Below, piece after piece: positions 1 to 64,000 of a stretch of DNA of 64,000 bases (its first letter is position 1; each line of letters opens with the position of its first letter). Where the stretch lies: the NCBI GenBank assembly GCA_938023035.1, contig CALIDI010000012.1, positions 62,001 to 126,000 on the forward strand, given 5' to 3'. A program made the position numbers and the translations under genes. The stretch comes from an uncultured Leptolyngbyaceae cyanobacterium. Its GTDB lineage: Bacteria > Cyanobacteriota > Cyanobacteriia > Leptolyngbyales > Leptolyngbyaceae. The notes under the pieces are model-generated. The model was not told where the DNA came from, searched no databases, and worked only from the letters and a program-made list of their open reading frames with translations.

Positions 1-330
1 GCCGGCCAGCAGGGGATAACGGCTCGAAAACTCTTGCACCATCCGCACGAGGGCATCGTAGACCGCCTGATCGCCGTGGGGATGGTATTTACCCAACACA
101 TCCCCAACGACACGGGCACACTTACGATAAGGGCGATCCGGGGTCAGACCCAGTTCATGCATCGCGTAAAGAATCCGGCGATGCACCGGTTTTAAGCCAT
201 CTCTCACATCTGGAAGGGCGCGCCCGACGATAACGCTCATGGCATATTCCAGGTAAGACTGCTGCATCTCGGTATGCAATGCTGTTGAAATCACCTGCCC
301 GCCAGAGAGCATATTGAGTTGTTTAGCCAT
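1..330 (-). CDS. gyrA: DNA gyrase subunit A, N-terminal part (runs off window)
   Basis: This is the first 110 codons of a type IIA topoisomerase A subunit, which cuts and religates DNA to introduce negative supercoils with GyrB. The translation opens [13 protein letters not shown] and carries the family signature around [20 protein letters not shown] and the conserved HRRILYAM and YHPHGD stretches; the catalytic tyrosine lies beyond the window edge. The start ATG at 330 is clear because the N-terminus is short, as in other GyrA proteins. ParC is the only serious alternative; cyanobacteria usually have just gyrA-type genes. It is transcribed away from the receiver gene at 535, so 331-534 should hold both promoters. 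Confidence 0.93.
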
Positions 331-534
331 TTCCCTCGTCCCTTATTAATTTCACAAACCTGTGGCAAGAAGCTAAACCTGTCAAGTGACAATTTGAGCC
401 AATTTATTGACAGAAATCATCGTTTCACTCTGTGGCAACTGCCGTATAGCATAGTGACTAGTAGTGTGGATCTATTCATTTCACCCTAGAACCTGTCTGA
501 TTTTGCTGCAACTGCTGACACCTGCGAGGAATTT

Positions 535-933
535 ATGAAAACGGTGTTGATTGTGGAAGATGACCCGATTAATGCGCGTGTCTTTTCGAAGATTTTGGTG
601 AAGCGCGGTGGGCTAGCGGTGCGGCACACGGAAGATGTGGAAGAGGTGATGAAAATTGTCCAGGCAGGAGAAGCCGATATTATTTTGATGGATGTTTCGC
701 TAGCAAATAGTGTCTATCAGGGCAAGTCGGTGGATGGAATTCAGATTACCCAGATGCTAAAGCAAAATCCCCAAACGGCAGACCTCCCAGTTATTTTGGT
801 CACTGCCCATGCGATGCAGGGCGATCGCGAGAATTTTCTGAAGCAGAGTGGTGCCGATGACTATATCTCTAAGCCAGTGGTCGATCACGAGGCGTTTATT
901 CGCCAAATCTTAGCGCTGTTACCCGCGGAGTAA
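535..933 (+). CDS. Stand-alone CheY-like response regulator receiver
   Basis: A 132-residue protein consisting only of a phosphoacceptor receiver domain. The acidic pair is in VEDDP near residue 9, the phosphoacceptor Asp is in ILMDVSLA near residue 53, the conserved Thr is in VILVTAHA and the Lys in YISKPV. There is no output domain, so it probably works by protein-protein contact or phosphotransfer, as in CheY or Spo0F-like proteins. A GAGGA ribosome site lies just ahead of the ATG. No histidine kinase is adjacent, so its partner cannot be inferred from context. The insertion ANSVYQGKSVDG after the phosphoacceptor is longer than in CheY and resembles DivK-like cyanobacterial receivers. Confidence 0.9.
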   Translation: MKTVLIVEDDPINARVFSKILVKRGGLAVRHTEDVEEVMKIVQAGEADIILMDVSLANSVYQGKSVDGIQITQMLKQNPQTADLPVILVTAHAMQGDRENFLKQSGADDYISKPVVDHEAFIRQILALLPAE

Positions 934-1037
934 AAGCGGAAACCTGTCCTCCTAAACTCAAGCATAGAAAGAATTCTAGACCCAATCAGCGCATTTGTAC
1001 TAAATTGCATATTTAAAATTTCTCAATCCTTTATCCC

Positions 1038-1486
1038 ATGACTGGATCTCACCTCTCTGCAACGGTCGGCGATAGTAGGGCATCAGAGTCGCTCAGGCTG
1101 CTAGCGCTGCGGCTGCGGCCTGGGCAAGACTTGAGGCAATCCCTGCACGATTTTGCGGTGCAGCATCAGCTCAAAGCGGCTTTTATCTTGTCGGCGGTCG
1201 GTAGCCTCCGGCAAGCCGCCATTCGCTTTGCCGATCAGCCAGAGCATCGGCTCTATACCCAAAAGTTTGAGATTATATCCCTCCAGGGAATGCTTTCAAT
1301 CTACGGGATGCATCTCCACCTCAGTCTGGCGGATGCGGCGGGCAAAGTGAGGGGGGGCATCTCAGTCGGGGATGCTTGATCTATACCACGGCGGAAATGG
1401 TCATGGGGGAGATTCTAGGGTTGGAGTTTTTGCGATCGCCCGATTCACAAACGGGATTTCTAGAACTGGAGATTAAATCTCAATGA
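1038..1486 (+). pseudogene. PPC/DUF296 domain DNA-binding-like protein, frameshifted
   Basis: The reading frame from 1038 encodes the beta-rich PPC (DUF296) fold: LRLRPGQDL, FILSAVGSL, and GMLSIYGMHLHLSLAD. It stops early at 1379. Adding one base to the G7 run at 1351-1357 restores the family's conserved end, GGHLSRGCLIYTTAEMVMG followed by LEFLR, and a stop at 1484-1486, giving about 149 residues. The conserved GGHL...GC..YTTAE motif is therefore split by a one-base deletion, either a real mutation or a homopolymer sequencing error. Bacterial PPC proteins are small trimers of uncertain role. The intact frame would overlap the tail of the convergent methyltransferase gene by 14 bp. Confidence 0.82.
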
Positions 1487-2483
1487 GTCCAGGCTGATGC
1501 AGCCACTCTGGAGTGATAGGGCGCAGCCTTCCCGTTTCAGTATTCTGCAACAACACGCTAAAAGCTCCGGCTCCTAGCCCCCCTTGGGGAAACATGCGGT
1601 AGCAGGGAAACATGGCTAAATGGGACTGAAATGCCTCTAGAAAAGGCACAGGAACGGGCTGAAACTGAGGAAACCGTTGCAACAGCCAACCAATCACCTG
1701 CTCGTTTTCTTCGGGGGAATACGTGCAGGTGGTGTAAATCAGGTGGCCTTGGGGGGCAATCATTTGGGCGGCATTTGCCAGGATACGCTTCTGCCGTTTG
1801 GCATTATGGCGGATCGTCAGGGGATGAAAACAGCCCTCGGCCTTGCTGCCCTTTGCCAGGAGCGATTGCCCGGAGCAGGGAGCATCCACTATCACCAGGG
1901 GCAGAGCTTGCGCCAGCTCCTCCGCAAGGATTTGAGTATCGAGCCGCAGGGCGATCGCCGGTTGAATCCGGCAACGTCTTAAGTTCCCTACAAGTTGCCC
2001 CATGCGTTTGCCGATCACTTCATTGGCTAACAGCAGCAGGGGTTGTAGGGTCACCCAGGCAAAGACACTTTTGCCTCCTGGCGCAGCGCAGAGATCCAAC
2101 ACCCGCTCAAGGCCCGGTTGCAACAATAGCAAAGGGGAAATGGCAAACACTGAGGAAAAGTCTAGACAATAGAACGCGCCTGCTCCATGGAGGGGGTGCT
2201 GCCCGGGCTTTTGTCCTGGGGCGAGGCGATCCACAAAGGCGGGTTGCCAGGGTAAGGGTGGCTCTAGAGCAAAGGGCACAGGACACGAGCGGTGATCGCG
2301 CCAGAGAATACAGGGGGCAAAGGGCTGGGGATGCAGCAAGCACTGCTGAAACTGCGCCTGCTCCGCTGGATCTGCAAATAACCGCTGGCTGAGCTTGACC
2401 AGTAGCTTAGAAGGCAGCGGTGACACATCTATTCTCCCTTTTCTACCCATGCTGGTACTCCTGGAATGAAGGCAATCAGCCAC
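1473..2483 (-). CDS. RsmB/NOP2-family SAM-dependent RNA (cytosine-5) methyltransferase
   Basis: Predicted to methylate C5 of a cytosine in rRNA or tRNA using S-adenosylmethionine. The SAM-binding motif I, VLDLCAAPGGKS, is at about 128-139; motif IV DAPCSG with the resolving cysteine is at about 200-205; motif VI YTTCTYSPEENE with the nucleophilic cysteine is at about 250-261. At 336 residues it is shorter than RsmB (about 430) and lacks the N-terminal NusB-like domain, so the exact target base is unknown. A second Met eleven codons in (MGRKGR) is a possible start. It sits 18 bp downstream of the HAD gene on the same strand and they may be cotranscribed. Confidence 0.87.
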   Translation of the reverse strand: MADCLHSRSTSMGRKGRIDVSPLPSKLLVKLSQRLFADPAEQAQFQQCLLHPQPFAPCILWRDHRSCPVPFALEPPLPWQPAFVDRLAPGQKPGQHPLHGAGAFYCLDFSSVFAISPLLLLQPGLERVLDLCAAPGGKSVFAWVTLQPLLLLANEVIGKRMGQLVGNLRRCRIQPAIALRLDTQILAEELAQALPLVIVDAPCSGQSLLAKGSKAEGCFHPLTIRHNAKRQKRILANAAQMIAPQGHLIYTTCTYSPEENEQVIGWLLQRFPQFQPVPVPFLEAFQSHLAMFPCYRMFPQGGLGAGAFSVLLQNTETGRLRPITPEWLHQPGLIEI

Positions 2484-2501
2484 TGTTATCCCTCAGTCCA
2501 T

Positions 2502-3293
2502 CTAGCATTCTTCTGGTGCGCTGACAGCACCCCGATGCTGAAGCAGTTTTTGAGCCAATTCCAGGGTGAAGTAGGTGTGGTTAAAGGCATTTCCTGCTAA
2601 TACTTGAAAAGGGCGATCAGGTTCACCCAGGCAATCCAGCACCAGCGCTGCCCCTGTAAAGTCTTGCCCCTCGGTGTAAGCATTTACCGTAATCACCGTT
2701 GACAACCCCGCCTGGGTCGCTGCTTGCAACCCTTGATGGCTATCCTCAATCACTAAACAATCGGCTGGCTCTAGTTGCAGCCTTTGCAGCACCGCCTGGT
2801 AAGCATCAGGGGCGGGCTTTTTAGCGGGGACGCTATCTCCTGCGACTATCACCTCAAACCAGGTGGGACTCTGGGGATGCAGAGAAACCTCTAGCAACGG
2901 TTGCACATTTTCCAGAGCGCTGGTGGTAGCGATCGCCAACCGAATTCCGGCGGCACGGGCCGCCTCAATCAAACGCTGCACCCCCGGACGCAGGGGAATG
3001 GCTCCTATTCTAACTTGTTCGCGGTAATACGCTGTTTTCAATTGATGCAGTTGGGCCGACCACGTCAACACATCTTCAGGAGGTTGCCAGTCGGGATGAT
3101 AAATTGAGTGATAAAATCGAATCCGCTCTTTGCCACCCGCCACTTCCAGCAGTTCTCCGTAGCGCTCTACGCTCCACTCCCAATCTAGACCAGCCGCAGC
3201 AAATGCTTGGTTAAAAGCAACTCGGTGCCCATCACGCTCGGTTTCAGCAAGGGTGCCATCGACATCAAAAATCAGTGCTTTTAAGTTCGCCAT
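2502..3293 (-). CDS. HAD-superfamily phosphatase, CbbY-like
   Basis: A 263-residue haloacid dehalogenase hydrolase. Motif I is DVDGTLAETE at the N-terminus, with the nucleophilic Asp and the acid/base Asp two residues later; motif II Thr is in LAIATTSA; motif III Lys is in VPAKKPAPDAY; motif IV acids are in LVIEDSHQGLQAA. The helical cap between motif I and II resembles CbbY/beta-phosphoglucomutase-type proteins. CbbY of phototrophs dephosphorylates xylulose-1,5-bisphosphate, a Rubisco inhibitor, but no carbon-fixation gene is nearby and the substrate is inferred from similarity only. The ATG at 3293 gives the standard start directly before LIFDVDGT. Confidence 0.85.
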   Translation of the reverse strand: MANLKALIFDVDGTLAETERDGHRVAFNQAFAAAGLDWEWSVERYGELLEVAGGKERIRFYHSIYHPDWQPPEDVLTWSAQLHQLKTAYYREQVRIGAIPLRPGVQRLIEAARAAGIRLAIATTSALENVQPLLEVSLHPQSPTWFEVIVAGDSVPAKKPAPDAYQAVLQRLQLEPADCLVIEDSHQGLQAATQAGLSTVITVNAYTEGQDFTGAALVLDCLGEPDRPFQVLAGNAFNHTYFTLELAQKLLQHRGAVSAPEEC

Positions 3294-3479
3294 GGTGAGA
3301 AAGAGAACACCGTGAAAAGGTTAGCATATTGCTCCTATGTCTTCGACTTTTGTGATCGCCACCGCCCTATTTCTGATAGCAAGGTGAATGTATATCGCTG
3401 CAACGGTGGGGCTTCCCCCTTCTCCCTAGGTCAGGCTTTAGAATAGAAAAGCTGCTTTTGATCATTTTTACCATTTACC

Positions 3480-4553
3480 ATGACTGCGATCGCTGCCACT
3501 CCTCCGATTCAGCCCCCTCTGCTGGGCAAATCCCGGGCTGAACTGGTGGAGTGGGTTCAACAGCAGGGGCAACCGGCCTATCGGGGCAAGCAGTTGCATG
3601 AGTGGATTTATGCAAAGGGGGTGCGATCGCTGGCGACAATCTCTGTTTTTCCAAAGCAGTGGCGGGCAGCCTTGGAAACGGTTGAAGTCGGGCGATCGCA
3701 CTTACACTATCGTGCGGTTGCCCCCGATGGTACCATTAAATACCTGCTGCGCCTCAGCGATGGCCATATGATTGAAACAGTCGGCATTCCCACAGATAAA
3801 CGCCTGACGGTATGCGTTTCTTCCCAGGTGGGGTGTCCTATGGCCTGCACCTTTTGTGCCACGGGGAAGGGGGGCTTTTTGCGAAACCTGGCCACCCACG
3901 AAATTCTGGATCAGGTTCTTACGGTGCAGTCGGACTTTGGGCAACGGGTCACCAACATTGTATTTATGGGCATGGGTGAACCCTTGCTCAATGATCAAGC
4001 CGTTTTGGCGGCGGTGCGTTCCATCAATCAGGATATTGGGATTGGTCAACGCTGCATCACAATATCTACGGTCGGGATTCCAGGACGAATTCGGCGCTGG
4101 GCCGAGCATCAGTTGCAGGCAACCCTGGCGGTGAGTCTCCACGCCTCTAACCAATCAATTCGTGAGCAGCTTGTTCCTAGCGCGCGTCAATATCCCCTCC
4201 CTATGCTCTTGGAGGAGTGCCGCGAATACGTCCAGATTACGGGCAGACGTGTCACCTTTGAGTACATTCTGCTGGCCGAGCTTAATGATTTACCAACCCA
4301 TGCTGACGAGCTGGCCCACCATCTCCGGGGCTTTCAGAGTCATGTGAATTTGATTCCGTATAACCCAATTCAAGAAATGGATTATCAACGGCCTACGCCA
4401 AAACGAGTGGAGACGTTTGTGCAGCGCTTGCAGGCTGCGGGGATTGCTGTTAGCGTGCGCCAGACTCGTGGCCTAGAGGCAGACGCCGCCTGTGGCCAGC
4501 TTCGCGCGGCGATCGCACCCCGAATCGATTCAAAAAACTCAGAAAATCGCTAA
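3480..4553 (+). CDS. rlmN: Dual-specificity RNA methyltransferase RlmN (radical SAM)
   Basis: Methylates C2 of A2503 in 23S rRNA and A37 in some tRNAs by a radical SAM ping-pong mechanism. The 357-residue length is normal. The iron-sulfur cluster motif CPMACTFC supplies C119, C123 and C126; GEPLLN is the conserved SAM-binding GEP motif; the C-terminal [18 protein letters not shown] contains the second catalytic cysteine. The N-terminal [12 protein letters not shown] accessory domain is also recognisable. It is a single-gene unit, convergent with sppA with about 107 bp between them. Confidence 0.95.
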
Positions 4554-4660
4554 ACATTGCTTTGGTCAAATGCTGAGGAACAAACCCAGTGCGCAACCGC
4601 TAAGGCTGAGTAGGCATTTTGCCGCGCCGTCATCATGCTCTGAGGCAGCGGCAATCGCCC

Positions 4661-6469
4661 CTACTCAATCCAAAAGCTAAACGGCAGGCGAGCATAAATT
4701 CCCCGTGGGTCATTAAAATTGCCCAGCATCGCCAACTCGGTTTGAAGTTTGATCACCTCGCGGGTTAACAAATCGGCTTCCGGTGCTGGTTTTAGCCACG
4801 GTAAGCGAGTCAAGATTTGCTCCGGGCGCCCCCCAAAAAGCCGCTCTTCTAGACCGCGCAGCTTGGGATATTCTTCTACCTGCCAGTTATCTCCTAGGTC
4901 AGCCTTTTTAGCAGCAGCCCGAATTGCCGCTTGCAAACCGCCTAACTCATCCACTAACCCCAGTTGCTTGGCTCGGCTCCCTGACCAAACACGACCCTGG
5001 GCAATCTCAGCAACCTTCGCCCGATCTAGCTTGCGAGACTCAGCCACCTTATCGAGAAATTGATCGTAAATGTGATCCACAATTTTTTGAACCTGGGCCA
5101 ACTCTTGGGGCGTTTTGGGGCGGGTGATCGTTTGGCTATCGGCAAACTGACCAGTTTTGACCGTATCCCAGGTAATGCCATTGTCATTGGCTAGCTTACG
5201 AATATTGGGTTGAATACCAAAGACCCCAATCGATCCCGTGATGGTATTGGGTTCTGCAAAAATGCGATCGCCATAGGTCGAAATCCAATACCCGCCAGAG
5301 GCCGCTACAGAACCCATAGAAACGATGACCGGTTTGACTTTGCGCGTTAAAATCACCTCGCGCTGAATCACCTCCGAGGCCGTTGCACTTCCCCCCGGGC
5401 TATTGACCCGCAACACCACAGCTTTGATGCTCTCATCTTGCCGAATTTGCCGCAACTCGCGGGCAAATCGGTCGCCACCAATGCTACCCGATTCCCCCTG
5501 CCCATTGACAATATCACCATCCGCGTAAAGCACGGCAATCTTACGGTTGCGGCTGCGTTGAGTATCCTGCCGCGCTTCTACAACCCGGGCATAGTTACGC
5601 AAACTGATCTGACGAAAGCTTTTATCTTTCGCTTTGCTATCCGTCAGCTTTTTCAATTCATCAATGATCTCATCTTGATAGGCCTGCCGATCCACCAGGC
5701 CTTGCTTGACGGCATCTGCCGCTAGCAGACTCACTTGTTGATTCGCGATCGCCTGCAACTGCTGCGGCGTTTTATTGCGAGCCTCCCCCGTTGCCTTGAG
5801 AAACTCATTCCAGATATCCTGCAACAGGGTCTGCGTCTGCTGCCGATTTTCGGGACTCAACTGATTCAGCAAAAATGGTTCCACGGCTGACTTATATCGG
5901 CCAACCCGGGTCACTTGCACATCGACTCCATATTTCTGAAGGAACCCACTAAAGAAAATGGGCTGGGAACTGAGGCCATTTAATTCCATCGATCCCATGG
6001 GATGAATTGCGATCGCATCCGCAGTAGAAGCCAGATAATAGGTACGCTCAGTCCAATCCACATCATAAGCAATCAGCCGCTTACCAGAAGCACGAAACCG
6101 TTGCAGTGCTTCGCGCGCTTCTTTCAGGGTGGCAAACCCAGTGGGGTTGCTGCCGCTACGACTACTGTAGAGGTAGATGCCGACAATACGCGCATCCTTA
6201 GCGGCCTGGTCAACCGCCGTTACAAAGGTGTGTAGCTGAATCGATGACGAATTATCTGACAAAGCTTGGCCCAGGGTACTGGGCGATCGTGGCCCTTCTG
6301 TCAGTGGCTGAGCCATATCGACCAGTAAAATCGACCGATCTTTCACTGCGGGAACAGGGTCTCGCGTTACCAGCAGCAGGATCAAAGCAATCAAACCACC
6401 AACACTCAAACCCAGAAAGATAAAAATTCCCAGCAGGGTTGCCAGAGTGTGCTTAAGAAAATCACGCAT
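4661..6469 (-). CDS. sppA: Signal peptide peptidase SppA, 67K type
   Basis: A membrane-anchored serine protease that degrades cleaved signal peptides; in cyanobacteria SppA enzymes are also linked to thylakoid acclimation. There is one N-terminal membrane helix (about residues 10-33). Two SppA domains follow: the first carries the general-base Lys in RVGRYKSAVEPFL and the second the nucleophilic Ser in MGSVAASGGYWIST. The 602-residue length matches the tandem-domain (E. coli-type) form rather than the short SppA. It is followed on the other strand by rlmN; upstream are a repeat element and a thioredoxin gene on the same strand. Confidence 0.93.
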   Translation of the reverse strand: MRDFLKHTLATLLGIFIFLGLSVGGLIALILLLVTRDPVPAVKDRSILLVDMAQPLTEGPRSPSTLGQALSDNSSSIQLHTFVTAVDQAAKDARIVGIYLYSSRSGSNPTGFATLKEAREALQRFRASGKRLIAYDVDWTERTYYLASTADAIAIHPMGSMELNGLSSQPIFFSGFLQKYGVDVQVTRVGRYKSAVEPFLLNQLSPENRQQTQTLLQDIWNEFLKATGEARNKTPQQLQAIANQQVSLLAADAVKQGLVDRQAYQDEIIDELKKLTDSKAKDKSFRQISLRNYARVVEARQDTQRSRNRKIAVLYADGDIVNGQGESGSIGGDRFARELRQIRQDESIKAVVLRVNSPGGSATASEVIQREVILTRKVKPVIVSMGSVAASGGYWISTYGDRIFAEPNTITGSIGVFGIQPNIRKLANDNGITWDTVKTGQFADSQTITRPKTPQELAQVQKIVDHIYDQFLDKVAESRKLDRAKVAEIAQGRVWSGSRAKQLGLVDELGGLQAAIRAAAKKADLGDNWQVEEYPKLRGLEERLFGGRPEQILTRLPWLKPAPEADLLTREVIKLQTELAMLGNFNDPRGIYARLPFSFWIE

Positions 6470-6617
6470 TCAATTAACACCCAGCAGTAGAAGAAGCAAA
6501 TGCTTGCTCTAGCCTAGCACCGCTAACTGCCCATGACAGGTTCAGTAGCTAGCAGTAGCGCTGTGAAAACGATCAGGGCGCTGGCGTTGCAAGCTTCTAC
6601 ACAACAGAGTGATTGCC

Positions 6618-6777
6618 GGGTGCATGTCGCTTTTGCCCTCACCCTTTTCTGGTATGCCCGGATTGCTCGAATTCCTCTCCCAAATTGGGAGAGGAACGTT
6701 GAGATAGCTCGACCTCGCTTCTCCCAACCTGGGAGAAGCGGCTGGAGGATGAGAACCTGAAAAGGCAGCATGCTCTC
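6618..6777 (+). mobile_element. MITE-like element, copy 1 (160 bp, perfect 9-bp target duplication)
   Basis: The element starts GGGTGCATGTCGCTTTTGCC and ends ...GGCAGCATGCTCTC, giving imperfect terminal inverted repeats. It contains two internal palindromes, CCTCTCCCAAATTGGGAGAGG-like and CTTCTCCCAACCTGGGAGAAG-like. The direct repeat GTGATTGCC flanks it exactly (6609-6617 and 6778-6786), the mark of transposition. It encodes nothing. It lies 37 bp past the thioredoxin stop codon. Open frames across it on both strands are by-products of the palindromes. Confidence 0.85.
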
Positions 6778-6814
6778 GTGATTGCCATTATTGATAACAA
6801 TCTGAACCCGGTCA

Positions 6815-7159
6815 CTAGTGAGTGCGAGAAAATGAATCTGCATGAACGGCATCCAGCATCAGCCGTTGCAACTCCACCCAAAGGTGATCCCGCTGGTACA
6901 TGCCCTCAATGCGATGCACTAATTTGCCATCCTCAAAAAAGAGCAGGGTTGGCAGAGTCGTAATCCGATACTGGCTAGACAACTTCAAGTTGTCATCTGC
7001 ATTGATCCCCACTAATTTAATGCCCTGCTTCCAGGTGGACTGAAATCGGGTTAGTAACGGCTCGACCATACGGCAAGGGCCGCACCAAGGAGCACCAAAA
7101 TAGACAAGAACAGGAACCGACGACTCTAAAACCTCTTGTTTAAAGTTTTGTGCGCTCAT
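6815..7159 (-). CDS. Thioredoxin
   Basis: A single-domain dithiol oxidoreductase of 114 residues. The active site WCGPC is at residues 25-29 (VYFGAPWCGPCRMVEP), the conserved cis-proline is in ITTLPTLLFFEDG, and the buried Asp region is VGINADDN. The start at ATG 7159 (MSAQNF) is preferred over an in-frame TTG one codon upstream. The C-terminal tail ADSFSRTH extends slightly past the usual fold. It is probably one of several cytosolic thioredoxins that reduce Calvin-cycle and other targets; the class (m, x or y) cannot be set from this alone. Confidence 0.93.
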   Translation of the reverse strand: MSAQNFKQEVLESSVPVLVYFGAPWCGPCRMVEPLLTRFQSTWKQGIKLVGINADDNLKLSSQYRITTLPTLLFFEDGKLVHRIEGMYQRDHLWVELQRLMLDAVHADSFSRTH

Positions 7160-7213
7160 CAAAAGTCTTTGATCCCTAGCAGTAATTTATGAATTTTTAC
7201 TATTTGCCTTATC

Positions 7214-7924
7214 CTACCAGGCAACGCGGCTGGTTGCATCGATCAAAATGGGATGAAGCCACCAAAAAATCAAAACAAAGAGGGCGACTCCTACATAGGC
7301 AGGGCGTAAAAATTCCCTGATTTCTACCTTTTGCTTCCCTTGCCAGATTGCCAGAAAGGGGATCACAGAAGTTCGAGCTTTGACCGCTGCAAAGGCCTCT
7401 CCGTAACGAGCGGCTAAACGGCGATCGCCATGCCACACTCCAAACAGGTGATGGGCAATCAGCCCCAGGCAAGTCACCAGCATAAAGGAGGTTCCTAACC
7501 AGAGGCTATGGGCAACGCACCAGATAATTTGCCCGACCATCTGAGGATGACGAGTAATCCGAATGATCCCAGTTTCGTAGAGGTGCACCGTTGGCTTGTG
7601 AATCGCTGCAATTTCAAGCAGGTTAAAGGTCGCCGGGTAGAGAAACAGAAACGACACGGCTGACAATATCCAGACCAGTTGCATCAGGCCAGGAACATCC
7701 TGAAGCTGCCAGAGCTGCGCCCCGTCGTAGCGATGGTTAAAGAAATAAATAATCAGAATTGTGGCTAGGGGCAGGCTGACGAGCGCAAACACAACCCGAT
7801 AAAGGCGAGCGCCCATGAGTTGCTCCGCCTTGGGGCGAAGGGCAGCCAGCCCACTATGGGCGATCGCAAAGGTAATCAGTAGGGCCACCATCGTAAAATG
7901 ACTCGGAGTGAACCATTCTGGCAT
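7214..7924 (-). CDS. NnrU-family membrane protein, possible 15-cis-zeta-carotene isomerase homologue
   Basis: About 236 residues with six or seven membrane helices. The NnrU domain is recognisable by FAIAHSGLAALRP near the start (conserved histidine), GIIRITRHPQMVGQIIWCVAHSLW in the middle and HHLFGVWHGDRRLAARYG near the end. The plant relative Z-ISO isomerises 9,15,9'-tri-cis-zeta-carotene using heme ligated by conserved histidines; NnrU itself is linked to nitric oxide respiration. In a phototroph the carotenoid role is the more likely, but that is inference. The ATG at 7924 (MPEWFTPSHF) is favoured over an upstream TTG. Confidence 0.8.
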   Translation of the reverse strand: MPEWFTPSHFTMVALLITFAIAHSGLAALRPKAEQLMGARLYRVVFALVSLPLATILIIYFFNHRYDGAQLWQLQDVPGLMQLVWILSAVSFLFLYPATFNLLEIAAIHKPTVHLYETGIIRITRHPQMVGQIIWCVAHSLWLGTSFMLVTCLGLIAHHLFGVWHGDRRLAARYGEAFAAVKARTSVIPFLAIWQGKQKVEIREFLRPAYVGVALFVLIFWWLHPILIDATSRVAW

Positions 7925-8225
7925 AGTGATCAAGTTGACTCATTGATAGGAATAAAAAGGATAAACCTTAAGATAGAGCCGATACCAGTTGAATCGCTAG
8001 AGGCTGGATTCAGTGTCAGGAAGCTCCTCTAAGTTCCCTGATTCTAAGTTCCCTGATTAAGGGGGGAACCGGAGGCGCTCAGTTCAGGCAAAGCAGCTAG
8101 ACTCAACAGAATTCTCTCAGTGCCTGCCTTTTGCAGGAAAAAAGAATATTTGGTCAGAGAACGCATGACTTAAGGCGATACAGCCGCTTTCCCAAGCATC
8201 TGGTCACAAACCATCAAACCAGTTC

Positions 8226-8522
8226 TTAGCCGCTATGACGACTCAGCATCACCAGCAGGCCCTGCTGGCCTAGCAAAATTTCTCTGATTAGGCTAAAAAT
8301 ACCGACCCAAATGACTGGGGTAATGTCCACTCCACCTAGGGGCTGCACAATCCGCCGAGTTGGGGCTAAAAACGGCTCGGTGGGCCATGCGATTAAATTT
8401 AAGGGAAATTGGGCCAGGTTCACTTGCGGATACCAAGTCAGCACAATCCGAAAGATGAAGAAAAGGATCATAACGGCCAGAAAGATGCCCAAACCCCAGG
8501 AGGCGATCGTAAAAACATCCAT
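8226..8522 (-). CDS. YggT/Ycf19-family membrane protein
   Basis: A 98-residue protein with two hydrophobic helices (about 5-28 and 68-90) flanking the family motif WPTEPFLAPTRRIVQPLGGVDITPVI. YggT/Ycf19 proteins (CCB3 in plants) act in membrane biogenesis; the plastid members help attach heme to cytochrome b6 and affect thylakoid organisation. It stands alone on the minus strand, with the small psbX gene about 200 bp away on the other strand. Confidence 0.9.
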   Translation of the reverse strand: MDVFTIASWGLGIFLAVMILFFIFRIVLTWYPQVNLAQFPLNLIAWPTEPFLAPTRRIVQPLGGVDITPVIWVGIFSLIREILLGQQGLLVMLSRHSG

Positions 8523-8720
8523 GGTTAAGTCAAAGATTTAAGCAATGTAAACAGTACTCTCATCTAATACTAGCGGCATCCGTCCCCGCTTTGCTGCTGA
8601 TAGCCAGGCTTTTCCCGCTTTTTTTAGCCCCCTCTGGATCAAGGCCTGGCTTCTCAAGGAGGGAACTCACTATTAAAATAATTGACAGCGAGTTTTGTTT
8701 TATGTGAGGGAAAAGGATCC

Positions 8721-8840
8721 ATGACTCCGTCTCTGTCGAATTTCATATTTAGCTTGGTGCTGGGTGCAGCGATTGTTTTGATTCCAGCAGCAGTAGCCCT
8801 GATTTTCATTAGTCAAAAAGATAAGATTCAGCGATCGTAA
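8721..8840 (+). CDS. psbX: Photosystem II subunit PsbX (39 aa)
   Basis: The translation begins [18 protein letters not shown] and ends [13 protein letters not shown], which is the near-invariant PsbX sequence: one membrane helix with a basic stromal tail. PsbX is a low-molecular-mass subunit beside cytochrome b559 that stabilises plastoquinone turnover at the QB site. An AAAAGGATCC stretch just before the ATG includes an AAGGA ribosome site. The gene lies outside the far-red cluster, so it is presumably the constitutive copy. A MITE-like element starts 14 bp after its stop. Confidence 0.95.
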
Positions 8841-8854
8841 GAGGCTTTTCTGAC

Positions 8855-8990
8855 GGGTGCATGTCACTTTTGCCCTCACCCTAAATACTCCCCCAATTTG
8901 GGAGAGGAACTTTGAGATGGCTTTGCTTCCCTTCTCCCAACCCGGGAAAAGGGGCTGGGGGCTAAGGGCCTGAAAAGGTGGCATGCTCTC
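8855..8990 (+). mobile_element. MITE-like element, copy 2 (136 bp, perfect 9-bp target duplication)
   Basis: Same ends as copy 1: GGGTGCATGTCACTTTTGCC on the left and GGTGGCATGCTCTC on the right. It is 24 bp shorter than copy 1, mainly in the left interior. The duplicated target TTTTCTGAC lies at 8846-8854 and 8991-8999. It sits directly after psbX and could serve as, or disturb, the psbX 3' end. Confidence 0.85.
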
Positions 8991-9646
8991 TTTTCTGACT
9001 GGGAGGAGTGCGAGCTTAGACTTAAGTTTGGTGCTAGCAGGTCGATTAGCAGGCTTGCTAGCTTTTTCATAGCTTTAAAGTTCATAGCTTTAAAGAGCCG
9101 TTGCTCTAGAAGGCATTTAGTAAAGTGTCCAGCGGTTAAAACCGCAGCTACGTTAGGTTCAAGTAATTTAAGTCCAAATAATTAAGTCCAAGTCTGTAGC
9201 AGCGGAGCTTAGCCCAACCGCAGTTTCTTGTAACCTGCGGAGGCAAGGTTTTATCTGTATCACTGCGCCTTGAGTCGTCTGGGCTACTGGGAGATAGACC
9301 TTTAAATAAAAATAAATAAAATAAAATATCTTTAGCCGTTAGATTTTATGGCATTGGCGGCTTTTTCCTTTGTGCCTGCGGATGGCGCAGAACTGTTGAC
9401 AGTGGCGATGATGCAAGCGCCCTGATGATGCATTACTCATTTAATTTACATCCTCATAATTTACATCCTCATTTAGTAGAGGGGGTGTATTCCCTCCCTT
9501 GGCAGGTAAAGCCACTGATTTAAGTCGGCGATCGCCGTTTTTCCAGAAAGGGTTGAGGTTGACTCCTCGGAGGACAACATCGGGGCAATTTTTTGGAGAT
9601 TTGCGCCGAACTCGTTACCATAGTAGGGTCTTAGGAGAACAGCCGC
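8991..9646. other. Non-coding stretch with a 14-bp palindrome and a short direct repeat
   Basis: No gene is supported here. A perfect inverted repeat GCGGTTAAAACCGC lies at 9132-9145, a motif that recurs in degenerate form near 53722. The phrase CATAGCTTTAAAG occurs twice in tandem near 9068-9096. An AT-rich run lies near 9300-9335. The last part, with TAGGAGAA before 9647, is the leader of ycf66. Confidence 0.6.
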
Positions 9647-10432
9647 ATGGTACAGATTGGATTCACTCAGCCGATTTTGGCTCAAGTCAATGCTTTCTTA
9701 AACTGGTCGCAGTTTTTGGGAGTTGGCTTGGCCGGTTCTGGAATCGCTCTTTATGCCTTACGATCCATGCGTCCCAAGGTTGCACGCGATCACGATATCT
9801 TTTTTGCAGCGGTGGCTCTGCTCTGCGGAGGTATTCTCTTTTTTCAAGGCTGGCGGCAAGACCCTATCCTTCAATTTGGGCAGTTTTTGCTGACGAGTTC
9901 AGCTATTTTCTTTGCAGTAGAGAGTATTCGACTACGGGGAATTGCGACTGAGCAGGCAAAACGCAATAACCCGATTGTGGATGAAGAGCGCCCGGTTAGT
10001 CGGGTTTATCGAGCCGATTTAGAAGAAATTTCTCCCTATGGCGATCGCCCAACCCGGCGGATTCGTGGCACTGGTGAGGGTCGCTCTAGCACTGAGGAGG
10101 CAGCAGTTCGGCCAACTCGGCGCTCGCCTCGACTAGAGGATCGCTCTGCCCCATCGGGTCGGCGGCGTTCTCGGCCTCCAGAGGAGGGGGCAGATTTTCC
10201 GCCAGAGCGAGACATAGATTTCCCAGAAGATCGACCCGCTCGTCGTACTACTAAGGCCTCAGGTCGTCCTGGAAGTGGGTCGCTTTCTGAGCGCTCGCCA
10301 CGACGAGGCAGACCACCCATGGATGCATCGGCATCTTCCCGTGATCGTGCATCCCGGAGAGAAGAGCCTTCTACTTCTGAATATGTTGATTATCGCCCGG
10401 TTGATGAGGATGAAAGCTGGGGCGATTATTAG
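9647..10432 (+). CDS. ycf66: Ycf66 family protein
   Basis: The first 100 residues carry the Ycf66 membrane domain: three helices (LNWSQFLGVGLAGSGIALYA, HDIFFAAVALLCGGILFF, LQFGQFLLTSSAIFFAVESI). The remaining 160 residues are a hydrophilic, disordered Arg/Pro/Ser/Glu-rich tail ending in acidic EYVDYRPVDEDESWGDY. Ycf66 is found in cyanobacteria and plastids and has no proven function. The TAGGAGAA ribosome site 9 bp upstream supports the ATG at 9647. The gene is monocistronic or leads into the two lipoprotein genes downstream (75 bp gap). Confidence 0.88.
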   Translation: MVQIGFTQPILAQVNAFLNWSQFLGVGLAGSGIALYALRSMRPKVARDHDIFFAAVALLCGGILFFQGWRQDPILQFGQFLLTSSAIFFAVESIRLRGIATEQAKRNNPIVDEERPVSRVYRADLEEISPYGDRPTRRIRGTGEGRSSTEEAAVRPTRRSPRLEDRSAPSGRRRSRPPEEGADFPPERDIDFPEDRPARRTTKASGRPGSGSLSERSPRRGRPPMDASASSRDRASRREEPSTSEYVDYRPVDEDESWGDY

Positions 10433-10506
10433 GCTGAAAGGGCACTGTCAAGCCGCGCTTTGGAGTATGTGCGCTCCTAATCGGCTGAAGACAAAACTCT
10501 GGTGGA

Positions 10507-11103
10507 GTGCCCAGACTGATTTTGGCTAGGGTAGGTGTGGTTAAGCCTGTTGGAAAAGCGGTGATCGGTCACCTAGTCAGCATTGTTTGCCTGGGCATTG
10601 GGTTGTTATCGGCTTGCTCTGAGTCTGACTTGCCTCTCTCCACGGAGCTAGAAAGTCGCTATAGTGACGAGCAACCTGCCCTGAGCGGAGATGGGCGTTA
10701 TCTTGCCTTCGTTTCTAACCGAGATGGAACTCGCTCTTTGCTACTTTATGACCTAGCGCGTCGGCAATTTGTGCCTCTGCCAAGGCTCAATCGCCGGGAT
10801 GCGATCGCTGAGTCACCTAGTCTGAGCTATAGCGGACGCTATATTGTTTATGTTGCAAGCGATCGCGGCCGTCCAGAAATTGAACTCTACGACCGCGCCA
10901 CTCAACAAATTGTGGTTCTGTCTTCTGGATATAGAGGTTGGGTCAGACACCCCAGCATTAGTCCAGATGGTCGTTATATTGCTTTTGAGACGGGTATTCG
11001 CGGCCAGTGGGATATTGCAGTAATCGATCGGGGCGCCAACATCGAGCTAGACCGGCCCAGCCGATTACGGGCAAACGCAACGCATGGAGCATCAGTCCCT
11101 TGA
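10507..11103 (+). CDS. PD40 (TolB-like beta-propeller repeat) lipoprotein
   Basis: A 198-residue exported protein starting at GTG. The signal peptide ends in the lipobox LLSAC, so it is probably a lipoprotein. The mature part has WD40-like PD40 blades typical of the TolB C-terminal propeller: LSGDGRYLAFVSNRDGTRSLLLYDLARRQ, LSYSGRYIVYVASDRGRPEIELYDR, ISPDGRYIAFETGIRGQWDIAVIDRG. Three blades are too few to close a propeller, so it may dimerise or pair with the next gene's product. Its stop codon overlaps the TTG start of the next, related gene. Confidence 0.75.
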   Translation: MPRLILARVGVVKPVGKAVIGHLVSIVCLGIGLLSACSESDLPLSTELESRYSDEQPALSGDGRYLAFVSNRDGTRSLLLYDLARRQFVPLPRLNRRDAIAESPSLSYSGRYIVYVASDRGRPEIELYDRATQQIVVLSSGYRGWVRHPSISPDGRYIAFETGIRGQWDIAVIDRGANIELDRPSRLRANATHGASVP

Positions 11104-11603
11104 ATCTACGCTGCTTGCTAGTGATGGGCATCACGCTGTTGGTAACCAGTTGTCGAGGAGGCGGACTGGTCAATTTTCCCTATGACCCTAATGGGCGTAG
11201 TCTCAATAGCCCCTTTGCGGATCTCACTCCCCGCGTTTCAGGACGTTACATTGCGTTTGTGTCTGATCGCCGCGGCAGTCAGGATATTTTTCTCTACGAC
11301 ATAAACGCTCGCATGCTCGTGGATTTACCTGGCTTAAATGCGATTGATCTGGTTGCCGCCACACCCTGCCTTTCAGAAAACGGCCAATACATCGCGTTTC
11401 ATGGGATTCGAGAGGGGCGATCAGGGATTTTTCTCTATGACCGTAATACCCGCCAACTCCGCAACCTAACCGAGAATATTAAGGCTGCTGTACGCAACCC
11501 TAGCATAACGGCTGACGGCAACACCATTGCCTTTGAATCAAGTGCCCGTGGACGATGGGATATTGTCTTGGTAGATCGAAGTGGGCAGAAAATCACGAGG
11601 TAA
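11100..11603 (+). CDS. Second PD40-repeat lipoprotein, coupled to the first
   Basis: A paralogue of the preceding gene. The best start is TTG 11100, which overlaps the upstream stop as TTGA and has a GGAG ribosome site 10 bp ahead; this gives about 167 residues (MNLRCLLVMGITLLVTSC). The hydrophobic leader ends in a lipobox LVTSC. Three PD40 blades follow: VSGRYIAFVSDRRGSQDIFLYD, LSENGQYIAFHGIREGRSGIFLYD and ITADGNTIAFESSARGRWDIVLVD. The overlap and the shared repeat type point to recent tandem duplication and joint translation. The two three-blade proteins could form one six-bladed propeller; that is inference. Confidence 0.75.
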   Translation: MNLRCLLVMGITLLVTSCRGGGLVNFPYDPNGRSLNSPFADLTPRVSGRYIAFVSDRRGSQDIFLYDINARMLVDLPGLNAIDLVAATPCLSENGQYIAFHGIREGRSGIFLYDRNTRQLRNLTENIKAAVRNPSITADGNTIAFESSARGRWDIVLVDRSGQKITR

Positions 11604-11620
11604 TCATACGACTCTAGGTT

Positions 11621-11686
11621 TTGGATTTGTGATTTTAGCTTATGGAGGCACCTCACAGCGCAAAGCATGCAAGCGGGTATCAACTT
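11621..11686 (+). repeat. Direct repeat, copy A (about 65 bp; partner at 11832-11895)
   Basis: The sequence GATTTGTGATTTTAGCTTAT...GCAAAGCATGCAAGCGGGTATC matches 11832-11895 with a few substitutions in the same orientation, about 210 bp apart. The whole interval 11604-12104 has no supported gene. The repeat could be a duplicated fragment of an older element. Confidence 0.7.
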
Positions 11687-11831
11687 CATCTCTGAGATAT
11701 AGCTGAGATGTAGCAGCTACAGGTAACTGATTGAGAACAGGGTGGAGGAGACTAAGCATAACCCCGGCTAGGAACCACCCCTCCACACCTGCAGACACCG
11801 AATGGCTCAACAACTGGGCGATCGCGACAGG

Positions 11832-11895
11832 CTTGATTTGCGATTTTAGCTGGTAGGAACCTCACGACGCAAAGCGTGCAAGCGGGTATCGGCTT
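11832..11895 (+). repeat. Direct repeat, copy B
   Basis: Partner of 11621-11686; it shares GATTTTAGCTGGTAGGAACC-type sequence and the CGCAAAGCGTGCAAGCGGGT core. No coding function is seen. The remaining sequence up to 12104 is the 3' side of the minus-strand DUF4079 gene. Confidence 0.7.
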
Positions 11896-12104
11896 TATTC
11901 TTGGGATAGCATTATGCCAGCTTACTAAGACACCTGGGCAAAAGCATGGGACAGAGTCCCGTTCTGACTTTTGTCCATATCACGGCTTACCCAGATTACA
12001 GAAGAACCCGCCTAAAGACACCCAGGACATCGAGGCATGGTTCCATATTCTCCGTGCCTTCGGGGTAAAGCTTTAAGATGTCTCTCTGGTTGAATTTACG
12101 CTCC

Positions 12105-12587
12105 TTAGAGCCGATTAATCACGTTTTGGACAATTTTCATGCCGGTAACAGCTTGCCAACCAAACAATCCCAAAATGGTCACATTCAAGGCAATGTGGGT
12201 GTAGCGGGCCCAGTCAACCCCCTTTTGCATCAGGGGAGAAAGGGAGGCCGAAACTGCAATTAAAGCCGTCATGCTTAACCCAGCTAACAAATGAGGACTG
12301 ACAAACAACTTACTGCTGTTAACGTAAGTGACAGCCATGGCCCCAATCGAACCCAGCACCATCAGGGCCAAAATCAGGGAGCCAATTTGATAATGGCGCT
12401 GGTTATACTTCCCCTGAATTAAGGCTTTTTTCTCTTCTCCTTCAGCAGAACGAATCTTGCGCACCTTCATTCCCAGATAGAGCGCATAAATCGTCAGACC
12501 CAGCAAAACCCACATCAAAATCGGGTGCAGAAACTGGCTATAGACTTTAACAGTGTTCAGAACAGAATTACTCATAGGATCGGTCAA
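12105..12587 (-). CDS. DUF4079 domain membrane protein
   Basis: A 160-residue protein with four predicted membrane helices (about 19-38, 70-88, 96-114 and 130-150). The loop after helix 1 is strongly charged (MKVRKIRSAEGEEKKALIQGKYNQRHYQIG), as in the cyanobacterial and plastid DUF4079 family. Histidines in QFLHPILMW, HYQIG, SPHLLAG and YTHIALN resemble heme-ligand placement in cytochrome b561-like bundles, but this is only suggestive. Two possible starts (Met1 or Met5, MSNSVLN) cannot be separated. Function unknown. Confidence 0.78.
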   Translation of the reverse strand: MTDPMSNSVLNTVKVYSQFLHPILMWVLLGLTIYALYLGMKVRKIRSAEGEEKKALIQGKYNQRHYQIGSLILALMVLGSIGAMAVTYVNSSKLFVSPHLLAGLSMTALIAVSASLSPLMQKGVDWARYTHIALNVTILGLFGWQAVTGMKIVQNVINRL

Positions 12588-12714
12588 GGCGGTTAGAAAA
12601 CTTAATAAAAAGTATAGCTTTGCTCAGAACACTTAGAACAGCACTGACGCCTCAAACAAAGGACGAAAGCTGAATCCTTGAGAAGTGTCCGAGAGTTGGG
12701 GACAGCAACTTTCC

Positions 12715-14418
12715 TTAAAAACCAGCGACAGCCCCTTCTCCACGCGGGTCTGCCGCGCCCTGGAGCCAACCATCGGGCGATCGCACAATGATATTGCCAT
12801 TCCCCCAACTGTTGCTTTCTTCAATCTGGTGGCCCCGTTGCCGTAAATTCTCCAGGGTTAACGAATCAAAGCCAAACTGCTCTACCCTTACCTGGTCGGG
12901 TAACCATTGATGGTGCAGACGGGGTGCAGCGATCGCTTGGCGTGCATCCATGTCATAGACCAACACATTCAGCACAACCTGTAACACTGTTGTAATAATC
13001 GTGCTGCCACCCGGCGATCCGGTTACCAGCCGTAGTTTGCCCTGTTCAGTGGCAATCGTCGGAGTCATGCTCGAAAGGGGCGTTTTGCCGGGGGCGATCG
13101 CATTCGCCTGATTCCCCACCAAACCAAAGGCATTGGGAACCCCCGGAGCGATAGCAAAATCATCCATCTCGTTATTCAGCACAATGCCTGTGCCAGGAAC
13201 CACGACCCCCGCCCCAAAACCAAGATTCACCGTAAAGGTCAAGCTAACCGCATTGCCCTGTTGATCGACCACACTTAGATGGCTGGTATCATTTGATTCG
13301 CGATTGAGCTGCCACAATCGATCCGGGTTGCCGGGGCGGCGCTGATTCGAAGGTGTTGCCACCTTAGGATTGATATCCTGCCGTCGCTGCTGAGCATAGG
13401 CCGGACTAATCAGGGCTGCCACAGGTACCGCGACAAAATCTGGATCTCCTAGATACTCAGCCCGATCAGCGTAGGCGATCCGCATCCCCTCAATCATGCG
13501 ATGGAGCACATCCGGATGGTGCCACCCCAAGCGTTTGAAATCGGTTTCAGCCAGTAGATTCAACATTTGTAAAAGGTGCACCCCACCCGAAGAGGGCGGC
13601 GGCATTGAGCACACTGTGACCTGCTGAAAGGTACCACAGACTGGCTCTCGCCAAATCGGTCGATACTGCTCTAGATCTGTGAGGGTAACTAGCCCCCCCT
13701 GTTGCGCCATCGTGCGAGCAATGGCCCTGGCAATGGTTCCTGTATAGAAACTTTTAGGATTGTTGCCAATTTGGTGAAGCGTGTGGGCTAGGTCTCTTTG
13801 TACCAGGCGATCGCCCACCTCTAGCCCCTGCTGGCCATCACGGCTAAAAATGTCACGAGCCGCCGCATCCTGCAAAATGGGGCTACGCTGAATCGCCTGA
13901 GCCAACCGCCAACTCACCGGAAACCCCTCTGCTGCGAGTTTTGCTGCTGGCTCGACAACTTGCCTCCAGGGCAGCGCCCCATACCGACGCTGGACCTCAT
14001 ACAACCCGGCCACTGTGCCGGGAGTCGCAACCGCGCGATAGCCAACGGTACTGGCACGAGGAAGCACTTTGCCAGTCTGATCTAGATACATTTGAGGATC
14101 AGCCGCCAGGGGTGCCCGCTCGCGAAAATCAAGGGCTTTGATCGTATTGGTTTTTCCCTCATAGAATAGAAGAAATCCACCACCGCCAATACCTGCCGAA
14201 AAGGGTTCCACGACAGAAATCGCTAGCGTGGTTGCAACGGCTGCATCGACAGCATTCCCCCCTTGCTTGAGGGTCTCAACCCCTATCTGGCTCGCTAGAG
14301 GATGGGCCGAGGCCACCATGCCACTGCGACCCCGATCGCTGTAGGGAAATGCCTCTGCCCCCTGTGCCAGGGGTAACACCACGATGCAGGTAAAGAAGCT
14401 TAGTAAAATGCGCACCAT
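12715..14418 (-). CDS. ggt: Gamma-glutamyltransferase (glutathione hydrolase)
   Basis: A periplasmic N-terminal nucleophile hydrolase that removes the gamma-glutamyl group of glutathione. It is made as a precursor that cleaves itself before the catalytic Thr, here in SNDTSHLSVVDQQGNAVSLT. Other motifs are VDAAVATTLAISVVEPFSAGIGGGGF and LSSMTPTIATEQGKLRLVTGSPGGSTIITT, which hold the oxyanion and substrate-binding residues. The start is placed at ATG 14418 (MVRILLSFF), which begins a normal signal peptide; an upstream Met at 14469 would add 17 residues ahead of it. It is convergent with nothing and probably monocistronic. Confidence 0.94.
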   Translation of the reverse strand: MVRILLSFFTCIVVLPLAQGAEAFPYSDRGRSGMVASAHPLASQIGVETLKQGGNAVDAAVATTLAISVVEPFSAGIGGGGFLLFYEGKTNTIKALDFRERAPLAADPQMYLDQTGKVLPRASTVGYRAVATPGTVAGLYEVQRRYGALPWRQVVEPAAKLAAEGFPVSWRLAQAIQRSPILQDAAARDIFSRDGQQGLEVGDRLVQRDLAHTLHQIGNNPKSFYTGTIARAIARTMAQQGGLVTLTDLEQYRPIWREPVCGTFQQVTVCSMPPPSSGGVHLLQMLNLLAETDFKRLGWHHPDVLHRMIEGMRIAYADRAEYLGDPDFVAVPVAALISPAYAQQRRQDINPKVATPSNQRRPGNPDRLWQLNRESNDTSHLSVVDQQGNAVSLTFTVNLGFGAGVVVPGTGIVLNNEMDDFAIAPGVPNAFGLVGNQANAIAPGKTPLSSMTPTIATEQGKLRLVTGSPGGSTIITTVLQVVLNVLVYDMDARQAIAAPRLHHQWLPDQVRVEQFGFDSLTLENLRQRGHQIEESNSWGNGNIIVRSPDGWLQGAADPRGEGAVAGF

Positions 14419-14469
14419 TGCCAACTCATGTCTAACCGCTTTCCGATTGTAAGCAGGAATGATCCACAT

Positions 14470-14791
14470 CGCTTTGCTCAGAAGGCTTCAGGGCAAAACC
14501 TAGTACTGAACCACCACGGCTGACCAGGCATTCTAACTTGCCGTTGCCATATTTCTTAGGGCAATGAGATAGGAAGTCCTAACTATAAGAAGTCCTAGTT
14601 AACTGTAAGAAGAGAAGAGGGGGCAACGCCCCCTAACCTTCCAATGGACTCACCAACCAGGCGATCGCTCGATTGGTCGCATGCTTTGTTTGAATCGGCA
14701 CAAGCTTAATTTTTTTCTTCAGGGTTAGGCCATCACCCAGGAGAAACAGGAGAATAGAGTTAAGAGACGAGTCTCAACGGAAGGTGGAGTT
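14470..14791. other. Intergenic region with a G/C hairpin
   Basis: No gene. A perfect stem-loop AGGGGGC-AAC-GCCCCCT lies at 14618-14634, without a following T run, so it is not a standard terminator. Similar GGGGGCAACGCCCC-type sequence is a common cyanobacterial intergenic motif. TAAGAAGTCCTA is repeated near 14576-14595. Sequence near 14503-14555 resembles 34200-34255 and looks like a decayed interspersed repeat. The tail is the leader of the SH3 gene. Confidence 0.55.
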
Positions 14792-15565
14792 ATGTCAAAT
14801 CAACGATCTGGCGCACTCATCACAGGGGCGATCGCCGTAGCGGCAGCAGGGGGGATTACCTACGCCCTAGTGCAACCCGCGGCTCCACCCACCCATGCGC
14901 CAGCCAGTCCAGTCCCAGTCGAAACCGTGACGCCGACAACAAGCAGCACAGCAGCTCCAATCAAGCCTGGAGAACCATCACAGCCAGTCCCCCCAGAAGC
15001 ACCGACTCGCCCACCCACGGCTCAAAAGCAAGCGGCGATTCGCCAGATCGAACGTTGTCAAGTCACAATGGCACGGGTTAATGATCCTAGTTCTCCCTTA
15101 AACGTGCGCTCTGCACCAACAACGACGGGTAGTGATGTTGTTGGTAGCCTAGAGAATGGTACCTTTATGACCGTCGATAGCGAAAAAGACGGCTGGCTCA
15201 AAATCTCTCAGCCAATGCAGGGTTGGGTCGCCGGCAATCGCACGGATAAAGGCTGCAATGAGAAACGGGAAAGGGTACAGTTTGGCACTGGGCAAACCTC
15301 AATTGAGATTGGCGATCGCTTCATTGGTTCAGGGGTTCATCATTATCAATTTACCGCCAGCAAAGGGCAACAACTCTCCCTGATCCGCACTAATGGTCCA
15401 TTTCCAACGCTTTACGCACCCGACGGCAAGCCTTTGGTCATTGGCGTAGAAGATGAAAACCGCACCCAATGGTCAGGGGTGCTTCCGGCAACCGGCAATT
15501 ACACGGTTGAACTAGATTCAAACTACCGAGGCTACGATTATCGCTTCCAGGTAGAGATTCAATAA
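14792..15565 (+). CDS. Membrane-anchored SH3-like domain protein
   Basis: A 257-residue protein: a short N-terminal hydrophobic segment (ALITGAIAVAAAGGITYALV), a Pro/Thr/Ala-rich linker to about residue 80, a bacterial SH3b domain (about 88-150: LNVRSAPTTTGSDVVGSLENGTFMTVDSEKDGWLKI) and a C-terminal beta-rich domain (about 165-257) resembling inhibitor or carbohydrate-binding folds. SH3b domains often bind peptidoglycan, so a cell-envelope role is likely but unproven. An AAGGTGGAG ribosome site precedes the ATG. It is convergent with the last gene of the far-red cluster, psaJ2, about 225 bp away. Confidence 0.75.
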   Translation: MSNQRSGALITGAIAVAAAGGITYALVQPAAPPTHAPASPVPVETVTPTTSSTAAPIKPGEPSQPVPPEAPTRPPTAQKQAAIRQIERCQVTMARVNDPSSPLNVRSAPTTTGSDVVGSLENGTFMTVDSEKDGWLKISQPMQGWVAGNRTDKGCNEKRERVQFGTGQTSIEIGDRFIGSGVHHYQFTASKGQQLSLIRTNGPFPTLYAPDGKPLVIGVEDENRTQWSGVLPATGNYTVELDSNYRGYDYRFQVEIQ

Positions 15566-15789
15566 ACCACTTCAAGAATTGCGCCCGCAGCACTCTACCA
15601 TCTGGCAGCCCAAGCTGCGGGTGCTCTCCATACCGCTTACTGTAATCACAGTACGAACGATGGTTGGGAGCGGCACGGGGAAAGCAATCCCTGGATTGAG
15701 GGAAACCCACCAGCCCCCTTTTTGTTTCAAACGTTGTGATGCGACTAGAAAAACAGTGGCTGCATTGACAAAAGATCTGGATCGGCAAC

Positions 15790-15930
15790 TTACAGAGTCG
15801 GCTTGAAGTAGGTGCCGTATTGTAAACCTGGGAAAAAGAAGTTTAGCTCAATCAGAACAACCGAAACAAGCACCAGTGTCATAATGGCGACAATCGGTGC
15901 ACTCGTTAGATACTTTAAGAAGTATTTCAT
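15790..15930 (-). CDS. psaJ2: Photosystem I subunit PsaJ, far-red paralogue
   Basis: A 46-residue single-helix protein beginning MKYFLKYLTSAPIVAIMTLV and continuing IELNFFFPGLQYG. The MKYFLKYL.TAP opening and the IE.N.FFP motif are diagnostic for PsaJ, which sits beside PsaF at the photosystem I periphery and helps bind chlorophylls. It follows psaF2, which is the normal psaFJ gene order. It is the last gene of the far-red cluster in the direction of transcription. The gene is short and easily missed. Confidence 0.93.
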   Translation of the reverse strand: MKYFLKYLTSAPIVAIMTLVLVSVVLIELNFFFPGLQYGTYFKPTL

Positions 15931-16035
15931 TAATAGTCTCCAAGCTTTTACAAGGTTGAGTCTTCAAGATCAATCTTCGAGATAAATTATTGTGTTCTTT
16001 TTGTTTTTTTGGAATTGACCACTGCAATATCAGAC

Positions 16036-16518
16036 TCATCGTGGCGAAACATAGATTTCTCGATCTTTGGCGGCTAATTGTCCGCTCGTTAACTCCACAA
16101 AGAACAAAGCCGGCCAGATTAAACCCTTGATGAGGGATTGAATTGCCATGGGAAAGTTAATAAATATTTCATTTTCCTCTGGTTTTTTCGATTTTCCAGA
16201 GGCCTGCAAATAGGCTCGACTACTCCAGCCAATTAAGCCAGCGATATATAGAAATAAGCCAAAGGGAATGGCAATATCAACAGCACGATCAAGACTCAGT
16301 GGTAAATGGGGCAGTCCATCATCTCCACACATCAAATATTCAGAATAAGCTTTGTAGGGTTGGTTGAAATAGTAACTATCTGGTGCGCTTGCCTGGCGTT
16401 CTAGAAATGCTTGAGAGTCTTTACAGGGCACAAGATTGCTACTGTGCACCGGGGCGGGTGAGAGTAGACTCAATAAGAGGGCAATCGCAAAAACTAAAAT
16501 GAAAAGTTTCTTGTTCAT
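16036..16518 (-). CDS. psaF2: Photosystem I subunit III PsaF, far-red paralogue
   Basis: A 160-residue lumenal/membrane subunit of photosystem I. Residues 1-26 form a signal peptide (FILVFAIALLLSLLSPAPVHS). The mature protein starts with the lumenal part containing NLVPCKDSQAF, where the Cys pairs with the one in YLMCGDDGLPHL, then the membrane helix IPFGLFLYIAGLIGWSSRAYL. Its place between psbH2 and psaJ2 in the cluster marks it as the far-red-induced copy; a constitutive psaFJ should exist elsewhere. Upstream, AAATCTTCTATCC is tandemly repeated near 16554-16580. Confidence 0.93.
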   Translation of the reverse strand: MNKKLFILVFAIALLLSLLSPAPVHSSNLVPCKDSQAFLERQASAPDSYYFNQPYKAYSEYLMCGDDGLPHLPLSLDRAVDIAIPFGLFLYIAGLIGWSSRAYLQASGKSKKPEENEIFINFPMAIQSLIKGLIWPALFFVELTSGQLAAKDREIYVSPR

Positions 16519-16594
16519 GTCTTGCTATTCCGGTTGATTCAACTATTGCGAAAAATCTTCTATCCAAAATCTTCTATCCATAGAAACTATTGAT

Positions 16595-16966
16595 TCATTC
16601 TTTATCTTTTGGGTAGCTTGTGATGCCATATAAGATAAACCCGACACAAACTAATGTGAATGTCAATAATCCCAAAAAGATGCTCAATCCAGTTGAGGCA
16701 AACTCTCCTTCACCGTAAGTTACAGTTTCAGTAGGCTTTACATAATTACTCAAAACTGACCAATCGATATCGATTCCCTCTAGTAGAATTGAGGCATTAT
16801 AGAGTTGCAAAATGATAACTAAAAACAAGAAAAACAACAGCATTAATATTGCCATTAGTGGAGTGGTTCCCCATCCAGGGGCTACTTTTCCTGCTTCTGA
16901 ATTAATCTGCCTCAGTATGTACTGAATCGGTGCAACCCGTTTGGGGGGATATTTGATTTTTTCCAT
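16595..16966 (-). CDS. psbH2: Photosystem II subunit PsbH, far-red paralogue with an extra C-terminal helix
   Basis: Residues 1-73 are a PsbH homologue: a basic N-terminus, then [20 protein letters not shown], the membrane helix, and [15 protein letters not shown], matching the canonical end LLLE..D.DW. Normal PsbH stops near residue 65-67. This protein continues for about 50 residues through a linker ([14 protein letters not shown]) into a second hydrophobic helix (about 93-113) and ends YPKDKE. I do not recognise the added helix. PsbH stabilises the CP47/QB side of photosystem II, and psbB2 (CP47) is the gene just upstream. Confidence 0.88.
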
Positions 16967-17155
16967 GAGTGTTCTGTTGATGTACTGTAAAACGAATGTC
17001 GAGGTATGGCGATCGCCAAATTACTGAGTCTACTTGAGGTGGGGGGCTGGGGGCACTGCCCCAGCTAAAGGGCTCACCCCTACACCCCGTCCTCACTCAG
17101 GTGGCTATGGCGATCAGATTGTTTTAGTCATGGTCTAGACCGATGGCTGATGCAA
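16967..17155. other. psbB2-psbH2 intergenic region with GC-rich stem-loop
   Basis: A stem-loop CTGGGG...CCCCAG lies at 17047-17064. There is no T run after it, so it is more likely an mRNA-processing or repeat structure than a terminator. No coding frame is supported. The GC-rich character contrasts with the AT-rich psbH2 and psaF2 genes on its left. Confidence 0.5.
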
Positions 17156-18769
17156 TCAGGTTTCCAGGCTATCCCGCAACATGGGCACAGCCTTAGAAAC
17201 CGTTGCTGGTGCCGGGCGCGATTGGATGGCGGCAACAGGTTGCGTGAGCGGTTTGCGGGTCGTTCTGTCGCCCACCTTTTGGTAAATACCCCACTCAACT
17301 TGTTCCTCATCCAAATCGGGATCAATGCCAGCAAACACGTCACGGAAGAGTGTGCGGGTACCATGCCACAGGTGCCCAAAGAACCAGACGAGGGCAAAGC
17401 AGGCGTGGAAAAAGGCGAAGAACCCGCGATTGCTGGTGCGGAAAACACCATCAGAGTTATGAATCGTGCGATCAAATTCAAACGGTTCACCCAATTGCGC
17501 TAGACGCGCAAACTTCTTGACTTGAGCAGGCTCCGTGAAGGTTTGTCCATCCAGTTTGCCACCGAAGAAACTCACTGTTACGCCTTGTTGCTCCAAGCTG
17601 TACTTCGCTTCTGCGCGGCGGAAGGGAATATCTGCCCGGACGATGCCATCTTGATCGGTTAAAACCACTGGAAAGTTTTCAAAAAAATTAGGCATTCGTT
17701 GCACAGTCAGTTTTCGCCCTTCTTGATCCTGGAATACGGGATGTCCCAGCCATCTTTGGGCCACACCATCGCCATCGACCATCCGCCCAACTCGGAACAA
17801 GCCCCCTTTCGCGGGGCTATTGCCAACGTAATCATAGAATGCGAGTTTTTCTGGAATCGCTGACCAGGCTTCGGTTAAGGTTTTACCTGATGCCAGCCCG
17901 GTTTGAACTCGACGAGCAATTTCGTTGTGAAAGTAGTTTTGATCCCATTGGAAACGGGTTGGCCCCCAGAGTTCGATCGGAGTGGTGGCGGTACCGTACC
18001 ACATGGTAGCCGTCGCAATGAATCCGGCAAAAAAGAAGGTTGCCAGGGCACTGGCTAACACCGATTCAATGTTGCCCATGCGTAACCCCTGGTAAAGGTA
18101 CTCAGGTGGGCGAACATTGATGTGAAACAGTCCACCCAGAATTCCAACGATGCCAGCAGCGATGTGATGGGCAACTACGCCACCAGGGTTATGGGGGTTA
18201 AATCCGGCGGGTCCCCATTCGGGGGCAACAGGTTGGAGATGTCCGGTGAGTCCATAGGGGTCAGATACCCACATCCCAGGACCAAATACTCCTGTTAAGT
18301 GAAAGGCTCCAAAACCAAAGCAAAGGAGTCCTGCTAACAACAGGTGAATCCCAAAGATTTTGGGTAAATCCAAAACGGGTTGGTTGGTTCTTTCATCATA
18401 GAAGGTCGCGAGATTCCAGTAATTCCAGTGCCAGATGGCAGCGAGAAATTCGAGCCCAGAGAAGATGATGTGGGCGATCGCCACTGTTTCAAAAGTCCAG
18501 AAACCTGGATCAGTGACAGTCTCGCCTGTAATGCTCCACCCTTGCCATGAGTGAATGACCCCTAACCGAGCAACAAACGGCATGAGAAAACAACCTTGCC
18601 GCCACATTGGGTTAAGCACTGGATCACTGGGATCAAACAGGGCGAGTTCAAACAACAACATGGAACCTGCAAACCCAGCGCATAGGGCATTATGCATCAG
18701 GTGAACAGCAAGCAGTCGCCCCGGATCATTAATCAAAACCGTATGAACGCGATACCATGGCAGTCCCAT
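17156..18769 (-). CDS. psbB2: Photosystem II core antenna CP47 (PsbB), far-red paralogue
   Basis: A 537-residue chlorophyll-binding protein with six membrane helices and a large lumenal loop between helices V and VI. It starts [26 protein letters not shown], the standard CP47 N-terminus, and keeps the chlorophyll histidines of the helices ([49 protein letters not shown]). It is longer than typical CP47 (about 508-510) because of an extra tail after [19 protein letters not shown]. In far-red light this copy replaces PsbB and helps hold chlorophyll f. It lies between the frameshifted ORF and psbH2. Confidence 0.96.
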
Positions 18770-18803
18770 TGAGTCATACTCCTTTTTCCAAAGGAACTAA
18801 AGT

Positions 18804-19153
18804 TTAGAGATGATAATGTTCTAGTTGTTTTGAATTTTGTTTTGAAATCTTGCAAAAGTTTGTCGACTGGAAGTTGCAGACATGTTGAACAGGTTGATAA
18901 TCTGGACAATCAATTGCTGCCTCAGTCAGTGCATCGGTTGGATGAACTGTACATTTGAGCTGGTAGTTTTCTGTGAAAATCGACAGTTTGAACAGGGGAT
19001 TTGATGCATTCGTTGAGCATAGATCATCGTATCCTGACTCAGTGCCCAGAGGTTCGCAACTATCATGAAACAAATAATCCAAGCACTGACAAAGCAAATT
19101 GGAATCAGGTAGGTGTGGAGTTGATGAAACGTGAGGAGCAATGGATGCAGCAT
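18804..19153 (-). pseudogene. Small four-cysteine membrane protein, frameshifted
   Basis: Between psbC2 and psbB2, one frame starts MLHPLLLTFHQLHTYL, with one membrane helix (about 14-37), and runs to MHQIPCSNCRF. A second frame continues FTENYQLKCTVHPTD...AIDCPDYQ. Adding one base to the four-A run at 18976-18979 (T run on the coding strand) joins them into about 116 residues with the pattern CX2CX10CX14C. The joined sequence resembles small cyanobacterial proteins with IPCSNC..FT..Y.LKCTVHP motifs as I remember them; the four cysteines suggest a metal site. It is either a damaged gene or a one-base sequencing error. Confidence 0.65.
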
Positions 19154-19171
19154 GAGGACAAACCAAAACCA

Positions 19172-20584
19172 TTAATCTAAGCTGGGCATCTTGAGGACGG
19201 GTTCATTATCACGATTAATACCCCGGACAAACCCTGCCGCCGCCGCTCTGGCACGCCCAGCGTGCCAAAGATGACCCACGAGAAACAAAAAGGCGAAGAT
19301 AAAATGCACGGCGGCTAGCCAACTGCGAGGCGAAAGGAAGTTAAAAGAGTTGGGTTCTGTGGCGACCCCCCCCACAGAGTTGAGCGAACCGAGGGGGGCA
19401 TGGGTCATATATTCCGCTGCTCGCCGCACTTGCCAGGGTTGGATATCGTTCCGCAGTTTATCGAGATCTAAGCCATTGGGGCCGCGCAGGGGTTCCAACC
19501 AAGGGCCGCGAAAATCCCAAAATCGCATGGTTTCACCGCCAAAGATGATTTCTCCTGTGGGCGATCGCATCAGGTATTTTCCTAAGCCAGTCGGGCCTTG
19601 GGCAGAAACCACATTCGCACCTAATTTTTGATCTCTCACTAAAAACGTGAGTGTCTGGGCTTGAGATGCTTCTGCGGCTGTGGGGCCATAAAACTCGCTG
19701 GGATAAGCCGTATTGTTGAACCAAATAAAGGCCGTTGCAATCAATGCTTGACCACAAATATTGCCTAAACTTTGGGCTAAATAAGCTTCACCTGACCAGG
19801 TAAAGATTCGCTCTGTCCACTTAAATGGCGTTGTAACAATGTGCCAGATGCCACCTAAAATGAGTAAGCCACCGACATAAATATGACCACCGACAATATC
19901 TTCCAAGTTGTTGACTCCAATAATCCACCCCTGTTGACCGTAGGGCGATCGCACCAGATAACCAAAAATCGTGAGTGGATTCAAGGTAGGGTGCGAGATC
20001 AACCGTATATCACCACCACCCGGGGCCCAAGTGTCATATAGACCTCCCCAAAACATGGCTTTGCCAACAAACAGGAGAGCGGCCACCCCCAGCGAGATTA
20101 GATTAAACCCCAAGATTGTGGTGATTTTATCTTTATCTGTCCAATCAAAATCAAAGAATCCAGTTAGGCGATCAGGCCCCTGAAGAGAATGGTAAATGCC
20201 ACCGAAGCCTAGCACCGCCGAGCCGATGAGATGCACAACCGCAATCACAAAGAAGGGGAAGGTATTCACTACAACACCACCCGGCCCAACACCAATGCCT
20301 AAGGTGGCGACGTGGGGCATCAGGATCAATCCTTGCTCATACATTGGCTTTTCTGGGACAAAGTGAGCCACCTCAAATAGCAGCATTGCCCCGGCCCAAA
20401 ACGCAATCAGTCCAGCATGGGCGACATGTGCCCCTAATAATCGACCGGATAGATTCATGAAACGGGCATTTCCTGCCCACCAAGCGTAACCTGTTGAAGC
20501 TTCATCCCGACCGTCGCGTTGCGTCGTGATGCCACGTCCAGGTGTGGAAATGATTCGAATCGAAGGACTAAAGGGCGTTTCCAC
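19172..20584 (-). CDS. psbC2: Photosystem II core antenna CP43 (PsbC), far-red paralogue
   Basis: Six-helix chlorophyll protein of photosystem II that also supplies a ligand to the Mn cluster. Conserved stretches include [46 protein letters not shown] and, at the end, [23 protein letters not shown]. The start is set at GTG 20584 (VETPFSPS), which has a strong AGGAGG site about 8 bp upstream inside psbD, the conserved arrangement of psbC. This gives 470 residues and a 17-bp overlap with psbD. An ATG at 20620 ([10 protein letters not shown]) gives a 53-bp overlap and is the older annotation choice. Confidence 0.95.
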
Positions 20585-21626
20585 GGGGCAAAACCTCCTC
20601 TGGGAAGACAAAGTGTTCATGGGGCTGATCCGCCGGAGCCATCCAGGCTCGCAGCCCTTCATTTAGCAAAATGTTTTTGGTGTAGAAGGTCTCAAACTCC
20701 GGATCCTCAGCGGCTCGCAATTCCTGAGAGACAAAATCATAGGCTCTCAGGTTAAAGGCTGTACCAATCATGCCGATCGCACTCATCCACAAACCGGTCA
20801 CAGGCACAAACAGCATGAAAAAGTGGAGCCATCGCTTGTTAGAAAAAGCCACCCCAAAAATTTGTGACCAGAAGCGATTGGCCGTCACCATGGAGTAGGT
20901 TTCTTCTGCTTGAGTTGGAGTGAAGCCCCGAAACGTGTTAAAACCACGGGTTTCTTCAAACAAGGTGTTTTCTACAGTGGCACCGTGAATCGCACACAGT
21001 AAAGCTCCGCCCAGCACCCCAGCAACCCCCATCATATGAAATGGATTCAGTGTGTAGTTATGAAAGCCCTGAAAAAAGAGTAAGAACCGAAAGACTGCTG
21101 CAACACCAAAACTAGGCGCAAAAAACCAGCCTGATTGACCTAACGGGTAGATTAAAAATACCGAAACGAACACTGCAATTGGAGCAGAAAACGCGATCGC
21201 ATTATAGGGGCGAACGCCTACCAAACGAGCAATTTCGATCTGGCGTAAACAGAAGCCAATTAACCCCAGTGCTCCATGCAATGCGACAAAATTCCACAAG
21301 CCTCCTAACTGACACCAGCGGGTAAAATCGCCTTGAGCTTCGGGACCCCAAAGTAATAGGAGAGAATGACCAATGCTGTTAGCGGGAGTAGAAACAGCAG
21401 CCGTGAGGAAGTTACAGCCCTCTAAATAGGAGGTCGCTAACCCATGCGTATACCAAGAACTTACAAATGTTGTTCCAGTAAACCATCCGCCTAGTGCTAA
21501 ATACGCGCAAGGAAATAACAACAACCCAGACCAACCAATAAATACGAAGCGATCGCGTTTCAGCCAATCATCGAGTGTAAATAAAATATCTCCCCATTGT
21601 CGGGGACGTTGAAGTGTAACTGTCAT
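20568..21626 (-). CDS. psbD: Photosystem II reaction centre D2 (PsbD), far-red paralogue
   Basis: D2 pairs with D1 to hold the reaction-centre chlorophylls, pheophytins and QA. The 352-residue length is normal. Seen are the N-terminus W.....[17 protein letters not shown], the QA and non-heme iron region [53 protein letters not shown], and the C-terminus [12 protein letters not shown]. It is the far-red copy by position in the cluster. Only 2 bp separate it from the apcD-type gene upstream, and psbC2 overlaps its end, so all are probably on one mRNA. Confidence 0.95.
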
Positions 21627-21628
21627 AA

Positions 21629-22114
21629 TTAAATCCCCTGAAAAACTGTGTCAATGATGTGATCAAAGTAAGGCGTCACTACAACAGCATCTTGTTCGCC
21701 TAACAACGAAATGACTTCTTCCTTAATGCATCGCATCGCAATCGCCCAGTTTGCAATGGGGATATTGAGCGATCGGTACATTTCTTTCATGCCAATCGTC
21801 CCAATATCTTCCAAAGGTTTTTGGCTACCTGCTAACACGCAGTAGGCCACCAACCGAATGTACCAGCCCTGATCCCGTTGGCAGGAGTTGGTTTTCCGCA
21901 AGTTGCCACTATTGCTAGGAGTATTCGGGCATCGCTGCCAAAATCGTTGACTGCCCCGCTCCACCAAATATCGTTCATTCCGAGCCAGGGTGTTTGCAAT
22001 TTGAATGCGCTGATCACCCGATTGACAAAAGTTTTGAATCATCCAGATTTCGCCAGCGGTAGGATATCGCAACTCCTGATCCGCCGTTTCGATGACTTGT
22101 GTGACTAAGCTCAT
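21629..22114 (-). CDS. apcD: Far-red allophycocyanin alpha-type subunit (ApcD family)
   Basis: A 161-residue phycobiliprotein. It begins [19 protein letters not shown] and keeps the chromophore cysteine in [20 protein letters not shown], preceded by the ApcD-type NTPSNSGN loop. FaRLiP clusters carry several ApcD-like alpha subunits (ApcD2, D3, D5) that assemble with ApcB2 and ApcE2 into far-red-absorbing cores; which number this is cannot be set by eye. Its ATG overlaps the TGA of the 60-codon ORF upstream (ATGA), indicating coupled translation, and psbD follows 2 bp after its stop. Confidence 0.92.
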
Positions 22115-22293
22115 CCGTCATTCTCCCGATGATAAAAACATTGCACACCGCCAAACCAACCGAAGTAGACGCGTCCAAGTCGGAAGCGATCGCGGTGAAA
22201 TCGCTTAAATGGGTTTAAACTGTATCCAAATCGTTGTTTTGGCAATGGGTCAAACGGTTTGACACCCATAGCCTGAGAATTTGTGAGGTTCAT
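22111..22293 (-). CDS. 60-residue basic ORF between apcE2 and apcD
   Basis: I do not recognise this gene. It encodes MNLTNSQAMGVKPFDPLP... and ends RVYFGWFGGVQCFYHREN followed by DG. It is rich in Arg, Phe and Tyr, with a short hydrophobic stretch YFGWFGGVQCFY. The case for its being real is context: it fills the only space between apcE2 (30 bp upstream) and apcD, runs in the same direction, and its TGA overlaps the next ATG as ATGA. Against it, no clear ribosome site precedes its ATG. It might be a small linker or assembly peptide, or only a leader for coupling. Confidence 0.5.
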   Translation of the reverse strand: MNLTNSQAMGVKPFDPLPKQRFGYSLNPFKRFHRDRFRLGRVYFGWFGGVQCFYHRENDG

Positions 22294-22323
22294 ACATTAA
22301 CGTCTGCATTAGTGAGGGAAAGA

Positions 22324-24669
22324 CTAGGTAGCAGAGACGGTTGGCTCCACATCTGTCGCAGAAGATGCAGTGGGCTGGCCGATTGCTGAGACGGTTGTAT
22401 CCCGAGCAGAATACATGGTTTGATCTCGAGGTTGGGCTGCCATTGAGTTAGCAACGACCCCATCGGGAGAGGATAGAAAGGTTCTTAGCCGCTGCCCATC
22501 CTGAAATCGTCGGCTGGCTACTTGCATCATGTACGTCCAAGCTTGCCTACCCTCCGATACCTCAACCGCAGGCGGGGCCGATGGGATCTGTTTGACTGGG
22601 CGGCGGGTTGAACCTGCAAAGCCATTCCGCCAAGAGTCGCCGCTGCCCGTTGGCGATCGCATGACTAATCCCCGTGGGGTGACGTAGCGCTCGTAAGGAA
22701 CCGTATCTTCACCAAAGACCTCAATGTATTCAGGGCTATCTATCAAGACATCAATCAAGGCATAAAAGCCCTGTTTAGCACACAGATCGTAGTAGCGACT
22801 CATCTCTGCCCGCCCATAGGTAGGGCGTCCCAGGAGACGGCGATGAATATATTCGATCGCTTTAGTGATGTAGAATGACTCCCAAGCTTGTTTGCGAAAT
22901 TGGCGTGATTTACCAACCTGGCGAATAAACTCTCGGACTGTGATCTCACCGCTCTTGAGCCGGGTTTCTGCACTGGTGAGTCGCTGTCCAGCGTAGATGT
23001 CACTGCCTAGCACCTGTCGATACGCGCCTAAAATCACCGCTTCTGGCGAATGATGATAAAGATTCACATTCGATTGACCCGCGTGAACTGGACTGAATTT
23101 CAGCGATCGGGTACCAAGGGATCCGGGGACTCGTCCCAGATGATGCGGATTGCCCGTCTCGGTTTGAATCAAAATCCGCCGATGATCCACCTTGAAAAAG
23201 GCAGGATGTGCTGTTAGCACCTGTTCGGCAGGCGGGAAGACTGCTCCAAACTGAATTTCTAGCGGATCATGTCCTGCACCATAGGGATGCTGATTGGGCA
23301 GGGGCTGACGATAACGACCAAATAATGTAATAAACTGAGGAACCTTTTGAGACTGTGCGCCAAAGTTAAATAACTCAAACTGGACACCCCAATTGCGACA
23401 CTCTTGCGCTTCCTGCCCTAAGCCACGCAAATAGGGCACTATTTCTTCACCAAAGTAATCACTGTATTCTTGTGAATCAACTAACTCATCAATGAGTGTA
23501 ACTAGTCCACCTTGAGTAATGACATCAAAATAAGCTTGAAACTCCTCAATCGAGGATAATCCCCGTCCTAAGAAATGACGCACAGCTAGCTCAATGACAC
23601 GACTGATTGTAAATGGCTCATAAAATTCTTGTCGATACAACCGTGACTTCCCTAAGCGACGAATAAACTCCTTGACCGAAATCTGGCCCCCTTTCACCTG
23701 AGATTCCAGATCACTGAGTTGAACACCGTAAGCACGCGTTATATCCCGTTCAAACACCTGACGATAGGCGGCTTTAATGGCCTCCTGTTGCTCGGTTGGA
23801 GCCATTCCTGGTTTCATCTTAAATTTGGGTCGTACATTAGTCAGCTTATAAACTTCTGGTAATTTCAGGCCCTGTTGACCAAGGGAAACACCCTGGCGTA
23901 CATTGCTTGTTGGGCTTTCAACTTGATACTCAGTCATCAACCTATCAAAATAGTGAGCGATGATTTCTTGGGCGGCTGGATTTTGTTTGAAGTAGCTCAT
24001 ACTTTTCCACTTCATCGTTTGCATCGCAACCACCGTTGCTGCCGTCACATTCTCTGGAATGACACCGCGTAGCCCCCTCACATTAACTGTCAGAATGCTA
24101 GAATCTGCTGCCACGATCGCATAAATCACATAGCGGAGAAACCAGGCAATATCTCGCATTGATTTTTTCATATTGCGAGTGCCGTAGCGAAGAACGTTGA
24201 TGCGATAAAACTTATCGGGTACTGGATCGAGTCCCTGAGCAGTGAATAGTTTCAACCCTTCCAGCCAACTTTGCACCGGTGCGATGGATCGCAGCCCAGC
24301 ACTGGGTTCTGTGTATTTAAGGTTTTGAGGTAAATTGGCACTGAATGAACGACGCGATTTTTGCCATGACCAGGGGTTTGCTCCGGGTAAATCGACCCGG
24401 TTGGGGGGAGGCTCCAGATAGGCCATCGGTTCGCCCCAGACAAAAATTCGACTGGCTGCGATCGAGATAATTTCGGCAGCATGTTGACTCAATGTATCGG
24501 CGATCGCGAGCCGCATTGCACCCGATTGAAAGAACTGACGTAACTCTTCCAGTTCACTGGTTTTCAACCAGCGGTCTTGTTGCTCTGCCTGCGATAGCAT
24601 TAAAGTCGGCAACGTGTGATACCGTTGCGGGTTGGCCACCGGGCTACTACTACTGACCAAAACACTCAT
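22324..24669 (-). CDS. apcE2: Far-red phycobilisome core-membrane linker ApcE2
   Basis: A 781-residue core-membrane linker that organises the allophycocyanin core and passes energy to the photosystems. The phycobilin-lyase-like domain spans about 1-260. At the usual chromophore site the sequence is VNVRGLRGVIPENVTAATVV, so the cysteine of canonical ApcE (ENACS) is absent; ApcE2 proteins of FaRLiP strains bind phycocyanobilin without a covalent bond. Two REP linker domains follow (about 285-415, GKSRLYRQEFYEPF; about 545-680, GKSRQFRKQAWESF), consistent with a two-cylinder core. The C-terminal 100 residues are Ser/Thr/Ala-rich. The leader upstream is the 360-bp gap 24670-25032. Confidence 0.96.
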   Translation of the reverse strand: MSVLVSSSSPVANPQRYHTLPTLMLSQAEQQDRWLKTSELEELRQFFQSGAMRLAIADTLSQHAAEIISIAASRIFVWGEPMAYLEPPPNRVDLPGANPWSWQKSRRSFSANLPQNLKYTEPSAGLRSIAPVQSWLEGLKLFTAQGLDPVPDKFYRINVLRYGTRNMKKSMRDIAWFLRYVIYAIVAADSSILTVNVRGLRGVIPENVTAATVVAMQTMKWKSMSYFKQNPAAQEIIAHYFDRLMTEYQVESPTSNVRQGVSLGQQGLKLPEVYKLTNVRPKFKMKPGMAPTEQQEAIKAAYRQVFERDITRAYGVQLSDLESQVKGGQISVKEFIRRLGKSRLYRQEFYEPFTISRVIELAVRHFLGRGLSSIEEFQAYFDVITQGGLVTLIDELVDSQEYSDYFGEEIVPYLRGLGQEAQECRNWGVQFELFNFGAQSQKVPQFITLFGRYRQPLPNQHPYGAGHDPLEIQFGAVFPPAEQVLTAHPAFFKVDHRRILIQTETGNPHHLGRVPGSLGTRSLKFSPVHAGQSNVNLYHHSPEAVILGAYRQVLGSDIYAGQRLTSAETRLKSGEITVREFIRQVGKSRQFRKQAWESFYITKAIEYIHRRLLGRPTYGRAEMSRYYDLCAKQGFYALIDVLIDSPEYIEVFGEDTVPYERYVTPRGLVMRSPTGSGDSWRNGFAGSTRRPVKQIPSAPPAVEVSEGRQAWTYMMQVASRRFQDGQRLRTFLSSPDGVVANSMAAQPRDQTMYSARDTTVSAIGQPTASSATDVEPTVSAT

Positions 24670-25032
24670 AAAATTTTTCCCTTCAATTGACTAAGCATAG
24701 GTCAAATAAACCCAGCGAATACTTGGTAAAAATGTCAAACCAACCGATTTAGATTTGAACAATTTGTTTTTAACTGAGTTAACTACTAACGAAACCTAAC
24801 AAGCCTAGTAATGATGATGGCAAATCAGTCACTTAGCACGACAGCAAAAGCTAAAGTTGAGATAGGGTAAGGGAATTTTACTTCTAGCTAGGGGAAAACC
24901 TCTAATATCTCCCTTTCATAAAAGGCCCTAACCTACCTTTGTAGTGCAATAAAACGTTCTATGAAACGTTTTGACAAAAAGACCTCACATTATTAGAGCT
25001 TGTTAGGTTCTGTAAACGAGACGGCCTTTGAA
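24670..25032. promoter_or_regulatory. apcE2 upstream region with an 8+8 bp inverted repeat
   Basis: No gene lies here. AAAACGTT (24951-24958) and AACGTTTT (24965-24972) form a perfect inverted repeat with a 6-bp spacer, near the end of the upstream apcD-type gene. It could be an operator for apcE2 transcription or a transcript-end hairpin for the apcD-apcB-apcD unit. A GCTAAAGTTGAG stretch near 24850 weakly resembles the GCTAAAGATTCGAG beside chlF. The rest is AT-rich and probably holds the apcE2 promoter. Confidence 0.5.
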
Positions 25033-25512
25033 TTAAGGGGTTAGCCCAGTGATAATGTGATCAAAGTACGGCATAGCCACCATTCCATCATCTAGTGATA
25101 GGAGATCCATCGCTGCTTCTTTGAGGCAATGCATACATTCCACCAAGTTCTTTAAGGGAATACCTAGTGAGGTATACATTTCCTTTGCCCCCCGAATCCC
25201 AACTGTATCAATGACTTTGGTATCTCCTTCAATCAGCGCATAGCTTACTAGACGGATATACCAGCCTTGATCACGAATGCAAGAAGCCCGATAGGTGGGA
25301 TTTCCGCTATTGCTGGGAGTGACAGGACAGCGTTCCCAAAATCGCTGAGTGCCAGTATTGATAATCGTCTGGCTGTTGGCAGCCAGAATATTCGCAATCC
25401 GCAGTCGTTGCTGCCCGGCTTCAAAGAAGTCTCGAATCGTTTGCAGTTCTGCAATGGTTAGATATCTGGCTTCTAGATCGGCAACTGCGATCATGCGCGT
25501 GATGATGCTCAT
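25033..25512 (-). CDS. apcD: Far-red allophycocyanin alpha-type subunit (ApcD family)
   Basis: A phycobiliprotein alpha subunit with the chromophore Cys in [20 protein letters not shown] after the CPVTPSNSGNPT loop, both ApcD-like. The start is placed at ATG 25512 (MSIITRMIAVADLEARY), which lines up with the neighbouring paralogues; an upstream in-frame GTG at 25545 would add 11 unmatched residues. GDTKVIDTVGIRGAKEMYTS replaces the usual GSEKPLEEIGTVGMKEMY, so it is the most divergent of the three ApcD-type genes here. It probably assembles with ApcB2, encoded 42 bp upstream, and shares its mRNA. Confidence 0.92.
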   Translation of the reverse strand: MSIITRMIAVADLEARYLTIAELQTIRDFFEAGQQRLRIANILAANSQTIINTGTQRFWERCPVTPSNSGNPTYRASCIRDQGWYIRLVSYALIEGDTKVIDTVGIRGAKEMYTSLGIPLKNLVECMHCLKEAAMDLLSLDDGMVAMPYFDHIITGLTP

Positions 25513-25554
25513 AACAGATTCATCCATGAGAGTTTGCTCAACCACCTATGAGAG

Positions 25555-26040
25555 TTAGCTCAAACCTGATGCAATGTAGTCAAAGTAAACGCCCATCTCT
25601 TTGCCTGCTTCCGCCCCTAACAAATCACTGACCACATCTTTCATCGCCTGCACAGCTCGAATTGTCGCCCCTACAGGAACTCCCAAGGAGTTATAGGTTT
25701 CTCGGAGTCCGTTCAACACCCGTTCATCCAGAATAGAGGGATCGCCTGCAAGCATGGCGTAGGTGGCATAGCGCAAGAAGTAGTCAAGATCACGGATGCA
25801 AGCTGCATAGCGACGGCAGGTATACATATTGCCACCCGGTGCAGTAATGTCGGTATACATTAGCGATCGCGCAACGGCTTGAGTCACTAGAGTACTAGCA
25901 TTGGCGCTGATCGTTGTCGCTGCTCGTGCCCGGATTTCTCCGCTGCGAAAATAACTTTGTAAGCGCTCCAGACTAGCATCATCTAGATATTTGCCTTGAG
26001 TATCCGAGGAGTTAATCAGAGTTGTGATTGCGTCTTGCAT
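25555..26040 (-). CDS. apcB2: Far-red allophycocyanin beta subunit ApcB2
   Basis: A 161-residue beta subunit. It begins [20 protein letters not shown] and has the phycocyanobilin cysteine in [28 protein letters not shown], as in canonical ApcB. The asparagine-bearing loop APGGNMYT that precedes it is the beta-subunit site normally methylated. It is flanked on both sides by ApcD-type alpha genes, so it most likely supplies the beta partner for all three. ApcA is missing from the cluster, as the ApcD-type proteins take the alpha role. Confidence 0.94.
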
Positions 26041-26137
26041 GGTAGTTTTCCTTGAAGTTCAGAGTTATGTCTAAGAAAGTTTTTAGGGCAAGCTCGGTAA
26101 TGCCATCGTGCATTACAAACATTGATCTCGATGCTAA

Positions 26138-26614
26138 TCAAGATAGCGATCGAATAATCAGATCAAAGTAAGGAACGACTTCAGCCGCATCTTCGGGACT
26201 CATCAACAACACGGCTTCTTCTTTCAAACAGCGCATGCATTCCACAATATTCCGCAATGGAATTTCTAGCGAGTTATACATCTCTTTGATACCGACTGTC
26301 CCAATTTCTTCCAGTGGTTTTTCGCTCCCTGCCAAAATTGAGTAGGCAATCAAACGGATATACCAACCTTGATCGCGCTGGCAGGAAGCCGTTTTTCGGG
26401 GATTTCCACTATTACTGGGAGTCACAGGTACTCGTTCCCAGAACCGTGCACTGCCATTTTGCACAATGCGTTGTTCATTCTCAGCCAGTAAGCGAGCAAT
26501 CCGAATGCGTTGTTCGCCTGTTTTCAAAAAATCCTGAAAGATGCGTAACTCTTTCGGCGCTGGGTAGCGAGCTTCACTATCAGCATTCAGAATCAATTCA
26601 GTGACAATACTCAT
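26138..26614 (-). CDS. apcD: Far-red allophycocyanin alpha-type subunit (ApcD family)
   Basis: A 158-residue alpha subunit starting MSIVTELILNADSEARYPAP. The chromophore Cys is in [35 protein letters not shown], very close to canonical ApcD, so of the three it is the least diverged. It lies 97 bp upstream of apcB2 and about 120 bp downstream of chlF. FaRLiP ApcD proteins shift allophycocyanin absorption beyond 700 nm by changing the chromophore pocket; the sequence alone does not give the wavelength. Confidence 0.93.
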   Translation of the reverse strand: MSIVTELILNADSEARYPAPKELRIFQDFLKTGEQRIRIARLLAENEQRIVQNGSARFWERVPVTPSNSGNPRKTASCQRDQGWYIRLIAYSILAGSEKPLEEIGTVGIKEMYNSLEIPLRNIVECMRCLKEEAVLLMSPEDAAEVVPYFDLIIRSLS

Positions 26615-26735
26615 GCGTTATCTCCTGTGATAAATAAGTTAGATTCAAATGAGTTTAAGCTGGTTATTCAAACAAACTTCAAACCAAGCAAACTTCAAAC
26701 AATGTTCAAAAGTGTTCAACTGATGATAAAAGCAA

Positions 26736-27887
26736 TCAAAGTTGACGGAATACAACTGGGATAGCCTCTTCTGAGGCCCAATTGGGCAGAATGCTCTGGC
26801 GTTCTGTCAAGGAAAATTGCGATTGCGATTGAAATATTGCTTGCAGTCCGGCATTGGCCTGGGTCATCTGATCTGCCCAGGTGAGCACCACCTGACCGTT
26901 ACTGTATAAGGTTGACTGGCTTAAGTTAAGTCGGTGGAAATTCACTCCTGAGACGTCTACTCCCAATGCGGCTGACCAGATCCCTGCAACAGGAATTGCA
27001 GCTAGCACAAAGTGGAGCGATCGCGAGCTGGAAAAGGTCAAATACCGCCCCCAAGCCCGATGTTGAAACGTTTGAGCCTTATCAAAGCGATAGGTTGCTG
27101 TTTTTTGCCCAAACCGATAACCCGCGTTCACTGATTCATCGTCATTCGTGTGCCGCACTAGCGTTGAAGTGACCATTGAGCCATGAACAGCACTACAAAA
27201 CGCCCCTCCAACAACACCCATCACACCCATTTGATGCAGCGGATTCATTAAGATATTGTGGTCTGCTTGAAACCGCAGCATGAAGGTAAAAGTACCAGAG
27301 ATTCCCAGTGGCATTCCTGCCGAGAAACCCCCTTGTCCAATCGGGTAGATCAACAATACCGAGAGGGCAGCAGCAACAGGAGCTGTAAATGCGAGCGAAA
27401 TCCAGGGACGCATGCCCAGACGATAGCTCAACTCCCATTCTCGATCTTGATAGCAAATCATCCCAATCACAAAGTGCAGCACAATTAGTTGATAGGGACC
27501 ACCGTTATACAACCACTCATCTACAGAAGCGGCTGCCCAGATGGGATAAAAGTGTAACCCGATCGCGGCTGAACTTGGCACCACTGCCGCTGTGATTAAA
27601 TTATTACCATCAAATAGCGATCCAGCGATTGGAACTCCCGTGCCCGCCATATCAACTGGGGGCGCTGCAATAAAAGCAATGACAAAAGTAATAGCAGCCG
27701 TTGCCAAGGTGGGAATCATCAGTACCCCAAACCAGCCAATATATAAGCGATTGTTGGTGCTAGTGACCCAGTTACAGAACTGCTGCCAGAGTTGCGGGAG
27801 CGTTTTACGGTTGGTGAAAGGACTTGGAATTGTTGTCGGGTGAGCGGAATCACGACCAGACACAATCTTACTGCTAGACTGTGACAT
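26736..27887 (-). CDS. chlF: Chlorophyll f synthase ChlF (super-rogue D1)
   Basis: A D1 homologue that makes chlorophyll f from chlorophyll a in a light-dependent reaction. It keeps the D1 helices and TyrZ-region sequence, but the water-oxidation ligands are gone: SDGMPLG has become SAGMPLG (Asp170 to Ala), QAEHN has become QADHN (Glu189 to Asp), and the C-terminal [13 protein letters not shown] is replaced by unrelated sequence ([13 protein letters not shown]). It carries the ChlF-specific [14 protein letters not shown], where D1 has CYMGREWEL. The ATG at 27887 (MSQSSSK) with an AAGGAG site 11 bp ahead is preferred over an upstream TTG. The N-terminus is longer than in D1. Confidence 0.95.
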
Positions 27888-27988
27888 GCAATTCAAATCT
27901 CCTTACAGTATTCACCTGACGAATGACCAGGCATATTTTGATTCAACAGTTGCTAAAAACATTGTGATGAGTAGAAAGAGTAGACTAA

Positions 27989-28010
27989 AAAAATGAAGAA
28001 CCGCTAAAGA
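27989..28010 (-). promoter_or_regulatory. 22-bp sequence shared with the psaA2 leader, copy upstream of chlF
   Basis: The plus strand contains GAAGAACCGCTAAAGA preceded by AAAAAT, identical over 22 bp to 34084-34105. It lies about 102 bp upstream of the chlF start codon, between chlF and the ApcF-like gene. Both copies are preceded by GATGA and AGAGTAG-type sequence. The placement in front of two far-red-induced genes suggests a regulatory site, possibly for RfpB; this is inference. Confidence 0.5.
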
Positions 28011-28021
28011 TTCGAGTTAGA

Positions 28022-28531
28022 CTAAACATTCCGTTCGCTCAAGGCATGAATGATGTAATCAAACGGTTCCGCTACAAATGGCGAATTCCCTAGCTGTGCT
28101 TCAGATAACTTTTGCTGGACTCGCTCTTTCATCAGTTGCACACTCCGAGCTGTAACCCCCAGTGGAATTCCTAGGGAGTTAAATGTATCGCGCAAGCCAG
28201 CTAACAGGCGTTCATCTAAAACACTGGAATTCCCTGTTAGAATGGCGTAAGAGGCATAGCGTAAGAAATAATCCATGTCGCGCAGATACATGCTGTGTCG
28301 TCGTGTTGTGTAGGCGTTACCACCCGGTTGAATGAGTTCTGGTATTTCTTCAAATAGCTGTCTAGCAGATTCTCGGACAATATCTACTGGATTCGAGTTA
28401 ATGATAGCGACGACCTGAACGCGTAAGCGACCAGTCTGGAAAAAGTCTGTAACTAGTGCGATCGCGGGTTCATCTAGAAAGCGATCGATCACATCATAGT
28501 GATTGATCACCTGTGATAGGATGTCTTGCAT
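28022..28531 (-). CDS. ApcF/ApcB-like beta subunit lacking the chromophore cysteine
   Basis: A 169-residue allophycocyanin beta-type protein. ARQLFEEIPELIQPGGNAYTT matches the ApcF-type stretch ARLFEEIPELIRPGGNAYTT. The following motif reads RRHSMYLRDMDYFLRYASYAIL where ApcB and ApcF have RRYAACLRDMDYY; the cysteine that attaches phycocyanobilin is replaced by Tyr. It may bind the pigment without a covalent bond, as ApcE2 does next door, or act as a pigment-free structural partner of ApcE2 (canonical ApcF pairs with ApcE). The C-terminal ALSERNV tail is slightly long. It lies between psaI2 and chlF. Confidence 0.88.
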   Translation of the reverse strand: MQDILSQVINHYDVIDRFLDEPAIALVTDFFQTGRLRVQVVAIINSNPVDIVRESARQLFEEIPELIQPGGNAYTTRRHSMYLRDMDYFLRYASYAILTGNSSVLDERLLAGLRDTFNSLGIPLGVTARSVQLMKERVQQKLSEAQLGNSPFVAEPFDYIIHALSERNV

Positions 28532-28545
28532 TTTGATTCACTCGA

Positions 28546-28701
28546 TTAGGTTTGAGTTTCTTCGCCATTTGCTTCTTTTTCAATCCAGAGAAAGACGATT
28601 GCAATCACTGGAAACGGCAAAATATAAAAAATTAGCGGAATCATAATCCAGGGTAACCAGGAAGCAGAATAAGCTCCGGTTAATTGCGTCATATCAACCA
28701 T
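28546..28701 (-). CDS. psaI2: Photosystem I subunit VIII PsaI, far-red paralogue (51 aa)
   Basis: A one-helix protein reading MVDMTQLTGAYSASWLPWIM then IPLIFYILPFPVIAIVFLWI with a charged tail EKEANGEETQT. The ASWLPWIMIP motif and the IE after the helix identify PsaI, which contacts PsaL in the trimerisation region. A second Met at position 4 (28692) is an alternative start. It lies 13 bp downstream of psaL2 and 14 bp upstream of the ApcF-like gene, so it is embedded in a tight unit. Confidence 0.93.
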   Translation of the reverse strand: MVDMTQLTGAYSASWLPWIMIPLIFYILPFPVIAIVFLWIEKEANGEETQT

Positions 28702-28714
28702 GATCAGTCTCCCT

Positions 28715-29230
28715 TTAACTCGCATTTACAGCGCCACGTAAGATGGCATCCAGTTCACTGAAGTTCTCTAACAACAAGTAGGCAAAAATCGCTCCCCCCA
28801 TAGAACCGAGAAACACGCCGCCATTGAGTTGAAACCAATCTTCTTTGGTTCTTAAAGGTCTGAGATTATCTTGAGAATAGTGGTTGTATGCCCCTCTAGG
28901 ATTACCTTGAAACGTTGTCAGGGCAAAGAGGGAAATCCCCAAGCACGCCAAAACGGCAATATAAATGGCTGTAATTAATCCACTCAAATTGGCCCCGTGA
29001 GCCGTTTCTCGCAGGGGGCCTACCACAATTTCAGGGCCAATCAGGAAATAGCCATGCGCCATGCCAATCTCTAAGCCTCGTATGAACGGGGTTAAGCCTG
29101 GACGATAGGCAGGCAGATTACGAATAAAGGCTTTTGCCAGAGGAGAATCATTGATCGGCGTAGACAAGTTGCCTAGAAATGGGTCACCCTTGTAGGGTTT
29201 GATCCAATCGTTATCATCGGTGTAACTCAT
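28715..29230 (-). CDS. psaL2: Photosystem I subunit XI PsaL, far-red paralogue
   Basis: About 171 residues with two or three membrane helices. Motifs are VKPYKGDPFLGNLSTPI-like (IKPYKGDPFLGNLSTPINDS) at the N-terminus, RPGLTPFIRGLEIGMAHGYFLIGP and the C-terminal FFVGGMGGA-like VFLGSMGGAIFAYLLLE. PsaL controls trimer formation of photosystem I. The start is ATG 29230, with an AGGTGA ribosome site; an in-frame TTG at 29245 would place the ribosome site inside the gene. It follows psaB2 and precedes psaI2. Confidence 0.95.
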   Translation of the reverse strand: MSYTDDNDWIKPYKGDPFLGNLSTPINDSPLAKAFIRNLPAYRPGLTPFIRGLEIGMAHGYFLIGPEIVVGPLRETAHGANLSGLITAIYIAVLACLGISLFALTTFQGNPRGAYNHYSQDNLRPLRTKEDWFQLNGGVFLGSMGGAIFAYLLLENFSELDAILRGAVNAS

Positions 29231-29342
29231 AAAAATCACCTGCAATAGAAGAAGAGAAAAGTCCCAGTGATAGCACCAGGACTATAGCTAGGTAATCGGA
29301 GAGAGGAGAGTCTCTTGCATTTGCCTAGCCAAACTTGATTCG

Positions 29343-31574
29343 CTACCCAAACTTGCTCGCAGTTGCACCAATTAGAAACGCTCCATAGGTGGCAATGTAG
29401 CCAACTGTGAAGTGTGTTAGCCCGACCAAACGCGCTTGCACAATTGATAGGGCAACAGGCTTATCTTTGGGATAGCCAAATGACAAGGGCGTATTTTCGT
29501 GGGCCCAAAGCAAGGTTTCGATGAGCTCTTGCCAGTAGCCGCGCCACGTAATCAGGAACATAAAGCTGACGGCCCATGCGAGATGCCCAAACAAGAACAT
29601 CCAAGCCCACACAGCTAGACTACTGGTACCAAAGGGGTTGTAGCCATTGACCAATGGCCCAGAGTAGAGCCAGAGATAATCCCGGAACCAACCCATTAGA
29701 TAGGTTGAGCTTTCATTGAATTGGGCGACATTCCCTGACCACATCGCTAAATGTTTCCAGTGCCAGTAGAAGGTAATCCAGCCAAGGGTATTGAGCATCC
29801 AGAAGGTGGCAAGATAGGATGCATCCCAGGCAGAAATGTCGCAGGTACCGCCACGTCCAGGCCCATCACAAGGGAAGGAATAACCAAAGTCCTTCTTGTC
29901 GGGCATTAGTTTAGACCCACGGGCATCCAGGGCACCTTTAACAAGAATCAATGTCGTTACGTGTAACCCTAGAGCAATCGCATGATGTACTAGAAAATCA
30001 CCCGGCCCAATCGTGAGGAACAGAGAATTCGCGCCGTTATTGACAGCATCTAACCAGCCCGGTAGCCAGACATTTCCGTAGTTAGGCCATGCCGTCGTGG
30101 CGATACTGTCTGGGTTAGAGAGCAGTGTATTGAAACCATACAGCACCTTACCGTGAGCAGACTGGATGAACTGAGCGAATACAGGCTCAATCAAAATCTG
30201 TTTATCAGCCGAGCCAAACGCAACCTCAACATCATTATGAACATAGAGTCCGATGGTATGAAACCCCAGAAATAAAGATACCCAGCTGAGGTGCGAAATC
30301 AGGGCTTCTTTATGATCTAGCATACGCGCCAGAACATTATCACGATTTAGTTCAGGATCATAGTCACGAACTAAAAAGATAGCGCCGTGAGAAAAGGCTC
30401 CAACCATCAAAAATCCAGCAATATACTGATGATGAGCATAGAGTGCCGATATAGTAGTGAAGTCTTTTGCCATAAAGGCATAGGGCGACATCGAGTACAT
30501 ATGTTGCGCTACTAAAGAAGTGATAACCCCTAAGCATGCCAAGTGCCAGCCCAGTTGAAAGTGGAGTGAGTTGTTATAGGTATCATAGATACCCTGATGC
30601 CCACGTCCGGTGCGGGGCGCAATAAAGAAACCCTGCCAGCCCTGGCCTTCCAAGGCTTCCAGCATTTCTTTAATGTTATGGCCGATGCCCCAATTAGTGC
30701 GGTACATATGTCCGGCAATAATAAAGATGACAGCGATCGCCAGATGGTGATGCGCCATATCTGTGAGCCAGAGCGATTCTGTTTGCGGATGAAACCCACC
30801 CAGGAAGGTTAAGATGGCTGTACCTGAGCCTTGCGCGGTGCCAAACACATGATTAGCCGTATCTGGATTTGTCGCATAGGCACCCCAATTTCCGGAGAAG
30901 AACGGTCTCAGCCCTTGCGGATGAGGAAGCACGGATAGGAAGTTATCCCAGCCGACATGCTGGCCCCGAGATTCTGGAATTGCCACATGAATCAAATGCC
31001 CTGTCCAAGCCAGGGAACTGACACCAAACAAGCCTGCCAGATGGTGATTGAGGCGAGATTCAGCATTTTTGAACCAGGTCAAGTTGGGACGAAAGCGCGG
31101 TTGCAAATGAAGCCATCCCGCCAACAGAAACAAAGAGGCCAGCAAAATCAGGAATAATGCGCCGGTAAATAAATCACTGTCGGTACGCATCCCAATCGTA
31201 TACCACCAGTGATAGACCCCGGAATAGCAGATGTCTACTGGGTTACGAGCACCTGCCTGGGTATAGGCCTCGATCGCAGATGGGCCAAATTGAGCATCCC
31301 AAATGGCATGGGCAATCGGTCGTACAGTCAGCGGATCTTTGATCCATTGCTCAAAGTTACCTTGCCATGCCACATGAAACAATACACCCGATGCCCATAA
31401 AAAAATAATGGCCAAATGCCCAAAGTGAGATGCAAAAATCCGTTGGTACAGATTTTCTTCCGTCATCCCATCATGGCTTTCAAAGTCGTGTGACGTGGCG
31501 ATCGCATAAAAGATGCGCCGCGTTGTTGGATCACTTGCCAGATCCTGGCTGAATTTAGGAAATTTAGTAGCCAT
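29343..31574 (-). CDS. psaB2: Photosystem I reaction centre PsaB, far-red paralogue
   Basis: A 743-residue core subunit with eleven membrane helices binding P700, antenna chlorophylls and half of the FX cluster. The FX motif [19 protein letters not shown] is intact. The start [35 protein letters not shown] and the end [28 protein letters not shown] are standard PsaB. In FaRLiP strains this copy binds chlorophyll f at a few sites and replaces PsaB in far-red light. It lies 34 bp after psaA2, the usual psaAB pairing. Confidence 0.97.
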
Positions 31575-31608
31575 AATTCATCCCGATTTGAGTGTTGTAT
31601 GCCGTCTG

Positions 31609-33960
31609 TCAACTTAAGGCGACCATACGTGCTAAGAAAAACGCCCAGGTTGACACAATGCCGCCCAATAAGTAATGCGCCACGCCGACAGCTCGCCCAT
31701 GCACGATACTGAGCGCGCGGGGTTGAATCGTAGGCGTAATTTTCAGTTTGTTATGGGCCCAGATAATCGACTCGATGAGTTCCTGCCAGTAGCCTCGCCC
31801 ACTAAATAGAAACATGAGACTGAAACCAAAGACGAAGTGACCACCCAGGAACAGTAACCCGTAAGCGGATAGAGCCGAGTTGTAGGAGGTAATCACTTGC
31901 GTGGATTGCGCCCAGAGAAAATCTCGCAACCAGCCATTGTTTGTAATGGATGAGACAGCAAAGTTACCACTCGTGATATGGTCGATCGTCCCATCAGGAT
32001 TCACTGTGCCCCACACATCTGACTGCATCTTCCAGAAAAAGTGAAATACCACCATTGACAACGAGTTATACATCCAGAACAAGCCCAAGAAAACATGATC
32101 CCAGGCAGAAACCTGACAAGTGCCACCCCGGCCAGGGCCATCACAGGGGAATCGGAAGCCCAGATTCGCTTTATCGGGAATCAACCGAGAACTGCGGGCA
32201 AACAGCACCCCTTTCAGCAGTACAAGCACCGTAACGTGAATTGTGAAGGCGTGAATGTGGTGAATCATAAAGTCGGCTGTTCCTAACGGGATGGGCATCA
32301 TTGCCACCTTGCCTGCCACCGCTACAACACCTCCCCCCCAGGCATGACTGACTGGCCCCATGATGCCGGGTGCCGTTTGCCCCAAGCCACTGAGTTCAAT
32401 ATTGCGTAGCCCACCAAAAGTGTTGCCCAGGGGTTGAGCCGCTTGCATGGCACCGACAGCCACCGTGTGAATTTGTTGAATCCACTGGGCAAAGATTGGC
32501 TGTAATTGAATTCCCGTATCCGAGAACATATCTTGAGGACGACCAAATGCTCGCATCGTATCGTTATGGCAATACATCGCGAAACTATGAAAACCTAAAA
32601 ACTGACATACCCAGGCAAGGTGAGAGATAATTGCATCACGATGACGTATCACTCGATCAAGGACATTATCAACATGATCAGCTGGCTTATAATCCCGCAC
32701 CATGAAGATTGCCGCATGTGCAGCACCGCCAACAATACAAAAACCAGCAATCCAGACATGATGAGTAAACAAAGATGTGACCGTTGCATAGTCGGTTGCC
32801 AGATAGGGGTAGGGTGGCATGGCGTACATATGATGGGCCACTAGCAAACTGGCAGTGCCAAACTGCACCAAGTGAATCGCTAAGTTTGCGTGCCAAGAGG
32901 TTTCAAAGATTTTATCTAAACCGCGATGGCCTACTGGCCCAATGAACCCAAATAGGGGAAACATCTTAGGGGCACGGGCATCATCGAGTAATTCTCGAAA
33001 GGTATGCCCAATGCCCCAATTGGTACGGTAAAAGTGCCCAGCAATAATAAACAGGACGGCGATCGCCAAATGGTGATGAGCAGTATCGGTCAGCCATAGT
33101 CCACCCGTGACTGGATTCAACCCACCTTTAAAGGTGAGAAAATCGCTATAAACACCCCAATTCAGGGTAAAGAAAGGGGTTAAGCCTTGAGCGAAACTCG
33201 GATAAATACTCGTCATCAACTCTTTGTTGAGAATGAACTCGTGCGGCAGGGGAATATCTTTGAGCGCGACTCCGCGATCGAGTAATTCATTCGTTGGCAA
33301 AGCAACATGAATCTGGTGACCTGCCCAACCCAGGGAGCCACAGCCCAGCAATCCTGCCAGGTGATGGTTCATCATCGATTCCCAGTTGCGGAACCACTCC
33401 AATTTAGGAGCCCGCTTATGATAATGAAACCAGCCTGCAAAGAGCATCAGGGCAGCCATGACCAACCCACCGATCGCCGTGCAATAGAGTTGGTAGGAGT
33501 TCGTAAAACCAGAAGCACGCCACAGTTGAAACAGCCCAGAGGTAATCTGGATACCATGAAATCCACCACCCACATCGGCATTTAAAATGTCTTGACCAAA
33601 GATTGGCCACACCACTTGAGCGCTGGGTTTAATCCCGGTTGGATTCATCATCCAGGCTTCAAAGTTAGAAAATTTTGCCCCGTGAAAGTACATCCCACTG
33701 AGCCAGATAAATACAATGGCAAGATGTCCAAAGTGGGCTGAAAAGATTTTTTGTGAAACATTTTCTAAATCACTGGTATGGGAATCAAAATCATGAGCAT
33801 TTGCATGTAGATTCCAAATCCAGGTTGTTGTTTTGGGACCCCGCGCAAGGGTGCGATCAAAATGGCCCGGTTGCGCCCACGGCTCAAATGAGGTGGGAAC
33901 TGGATCATGATCGACAATCACTCTTGCCCGTTGTCCTCGTTCTGAAGGACTGATGGCCAT
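31609..33960 (-). CDS. psaA2: Photosystem I reaction centre PsaA, far-red paralogue
   Basis: A 783-residue partner of PsaB; canonical PsaA is about 750-755 residues, and the extra length lies mainly in the lumenal/stromal loop around [17 protein letters not shown]. The FX motif [19 protein letters not shown] is intact, as are the N-terminal [27 protein letters not shown] and the C-terminal [26 protein letters not shown]. An AAGGAGAG ribosome site lies just before the ATG. Upstream is a 480-bp region with a 22-bp sequence shared with the chlF leader, so a far-red-responsive promoter is expected there. Confidence 0.97.
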
Positions 33961-34083
33961 GTAGACTCTCCTTTATAAAATGACAATTAAGGAAAGACAG
34001 AAAGATGTGATAAAGGAACTCCCTAAAGCAGTCTCTGTAGGGGATATCAGAGTTCTAGGGGATGACAGAGTAGGATAGCCAGG

Positions 34084-34105
34084 AAAAATGAAGAACCGCT
34101 AAAGA
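34084..34105 (-). promoter_or_regulatory. 22-bp sequence shared with the chlF leader, copy upstream of psaA2
   Basis: Identical to 27989-28010 (core GAAGAACCGCTAAAGA on the plus strand) and 124 bp upstream of the psaA2 ATG. The preceding bases GATGACAGAGTAGGATAG resemble GATGAGTAGAAAGAGTAG at the other copy, so similarity extends to about 40 bp. It is a candidate site for cluster regulation. Confidence 0.5.
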
Positions 34106-34287
34106 CACCGCTGTTTTTTTTCAATGGGATGCGTTACGGCGATCGCCGGGCATACCCTACAGGTTCAGCCAGTCTCAAATAGAGCCATAGGCAGAAATCT
34201 GAAGACAAAACCCATGCTCAACTGCCAAGGCTGGCTAGGCTTTCTGACTTGCCATCGCCTTGTTTCTGATGAACGTGTCATTCTTTT
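34106..34287. other. Non-coding stretch with a decayed interspersed repeat
   Basis: No gene supported. The part around 34195-34255 (ACAAAACCCATGCTCAACTGCC...TTTCTGACTTGCC) is similar to 14503-14555 and, more weakly, to 4580-4625, suggesting an old repeat family. The open frame here on the plus strand has no recognisable content. Confidence 0.4.
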
Positions 34288-34319
34288 AGAAAAAAGCGCT
34301 CCCTGAACCAGAGAACGCT
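34288..34319 (-). terminator. Rho-independent terminator after far-red psbA
   Basis: On the minus strand an 11-bp stem, AGCGTTCTCTG...CAGGGAGCGCT, with a 3-base loop and only two G-U pairs, is followed directly by TTTTTTCT. It lies about 120 bp downstream of the psbA stop and upstream of the psaA2 leader. This separates psbA transcription from psaA2. Confidence 0.75.
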
Positions 34320-34440
34320 ATACAACACAATCGGTTACCGACCTCAAACATGTAGTTAGACATCAGATAGTTCTAAACGACTTTCAACCCTGGACTTGGA
34401 GTTTTTCTTAGAAATCTTCAAGCCTACAGTTGAACGTAGT

Positions 34441-35526
34441 TTAGCTGGAGAGTGCTGGAGCGCGTAAGGCAACAGGAATCGGAGCAGATCCAGCGAGATC
34501 GAGTGGGAAATTATGAGCGTTGCGTTCGTGCATCACCTCAAAACCGAGGTTGGCACGATTGAGGATATCGGCCCAAGTGTTGACAATCTTACCCTGGCTA
34601 TCCAACACAGATTGGTTGAAATTAAAACCATTCAGGTTAAAGCCCATCGTGCAGATACCCAGAGCCGTACACCAGATACAAACTACCGGAAACGCACCCA
34701 GGAAAAAGTGGAGCGATCGCGAATTATTGAAACTGGCGTACTGAAAGATCAGCCGCCCAAAATACCCATGCGCCGCCACAATATTATAGGTTTCGTCCGC
34801 TTGACCAAACTTATAGCCATTATTAGCAGACTCCTCTTCAGTCGTTTCTCGAACCAAGCTAGAAGTCACCAAACTACCATGCATTGCACAGAAAAGTGAC
34901 CCACCAAACACTCCAATCACACCTAACATATGAAATGGATGCATCAAAATATTATGTTCAGCCTGGAACACAAACATAAAGTTAAAGGTGCCGCTAATCC
35001 CCATCGGCAATCCATCTGAGAAACTACCCTGACCGATCGGATAAATCCAGAAGACAGAAGCCGTTGAAATCAGAGGAGCACTGTAGGCAACGCAAATCCA
35101 GGGGCGCATCCCCAGCCGATAGCTGAGTTCCCACTGGCGTCCCATGTAGCAAGCTAACGCCGGAATATAATGAGCACCAATCATTTGATAGGGACCACCG
35201 TTATACAGCCATTCATCAATGCTGGCGGCTTCCCAAATGGGGTAGAAGTGCAACCCAATTGCGTTGGAAGATGGCACAACTGCCGCTGTAATGATGTTGT
35301 TACCCGATAGCAATGAACCTGCAACCGGTTCTCGAATTCCATCAATATCTACAGGTGGAGCCGCAATAAAGGCAATGGTGAAGACACAGATAGAGACACC
35401 CAAGAGAGGAATCATCAAAACTCCAAACCAGCCAATATACAGTCGGTTTTCGGTACTTGTGATCCAATTGCAAAAGCGATCCCACTGTTCACCTGCCAAC
35501 TTGCGTTGTTGCAGTAATGTCGTCAT
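34441..35526 (-). CDS. psbA: Photosystem II D1 protein, far-red paralogue
   Basis: A 361-residue D1 protein with the Mn-cluster ligands intact: SFSDGLPMG (Asp170), [10 protein letters not shown] (Glu189, His190), and the C-terminal [16 protein letters not shown] (His332, Glu333, His337, Asp342, Ala344). It is therefore a working D1, unlike chlF in the same cluster. The [14 protein letters not shown] motif has the D1-type Met-Gly. Residue 130 is Gln. A C-terminal extension [16 protein letters not shown] would be removed by CtpA after Ala344. It sits between the regulators and psaA2, and a terminator follows it. Confidence 0.96.
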
Positions 35527-35608
35527 AGGAGCTTAACCAAAGTTGAATGATTGCACTCAACACAATACGCAAAGATTCTAAAGAACTAATGAAGAGTGCA
35601 AATGGATT

Positions 35609-35977
35609 TCAAGTGATTGCCTGATTTAATTGCGCCGACAAACTAAAGGGGTCATAGGGCTTGGTAATAACCGCAACTACATTCAACTGCGTTAACTCTC
35701 GTTGTTCTGCCGTTTGAGCTTTTGCTGTTAATAAAATGACTGGGATATGTTGGGTAGCTGGATTAGTTTGTAACTCTTGAAAAGTAGTAATGCCATCCAT
35801 TCCTGGCATCATGACATCTAGTAAAATCGCATCAGGACGCTCGATCTCAGCTTTCATTAAGCCTTCATTGCCGGAACTAGCTGTCAGCACTTCCCAATCA
35901 CCAGTGACTTCTAAGCACACCTGTGTAGCTTCCCGAATATCATCTTCATCATCAATAATTAGAATTCGCTTCATCAT
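35609..35977 (-). CDS. rfpC: Response regulator RfpC (single receiver)
   Basis: A 122-residue CheY-like receiver: acidic pocket in IIDDEDDI, phosphoacceptor Asp near residue 54 in ILLDVMMPGMDG, Thr in VILLTAK and Lys in VITKPYDP. In the FaRLiP phosphorelay RfpC is thought to shuttle phosphate between the sensor RfpA and the DNA-binding RfpB. Its ATG overlaps the TGA of rfpA as ATGA, indicating translational coupling. It has no output domain. Confidence 0.93.
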   Translation of the reverse strand: MMKRILIIDDEDDIREATQVCLEVTGDWEVLTASSGNEGLMKAEIERPDAILLDVMMPGMDGITTFQELQTNPATQHIPVILLTAKAQTAEQRELTQLNVVAVITKPYDPFSLSAQLNQAIT

Positions 35978-38589
35978 GGGGATGATCCTATTTGATAGAG
36001 CGGTAACGTGATATAAAAGGTGCTCCCCTCTCCCACTGTACTTTCTGCCCAGATATGTCCACCATTTTGGTGAATGATACTACGACAAATCGTCAGTCCT
36101 AATCCAGTGCCTCCCTGATGTCCTGCATTGGAGGCATCTAATTGCTCAAACCGTTCAAAAATTGCTTCTAACTTGTCTGGCGGAATCCCTTTTCCCTGGT
36201 CTTTAACGGCAATCCGAACCATCTCAGTCTCATGATCTGTTAGTGGTTGATCATACGGCGGGGTAGTTTCGGCAACGACCGCTACAGTAGATCCTTGGGG
36301 CGAAAACTTAATGGCGTTACTTAAGAGATTGGTCAATGTTTGGATAATCCGATCCGGGTCTACCCAAACTTGAGCCGCGATCGCACTTACTGTCAGCGTA
36401 ATTTCAGCCTTTTCTGCCATCGCTCGCATTGCATCTACTGATTGCTGAATTAAATCTGTCACGGTGCAAGACCGTTTTTGCATCACAGTCTTACCAAATT
36501 TTATGCGTTCTAAATCTAGAATGTCATTAATTAATCGTACAAGACGATTTGTGTTAGAAAATGCAATCTCTACCATTCGTTGACGTTTTTCAGGTTGAGC
36601 ATCCAAATGTCCTTGAGCCAACATTCCTAAAGCAGTTCGAATTGAAGTTAAGGGGGTACGGAGTTCATGGCTCACGACGGATACAAACTCATCTTTCATG
36701 CGCTCCATCAACTGGCGTTCTGTCACATCTTTGAACACGACAACCGCACCCATAATGTTTCCTTGCGCTTGAATGGGTGTACTCACATACTCTACTGGAA
36801 AGCTCGTCCCGTCTTGCCGCCAGAATAGTTCTTCGGTGATGTGTTGCACGGCTCCTGTCGTTAGGGTTGCATAAATCGGCGTTTCTTCCCACTGGTAGGG
36901 GGTGCCGTCGGGTTTGGAGTGGTTGAGAATGGGATGCATCCATCGGGCAATTAATTCTTTCACCTCACGCCCTAGTAGACGTGCGGCTGCCGGGTTGACA
37001 AAGGTTGTTTCACCCTGAAGGTTTAAGCCGTAAATGCCTTCGCCTGCCGAGTTGAGAATCAGTTCATTTTGCCGACTCAGGCGATCAAGGGAATCTCTTG
37101 CTTGTTGTCGTTCCTGCAATGCCTGTTCTCGTTTACTGATTTCATCCAAGAGTTCGGTATTGATGCGTTGCAGTTCGGCAGTGCGCTCTAATACGCGCTG
37201 TTCCAGTTCGGCATTTAGAGCCGATATTCTGATTTCAGCTTGTTTGCGCTTCTGAATGTCTTTCTCTAAATCGGCGTTGAGCGCATAAACCTGGTAATAC
37301 AAGCGGCTTTGATGGATGGCCATCGCAAAGTGTTGCCCTAAGGCCTGGGCTAACTCTAGGTCGGCAAAGGCCCATTCTTGGCTTTGAGCAGGCTTAACCT
37401 CCAGCCAAGCTGCAAATGATTGACGCGGACGCAATTGGCGTGGATCTTCTCGATCAACCCGTCTTGCCCATAATGTTTCGATGTCGATCGCAGAACGAAA
37501 CACACTCAAATACCCTAATTGGTGTTGACGATATTGCAAACTCACCACTAGCAAGCTGCGAATTTTTGCTGTTTGGAAGCTCGCAGCTAATTCCGGGGAG
37601 ATTCCAGACGTTGCCACATCCGCGATCGCCCAAACATTCTCCACCTCCGTTACTGCCACCTGGGTATTGAGCCAGGATTGCCACTGGGGATGGGTTTCGA
37701 CTTTAAGGGTAGAATCACCAATCTTCAGCGTCAAATCCTTGATTAGGCGATCGCCGGGTTGTTCGCCCACAGTAAAGATTTGCTCTGATTGTCCATTTCC
37801 CCCCGCGGCAATATAAAGCCTCCCACCGCTCCCTTTTAGAGCATTCACCACTAGTCCCAGAGCTTGCTGGGGCTGCATCTCTGTCATGGAGTGGAGTAAC
37901 CAAGAGACCCGGTTAATGGTCGCTTCCTGTTCCGCGCGGCGGCGAGTTTGATCCAGAAGAGTGGATTGAGCGATCGCGATCGATACCTGATCGGCAACCA
38001 ATTGCACCACTTGCAGTTCTTGGGCCGTAATGTGGCGGGGCGTGGCGTGGTGCGACACCAGTAACCCCCAGAGTTGATCGCGCTGGTTCTCATTCTGATG
38101 CAGAATCGGCACCACTACCGAGGAACGCACCCCCATCGCTGTCAAATAATCCACATGACACGGATCAACTGGACGAAAGCGAATGTCTGCATCCTTTTGA
38201 GTTTGGCTTATATCAGGGCAATCTAACGGACTGAGGCCAATCTGTTGAGTCGTGACATCCACAATTGTTCGTTGACGGGCCTTGAGAAATAACTCCCGTG
38301 CTTGGAGTGGAATATCTTCCGATGGAAACCGCTGCCTTAACAAAGACGGCAATCGGCGTTGATGAATCGACTCTGCGACAACTTCACCACTGCCATCGGG
38401 ATGAAATCGATAGACTTTGACCCGATCAGTCCCCAAAAACGATCTCACCTCTGATACCGTTTCTGTGAGGATTTCAGATAATTCTAATGAGTGCCGAATG
38501 CGATGAATCATCCGATGCAACAGCATTTCTAGCGAATCAACTGACAAGGCTGCATTCGTTGCTAAATCAGTCGGCACATCATTATTCAT
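35974..38589 (-). CDS. rfpA: Far-red phytochrome histidine kinase RfpA
   Basis: The light sensor of the FaRLiP system. In order: a GAF domain (about 20-195) with the bilin-attachment Cys144 in FRPVDPCHVDYLTAMGVRSS and no N-terminal PAS knot region; a second GAF/PHY-like domain (about 215-430, containing RSLLVVSLQYRQHQLGYL); a coiled coil (about 430-500); a PAS domain (about 510-640, LILNSAGEGIYGLNLQGET); a HisKA domain with the phospho-His in VVSHELRTPLTSI; and a HATPase domain with NLLSNAIKFS and GTGLGL motifs. It overlaps rfpB by 8 bp and rfpC by 4 bp, so all three are one translationally coupled unit. Confidence 0.96.
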   Translation of the reverse strand: MNNDVPTDLATNAALSVDSLEMLLHRMIHRIRHSLELSEILTETVSEVRSFLGTDRVKVYRFHPDGSGEVVAESIHQRRLPSLLRQRFPSEDIPLQARELFLKARQRTIVDVTTQQIGLSPLDCPDISQTQKDADIRFRPVDPCHVDYLTAMGVRSSVVVPILHQNENQRDQLWGLLVSHHATPRHITAQELQVVQLVADQVSIAIAQSTLLDQTRRRAEQEATINRVSWLLHSMTEMQPQQALGLVVNALKGSGGRLYIAAGGNGQSEQIFTVGEQPGDRLIKDLTLKIGDSTLKVETHPQWQSWLNTQVAVTEVENVWAIADVATSGISPELAASFQTAKIRSLLVVSLQYRQHQLGYLSVFRSAIDIETLWARRVDREDPRQLRPRQSFAAWLEVKPAQSQEWAFADLELAQALGQHFAMAIHQSRLYYQVYALNADLEKDIQKRKQAEIRISALNAELEQRVLERTAELQRINTELLDEISKREQALQERQQARDSLDRLSRQNELILNSAGEGIYGLNLQGETTFVNPAAARLLGREVKELIARWMHPILNHSKPDGTPYQWEETPIYATLTTGAVQHITEELFWRQDGTSFPVEYVSTPIQAQGNIMGAVVVFKDVTERQLMERMKDEFVSVVSHELRTPLTSIRTALGMLAQGHLDAQPEKRQRMVEIAFSNTNRLVRLINDILDLERIKFGKTVMQKRSCTVTDLIQQSVDAMRAMAEKAEITLTVSAIAAQVWVDPDRIIQTLTNLLSNAIKFSPQGSTVAVVAETTPPYDQPLTDHETEMVRIAVKDQGKGIPPDKLEAIFERFEQLDASNAGHQGGTGLGLTICRSIIHQNGGHIWAESTVGEGSTFYITLPLYQIGSSP

Positions 38590-40525
38590 AGACCAGACAA
38601 AGGGGAAGATTCAAAGGGTGCCAAAACTGAGTCTGATACAAGTGTTTGAGGGTTCGCTGCACCAGTTCTTTGCCATTGATCGCTTTGTTGACATAATCAT
38701 TCCCACCGACTGCGATCGCTTGCTGCATCGTGGCAGAATCCAGGTGCATTGTTAGAAATAAAATCGGTAAATGATTCCATTTGGGTGAGTTTCGCACCAC
38801 TTGACACAGTTCTAGCCCATTGAAATGGGGCATTTGAATGTCGAGTAACAGCAGATCAGGCGCAAAGTCTTCCAACTGTTGCCAGAACTGCCGCGGTTCA
38901 TCTAAAGTTACCAAAGAGACTCCCCATGGTTCTAACAGCGATCGCACACCCGCCAAAATTTGCGGATCATCATCCACAACCATCACCTTGGGCGGGGTTG
39001 AACCCATGTGTGATCTGGCTCGCTGCACCACCTCTAACACTTGGGCGGATAGGTTGGCTGCCGCAGATTTTTCGGGAAAACCCGAAGCTGTATTTTTACC
39101 CCATTGCTTTGCGAGTAACTTTAAATCAGATTTATTTAGAAAGATATGGGTACCCAGGCGAGCCGCTTTAACCCGCAGGGCTAAATCATCATGATCGGCA
39201 ATAAATAGGGTCAGGCAAGACGAGCAATGGTGCTTCTGGTGAGCTGATCGAATCAAGTCAGCTTCAGCAGCGGTCGTGAGGTTAAACACGAACATTGTTT
39301 CAGGCTTCAGCCCCCAATGGGATTGCTCAGCCGCAAAATTGCCCATCATCGCTTGATAGTGGGATAGGCTCGGAATTTGCTCGATCGCAATCCCATACTT
39401 CACCGCCATGCTAGAGATTTGCTCAACCAGTTCAATACCGCTATCCACAATCAGCAGTAGCGGCACTTGATGCTGTAGCTTTGGGGGAGATTGGATGATC
39501 GTTTGCAGTTGAGCCACTAGCCTGAGTAGAGCCGTCGCCTTTTCGGTTTCAGAACGTTGTTCAGTTTGCAATAAATGCTCAATTTGGCGAGCTAATGCTG
39601 ACCCGTTCTTTAAGCCAAAAATGCCCAAGGCTCCGGCAAGTTGGTGGGCTATGCGGCTGGCGCGTTGATATTGCGCCTCCGGCACAGGCCCCGATAACAT
39701 GGCCTTGCCAATTTGCTCTAAAACCAAGCAGCGATCGCGACTCAAAGACTTGTACTTTTCCCAAACTTCTGCTAAACCTGCGCGGGTTTTCTGTTGCACT
39801 AATCCATCTCGCACCCAGCTCGGTAGAGACGGCGGCGCCACTTTTTCAGATGTGACTTGTTTCAATCGATAGCCCTGCCCATAAACAGTTTGGATCAGGT
39901 CGGCGGGTGCTCCCTGTCGCTTGAGCTTTTGCCGAAGTCCCTTAATGTGGACGGTAATCGTATCCTCTCCGGGTGCATCATCGCAAGACCAGAGATGATC
40001 CAAAATCACACTACGGTTAAAAATCCGCTGGGGATGACGCAAAAATAGCTCCAGTAGACGATACTCTTTAGGCGTCAAGACAATGGGCCGACCTTTGTAG
40101 GTCACTTCACACAAACTCGGATCAAGTCGCAGATCTAGCCATTCTAGAATCGTCGGGCGATCAAACCCTTTGCGCCGTAGCAAGACTCGCAATCGGGCTA
40201 ACAGTTCTTCTGGCTCAAAGGGCTTCACCATGTAATCATCTGCACCGGCATCCAACCCCACAACGCGATCGCGGCTGGAATTCTGGGCAGTGAGTAAAAG
40301 CACAGGAGTCTGACAGTCTTGAGCACGAAGTTGGCGACAAAACTGGATGCCATCCAAGCCCGGAAGCACAACATCCAACACGATCAAATCATAAGTAAAC
40401 GCCTCTATCCACTCCCAGCCAACTTGCCCATCGGCTGCAATATCTACCACATAGTGATGCTCCGTCAGAATAGCTTCTAACGCTCTCGATATCGTGTCGT
40501 CATCTTCAACCAACAAGATTCTCAT
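38582..40525 (-). CDS. rfpB: FaRLiP master regulator RfpB (receiver-wHTH-HPt-receiver)
   Basis: A 647-residue response regulator and transcription activator. Domain order: receiver (1-120, Asp51 in LIVLDVVLPGLDG), OmpR/PhoB winged helix (about 130-230, LTPKEYRLLELFLRHPQRIF and ITVHIKGLRQKLK), an HPt-like region (about 255-340) with the candidate His in RIAHQLAGALG, a receiver-like middle region without clear acceptor residues (about 355-475), and a second receiver (about 510-640, LLLLDIQMPHFNGLEL). RfpB activates the whole far-red cluster. As first gene of the unit, its promoter must lie in 40526-41300. Confidence 0.96.
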   Translation of the reverse strand: MRILLVEDDDTISRALEAILTEHHYVVDIAADGQVGWEWIEAFTYDLIVLDVVLPGLDGIQFCRQLRAQDCQTPVLLLTAQNSSRDRVVGLDAGADDYMVKPFEPEELLARLRVLLRRKGFDRPTILEWLDLRLDPSLCEVTYKGRPIVLTPKEYRLLELFLRHPQRIFNRSVILDHLWSCDDAPGEDTITVHIKGLRQKLKRQGAPADLIQTVYGQGYRLKQVTSEKVAPPSLPSWVRDGLVQQKTRAGLAEVWEKYKSLSRDRCLVLEQIGKAMLSGPVPEAQYQRASRIAHQLAGALGIFGLKNGSALARQIEHLLQTEQRSETEKATALLRLVAQLQTIIQSPPKLQHQVPLLLIVDSGIELVEQISSMAVKYGIAIEQIPSLSHYQAMMGNFAAEQSHWGLKPETMFVFNLTTAAEADLIRSAHQKHHCSSCLTLFIADHDDLALRVKAARLGTHIFLNKSDLKLLAKQWGKNTASGFPEKSAAANLSAQVLEVVQRARSHMGSTPPKVMVVDDDPQILAGVRSLLEPWGVSLVTLDEPRQFWQQLEDFAPDLLLLDIQMPHFNGLELCQVVRNSPKWNHLPILFLTMHLDSATMQQAIAVGGNDYVNKAINGKELVQRTLKHLYQTQFWHPLNLPLCLVYE

Positions 40526-41314
40526 TGGGGGCGCTATACGAATCAGAAAATGAGATTAAATCACCTAGCTATCTCTGCCGCCGGCATCAAACAGCAAAAC
40601 GGCCTGCCGCCACAAAGATCCACAGACACCTCTCAACTTTGCGCGCTTGTCGCTACCCTCTAACTCATTCTCCCAAAACAGGAAAAAGGGGCACCCGATT
40701 GGAAATTCCTCTTCTGCCCTCCGAGAAGAATCTGGGGCAAGAGCGATAAAAATTGAGCTGCACTCAATATCCCCTAAGCTAAAAACGCAAAGCATCTACA
40801 TTGGAAGCCGGTTATTAATATATATTTCAGAAGAAGGTGTTTAATGCAACAAACTTAAAGTTTATTCACCTTTGTACCCCTGACACCCGATCATTGGGCA
40901 GAGTTTTGCAGCGGCGTACCACCGAGTTAAACCCACACGAAGGGCTAAAGCCCGCTCATGGCCTGAATTTTGGAATTCTCGCGGATCTCACCGAGCTAAG
41001 CACCACTATTGCAATGAAAAAATTTAGGTTGGATCGCGATCGCAGAAAACATTAAGACAATCTTGTAGGTCAAGCCTTTAGACAAGGAGTATTTCATGCC
41101 TGTAACTGGTATTCTTTTATCGCTCGTCTGCGACAAAAGATGTGATTGCAGGATTGAATACCTAAGGGGGATTGGTTCAACAATATTTTCTCTTTTACAA
41201 CTCTGTCCGCTAACACTTCAATTATCCATGCTGCAATTATCTGAATATTTGAATTTCTACTCCTTTAAATAAATCAAATAAATCATTTCTATCCTTTAGG
41301 GCTGAGTTGCGATG
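40526..41314. other. Intergenic region upstream of rfpB
   Basis: About 790 bp with no supported gene; the rfpBAC promoter should be near its left end. Short frames near 40565-40844 have no recognisable content. From about 41180 the sequence is AT-rich, then the MITE-like element starts. Confidence 0.5.
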
Positions 41315-41474
41315 AAAAGCATGTCACCTTTGCAGGCCTTCATCCCCCAGCCCCTTCTCCCAAACTGGAGGAAGGGGAACTGAACCATCTCAAAGTTCCT
41401 CTCCCAATTTGGGAGAAGGATTAGAGCAATCCCGGCACACCAGAAAAGGGTGAGGGCACAAGTGACATGCACCC
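41315..41474 (-). mobile_element. MITE-like element, copy 3 (160 bp, reverse orientation)
   Basis: Runs from AAAAGCATGTCACCTTTGCAGG to GTGACATGCACCC, the reverse complement of copies 1, 2 and 5. The length is 160 bp, the same as copies 1 and 5. The flanks (GTTGCGATG; GCCCCCTCT) do not match, so the target duplication has been lost or the copy has been rearranged. Both internal hairpins (TTCTCCCAAACTGGAGGAAGG; CCTCTCCCAATTTGGGAGAAGG) are recognisable. Confidence 0.8.
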
Positions 41475-41544
41475 GCCCCCTCTTCTCTCAAGATGAGCGC
41501 AGGGGTGCCGGTTTCAAACTCCCTTTTCTAGTGAGGTAGAGGGG

Positions 41545-41585
41545 TTTAGGGTGTAGCTTGCTTTCCGCAGGGTGGGTTACGAAAC
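41545..41585 (+). repeat. 41-bp interspersed repeat (partner at 54438-54478, inverted)
   Basis: The sequence GTGTAGCTTGCTTTCCGCAG plus GGTGGGTTACGAAAC recurs in reverse complement at 54438-54478 with four differences. Both copies lie in intergenic sequence near MITE-like copies or fragments. It may be a piece of another dispersed element. Confidence 0.65.
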
Positions 41586-41643
41586 CAGGATGCACCTAGT
41601 TTTGCCCTAAGTGTTCTGAGTCATGCTATAACTTAGCAACCAC

Positions 41644-42696
41644 CTACACCTTTTTAAGCATAAACTTCAATCGGGGATGAAGCACGTTTCTTGGCGTGTT
41701 TTGAATATCATAATTAAGAAATGAAAGTAACAGTTGTACTCCAATCATCACAGGTAATGCCGCCAACATCACTGTTCCACTAGTGACTGGCACCCCCGAC
41801 ATCAAACTCGATCTCCATTTGTGAATACCAAAAATAACACCAAATAGAAATAGCAGCATTCCAAACAATAATTCTAGGGAAGCAATATTAAAGTCACGCA
41901 GGTAGTAGTTATAGAAAATTCGCTTTATCAGATTTTTTAGATGTTTAATAGAAAATTCAAAAACAACCCTTGATATTTTCAAGTTGCTGATCTCATCTCC
42001 GTAAAAACTTGGCATTGGTACATCCATCACAACGGCCCTGACTGTATTGAGCCGAAATAGTAAATCTGACTCAAAAAAGAAGCGTTGGCTCACTTTTGCC
42101 AATGGCAGAAAACGGGCAACTTTTGCGTGAATAGCTGTATATCCGTTTGTTGGATCAAAAATATCCCAGTAGCCGCTAGAGAATTTACTCATGAACGATA
42201 GTCCCGCATTGCCGATGACTCGAATCAGCGGCATCTGACTGATATCTTCCAGATTGAAAAATCGATTTCCCTTGGTGTAATCCGCATTGCCTGCAAGAAT
42301 CGGGTCAATCAATACAGGAATGTAGGCTGGATCCATTTGGCCGTCACCGTCAAGTTTGATGATAATTTCAGCCTCCGCAGCGATCGCTTGATAGTAGCCA
42401 GTAATGGTTGCCCCACCAACCCCCTGATTGCGTTGATGATGAATCACATGCACTCTCGGATCAGCGCAATTCTGGATCACTAGGTCACCGGTATTTTCAG
42501 GGCAGCCATCATCAACAACATAAATCAAGTCAACGTCTTTCCCAATCGCGGCTAAAACCTGGAGGATGCTACGGGAAACTTTGTAGCAAGGAATGACAAC
42601 AGCGACGCGGGGCTTAACCATTTTCTTAGGTAGATGTCGTTTTAATGACGGCACAAACAGTCGGTGATATATCCTGTGTATTATGCCACTGACCAT
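41644..42696 (-). CDS. Family 2 glycosyltransferase, dolichol-phosphate mannosyltransferase-like
   Basis: A membrane-anchored GT2 enzyme that should move a sugar from a nucleotide donor to a lipid carrier or polymer. The GT-A fold shows VAVVIPCYKVSRSILQVLAAI, YVVDDGCPENTGD, and the metal-binding KLDGDGQMDP (DXD). Two C-terminal helices (about 275-297 and 315-335) anchor it. The first 25 residues are not part of the fold; ATG 42621 (MVKPRVAVVIPCYK) is a reasonable alternative start and avoids overlap with the divergent gene. The partner gene on the other strand is a large polytopic protein, so the two may serve one glycan pathway. Confidence 0.88.
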   Translation of the reverse strand: MVSGIIHRIYHRLFVPSLKRHLPKKMVKPRVAVVIPCYKVSRSILQVLAAIGKDVDLIYVVDDGCPENTGDLVIQNCADPRVHVIHHQRNQGVGGATITGYYQAIAAEAEIIIKLDGDGQMDPAYIPVLIDPILAGNADYTKGNRFFNLEDISQMPLIRVIGNAGLSFMSKFSSGYWDIFDPTNGYTAIHAKVARFLPLAKVSQRFFFESDLLFRLNTVRAVVMDVPMPSFYGDEISNLKISRVVFEFSIKHLKNLIKRIFYNYYLRDFNIASLELLFGMLLFLFGVIFGIHKWRSSLMSGVPVTSGTVMLAALPVMIGVQLLLSFLNYDIQNTPRNVLHPRLKFMLKKV

Positions 42697-42747
42697 CTGC
42701 TCTCAGAACTGGCAGAGGCATTGTGTTACATTCCTGACAAGATTTCA

Positions 42748-44829
42748 ATGGCAAACGCTTCTTTGATTCAGTCTTGGTTAAGCCAGTTTTGGTATCGGGT
42801 CGCCCAGTTCTTTACTGGCTTCACCCTGTTTGGCGCTTTTTTTACCCTTGCCGCAAACTATTCAGTGAACTCTGGCAAAAGTTTTCTCTTTCTTGTCAAT
42901 CAAATGCCTGTTGTTCTGGGAGTTACCGTTTTCTGCTGGTTTTTGTTGCAGCGGAAGGGGGGCGGCGCGGGTCTATTTAGTTGGCCAGCGGCTGAAGCAG
43001 CCGTTGCTCAGTGCGCGATCGCCCCAGAAGCAACCCAGTCGGCATCACTTAAAAAAAACAGGACTCCTTGGCTAACGTTATCCATCGCCAGTGTGATTGT
43101 TGCGATTTACGTCTTTTCCCAACAATATCTGCTGTTTTGGCTGGCTGCCGTCTGCTTTCTCAGTGTGCACTATTTTCAACGCCTGAACCCCAAAAATGCT
43201 ACAACTCAGACGATTCAACGCTCCATTCAATTATCAGAGTTGGTCTCTGTTCTTTTACTGTGCTTACTAGCGGCAGTGGCCGTTGCGGTTATCAATAGCC
43301 CCACGGCAGACGATGCGTTTTATCTGAGCGTGCCAGCCAGTTTGTTAGAGCAGCCACTGGCCCCAATGCTCCAGGGTGATACTATGCGTCTTAACCCAAC
43401 GACCCTGCCGTTACTATTGCCCATTTATCGTTGGACTGGGATAGAAATCGTTTGGGGTGTCTTGGCGCAGCTCACTCAGCATTCACCAACCTTTGTCGCG
43501 CATATTCTTTTGCCCCCTTTCTTTGCCAGCCTATCCTTTTTGAGCTGGGCATTACTCTTAAGAGTCTTTTTAGAAAAGACTTATACCCTAGCTCTGTTTA
43601 TCCTCTTTTCTACATTATTTATCTCCGGCGATTTCATTAAAAGTCAGGCTGTCTTTTTCTTTTATCTGCAAATGGGGAAAGCGATTTTAATTTGCCTCTG
43701 CGTTCCCCTCATTTATTTCTATGCCTGGTCATTTGCCATGATGGGGCGACTGTCTAACTGGCTGCTACTGGCTGCGAGTCAAATTCTTGCCTTGGGTATG
43801 AGTTCGTCGGCCCTATTCATTGCCCCTCTCGCCTCTGGGTTAGCACTGGCTGGCTGCTGGCAACCCAATCGGCTCAGAACTTACCGACTTTTAGCGGGTT
43901 TTGCGGCTTCTTTCTACTTGATCTTTGTGGCCTTCACCCTCCGCAGTCAGGTTGATCGGGATCTAATCGAGTTATTTCCGACGGTTGATATTTCCCAAGC
44001 GATTGCACTCATCCTGGGAGAAAACCGAGCATTATTATTTGTTCAACTACTCGCACTTCTAGTCGCCTGGTTATTTGTACCAACGATTTGGCCGCAACAG
44101 CAGTTGTTGAGCATAACCCTCGGTTTTTTACTCATTCCCATCAATCCCTTTTTAGTTAGCTGGATTGCGAGTCATATCACTGGGGGAGTGACCTATTGGC
44201 GAATTTTTTGGGCTGTGCCGACTTCTATCTTGGTAGCGATTTTACTATCTGAAATCGTCGACCGCGCGATCCCTTGCATTCATGCTAAGACCCAGAGGAT
44301 TTGGCAATTCTTTCTGGTAATGCTGCTATTACTCACGCTAAGACCACAGGCGATTTGGCATCAACCTGAGCTGGAGTTTACAATTCGCCCCCTCCAGTAT
44401 CGTGTTCCTGCTGTCGAATATGCGGCGGCTGAAATCCTCAATCAGTTGGCTCCCCCCCAAACAACGGTGCTAGCGCCGGAGGCGATCGCAACCTGGATAC
44501 CGACAATGCTAGGGCAGAGCTACACGGCTTACACTCGCTACCTTTACATGATCTGGTTTAAAAAAGACCTGACAGACGCTGAGTTTGCAGTTCGAGCCAA
44601 CCTGTTACACTACGTCTCAGGCATAGACCGCGCTGACAACGCTAATCAGGTTTTTGCCGATGCGTTGAACCAGCTTTGCATTAGTGCAGTGGCCTTTCCG
44701 CAACAAATTTCCTGGAAGGCCGAGATCGAAGCCACTCTGCAAAATGCACAATTTACACGATTTGTCCATTCGCATAGGGCTGTTGACCATCGTTATGCGA
44801 TTTGGGTGAGATCGCCCCCTCCATGCTAG
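42748..44829 (+). CDS. Large polytopic membrane protein of unknown function
   Basis: About 693 residues from ATG 42748 (MANASLIQSW); an upstream ATG at 42664 would overlap the divergent glycosyltransferase gene. Around twelve hydrophobic helices run from residue 15 to about 540, followed by a soluble C-terminal part (about 560-690). The layout resembles GT-C glycosyltransferases or O-antigen-type membrane enzymes, and NSPTADDAFYLSVPASLLE, with its paired Asp in the first lumenal loop, is the sort of place where GT-C proteins keep catalytic acids. I cannot assign a family. Divergent pairing with a lipid-linked glycosyltransferase supports a cell-surface glycan role. Confidence 0.65.
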   Translation: MANASLIQSWLSQFWYRVAQFFTGFTLFGAFFTLAANYSVNSGKSFLFLVNQMPVVLGVTVFCWFLLQRKGGGAGLFSWPAAEAAVAQCAIAPEATQSASLKKNRTPWLTLSIASVIVAIYVFSQQYLLFWLAAVCFLSVHYFQRLNPKNATTQTIQRSIQLSELVSVLLLCLLAAVAVAVINSPTADDAFYLSVPASLLEQPLAPMLQGDTMRLNPTTLPLLLPIYRWTGIEIVWGVLAQLTQHSPTFVAHILLPPFFASLSFLSWALLLRVFLEKTYTLALFILFSTLFISGDFIKSQAVFFFYLQMGKAILICLCVPLIYFYAWSFAMMGRLSNWLLLAASQILALGMSSSALFIAPLASGLALAGCWQPNRLRTYRLLAGFAASFYLIFVAFTLRSQVDRDLIELFPTVDISQAIALILGENRALLFVQLLALLVAWLFVPTIWPQQQLLSITLGFLLIPINPFLVSWIASHITGGVTYWRIFWAVPTSILVAILLSEIVDRAIPCIHAKTQRIWQFFLVMLLLLTLRPQAIWHQPELEFTIRPLQYRVPAVEYAAAEILNQLAPPQTTVLAPEAIATWIPTMLGQSYTAYTRYLYMIWFKKDLTDAEFAVRANLLHYVSGIDRADNANQVFADALNQLCISAVAFPQQISWKAEIEATLQNAQFTRFVHSHRAVDHRYAIWVRSPPPC

Positions 44830-45134
44830 GGTTGCAGATAAGAAGTTTTCTACCCCGGAAGCGTAGGGCAACACCCTTAGAGGGGGCACTTCCAACGATG
44901 ACTCCGAACTTGCCGTTGGCTGCACCGAGGGAATAAGCTGGGCGATCGCAGGCCGGTCTCGCTATCCGTCAGTTGCTGAATCCATTACGGGAGTGAGGGG
45001 ACACAGGTGCAGAATTCCTGCACTCTGTCCTAAATCAGTTGGTTGTAGCGATAGAACTCTAAAATCTTTTGGGTAGTTGCTTGCCATAGCTCAGGTTGAT
45101 TTGCTACGCTTGTTAAGCGTTAGAAAGTAACCCC
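44830..45134. other. Intergenic region before tRNA-Phe
   Basis: No gene seen. It contains GGGCAACACCCTTAGAGGGGG near 44868 and one GCGATCGC site. The part before 45135 should hold the tRNA promoter. Confidence 0.5.
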
Positions 45135-45207
<73 letters not shown>

Positions 45208-45423
45208 TATTTCTTATGCTGATCAATCTAAATCCTAAAGCTTTTGCGGCTAGTGTTCTTAGTCGTATGTCATCAAGGGTTTTAGGGGAATGGTTTGATT
45301 TGTGATGAGTCAGTCGGTGCCAAAATGCTGACGATCCTGACTTTTGTTTTAGCTTACCAGCTTTAACCCCAGAGCGCCCGATCTTGCCACAATCGCTTGC
45401 TCTGCTCTCAATCTGTGGCTGTC

Positions 45424-46044
45424 CTACCGTTTTGACTCTTCGAGTTTTGACTCTTCTAAACGAAGGGATGGCTTGGAAAACGAGTGCGATTTTTCTGTCA
45501 ACGTGGGCTGCATTCGTGGTGTTTGACTCAGCCATACCAGCGTCGCAACCAGGACGGTTGCGGTCGTCACCAGTGCCCCAGTCAGCAACCTCACCTGAGC
45601 ACGTAGCCGTTGAATTTCGACAATCGCGGGCTGACTGGCAAGTGGCTCGATCGCCCCCTCTGTCGAAACAATTGTCGCCTCGACCGTTTCAGCAGGGGAA
45701 GGTGGCTCAGACTCAAACCGAACTTTAGAATGCAGCCAACCAGTCAACAACTGGGGGCAATTTTTGATAAACCAGGCCCAGCCAATCGTCTTAAAGACCG
45801 GTTTTGAGTAACGGGCGATCGCCTTAGCGGGCCGATTCAGCAGGCGGCAGGGCACCTTTTGGTTAATCAGATTGAGGGATCCCACATCATAGAGATCGCC
45901 CAAAATCTGTTTAACGGTGACCTTTTCCCTCTCAAACAAAGAGTATAAGACCAACTGCACATTGGCCATGAGCTGCTCTTCCCGTGCAACCTCTTCCGGG
46001 CTTTTCGTGATGGCAGCAGAGTCAGAAGGTAAGGCTTTTGTCAC
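45424..46044 (-). CDS. Conserved-looking cyanobacterial protein with one membrane helix
   Basis: A 206-residue protein I cannot assign. Residues 1-110 are soluble, with EEQLMANVQLVLYSLFEREKVTVKQILGDLYDVGSLNLINQKVP; a linker follows, then a short coiled-coil-like segment IVEIQRLRAQVRLL leading straight into a membrane helix (about 150-172, LTGALVTTATVLVATLVWL) and a Ser-rich tail ending LEESKLEESKR. The layout suggests a thylakoid- or plasma-membrane-anchored cytoplasmic domain. It lies upstream of tyrS on the chromosome but is transcribed after it on the same strand, with 95 bp between. Confidence 0.65.
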   Translation of the reverse strand: MTKALPSDSAAITKSPEEVAREEQLMANVQLVLYSLFEREKVTVKQILGDLYDVGSLNLINQKVPCRLLNRPAKAIARYSKPVFKTIGWAWFIKNCPQLLTGWLHSKVRFESEPPSPAETVEATIVSTEGAIEPLASQPAIVEIQRLRAQVRLLTGALVTTATVLVATLVWLSQTPRMQPTLTEKSHSFSKPSLRLEESKLEESKR

Positions 46045-46139
46045 AGTTTGTTCTGAAAAACGAGGCTCATGTCTATGTTACTGATCACTCACTGATAAGC
46101 CCCTCATCCAGAGGGGATAAATCGTAATCAAGCGGCCAA

Positions 46140-47375
46140 TTACGCCAGCAATCGAACGAACTTATTTTTTCCCATCTGGAGTATTTTGCCATCTAACGTC
46201 TCTGGCGTTTCAAAGGTCAGGTCAACCTGATCCACTTTTTCGCCCTCTAGTCTAATCGCCCCCCCTTGAATCTGGCGACGGGCATCAGAGCTAGACTTGC
46301 ACAACCCGCTGGCACTGACCAAGTAAAACAGCTTCACCGGAAATTGAATGGCTTTGAGTGAAAATTCCGGAACGGCATCGGCCTGCCCTGCCTGTCCTTT
46401 CACCAGTACTTCTGCATCTTGCTGGGCCTGCCTAGCCGCCGCCTCGCCATGATACTGAGAAACCACTGTGAGCGCGAGCAACTTTTGGCGATCGCGGGGA
46501 TTGGGCGGCAACTCAGCCAGGTTAAAATCAGTCAGCAACTCAAAGTACTGCGGTAATAGCGGATCGGGGGTTTTCTCCAGTTTGGAATACATCGTCAATG
46601 GGGGTTCTAGTAGCCCCACGTAGTTACCTAAAGACTTCGACATTTTCTGCACCCCATCCGTCCCCAGCAGGATCGGCACCAACAAACCAAACTGGGGCGA
46701 TAGGCCAAAATGCCGCTGGAGGTCGCGCCCCACGGCAATATTAAACTTTTGATCGGTACCACCGATTTCGACATCGGCTTCAACCGCCACGGAGTCATAC
46801 CCCTGCATCAACGGGTAAAGAAACTCATGGAGATAAATGGGGCTGTTTTTTTCATAGCGCTCGGCGAAGCCTTCCTTGGCCAGCATTTGCTGGGTCGTCA
46901 TCGTCGAGAGCAAATCGAGAATCTTACTCAAATCCAACTGAGACAGCCACTCTGAGTTATATCGAATCTCTAACCGACCGGGAGTCTCAAAATCGAGAAT
47001 CGGGCGTACTTGATTTAAGTAGGTTTTAACGTTTTCTGCCACCTCCTCATCGGTAAGCTGCTTACGCACATCCGACTTCCCTGTCGGATCACCAATCCGA
47101 GCCGTAAAATCACCAAAAATCAACACCGCCACATGTCCAGCATCTTGAAAGGCCCGCAACTTCCGCATGGGAATGCTGTGCCCCAGATGAATCTCTGACC
47201 CAGTTGGGTCAATCCCTAGCTTGATCCGCAGAGGGCGAGAACTGCTTAACAAGCGTTGCTCTAAATTCTCCTCTGGTTGCTCAGAATCTGGCTGATCCGG
47301 AAAAATTTCACTGATTCCCCGGCGAAGCCCGGAAGAAAGAGAGTAAATACTTGCGCAGGTTGCCTCAGAAGTCAT
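46140..47375 (-). CDS. tyrS: Tyrosyl-tRNA synthetase
   Basis: Class I synthetase that charges tRNA-Tyr. The HIGH-type motif is HLGHS in [15 protein letters not shown], the KMSKS motif is in [14 protein letters not shown], and a C-terminal S4 RNA-binding domain (about 345-405, [20 protein letters not shown]) is present. The HLGH and KMSKS combination marks the TyrRZ-type. The N-terminal 35 residues are less conserved and the exact start could lie slightly downstream. Length (411) is normal. Confidence 0.95.
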
Positions 47376-47651
47376 CGTTTCTTAGTAAAACCGAAATGAT
47401 AAGGGTGGGTTAAGCTTGCAACTTTGCCATTCGCTAGTAGAATGACTCACTACTATAATTGCAGAGTTCAATCTCAAAGACGCTCAGCCGGAAATTTGGC
47501 GAACCAAGAGGGCGATCGCATGCACTCGCATCACCCATCCTACCTTGCCCCAGAGGTCTTGCCTCTCCCCCTCTGTTGAGCAATGCTAGAAATAGCCCTC
47601 TCGCCGGATTTACTGTTACAGTACTGATTCAGCATAGGAAAGCACCGCACT

Positions 47652-49577
47652 GTGGCACCGAACACCCTCTCCCAGAGCAACCAAAAGAGAAATCAACCCG
47701 CTGCTTCTGCAAGCGCTGTCTCCTTTATTACTGGCGTTAGTAAAGTAGCCACTGGCACTTTACTGGGAATAACAATGCTGACCAGTTCAATGGTAGCCGG
47801 TGGTCTAGTAGGCTTGGCCATAAGCTTTCGCAACTTGCCCGATGTTCGCATTCTGCGTAACTATGCCCCCAGTGAGACAACCTATATCTACGATGTCAAG
47901 GGTAAGCTGCTAGCCAGTCTTCATGGAGAAGCAAACCGGGAGGTTATCCCTCTGGATAAAATCTCTCCCGAGCTAAAGCGGGCGGTTCTCGCGATTGAAG
48001 ATAGCAGTTTTTATTCCCATCGGGGGGTGAGTCCTGTTGGAATATCGCGCGCCTTCTTAGCCAATTATCAGTCAGGGGCGACGGTTGAAGGTGGCTCAAC
48101 CATTACCATGCAGTTGATTAAAAATCTGTTCTTGACTCCTCGACGCGCTTTTAGCCGCAAGGTGGCTGAATCTATTTTGGCGCTGCGCTTGGAGCAAGTC
48201 TTTTCTAAAGACCAAATTCTGGAGTTATACCTTAACCAAGTTTATTGGGGACACAACAACTACGGGGCTGAAACAGCAGCTCAGAGCTATTTTGGCAAGT
48301 CATCTAGTGACCTGAATCTGGCAGAATCAGCGATGATGGCGGGTTTGATTCAATCACCTGAGATTCTAAGCCCCTTCGTTAGCCCCCAAAAGGCAAAGGA
48401 TCGACAACGGTTAGTGCTCCGTCGCCTGCGCGAGTTGAATTGGATTACCCCAGAAGAAGAGGCCAATGCGGTCAAGACTCCCATTAAGCTTGGCAAGATT
48501 ACATCCTTTCGACAAAGTACGCTGCCCTATGTCACCGATGCGGCGATTCAAGAACTGACGAAGCGGTTCGGGCGTGATGCCCTTTTAAAGGGGGGAATGA
48601 GGGTTCAAACCACCCTTGACACTAATATGCAAAAAATGGCTGAGGAAACGGTGAAGCGCGGACACCGTAATTTACTGGCTCAGGGTGTTTATGCCGATCA
48701 GATGGCTCTAGTCGCCGTGGATCCTCGAACTCACTACGTCAAGGCGATTGTTGGCGGCGTTGACTACACCAAGAGTCAATACAATCGGGCAGTACAAGCG
48801 TTGCGTCAGCCCGGCTCGGCCTTTAAGCCATTTGTGTATTACGCGGCTTTGGCCTCCGGTAAATATACGGTGGATTCTGCCGTGCAGGATACCCCAGTGA
48901 GCTATCCTGACGGCTACGAGTACTATTCACCGCGTAACTATGATGGCAGCTTTATGGGGTCTATTTCCCTACGGCGTGCCTTAGAGGTTTCTCGCAATGT
49001 GCCAGCCGTGCGGCTAGGTCAAGAAATTGGGCTAAATAAGGTGATCGATATCTGCCGTACTTTAGGAATTACTAGCCCAATCGAACCCGTTATTTCTTTG
49101 CCTTTAGGGTCGGTAGACTTAACCCCGATGGAAATGGCAGGTGCTTTTGCCACCTTTGCCAGTGGTGGCTGGCATTCAGAAACAACGCTGATTGTGCAAA
49201 TCACTGATAGCAGTGGCAATGTCCTGCTTGACAACACCCCTAAACCCCAATTGGTTTTAGACCCCTGGGCAGTGGCTTCTCTCAATCAAGCGATGCAGGG
49301 GGTCATTACCAGCGGAACCGGCACTGCTGCCCGGTTAGATCGTCCAGCGGCAGGAAAAACGGGGACGACTTCCTCTGAGCGGGATATTTGGTTTGTTGGC
49401 TATGTTCCGCAATTAGCCACAGCGGTCTGGGTGGGGAACGACAACTATGCGCCTATTGGTAAAGGGGCAACTGGGGGAACTTTTGTGGCCCCGATCTGGC
49501 GAGATTTTATGATGCAGGCGTTGAAGGATGTACCGGTTGAAAATTTTCGATCGCCCGCTGAGTTTACCCGCCCCTAG
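47652..49577 (+). CDS. Class A penicillin-binding protein (transglycosylase/transpeptidase)
   Basis: A bifunctional cell-wall synthase of 641 residues. One membrane helix (about 35-58) is followed by a GT51 domain with the catalytic Glu in AIEDSSFYSHRGV and GGSTITMQLIKN, then a transpeptidase domain with the nucleophilic Ser in RQPGSAFKPF (SxxK), SRN in LEVSRNVPAVRLG, and KTGTT near residue 575. The start is a GTG at 47652; the next ATG (47776) would fall inside the membrane helix. It stands alone, divergent from tyrS with a 276-bp gap that has no other feature. Confidence 0.93.
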   Translation: MAPNTLSQSNQKRNQPAASASAVSFITGVSKVATGTLLGITMLTSSMVAGGLVGLAISFRNLPDVRILRNYAPSETTYIYDVKGKLLASLHGEANREVIPLDKISPELKRAVLAIEDSSFYSHRGVSPVGISRAFLANYQSGATVEGGSTITMQLIKNLFLTPRRAFSRKVAESILALRLEQVFSKDQILELYLNQVYWGHNNYGAETAAQSYFGKSSSDLNLAESAMMAGLIQSPEILSPFVSPQKAKDRQRLVLRRLRELNWITPEEEANAVKTPIKLGKITSFRQSTLPYVTDAAIQELTKRFGRDALLKGGMRVQTTLDTNMQKMAEETVKRGHRNLLAQGVYADQMALVAVDPRTHYVKAIVGGVDYTKSQYNRAVQALRQPGSAFKPFVYYAALASGKYTVDSAVQDTPVSYPDGYEYYSPRNYDGSFMGSISLRRALEVSRNVPAVRLGQEIGLNKVIDICRTLGITSPIEPVISLPLGSVDLTPMEMAGAFATFASGGWHSETTLIVQITDSSGNVLLDNTPKPQLVLDPWAVASLNQAMQGVITSGTGTAARLDRPAAGKTGTTSSERDIWFVGYVPQLATAVWVGNDNYAPIGKGATGGTFVAPIWRDFMMQALKDVPVENFRSPAEFTRP

Positions 49578-49868
49578 TGGCCTCGATTCATTTATTCGGA
49601 GTCTGGCAGGGATAGCCAGATACTGGCTTAAATTGAAGCGTTAAGTCTCCTGCCCGAAACACATTCGGTTCTTTTGGCCTAAGGGTGACCCGCAAACGTT
49701 CTCACAGCGGGAAACTCCGATGGCTTCGGGGGCGGCGTTGCTGGATAACGATACGACTTTAATATTTAGTATGACTTTGCAAAATCCTGAACGAGTGTTT
49801 AGGTCTTTTAACTATCGATTGATCACTTGAATCCATCTGCCGCGCATTTTGAACTCCCCGTAGCGACG

Positions 49869-50846
49869 CTAGCGCTTTAGCAGTTGTTTGAGCGATCGCT
49901 TCAAAGCGGGGGGGAGCGACTGTTTCAACCGGGCAACCAGTGGTGCAGCAGCAGGCCGCCGCCTCACCAAAGAGGGTTCTACATCAACATCAGAATGACT
50001 CACACTGGCAGCGCTGACAACAGGTGCCTCTAGTTGCAAGCAGGGCAGACTGGCAAACTGAGCTTGCTGGCGGGTTGCTGCATCTTGGCTCCCATCCAGG
50101 GCCTCTAAGCTGACATAAAACTCACAACCCGTCGTGTCAAACAAATGGGCCACTCGATAATCCAGTAAGCCCAGATGAATCAAAGCCCTGAGCAAATCGA
50201 TAAACGATGCCGGGGTAAACACCCAACAATGTACATCACGGTAGGAGTCTTGCTGATAAGCTGTACAAGCGATCTGCCAGGCTTCCTCCAGCGTATGGAC
50301 TGGCACAAGCTCAGCTTCGTTTGGCAAACCCTCCCAAGCGATCGCTCCCCGCCATGTCACTGCCGAGGCCAGATGGTCAAAAATTTGCCGGGGCGAGGGC
50401 TTCCGCGCCTTCCTGAGAAAAGCATCCACCACATCAGCAGGGCGACTCACTGGGCGTTGGTAATCAAAACAGGAGCGCTTATCAGGAATTGCCAGAGACA
50501 AAATTCCCCCCGGCTTAAGAATCTGATGAATCTCTTGCAGCCAGCCAATCAGGTCTGGCACATGTTCAATCACATGGGAGGCAATCACATAATCAAAGGG
50601 GGCCTCTGCCGCTGTCAGTTGATCTAACCGTTGCTCACCCCACACATAATCAACCTCAACAATCGCAGCAACATTCACATTAGGGTCATTGGCGTATTTG
50701 ACTCGTAGCGCCTCCGTAGAAGCATGATCGACATAACGCACTGGGCCCATGGCACGAGTCACGATCGGAGAGAAAAGCGGGCCAATTTCTAGCCCTACCT
50801 GCTGACTGGGGTTAATGCTAGCCAGTATCTTTTGGTTACGATTCAT
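49869..50846 (-). CDS. Class I SAM-dependent methyltransferase
   Basis: A 325-residue protein with a methyltransferase-11-type domain: VGLEIGPLFSPI as the SAM-binding motif I, FDYVIASHVIEHVPDLIGWLQEIHQILKPGGILSLAIPD for motifs II-IV. The C-terminal 60 residues are Arg/Ala/Pro-rich and basic (LVARLKQSLPPALKRSLKQLLKR), perhaps an amphipathic helix for membrane or glycan-complex contact. Substrate unknown; this subgroup often sits in polysaccharide loci. Its ATG comes directly after the TAG of the upstream tldE-like gene, with a GGAG site in the junction, so translation is coupled. Confidence 0.82.
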   Translation of the reverse strand: MNRNQKILASINPSQQVGLEIGPLFSPIVTRAMGPVRYVDHASTEALRVKYANDPNVNVAAIVEVDYVWGEQRLDQLTAAEAPFDYVIASHVIEHVPDLIGWLQEIHQILKPGGILSLAIPDKRSCFDYQRPVSRPADVVDAFLRKARKPSPRQIFDHLASAVTWRGAIAWEGLPNEAELVPVHTLEEAWQIACTAYQQDSYRDVHCWVFTPASFIDLLRALIHLGLLDYRVAHLFDTTGCEFYVSLEALDGSQDAATRQQAQFASLPCLQLEAPVVSAASVSHSDVDVEPSLVRRRPAAAPLVARLKQSLPPALKRSLKQLLKR

Positions 50847-52187
50847 CTATTCTCCGGTGACTGATAATTCATCTACCCAGATGTAGGGACTAATACCACC
50901 AGGGGTCAGGTGCTCCGTTGTCCCCACATGAACGATGGATTGCAGCAGGCTTAAAAAATCCCCTGCGACCGTGGCCGATTCAATGCTAATGCGTTGCCCG
51001 TTTTTAATCAGCCAGCCATCAAACGGTAGGGAAAACGCTCCCTGTAAGGCTTTAACCCCTGCATGGAGCGCCTGCAATTCATCCACCAGCACGACATTGT
51101 CTGCTGTCTCTAGACTAAAGGCAGGGTCATCGGCTAATCCCGCTGAAACATGGTAGAAGTGGGGGCTAACCGTCACCTTGGCCCCCATATTGGCATGCCC
51201 TGTGGGAGCGGTGCTAAACCGTTGGGCGGTTCCAGCACTGTGAAGAAAGTTCACCAGCACCCCCTCACTAATTAGGGGCACCCGCCGGGTCGGTGTACCT
51301 TCACCATCAAAGGTGGTAATCCCCACATTCGCAGGATGAAGGGCATCGTCCGCCAAGGATAACAGCGGGGTTGCAATTTGGCTGCCCAGAGATTCTGGGG
51401 TGGAGAGACTTTGCTTGTCTAACACATTCTGGGCATTAAACAGATTGGAGAAGGCCCCTAATAACCCTAAAAAGGCTTCTGGGGAGAAGACCACTCGATA
51501 CTTGCCCGTCGGAATTTTTTGATAATCCAGATGGCTAATGGTTTTTTCTGCTGCTTCCTGCAAACAGCCTTCAATATCCAAATGGGCAAGATCGGCACTG
51601 ACTCGAAAGGCTCCGGCACTCCGCGGCTTCTTGCCTTCTTGTTCTGTTTTCGTGTAGAGGTAAATCGAGCTGGTAGAATAGGCCTCGGTTCTGAGAGCAC
51701 CGGCACTGTTGAGATAAAAGTGCTCTGTATTCCGTTGGGCAATACCGTTATAGGGCACTGCCGCGATCGCCCCATGGGCTGCTTTCAACCGTTGCTCAGC
51801 CGTAATCAGTGTCTCCAGCAAGACTTGTACTGGAGCCTGCTCAGTCTTTTCATGAGCTTCTCTAACCAAGGGGGCCAACGCCTCCGGGCTAAAGTCGGGA
51901 GCATTTTGCTTAACCCCAAATTCACTCGCCTCCATCGCCGTCTTGAGAGCGAGTTCTAGGCCTAACGGCTCAACATCTGTCGTTGACGTGATCCCGACTG
52001 CACCATCTGCCCCCCATACTCGCACCGTCACACTGGAGCGATTCGAAGCTTTGACCTGATCGGGTTTGCCTTGATCAACCTTGACACTGGTTTCATCCAC
52101 AGTGGCACCATAAAGGTCAAATTTAGCAATACCCAATTCTTGGGCAGTCATCTTGGCTTGCTGGGCAATCTCTTGAATTTGGCTCAT
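50847..52187 (-). CDS. TldE/PmbA-family metalloprotease subunit
   Basis: A 446-residue member of the TldD/TldE (PmbA) family, which processes modified peptides and helps degrade unfolded proteins as a TldD-TldE heterodimer. Seen are the N-terminal helix region AQQAKMTAQELGIAKFDLYGATVDETSVKVDQG and the C-terminal GITTFDGEGTPTRRVPLISEGVLVNFLHS and GAFSLPFDGWLIKNGQ. No HEXXXH motif is visible, which fits TldE (the non-catalytic partner) rather than TldD. The partner tldD is not in the window. It is coupled to the downstream methyltransferase gene. Confidence 0.87.
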   Translation of the reverse strand: MSQIQEIAQQAKMTAQELGIAKFDLYGATVDETSVKVDQGKPDQVKASNRSSVTVRVWGADGAVGITSTTDVEPLGLELALKTAMEASEFGVKQNAPDFSPEALAPLVREAHEKTEQAPVQVLLETLITAEQRLKAAHGAIAAVPYNGIAQRNTEHFYLNSAGALRTEAYSTSSIYLYTKTEQEGKKPRSAGAFRVSADLAHLDIEGCLQEAAEKTISHLDYQKIPTGKYRVVFSPEAFLGLLGAFSNLFNAQNVLDKQSLSTPESLGSQIATPLLSLADDALHPANVGITTFDGEGTPTRRVPLISEGVLVNFLHSAGTAQRFSTAPTGHANMGAKVTVSPHFYHVSAGLADDPAFSLETADNVVLVDELQALHAGVKALQGAFSLPFDGWLIKNGQRISIESATVAGDFLSLLQSIVHVGTTEHLTPGGISPYIWVDELSVTGE

Positions 52188-52293
52188 AACTGACTAAAAA
52201 CGAGGGCAAACAGTAAAGTTCGGAGCTTCAGCTCCCAGAGACAACTTGCCCCCAAGGGCACGAGAAACATCTTAGTAAGCAATTAAAAGCCCT

Positions 52294-52542
52294 TTATTGA
52301 TAATAATCAGGTTCCGATTGGGGGGTTTTCTCAAAATTTGAAGGGTCATAGAGAAAACGACCCACTTCTTCTTCTAAACGATGGATTAGATAGGGCTCTA
52401 AAACACTGGAATGGCGCAAAGCAGCAAGATAGCCATCAATGTACATTCGCATATCATCAAACCGATAGCCTCGGTTCCAAAGGTCTACCAGAGCATCCGT
52501 CATGCGCTGATAGTAGCGAATGGTGAGCGTGTCCTGCAGCAT
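52294..52542 (-). CDS. Small cyanobacterial protein, DUF6761-like
   Basis: An 82-residue soluble protein beginning MLQDTLTIRYYQRMTDALVD and continuing WNRGYRFDDMRMYIDGYLAALRHSSVLEPYLIHRLEEEVGRFLYDP. It is helical, with several conserved-looking aromatic residues, and matches what I recall of the DUF6761 family restricted to cyanobacteria. Function unknown. It lies about 106 bp upstream of the tldE-like gene on the same strand. Confidence 0.75.
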   Translation of the reverse strand: MLQDTLTIRYYQRMTDALVDLWNRGYRFDDMRMYIDGYLAALRHSSVLEPYLIHRLEEEVGRFLYDPSNFEKTPQSEPDYYQ

Positions 52543-52762
52543 AGTTGGTTGAGTTCCTCATAACGGGGACAGGCGAAACAGCGACTTAGCGATCGCTCCA
52601 TATTGACCACTCGTTGACCCCTACCACAGTAATCGCCTCAATAAACCAGGCTACACCGCAGTGGATCTCGATCAATTTGTCTACATCAAGAGGAGTCATC
52701 TCCTTGTCTTCTATTTTAACGTTAGTTGTAGAGGCACTACGATAGCGCTATCAAATTCCCAA

Positions 52763-52912
52763 AGCATGTCACCTTTGCAGAGCCTCATCCCCCAGTGCCT
52801 TCTCCCAACCTAGGAGAAGGGGATCCGAGCCATCTCAAAGTCTCTCTTCCAAATTAGGAGAGGGATTAAAGCCCTGCAGGCATACCAGAAAAAGGAAAAG
52901 TGACATGCACCC
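52763..52912 (-). mobile_element. MITE-like element, copy 4 (150 bp, reverse orientation)
   Basis: Runs from AGCATGTCACCTTTGCAGAG to AGTGACATGCACCC. The flanks AATTCCCAA (52754-52762) and AATTCCCAG (52913-52921) match at eight of nine positions, a slightly decayed target duplication. Both internal hairpins are present with substitutions. It lies between the DUF6761-like gene and a small doubtful ORF. Confidence 0.82.
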
Positions 52913-52945
52913 AATTCCCAGTCCATCACTCTACCCCCGGGTGAT

Positions 52946-53194
52946 TCACCCAGGGAACCTTGCTTGATGCTTAAATCTCAGAAAAACCTGATTGCAGGGT
53001 TGAGAAGAATTCAACCCTGCCAAATCCCGTTGACAGACCAGGTATCCATCCCGACGGAGGTAGACCCACCCATAAAAGTCCTTAAAATAAGAATCTTCGC
53101 TGGGTTTTGCATTGTCAATTCCGTATAGTGGTATGAGCCTGCTCGGCACCCCAATGGGTGGGGAATTGATGCAGATGTTCCCTGCTGGAATCAT
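52946..53194 (-). CDS. Small ORF coupled to the DUF7219-like gene, doubtful
   Basis: An 82-residue frame, unrecognised, whose ATG overlaps the TGA of the upstream DUF7219-like gene (ATGA). It contains YFKDFYGWVYLRRDGYLVCQRDLAGL, which looks protein-like with aromatic and charged residues, but composition alone does not prove it. It ends 34 bp from a MITE-like copy, and the tail (QVFLRFKHQARFPG) is unlike the rest. Treat as possible. Confidence 0.4.
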   Translation of the reverse strand: MIPAGNICINSPPIGVPSRLIPLYGIDNAKPSEDSYFKDFYGWVYLRRDGYLVCQRDLAGLNSSQPCNQVFLRFKHQARFPG

Positions 53195-53469
53195 GCTTCT
53201 GGCAACTCTGGCGGATCTGTCTTTTCTGCATCCAGCAGGTTACGCTTCGATTCCTTCAGTTGATGCCACAGCTTCTTAATCTCTTTGTAGGCATCTCCCG
53301 GTGGAATCTTCCCTCCGGTTTCTAAACCACAAATAATTGAGACCCGCTGGGCAAATTCCTGCAAATTCGCGTTAAAAGCCAAGGTTTCGGGTTTAAACTC
53401 ACCTCGATAACGCCCGACAGGGTAGAAAAACCGATCCTTCTCGGAATCGCTGCTAGATTCTGGGGACAT
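53191..53469 (-). CDS. Small cyanobacterial protein, DUF7219-like
   Basis: A 92-residue soluble protein: FFYPVGRYRGEFKPETLAFNANLQEFAQRVSIICGLETGGKIPPGDAYKEIKKLWHQLKESKRNLL. The FKPE.L.FNANLQEFAQ...IC.LETGGK pattern is what I recall of a cyanobacteria-specific family (DUF7219). Function unknown. The N-terminus is acidic and Ser-rich, and the C-terminal tail DAEKTDPPELPEA is acidic too. Its stop overlaps the next small frame. Confidence 0.75.
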   Translation of the reverse strand: MSPESSSDSEKDRFFYPVGRYRGEFKPETLAFNANLQEFAQRVSIICGLETGGKIPPGDAYKEIKKLWHQLKESKRNLLDAEKTDPPELPEA

Positions 53470-53802
53470 ATCTGCTAAAAAATTGGAGTATGGAGAAATA
53501 AATGACTCAGTTGCCTTTTGTTTAACTGCGAACCTGTTGAGCGTTCTTATTGATTCTTCTTTGATAAAGCCATCTTAGCGGTAATTGCTGAGCAATTGTC
53601 TCCAGTCATTGAGCAGGCGGTCAAAACCGAGTCGTTGTGCCCGGCGCTCAACTCTCTACCGGGCTGCTTCCTTGGAATGAGAGTTTGGCATCGCCTCAGA
53701 GGGCGTTGGAAACGTGTCCGACGGTTAAAACTGCGACAAAATCAGTGCAAGCTTGCCTCAAGGTTGCCAGGGCCGCCGATAGATGGGGTTTAAGATACTC
53801 TC
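53470..53802. other. Intergenic region
   Basis: No gene supported. GTGTCCGACGGTTAAAACTGCGACA near 53716 resembles GTGTCCAGCGGTTAAAACCGCAGC at 9125-9149, so the two may be copies of a short palindromic repeat. Confidence 0.45.
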
Positions 53803-54174
53803 TCAGCGAAAAAAGAGGTAACGGGCACCAATCACAAATAGAAAAATGCCATAGAGCTTTTTCATTAATTCGCTGCTGACAAAGGCCTGGTTGGCAAATA
53901 GTGCCCCAAATAGGTTTCCTAAAATCAGTCCCACAGCAATGATGACGGCGTACCTGATGTTGAGGTTGCCATTTTTATGGTAAACCACTGCCGCCAAGAT
54001 TCCAATTGGGAGAATTTGCGCGGCAACGGAGGTGCCTGTGGCAAATTTTTGATCCATTCCCAACAGGAGAACCATTGCTGGCACCATAATGGCTCCGCCA
54101 CCAATCCCAAACAAACCGCCTGCGACTCCGGCAACAAGGCCGATGACTAAGAGTTGGATAAACGTATTGGGCAT
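53803..54174 (-). CDS. Half-size TauE/SafE-type membrane protein
   Basis: From ATG 54174 this gives 123 residues with four helices: LLVIGLVAGVAGGLFGIGGGAIMVPAMVLLLG, TGTSVAAQILPIGILAAVVYH, YAVIIAVGLILGNLFGALFANQAF and LYGIFLFVIGARYLFF. The GLFGIGGGAIMVP motif is the TauE/SafE signature (sulfite/organosulfonate exporter family). Usual members have about 250 residues made of two such halves, so this is one half; it could dimerise. A longer frame upstream (to 54303) adds 43 residues that do not look like the family. Transport substrate unknown. Confidence 0.8.
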   Translation of the reverse strand: MPNTFIQLLVIGLVAGVAGGLFGIGGGAIMVPAMVLLLGMDQKFATGTSVAAQILPIGILAAVVYHKNGNLNIRYAVIIAVGLILGNLFGALFANQAFVSSELMKKLYGIFLFVIGARYLFFR

Positions 54175-54437
54175 AGGCTCTGAGTAAAGTCGTGTTCTGC
54201 TTATTGTATCGTCTGTGCTCTGAGGCATTGGCGTTGGCGGTATGACAACAACTGGCTTGGCTGGATCGCGCCTGATCCTCTGGCATGAATCGGAGCTTTG
54301 CAATCAAATTGCCGATGCAGGCAATAACTGGCGTGTCTGAATCAGGGGTAAATGCTGGCCTGAAGATGGGCCGGGCAGTTCTGCTGTCATCTGCTGGGGT
54401 GGGTGTGTTAAACCGCTTTTGTCAGAGTGCACTCTAG

Positions 54438-54478
54438 TTTCGTCGCCCACCCTGCGGGAAGCAAGCTACACTCTAAAT
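54438..54478 (-). repeat. 41-bp interspersed repeat, inverted copy
   Basis: Reverse complement of 41545-41585 with four differences; shares GTGTAGCTTGCTTCCCGCAG and GGTGGG.GACGAAAC on the minus strand. Confidence 0.65.
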
Positions 54479-54823
54479 CTTTAAATCTTTCTCCCAACGA
54501 GGGAGAGGGACTTCAAATCCGGTTCTCCTTGGCCTATTCGGGGAGAGATGGCTTCTATGACAATACGGCCCACTGGCTCGACAGGGCCGAGTTGGTTGAT
54601 TAACTTGCGGATGCCCTGGCGCTATTACTGACTCGAAAACGCTGATGGAAGGGTCGGATATGTGTCTCCAGCCAGCGTTTCTGCAACATTCTGCATGGAT
54701 CGCTCCTGTTCTCAAGGGATGATGGGTCTTGCACGCGACCTTGCGTCACAAGGATTTGGGCAGACAACCCTCGCTTTTCCACGATGTCTAGCATCCAAGG
54801 GCTGGCGGTTCATCCACCCGCAG

Positions 54824-54860
54824 GGCTAGGGGATGAGGGCCTGCAAAGGTGACATGCTCT
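54824..54860 (+). repeat. Solo right end of the MITE-like element
   Basis: GGGGATGAGGGCCTGCAAAG followed by GTGACATGCTCT matches the last 37 bp of copy 5 nearly perfectly. The left end is absent; weak MITE-like sequence about 300 bp upstream may be the rest of a disrupted copy. Confidence 0.7.
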
Positions 54861-55183
54861 TAATCGACACTCTTAACCACAGCAATAATCTTGTACAATT
54901 TGCCGGTTGGGCTATGGGCAACGGCGAAGAATGCTTAGGGAAAACAACCCTAGATTTTGTTCCAGGTTCTTTTGCTAACGCGATGGCGATCGCCAGGTTG
55001 CCCAGTCATTGGGGTTAGGGGGTGTTGCCCCCAGCTAGGGGGAGAACCTTGCCCTCCGTCTTAACCTTACTTTGTATTTCTACAGAACAATTGAGCACAG
55101 TTATAACGGGCCGTTGGATGATGGATGTTGTCGTGTTGCGAAAAAAGCAGATCGGGATAGCTTGGGTTCACCGACGTTGGGGA

Positions 55184-55903
55184 ATGGCCTCACAGCTTGT
55201 GACGAGAAGCTCAGCCGTCGCCGCGCTCGCGCTTGCTTCTATGGCAGCGATCGCGACGAATACCCAGGCCCAGATACCTGCCCTCAACCTGCAAGCGCAA
55301 GCCTATTGTCGGGGTATCACACGCGAAAATTTTATTGAAGGCAAGGTTATTTGTGTTTTTCCTAGCGGTAATCGCTACGAGGGAGAAATGCGCAACGGCA
55401 AGCGTCAAGGTCGGGGGATCGTGACCTATGCTGATGGCACTCGCTGCGAAGGGGAATTTCAGGATGATGTCATGAATGGTCGAGGGGCCTGTATTTTTGC
55501 CAGTGGCAATCGCTTTCAAGGCACCTTCAAGGATGGGCGGAGAGAAGGCCGGGGGACATTTATCTATGCCGATGGCACCCGTTGCGATACAGAATTTCGG
55601 GATGATGCAATGAATGGCTATGGAGTCTGTCAGTTCCCCAATGGCGATCGCTACGAGGGCGGCTTCAACAATAACCAGAAGCACGGCAACGGCGCGTTTA
55701 TTTATGCCGATGGCAGCCGCTGTGAAGGTGAGTTTCGCAATGACTTGCTCAATGGGGTCGGAGCCTGCCGATTTGCCAGTGGCAATATCTACCGGGGCGA
55801 GTTTCGTGATGGCCGCCAGCACGGCAGAGGCGTATTTACCTTTGCCGACGGGCAACAAGTGGAGGGCGTTTGGCGCAATGGCCGCTACGTAGAACCGAAG
55901 TAG
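55184..55903 (+). CDS. Exported MORN-repeat protein
   Basis: From ATG 55184 the protein has a signal peptide (VAALALASMAAIATNTQAQ) and then about eight MORN repeats (consensus YEGEFRNG..HGRG.F.YADG). Repeats come in pairs of about 46 residues: one with RCEGEF followed by NG.GAC.F, and one without cysteine. MORN repeats form an open beta sheet that binds lipids or proteins. An export signal on a MORN protein suggests a periplasmic or outer-membrane role. Upstream in-frame Met codons at 55022 and 55118 would hide the signal peptide and are not favoured. Confidence 0.8.
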   Translation: MASQLVTRSSAVAALALASMAAIATNTQAQIPALNLQAQAYCRGITRENFIEGKVICVFPSGNRYEGEMRNGKRQGRGIVTYADGTRCEGEFQDDVMNGRGACIFASGNRFQGTFKDGRREGRGTFIYADGTRCDTEFRDDAMNGYGVCQFPNGDRYEGGFNNNQKHGNGAFIYADGSRCEGEFRNDLLNGVGACRFASGNIYRGEFRDGRQHGRGVFTFADGQQVEGVWRNGRYVEPK

Positions 55904-56170
55904 GGCGGCTGTCGCCTTCGCTGAGGGAACACGCAACTGCGCTCAGAGAGCGGTACAGGAGGAATTTAGCCGCCATTCAGATGAGCGGGCGCAGAGTATT
56001 GGCGAAACTTCTTCCTCCATCGTGTTCTTTAAAATTGCACTTAATCAGCCGTGAAAGGGTAGCGGGAAAACCGTACTAATCGATTCTCCTGAACACACCG
56101 CTTCCGCAAGATACAATAAGATGCAGCAAAACGTAATAAGCGATCGCAGCAGACGGGAGAGTACATACGC

Positions 56171-58858
56171 ATGGGAAGAGTTGTCGGCATTGACTTGGGG
56201 ACAACCAACTCCGTTGTTTCTGTAATGGAAGGCGGTAAGCCTGTTGTCATTGCAAATGCCGAGGGAACCCGTACAACCCCCTCTGTAGTTGGTTTTACCA
56301 AGGATGGTGAACGGTTAGTAGGGCAATTGGCCCGTCGTCAGGCCGTGCTTGATCCCCAAAATACCTTTTACAGCATCAAGCGCTATATCGGGCGTAAGTA
56401 TAATGAGCTGTCAGCAGAGGCAAAGCGAGTTCCCTACACGATTCGCAGAGATGATCTTGGCAATATCAAGCTCAGATGCCCGCGCTTACAGCGAGATTTC
56501 GCTCCCGAAGAGATTTCGGCCATCGTGCTGCGGAAGCTAGCGGATGAGGCCAGCAAATACCTGGGGGAACCGGTCACCGGTGCCGTAATTACCGTACCGG
56601 CCTATTTCAACGACTCACAACGACAAGCCACCCGCGATGCCGGACGCATTGCTGGGCTGGAGGTAAAACGCATTCTCAACGAACCGACCGCCGCCTCTCT
56701 GGCCTATGGCCTTGATCGGCGCAATAACCAGACTATTCTTGTTTTTGACTTGGGGGGCGGCACGTTTGACGTATCGGTGCTGGATGTTGGGGATGGTGTA
56801 TTTGAGGTTAAATCCACGGCTGGCGATACGCAGTTGGGTGGGATGGATTTTGACCGCCGCATTGTTGATTGGCTGGCAGAGCAGTTTTTAGAGCAAGAAG
56901 GGGTGGATCTGAGGCGCGATCGCCAAGCCCTGCAGCGCATTACCGAAGCGGCAGAAAAAGCCAAAATTGAACTTTCGGGCGTTACGGTTACCGAAATCAA
57001 TCTGCCTTTTATCACGGCTACCGAAGAAGGGCCAAAGCATTTAGAAACGCGCCTCACCCGTTCCAAATTTGAAGAACTTTCGATGGATTTACTCAGTCGT
57101 CTACGGGGGCCAATCAAGCAAGCTCTGCGAGATGCGGGGATGACTGCTCGTGATATCGATGAAGTCGTGTTGGTGGGCGGGTCTACCCGGATTCCCGCTG
57201 TACAGGAGTTGGTGCGCAGCTTCATTGATCGAGAACCCAATCAAAACGTGAACCCGGATGAAGTCGTAGCCGTGGGGGCAGCCATTCAGGCAGGCATTTT
57301 AGGTGGCGAAGTTAAGGACATTCTGCTGTTGGATGTCACCCCCATTTCCCTTGGGCTAGAAACGATTGGGGGAGTGATGAAGAAACTGATACCCCGTAAC
57401 ACTACGATTCCTGTCCGCCGGGCTGATATTTTCTCCACAGGTGAAGATAACCAAACAATGGTGGAAGTGCATGTGTTACAGGGAGAGCGGGAAATGGCGG
57501 CAGGGAACAAATCCCTGGGTCGCTTTAAACTAGCGGGGATTCCACCTGCGCCTCGGGGCGTTCCCCAGGTGCAAGTTTCTTTTGATGTGGATGCTAACGG
57601 AATTTTGCAAGTGACGGCGATGGATCGCACCACTGGTCGGGAGCAAAGCATCACGATTCAGGGGGCCTCGACTTTGAGCGAAGATGAAGTACAGCGAATG
57701 ATCCGAGAGGCAGAGGAATATGCCGATGTCGATCGCGAGAAAAAAGAAAAAGTGCAAAAGCGCAACGACGCAGAGTCTCTCATCCTCAAGGCCGAACGGC
57801 AAATGCGAGAGGCGACCTTAGACTATGGCATGGCCTTTGTGCGGCCCTATCGCAACCGAATTGAACCCGCAATCGCCAGCTTAAAGGAAGCGCTCAGTCA
57901 AAATAATGAACGGGCGATTGATCGCAGTAAAGCCGACCTAGAGGATGCTCTTTATGACCTGACCCGCGAGGTTTATCAACGGGTACAGGAAGATAAAGAG
58001 AAAGACAGCCTATTTGGGGCGATCAAAAGCTTTTTTATGGATGACGATGATGACTACTACGACTACCGAGATGACTACTACGGTAGTCGTTACGGCGCAG
58101 GCGGTTATGGCAGCAGTAGTTACGGCAGTAGTAGTAGCTATGGGGGCACTGGCTACGGTAGCACTTACGGTAGCGGCAGTTATGGCACGACGGGTTATGA
58201 GCGCAGTAGCTACAGTGATGCACCCCAGGCAAATTCTTACAACACCAATCGGTCTGAGCGGGGTACCTACCGTCCAGATAATCGCAGTCGCTATGGTGAA
58301 GGCGCTGATCGTCGAGATGTCGCCCGCGATCGCTCCCAAGATGATTGGGGAACCGCCAACCACCGGCAGAGTCAGTGGGATCAAGAAGAGGATGATTGGA
58401 ACCCATCGACCAATCAACGTCAGGATGACTGGGGCGAATCTACGAATCGGCCTAGTGGTCGAGAACGCAATAGCAGCCGTTCATCTGATGATTGGAGCAC
58501 GCCCAATCGAAAGACTCGCACTAACAAGGAAGTCTCAGGTCGTAGCTCAGATGAATGGGAAACACGCCGGCAACCGGGTGATGAATGGGACACGACTAGC
58601 CAAGGTCAACGCAACCCAAGGGATACCACTGGATACACCTATGGCTCGATTGAGTCGCCTCGCCGCAATGATTGGCCGACACCCCCTCGATCCAGTAACC
58701 GAGATCGAGCCTCAGAATCGCGCGAATCTTCCAACTGGGGAGAGGGAGGGCGCAGATCTGACAACGTTGGGCCTCGCCGCCCTCGTGATACGCGCCGTAA
58801 ACTCGATAAGCCGGATCTTTACCGTGATAACTGGGATGATGACGATGACTGGCTCTAG
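56171..58858 (+). CDS. dnaK: Hsp70 chaperone DnaK with a long low-complexity C-terminal tail
   Basis: ATP-dependent chaperone. The ATPase domain (1-385) has [26 protein letters not shown] and [10 protein letters not shown]; the substrate-binding domain (about 390-510) includes [17 protein letters not shown] and [23 protein letters not shown]. It resembles cyanobacterial DnaK1 more than the housekeeping DnaK2. After the lid, from about residue 622, comes a 270-residue tail: an acidic DDDDDYYDY start, a Gly/Tyr/Ser-rich stretch, and repeated Asp-Asp-Trp motifs in Arg/Ser/Asn-rich sequence ending NWDDDDDWL. Standard DnaK has about 640 residues. dnaJ follows 82 bp downstream. Confidence 0.95.
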
Positions 58859-58940
58859 TGACTACCGATTCCTCTAGGTGCTATCCCCAATGGGTAGTAT
58901 CGATACCTTGAGACGCAGACCTTCGCCTTTTCCCGACTCT

Positions 58941-59906
58941 ATGCAAAACTTTCGCAATTTCTACGAGATTTTAGGTATCAGTCGCGAAGCAACCGCTGAC
59001 CAAGTGAAGCAAGCCTTTCGGCAATTAGCGCGGAAATATCACCCCGATCTCAACCCGGGCGATAAGCGGGCTGAAGAAAAATTTAAGGTGATCAACGAAG
59101 CCTATGAGGTTTTGTCAGATCCGGCTAAACGCTCCCAGTACGACCAGTTTGGCCGATTTTGGCAACAGCGTGGCTTTCAAGCGACGGGCAAAGCCGGTGG
59201 CCGTAGCTGGGGTAATGGGCGTGGCAGCGATCGCTCTGTCGGCGATACAGATTTCTCTAACTTCAGTGACTTCAATAGTTTCGTCGATCAGTTGTTGAAC
59301 CGCCGCCCCCCTGTCAGTACGGCAACAACGACCTCCCGCTCTGACTATCGCCCCGGCACCAACCGCACCAGTTATACGGTACCTCGTGCTGTTCCTAAGA
59401 ATGTAGAGGCGCGTCTCAGTGTTCCCCTAGAAAAAGCCTACACCGGGGGGCGTGAGCGCATTCGCCTAGAAGATGGTCGCTCCTTGGAGGTGAGTATGCC
59501 TCCAGCCATGGTGAGTGGGCAAAAGATCCGGTTAAAGGGCCAGGGGCTTAATGGTGGTGATCTGTTCTTAAAAATCGAGGTCATTCCCCACCCTTTCTAT
59601 CACCTGGAAGGAACAGACATTGTCTGTCATGTGCCGATTACTCCAAGTGAGGCGGTATTAGGTGGGTCGATTGAGGTGCCGACATTAGATGGTCTGGTCA
59701 AGATCAATATTCCAGCAGGGGTGAGGTTTGGGCAACGACTACGGCTGGCCCGCAAGGGGTATCCTACTCCTGGGGGCGATCGGGGCGACCAAATTGTCGA
59801 AATTCAAATTGCGATTCCCCGCGAACTGACTCCTGATGAAAAAGACCTCTATCACCAACTGCGGCAGATTGAGGAGTTTAAGCCACGGGCCAATTTACCC
59901 GTGTGA
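58941..59906 (+). CDS. dnaJ: DnaJ/CbpA-type co-chaperone (no zinc finger)
   Basis: A J-domain protein that stimulates the ATPase of DnaK. From ATG 58941 (MQNFRNFYEILGIS) it has the J domain (1-70) with the HPD motif in KYHPDLNPG, a Gly/Arg/Ser-rich linker (about 75-150) with NFSDFNSFVDQLL, and the two beta-sandwich peptide-binding domains (about 160-320, GQKIRLKGQGLNGGDLFLKIEVIPHPFYHLEGTDI). There is no zinc-binding CXXCXGXG module, so it is type II (class B). An upstream ATG at 58878 adds 21 residues without match. It is probably cotranscribed with dnaK. Confidence 0.92.
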   Translation: MQNFRNFYEILGISREATADQVKQAFRQLARKYHPDLNPGDKRAEEKFKVINEAYEVLSDPAKRSQYDQFGRFWQQRGFQATGKAGGRSWGNGRGSDRSVGDTDFSNFSDFNSFVDQLLNRRPPVSTATTTSRSDYRPGTNRTSYTVPRAVPKNVEARLSVPLEKAYTGGRERIRLEDGRSLEVSMPPAMVSGQKIRLKGQGLNGGDLFLKIEVIPHPFYHLEGTDIVCHVPITPSEAVLGGSIEVPTLDGLVKINIPAGVRFGQRLRLARKGYPTPGGDRGDQIVEIQIAIPRELTPDEKDLYHQLRQIEEFKPRANLPV

Positions 59907-59919
59907 TCCCGTGTAATAG

Positions 59920-59951
59920 TGCCCTGGATGGGTGCATGTCACTTTTACCCT
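59920..59951 (+). repeat. Duplicated left end of MITE-like element
   Basis: TGCCCTGGATGGGTGCATGT and the following CACTTTTACCCTC recur 72 bp later at the start of copy 5, including the flanking target sequence GCCCTGGAT. This is a direct duplication of the left end with its flank, probably by recombination or slippage after insertion. Confidence 0.7.
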
Positions 59952-60001
59952 CACGAATTTCTCGTAACTGGTTAAAAGTCTTGCCTGTGAATGCCCTGGA
60001 T

Positions 60002-60161
60002 GGGTGCATGTCACTTTTGCCCTCCCGTTTTCTGGTATGTTCAGAGGGCTTTAATCCCTCTCCTAATTTGGGAGAGGGACTTTGAGATGGCTCGAATCCC
60101 TTTCTCCTGGGTTGGGAGAAGAGACTGGAGGATGAGGGCCTGCAACGGTGGACATGCTCTC
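60002..60161 (+). mobile_element. MITE-like element, copy 5 (160 bp)
   Basis: Starts GGGTGCATGTCACTTTTGCC and ends GGTGGACATGCTCTC. Flanks are GCCCTGGAT on the left and GCCAGGATT on the right, which match only with a gap, so the target duplication is decayed. It lies about 95 bp after the dnaJ stop and could form the 3' end of the dnaK-dnaJ transcript. Confidence 0.82.
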
Positions 60162-60442
60162 GCCAGGATTGGTGCATTTTCGCCCTCTATTGCCTAATAG
60201 CAGTACAAACCAAGGTCAGTGAAGGCGAGGCCCAAGGGGGATTCACCCAGGAACACATGACTAGGGGCGAAGTTGCCGACATTTTCCATTTTGCCAAAAT
60301 GTCCTACCATGTTTGTGTAAGCCTGTGGCTTTAGGGCGATTGGCTTATGCAGTTAGGGCAGTAGCACCCAAGCAGAAACCGCTGCCATGGGCAGAATTCT
60401 TATTCATTATTTCTATCCGTAAGAGCTGCTCTATTGGCCCTG
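60162..60442. other. Intergenic region
   Basis: No gene seen. The sequence lies between the MITE-like element and the 3' end of the metalloprotease gene. GGGGGATTCACCCAGG near 60236 resembles CCGGGTGATTCACCCAGG near 52938. Confidence 0.4.
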
Positions 60443-63256
60443 TCACTGGCTTTGCAACTGGGCATTGAGCACCTTATTGATGCGATCGCGGGTTTCTTCG
60501 AGATGGGCTACTGTGTAAAGATCCATCTCGCTGCGTTGCCGTCGCAGGGCGATGTCGATCGCCCTCTGAAGTTGTCGCAACTCATACCAGGCCACACTGC
60601 GCGCGTCTTCGGGCACCGCCACCTGACGTAAAATCATGCGGCTTAAGAGATCCAGATGTTCGCGTTGCAAACCCCGCCGAATGCTGGATAGCGTTAGGTT
60701 GCGACCCGTTTGCAACAGCTCGCTCCAGATACTGTTTTCAACCGTATTGAGCAACTCAGAAATCATCAGCGCCTTGCCGGGTTTGGTTTTTAACTCCGCG
60801 TTGCGTAGCCGGGCCAGCCGATTGGCCGAGAGCAAATCCCGCAAAATCAGAGATTGAAACCGCAAGATGCGATCGTAAATGGGGTATTCCAGAGGTAAGA
60901 TCTCGGGCGATTCTCCCCAGGTAGACCAGCGGGCCGGGGCCAGTTTATTCAGTAACTGGGGCGAAAACTGAAACTTGCTTTCATCAAACACATAGGTTTG
61001 GATCAGTTTCAGAGCTTGACGTTGCTGTTCCAGCGAGATGGGTTCAAAGGGCAAGCGATCGCTCGTATCTCCCCCGCGATAGCGATTAAACGATTGCCCG
61101 CCAATGTAATTCACAAAAAATCGCGCATGTTGAAAGTAATAGTTAAAGATGTCATCAAAAATAACACGGACATCGTTGTAGCTTTGGCCGCTCAGGGGAT
61201 AGCGGCGGTCAACCCGTTCCCACATGCGCAGAGCATTGTCAAGTTGCCAGGGGGCATAGGTCAACAAATCACTGCTCAGGTCAAACACATTGGTTTGGGG
61301 GTCTAGCCGTGCAAACACGTCCTCATCTGTCGCATAGGCTAGATCTGGCTCTGGCGCACGACGGGCGATCGCCTCAAGAAACCGCCGCTCTGACTGAGGG
61401 GTACGATTATCAGGACTGGGGGCGTACCCATAGGCGATCGCCCATTCATCGTAGGGGCCAAGCGTTTGGGTAAAGTAGTCTCCCTGTTTGACTCCTTGCG
61501 GTGCCAGGTTGATTGAGCTGTAATCCATCACAGAGCCAACCAGCCCTTTACTGCGCGTAATCTCGGTTTTATGTAAATCTGTCGGTGCCAACATCGAACT
61601 GGCTCGAAAGTTATGGCGCAACCCTAGAGTATGACCCACCTCATGGGCCACCAGCATCCGCAAGTACTGTTGCACGTACTCCCGCATTTCAGCATCGCTG
61701 GGCAGCACATTTTGCAGCGTGGAGAGGGCAACGGCCCCGACCGATAGCTGGTGCTTGGCCTCTACCCCATAGCAAAGGTCGTAGTTAGCCAGCAAGCGCA
61801 AGGCCCAGCGGGGAGCTGATCGCGATCGCCCTGCTTCTTCCAGCAGTTGTGAGTCGATCCCATAACCACAGAGATTACTCACCCCTGCCAACTGAGCCAA
61901 GTCGGGCATCAACTGTCGCTCATTTTGCGCCACAATCGACTCAAACTGCTGCTTCAGGTAACGGGCAAAACTGGCATCAATTAAAATATCCGCATCTAAA
62001 ATTTGCCCAGTGAGTGGGTTTACCCGTGACGGCCCAATACCGACAAAACCCGCGTCGTAGCTAGTTAACCAGCGAATCGTATTGTAACGAATGTCAGCAG
62101 GATCCCATCTGGCGTTATCGGGCATTTGTTTCGCCACGATCGCATCCTTAAAGCCAATCTTTTCAAAGGCTTTGTTCCACATCTCAATGCCCTCGCGTAC
62201 CCCATCTCGATATTCCAGAGGCACAGTATTCTCAATCCAAAAAACAATCGGCTCCTTAGGGGGAGACAGCGCCGCGTTAGGATCTTGCTTTTCCAGGTGC
62301 CAACGATTGACGTAGCGCACAAAGGGAGTACGGGGCGAACGATTGGAGAAATTTTGATAAGCGGTCAAGAAATAGCCAACCCGCTCATCCGCCAACCGGG
62401 GCCGGTAGCCATTATTGACTGGCAAGGCGGATAGACTGTAGTGAATGCGGAGATTAAAGGAGCGGCTGTCAGGTAGAGTGGTCACAAAGGCGGGGAGCCT
62501 TTCAGATGAACTCCCAGCACCGCCGGTAAAGCCATAAACCGTCTCTAACTCCGTATTTCCATCAAAATTTTTGACCGTATTGAAATAGGACTTATTGGTG
62601 TCAATAGTATAGGCCGCTCCCAGTAAAAAGGGCAGCACGGGTGTGATTCCTGGCAGGTCGGTGAGAAATAGTGGCCCTAAATCGACCAAATAACTTTTGC
62701 GTTGGGGATGGGTACTCAGAATGGGCAGCGATTGCAACACTGAGCTACTAAAGGATCGCTGCACCGATCGCTGGAGCGGATCTCCTGGATCGGTACGAAA
62801 GTAAACGTTAGGCAAGGAAAACTGTAGCCGCTGCCCGACCTTGCGAAAGGTAAACAGCATATCAGCAATCGGTAAGCCGCTGTAAATTCCAGCCTCACCG
62901 ACTCCGGACTCGAGTGTAGCGATCGCCAAAAAAGCAGTGTTGAGCTGGTTGGGCTGAATCTCTGCAAGCAGCCGCCCTTTTTTCGGGTCGCGGTACAGTG
63001 TAAATAAACCCGATAACCGCTCCATCCCTTTAATTACCTCATCAAAGGAAGCAGGCGTAGGGGAAGGTGTAGCGGTTGCCTTTGGTTTTGTCAGGTTCTG
63101 ACCGGGCTGCATGGCCGTGGCAGCGGCTTTGCTAGCAGCAACAGCAGAATTAAGGCTCTGCTCTGGTTGCCATTGGGGATGAGCCGGGAGATGGGCATAA
63201 GTCAACGTCACGAGCAAGCCAAACAGAAATGCGATCGCCCAAAAGATTCGGTTCAT
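60443..63256 (-). CDS. Exported zinc-dependent metalloprotease (DUF5117/DUF4953 type)
   Basis: A 937-residue protein with an N-terminal signal or anchor (IFWAIAFLFGLLVTLTYA). The zinc site is HEVGHTLGLRHNF near residue 538, the metzincin-like HEXXHXXGXXH pattern. The N-terminal half (about 65-330) is beta-rich, with PNVYFRTDP and VRYVNRWHLEKQDP, matching DUF5117; the part before and after the zinc motif matches DUF4953. A C-terminal helical region (about 760-930) ends in a charged coiled coil. Such proteins are probably periplasmic peptidases of unknown target. Transcribed alone on the minus strand. Confidence 0.87.
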   Translation of the reverse strand: MNRIFWAIAFLFGLLVTLTYAHLPAHPQWQPEQSLNSAVAASKAAATAMQPGQNLTKPKATATPSPTPASFDEVIKGMERLSGLFTLYRDPKKGRLLAEIQPNQLNTAFLAIATLESGVGEAGIYSGLPIADMLFTFRKVGQRLQFSLPNVYFRTDPGDPLQRSVQRSFSSSVLQSLPILSTHPQRKSYLVDLGPLFLTDLPGITPVLPFLLGAAYTIDTNKSYFNTVKNFDGNTELETVYGFTGGAGSSSERLPAFVTTLPDSRSFNLRIHYSLSALPVNNGYRPRLADERVGYFLTAYQNFSNRSPRTPFVRYVNRWHLEKQDPNAALSPPKEPIVFWIENTVPLEYRDGVREGIEMWNKAFEKIGFKDAIVAKQMPDNARWDPADIRYNTIRWLTSYDAGFVGIGPSRVNPLTGQILDADILIDASFARYLKQQFESIVAQNERQLMPDLAQLAGVSNLCGYGIDSQLLEEAGRSRSAPRWALRLLANYDLCYGVEAKHQLSVGAVALSTLQNVLPSDAEMREYVQQYLRMLVAHEVGHTLGLRHNFRASSMLAPTDLHKTEITRSKGLVGSVMDYSSINLAPQGVKQGDYFTQTLGPYDEWAIAYGYAPSPDNRTPQSERRFLEAIARRAPEPDLAYATDEDVFARLDPQTNVFDLSSDLLTYAPWQLDNALRMWERVDRRYPLSGQSYNDVRVIFDDIFNYYFQHARFFVNYIGGQSFNRYRGGDTSDRLPFEPISLEQQRQALKLIQTYVFDESKFQFSPQLLNKLAPARWSTWGESPEILPLEYPIYDRILRFQSLILRDLLSANRLARLRNAELKTKPGKALMISELLNTVENSIWSELLQTGRNLTLSSIRRGLQREHLDLLSRMILRQVAVPEDARSVAWYELRQLQRAIDIALRRQRSEMDLYTVAHLEETRDRINKVLNAQLQSQ

Positions 63257-63963
63257 CTTCCATCCTCTAACCAGAAAAGCCGCCGGGTTTAGTCCAGCCC
63301 ATTCAATCTAACCGATGAAACGTACCTGCGATCAGCCCTCAAACCCAAAGACATTATCAAATTTCCGTAATTCCACTTAGCACTTTTTTATCTTTGTAGC
63401 TGAGTCCGTATTGTTACAGAAAATCGGATTTCCTTCATCAATTTCAATCAGGAAATTACGGATCTGGCTACCCTAGTGTTCAAAAAATAACCCGTAATAA
63501 TAGTGAATTTTCGATAGTTGATTCGCTAGCGACGCTTGGGTTTGCACTTCAATTAATCTGTGTTAAGACGCTTTCACTGTTCAACATCACCTTGAGGGGT
63601 GAGGCCCCCTTTTCACAGAAAAAGTTGTCATATTAAGTTTTATTTATGGTAATGTAGAAAAAACTTTTTCTATTAATTTCATCATGAATCAGTTAGCTGA
63701 GACATTGAGTTAGAAAAAGATTCTTTTAATAACAGTGCTCAGGAGAAAAACTTGCTAGAAAGACTTTCAGAAGGTTTGACTAAATTAGTTTCCTTTTTTA
63801 AGCCATCCTGCTGAAAGAGTAAGTGATTTTGCTGATGTTGTTTAGATGGCTTGAATAGCTCTTGGTTAAGGTTGATTCGGTGCCATTTCTTAGTGTTCCT
63901 AATAGTCAAAAGTATGATTTTTGTTTTTTGCTTTATTCTTCGGGGTGAAGGAGCGTTTTACCA
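63257..63963. other. Intergenic region with a possible broken short peptide
   Basis: No long frame. A short frame starts at ATG 63684 (MNQLAETLS) and ends after nine codons; a one-base shift would lead into EKDSFNNSAQEKNLLERLSE then GLTKLVSFFKPSC, stopping near 63817. A palindrome AGAAAAAACTTTTTCT lies near 63655. The rest is AT-rich and probably holds promoters for the metalloprotease gene and the partial gene at 63964. Confidence 0.4.
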
Positions 63964-64000
63964 ATGTCACGGGATGCCTTAATCGTTGGAGTCAGTGCCT
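63964..64000 (+). CDS. Start of a gene cut by the window, possibly a caspase-like protein
   Basis: Only twelve codons are visible: MSRDALIVGVSA. Many cyanobacterial caspase-domain (metacaspase, peptidase C14) proteins begin with a short charged leader and then ALVVGIN or ALIVGV, the first beta strand of the p20 domain, and this fits. The evidence is thin, and any Rossmann-like fold could start this way. The remaining sequence lies outside the window. Confidence 0.4.
   Translation, partial: MSRDALIVGVSA

What the first reader, a model, noticed from the sequence alone, without database searches (positions are those of the whole stretch)
16595..16966. PsbH2 carries a second, unexplained membrane helix
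PsbH is normally about 65 residues with one helix. This copy adds about 50 residues with a second hydrophobic helix and a stromal-type basic tail. It could be a fusion with an unknown small photosystem II subunit and might occupy a new site next to CP47 in far-red photosystem II.
Basis: partly seen in the sequence, partly recalled or inferred. Interest (0 to 1): 0.6.

Follow-up and report, generated by a model that had tools for sequence, protein, structure and literature searches.

The report
Fused PsbH2–PsbH2' photosystem II subunit
The extra membrane helix on this far-red photosystem II protein is real, but it is a small subunit (PsbH2') already described and already seen in a solved structure, here joined to its neighbour in one gene.

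Summary
On the minus strand (16966..16595) one 123-aa frame carries a normal PsbH domain (aa 17-62) and then a second hydrophobic helix (about aa 87-117). It is no frameshift: eight other genomes of a 388-genome sample carry the same fused frame. The extension is PsbH2', a far-red photosystem II subunit; it matches chain G of PDB 9T5T, so named (profile E 5.9e-12).

It is already in print. Gisriel et al. 2022 reported the second helix in 6 of 31 far-red PsbH sequences, and the stand-alone 48-aa form. A 2026 Nature Communications paper placed PsbH2' beside CP47 and PsbH2 and noted fused isoforms.

My tests agree with that model. CP47 residue 107 is Glu in 17 of 17 far-red CP47s whose genome has psbH2', Ser in 2 of 2 without it, Leu in 11 of 11 other CP47s read. 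A search for the Glu107 signature alone found psbH2' in 13 of the 13 loci (of 16) that reach it.

Likely role: packing against CP47 and PsbH2 to shield a chlorophyll f at site B617. Not known: whether the fused chain is cut, and whether fused or split came first.

The parts
16595..16966 (-). psbH2:psbH2' fused gene, 123 aa
   Evidence: PF00737; NF002728
16781..16918 (-). PsbH domain (aa 17-62) with transmembrane helix 1
   Evidence: Pfam match aa 17-62, E 1.6e-24; hydropathy
16709..16759 (-). linker (aa 70-86), presumed lumenal; fast evolving, nearly constant length
   Evidence: alignment of nine fused proteins; pN up to 0.59 between 7 of them; location inferred
16598..16708 (-). PsbH2' helix and C-terminal YPxD tail (aa 87-123)
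   Evidence: matches 9t5t_G from aa 83; T92, C107, Y118, P119, D121 invariant in the 18 PsbH2' aligned; in 3 of 4 further copies the Asp is Asn (L076, L080, L082)
17156..18769 (-). psbB2 (far-red CP47), partner; Glu107; 537 aa with a longer C-terminal tail
   Evidence: TIGR03039 E 8.8e-282; residue 107 and tail

Best explanation
The ORF is a genetically fused PsbH2:PsbH2' of the far-red (FaRLiP) gene cluster. Its first half is far-red PsbH. Its second half is PsbH2', a single helix that, in the split form solved in Chroococcidiopsis thermalis, lies beside PsbH2 and CP47 (PsbB2). There it is proposed to cover the otherwise membrane-exposed chlorophyll f at site B617, whose formyl group is held by Glu107 of PsbB2, so that this red-most pigment (749 nm) stays bound. 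In the fused form the chain must cross the membrane twice: N-terminus in the cytoplasm, linker in the lumen, C-terminal YPKDKE back in the cytoplasm. Shown here: the two hydrophobic stretches, homology to PsbH2', conservation, the link with Glu107. Taken from the 2026 paper, for the split form: position, and the proposed B617 role. Inferred: that the fused chain takes the same place, the topology, and that it is not cleaved.
For: Extension matches 9t5t_G 'PsbH2'' (E 3.7e-7; profile of 6, E 5.9e-12, next hit E 0.46). Published position and role read. Of 388 sampled genomes 21 match at E 0.01 or better; 18 are credible (9 fused, 9 split) and 3 (E above 0.003, stops inside) I dropped as chance (frames read). 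In the 9 split genomes psbH2' starts 17-555 nt after the psbH2 stop. CP47 residue 107 is Glu in 17 of 17 psbB2 of genomes with psbH2', Ser in 2 of 2 without, Leu in the 11 other CP47s read. A search with the Glu107 DNA signature alone gave 16 loci, all psbB2; 13 reach far enough downstream and all 13 hold psbH2'. Nine of the 13 carry a psbH2' identical to one in the sample, 4 are additional. The psbH2'-less, Ser107 pair sits inside the split clade, so both were probably lost on that branch.
Against: No fused form is among the 39 PDB sequences matched (all PsbH chains there are at most 88 aa), so position and integrity of the fused chain are inferred. AlphaFold gave helices 35-64 and 86-117 but with low confidence (mean pLDDT 59, pTM 0.31), so the packing is not tested. 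The Glu107 link rests on related genomes, with only two lacking psbH2'; the signature search tests one direction only. The 2026 paper lists Glu, Gln or Ser as far-red residues at 107 and suggests a Chl f at B617 in PCC 7335 even without PsbH2'; the 2022 paper thought Chl f at site 617 unlikely.
Confidence: 0.87

Rival explanations
1. The fused chain is a precursor that is cut in the lumenal linker, so the mature complex holds PsbH2 and PsbH2' as two chains, just as in split strains.
For: The linker evolves fast (pN up to 0.59), and split strains show that two chains suffice.
Against: Linker length is nearly constant in nine fused proteins (total 121-123 aa). I saw no cleavage data in the papers read.
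Confidence: 0.2
2. The main job of PsbH2' is docking of far-red allophycocyanin, or excluding ordinary phycobilisomes, rather than holding the B617 chlorophyll.
For: Suggested as a further role in the 2026 paper, from a rigid-body model. Fused strains also have a longer tail on CP47 (9 of 9: 521-554 aa, against 509-512 in 14 of 14 other far-red CP47 read); that this tail is cytoplasmic is recalled.
Against: The partner residue found here, Glu107, is at the chlorophyll site. Most of PsbH2' lies in the membrane.
Confidence: 0.2
3. Helix 2 is a frameshift, read-through or assembly artefact with no function.
For: The neighbouring small gene between psbC2 and psbB2 does look frameshifted in this window.
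Against: Eight other genomes with the same fused frame, purifying selection, and a solved homologue.
Confidence: 0.01

Closest known systems
PsbH2' of Chroococcidiopsis thermalis PCC 7203 (PDB 9T5T chain G; PMC13396731)
   Same: Homologous helix with the YGEGxF...TYPxD pattern, encoded next to psbH2 in the far-red cluster, CP47 with Glu107.
   Different: There it is a separate 48-aa chain; here it is joined to PsbH2 by a linker of about 17 residues.
Two-helix FRL-PsbH of Aphanocapsa GSE, Leptolyngbya and Elainella strains (PMC9325196, section 3.7)
   Same: The same kind of fused two-helix protein. The copy in Aphanocapsa sp. GSE-SYN-MK-11-07L (L083) has the same sequence as L012, which is 61% identical to the window protein.
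   Different: Only another strain.
PsbH2 of Synechococcus sp. PCC 7335 (PDB 8EQM chain H)
   Same: Same far-red PsbH half.
   Different: No second helix, no psbH2' found in the genome, CP47 Ser107 (G171, whose PsbH2 is identical to 8eqm_H).

Membership tests
PsbH (PF00737) | Match over the curated cut-off | tested here: met
   85.7 bits against 24.6, aa 17-62; NF002728 106.3 against 65
Far-red PsbH2 | Far-red residues Ala-Pro-x-Gln-Tyr near the N-terminus and an N-terminal extension of 6-7 residues (from PMC9843442 and PMC9325196) | tested here: met
   A12 P13 Q15 Y16 in the window protein, and 7 more residues before the NSE motif than in this genome's ordinary PsbH (the papers number Ala11 in PCC 7335)
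Far-red PsbH2 | Lies in a FaRLiP cluster | tested here: met
   PsbD, PsbC, PsbB and PsaF neighbours, a second Photo_RC gene, ApcE-like linker and phycobiliprotein genes, a phytochrome kinase and two response regulators; far-red gene names such as psbD3 and rfpA are recalled
PsbH2' | Sequence homology to 9T5T chain G | tested here: met
   E 3.7e-7 single, 5.9e-12 profile
PsbH2' | Single hydrophobic helix directly after psbH2 | tested here: met
   Hydropathy 2.53; predicted helix 86-117 (low confidence)
PsbH2' | Occupies the site next to CP47 and PsbH2 and lines Chl f B617 | not testable with these tools
   Needs a structure of this complex; Glu107 is present in the window's CP47

The most novel reading that the evidence does not exclude
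In the fused lineages the two-helix PsbH2, the longer proline-rich tail of CP47 (PsbB2) and, in 8 of 9, an extra four-cysteine membrane protein between psbC2 and psbB2 form one lineage-specific module, for instance a distinct docking face for far-red allophycocyanin, that split lineages lack.
Probability: 0.1. Interest if true: 0.45.

Novelty: already known. Interest (0 to 1): 0.13.

Why it matters
It adds one more fused member of a known family. The link between psbH2' and CP47 Glu107, seen also in a search that used the CP47 signature alone, independently supports the published idea that PsbH2' belongs to the B617 chlorophyll f site. A fused strain would be a good place to test that idea, because the subunit cannot be lost separately unless it is cut.

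Tried and rejected
Origin from an ancestral PsbH C-terminus (a hypothesis of the 2026 paper): I read the PsbH of nine genomes that looked deep-branching by their low CP47 scores (families f14, f33, f30; that they are deep-branching is my inference). None of the nine has a second helix; some end in a short ...GYGYYP-like tail (L069 was first read in a wrong frame and corrected). This neither supports nor excludes the hypothesis.

Relation to another small PSII subunit: no Pfam or NCBIfam family matches PsbH2' convincingly (18 members scanned against each; best E 0.0012 and 0.027, to scattered families, none a photosystem subunit).

Direction of change (fusion or fission): CP47 trees give the fused group 74/74 and 79/64 support (bootstrap / SH-aLRT), so the direction stays open.

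AlphaFold model: too weak for a fold search, so none was run.

Obligate far-red growth: considered because the assembly shows only one psbB and one PsbD-like match; dropped because ordinary psbH, a second psbC and a second psaA-psaB pair are present and that psbC lies at a contig end.

Papers seen only as listings or passages: searches (listings); PMC9843442 and PMC11931122 (passages). I made no claim that anything is absent from print.

Full report
Observation. It sits between psbB2 (CP47, 18769-17156) and a psaF gene (16518-16036), in a far-red light photoacclimation cluster. Pfam PsbH covers aa 17-62 (E 1.6e-24). After it comes a linker and a second hydrophobic stretch (Kyte-Doolittle 2.53 over aa 94-112, against 3.08 for helix 1). 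The tail YPKDKE has no net positive charge.

What the extension is. A phmmer search of solved structures matched aa 83-122 to chain G of 9T5T, named PsbH2' (E 3.7e-7). A profile of six homologous extensions gave E 5.9e-12, and the next hit was E 0.46. Pfam and NCBIfam hold no model that fits it: 18 members scanned against each, only scattered weak hits.

Relatives. In the window's order 6 of 42 genomes match the extension. In a sample of 388 genomes of the class, 21 match at E 0.01 or better. I count 18 as credible; the other three have E above 0.003 and internal stops and were dropped. Nine are fused (families f1, f24, f26) and nine are split (all family f13), with the split gene starting 17 to 555 nt after the psbH2 stop. 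The fused proteins are 121-123 aa. Aligned, the 18 PsbH2' share an invariant Thr, Cys, Tyr-Pro and Asp; in three of four further copies found later the Asp is Asn. Between seven of the nine fused genes, helix 2 is under purifying selection and the linker is looser.

Independent test of the published role. The 2026 paper assigns a chlorophyll f at site B617, hydrogen-bonded by PsbB2 residue 107. In the same 388 genomes a CP47 search separates 19 far-red psbB2 (977 bits or more) from the rest (941 or less). Residue 107 is Glu in 17 of 17 whose genome has psbH2', Ser in 2 of 2 that have psbH2 only, and Leu in 11 of 11 other CP47s read; one of those 11 (L049) is an extra copy of unclear kind. The eighteenth psbH2' genome, G259, had no psbB2 among the 19; its psbH2 lies near the end of a piece of contig, so psbB2 may simply be missing. 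One of the Ser107 genomes has a PsbH2 identical to 8EQM chain H, so it is Synechococcus PCC 7335 or a very close strain. I then searched a collection of about 85,000 species genomes for the Glu107 DNA signature alone. It gave 16 loci, all psbB2. Three are cut off before psbH2' could be seen (L084, L086, L089). All other 13 hold psbH2', 5 fused and 8 split. Nine of these carry a psbH2' identical to one in the sample; Hydrococcus rivularis, two Fischerella strains and the MAG SU_1_2 are additional and all split. The signature is exact, so it misses variants, it tests one direction only, and records close to the window may be left out.

History. In CP47 trees the psbH2-only pair lies inside the split clade (96/94 and 98/94), so psbH2' and Glu107 were probably lost on that branch. 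Fused genes group with only 74/74 and 79/64 support, so whether fused or split came first is not settled. Gisriel et al. argue for fission.

Prior work. PMC9325196 (section 3.7 read in full; passages elsewhere): 6 of 31 far-red PsbH have a second C-terminal helix, thought ancestral; the 48-aa gene downstream of psbH2 is its likely fission product. The same section thought a Chl f at site 617 unlikely. PMC13396731 (abstract, introduction, results and discussion, two methods sections and half the reference list read): PsbH2' seen by cryo-EM in C. thermalis next to PsbB2 and PsbH2, proposed to stabilise Chl f B617 (749 nm); fused isoforms in Leptolyngbyales and Elainellales, citing Antonaru et al. 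2025 (not held, not read). PMC9843442 was seen as passages; it describes PsbH2 of PCC 7335 with a single helix.

Verdict. A correct observation of a known thing: a fused PsbH2:PsbH2'. What I add is small: one more member, the Glu107 test, and the finding that the fused clusters also have a longer CP47 tail (9 of 9 at 521-554 aa; 14 of 14 other far-red CP47 read at 509-512 aa).

Noticed in passing
window 18804-19172, minus strand: A small protein (one helix, then four conserved Cys) lies between psbC2 and psbB2 in 8 of 9 fused far-red clusters and in none of the 10 others read; in the window it is spread over two frames that switch near 18980, so the 122-aa ORF there is a mixed-frame artefact or a broken gene. 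The family is widespread (279 of 388 genomes at E 0.001) but two members tested had no good Pfam or NCBIfam match.
   Followed up: partly
window 17156-18769, minus strand: PsbB2 has a longer, proline-rich C-terminal tail (537 aa), shared by all nine fused strains (521-554 aa) and absent from the 14 other far-red CP47 read (509-512 aa).
   Followed up: partly
Extra psbB genes with Leu107 and a four-Cys gene just upstream also lie in L049 and L114. PsbD identities did not tell whether it is far-red-like.
   Followed up: partly
genome G000 around window 17156-18769: The assembly shows only one psbB (the far-red one) although ordinary psbH, a second psbC and a second psaA-psaB pair are present; that psbC lies at a contig end, so an assembly gap is likely.
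   Followed up: partly
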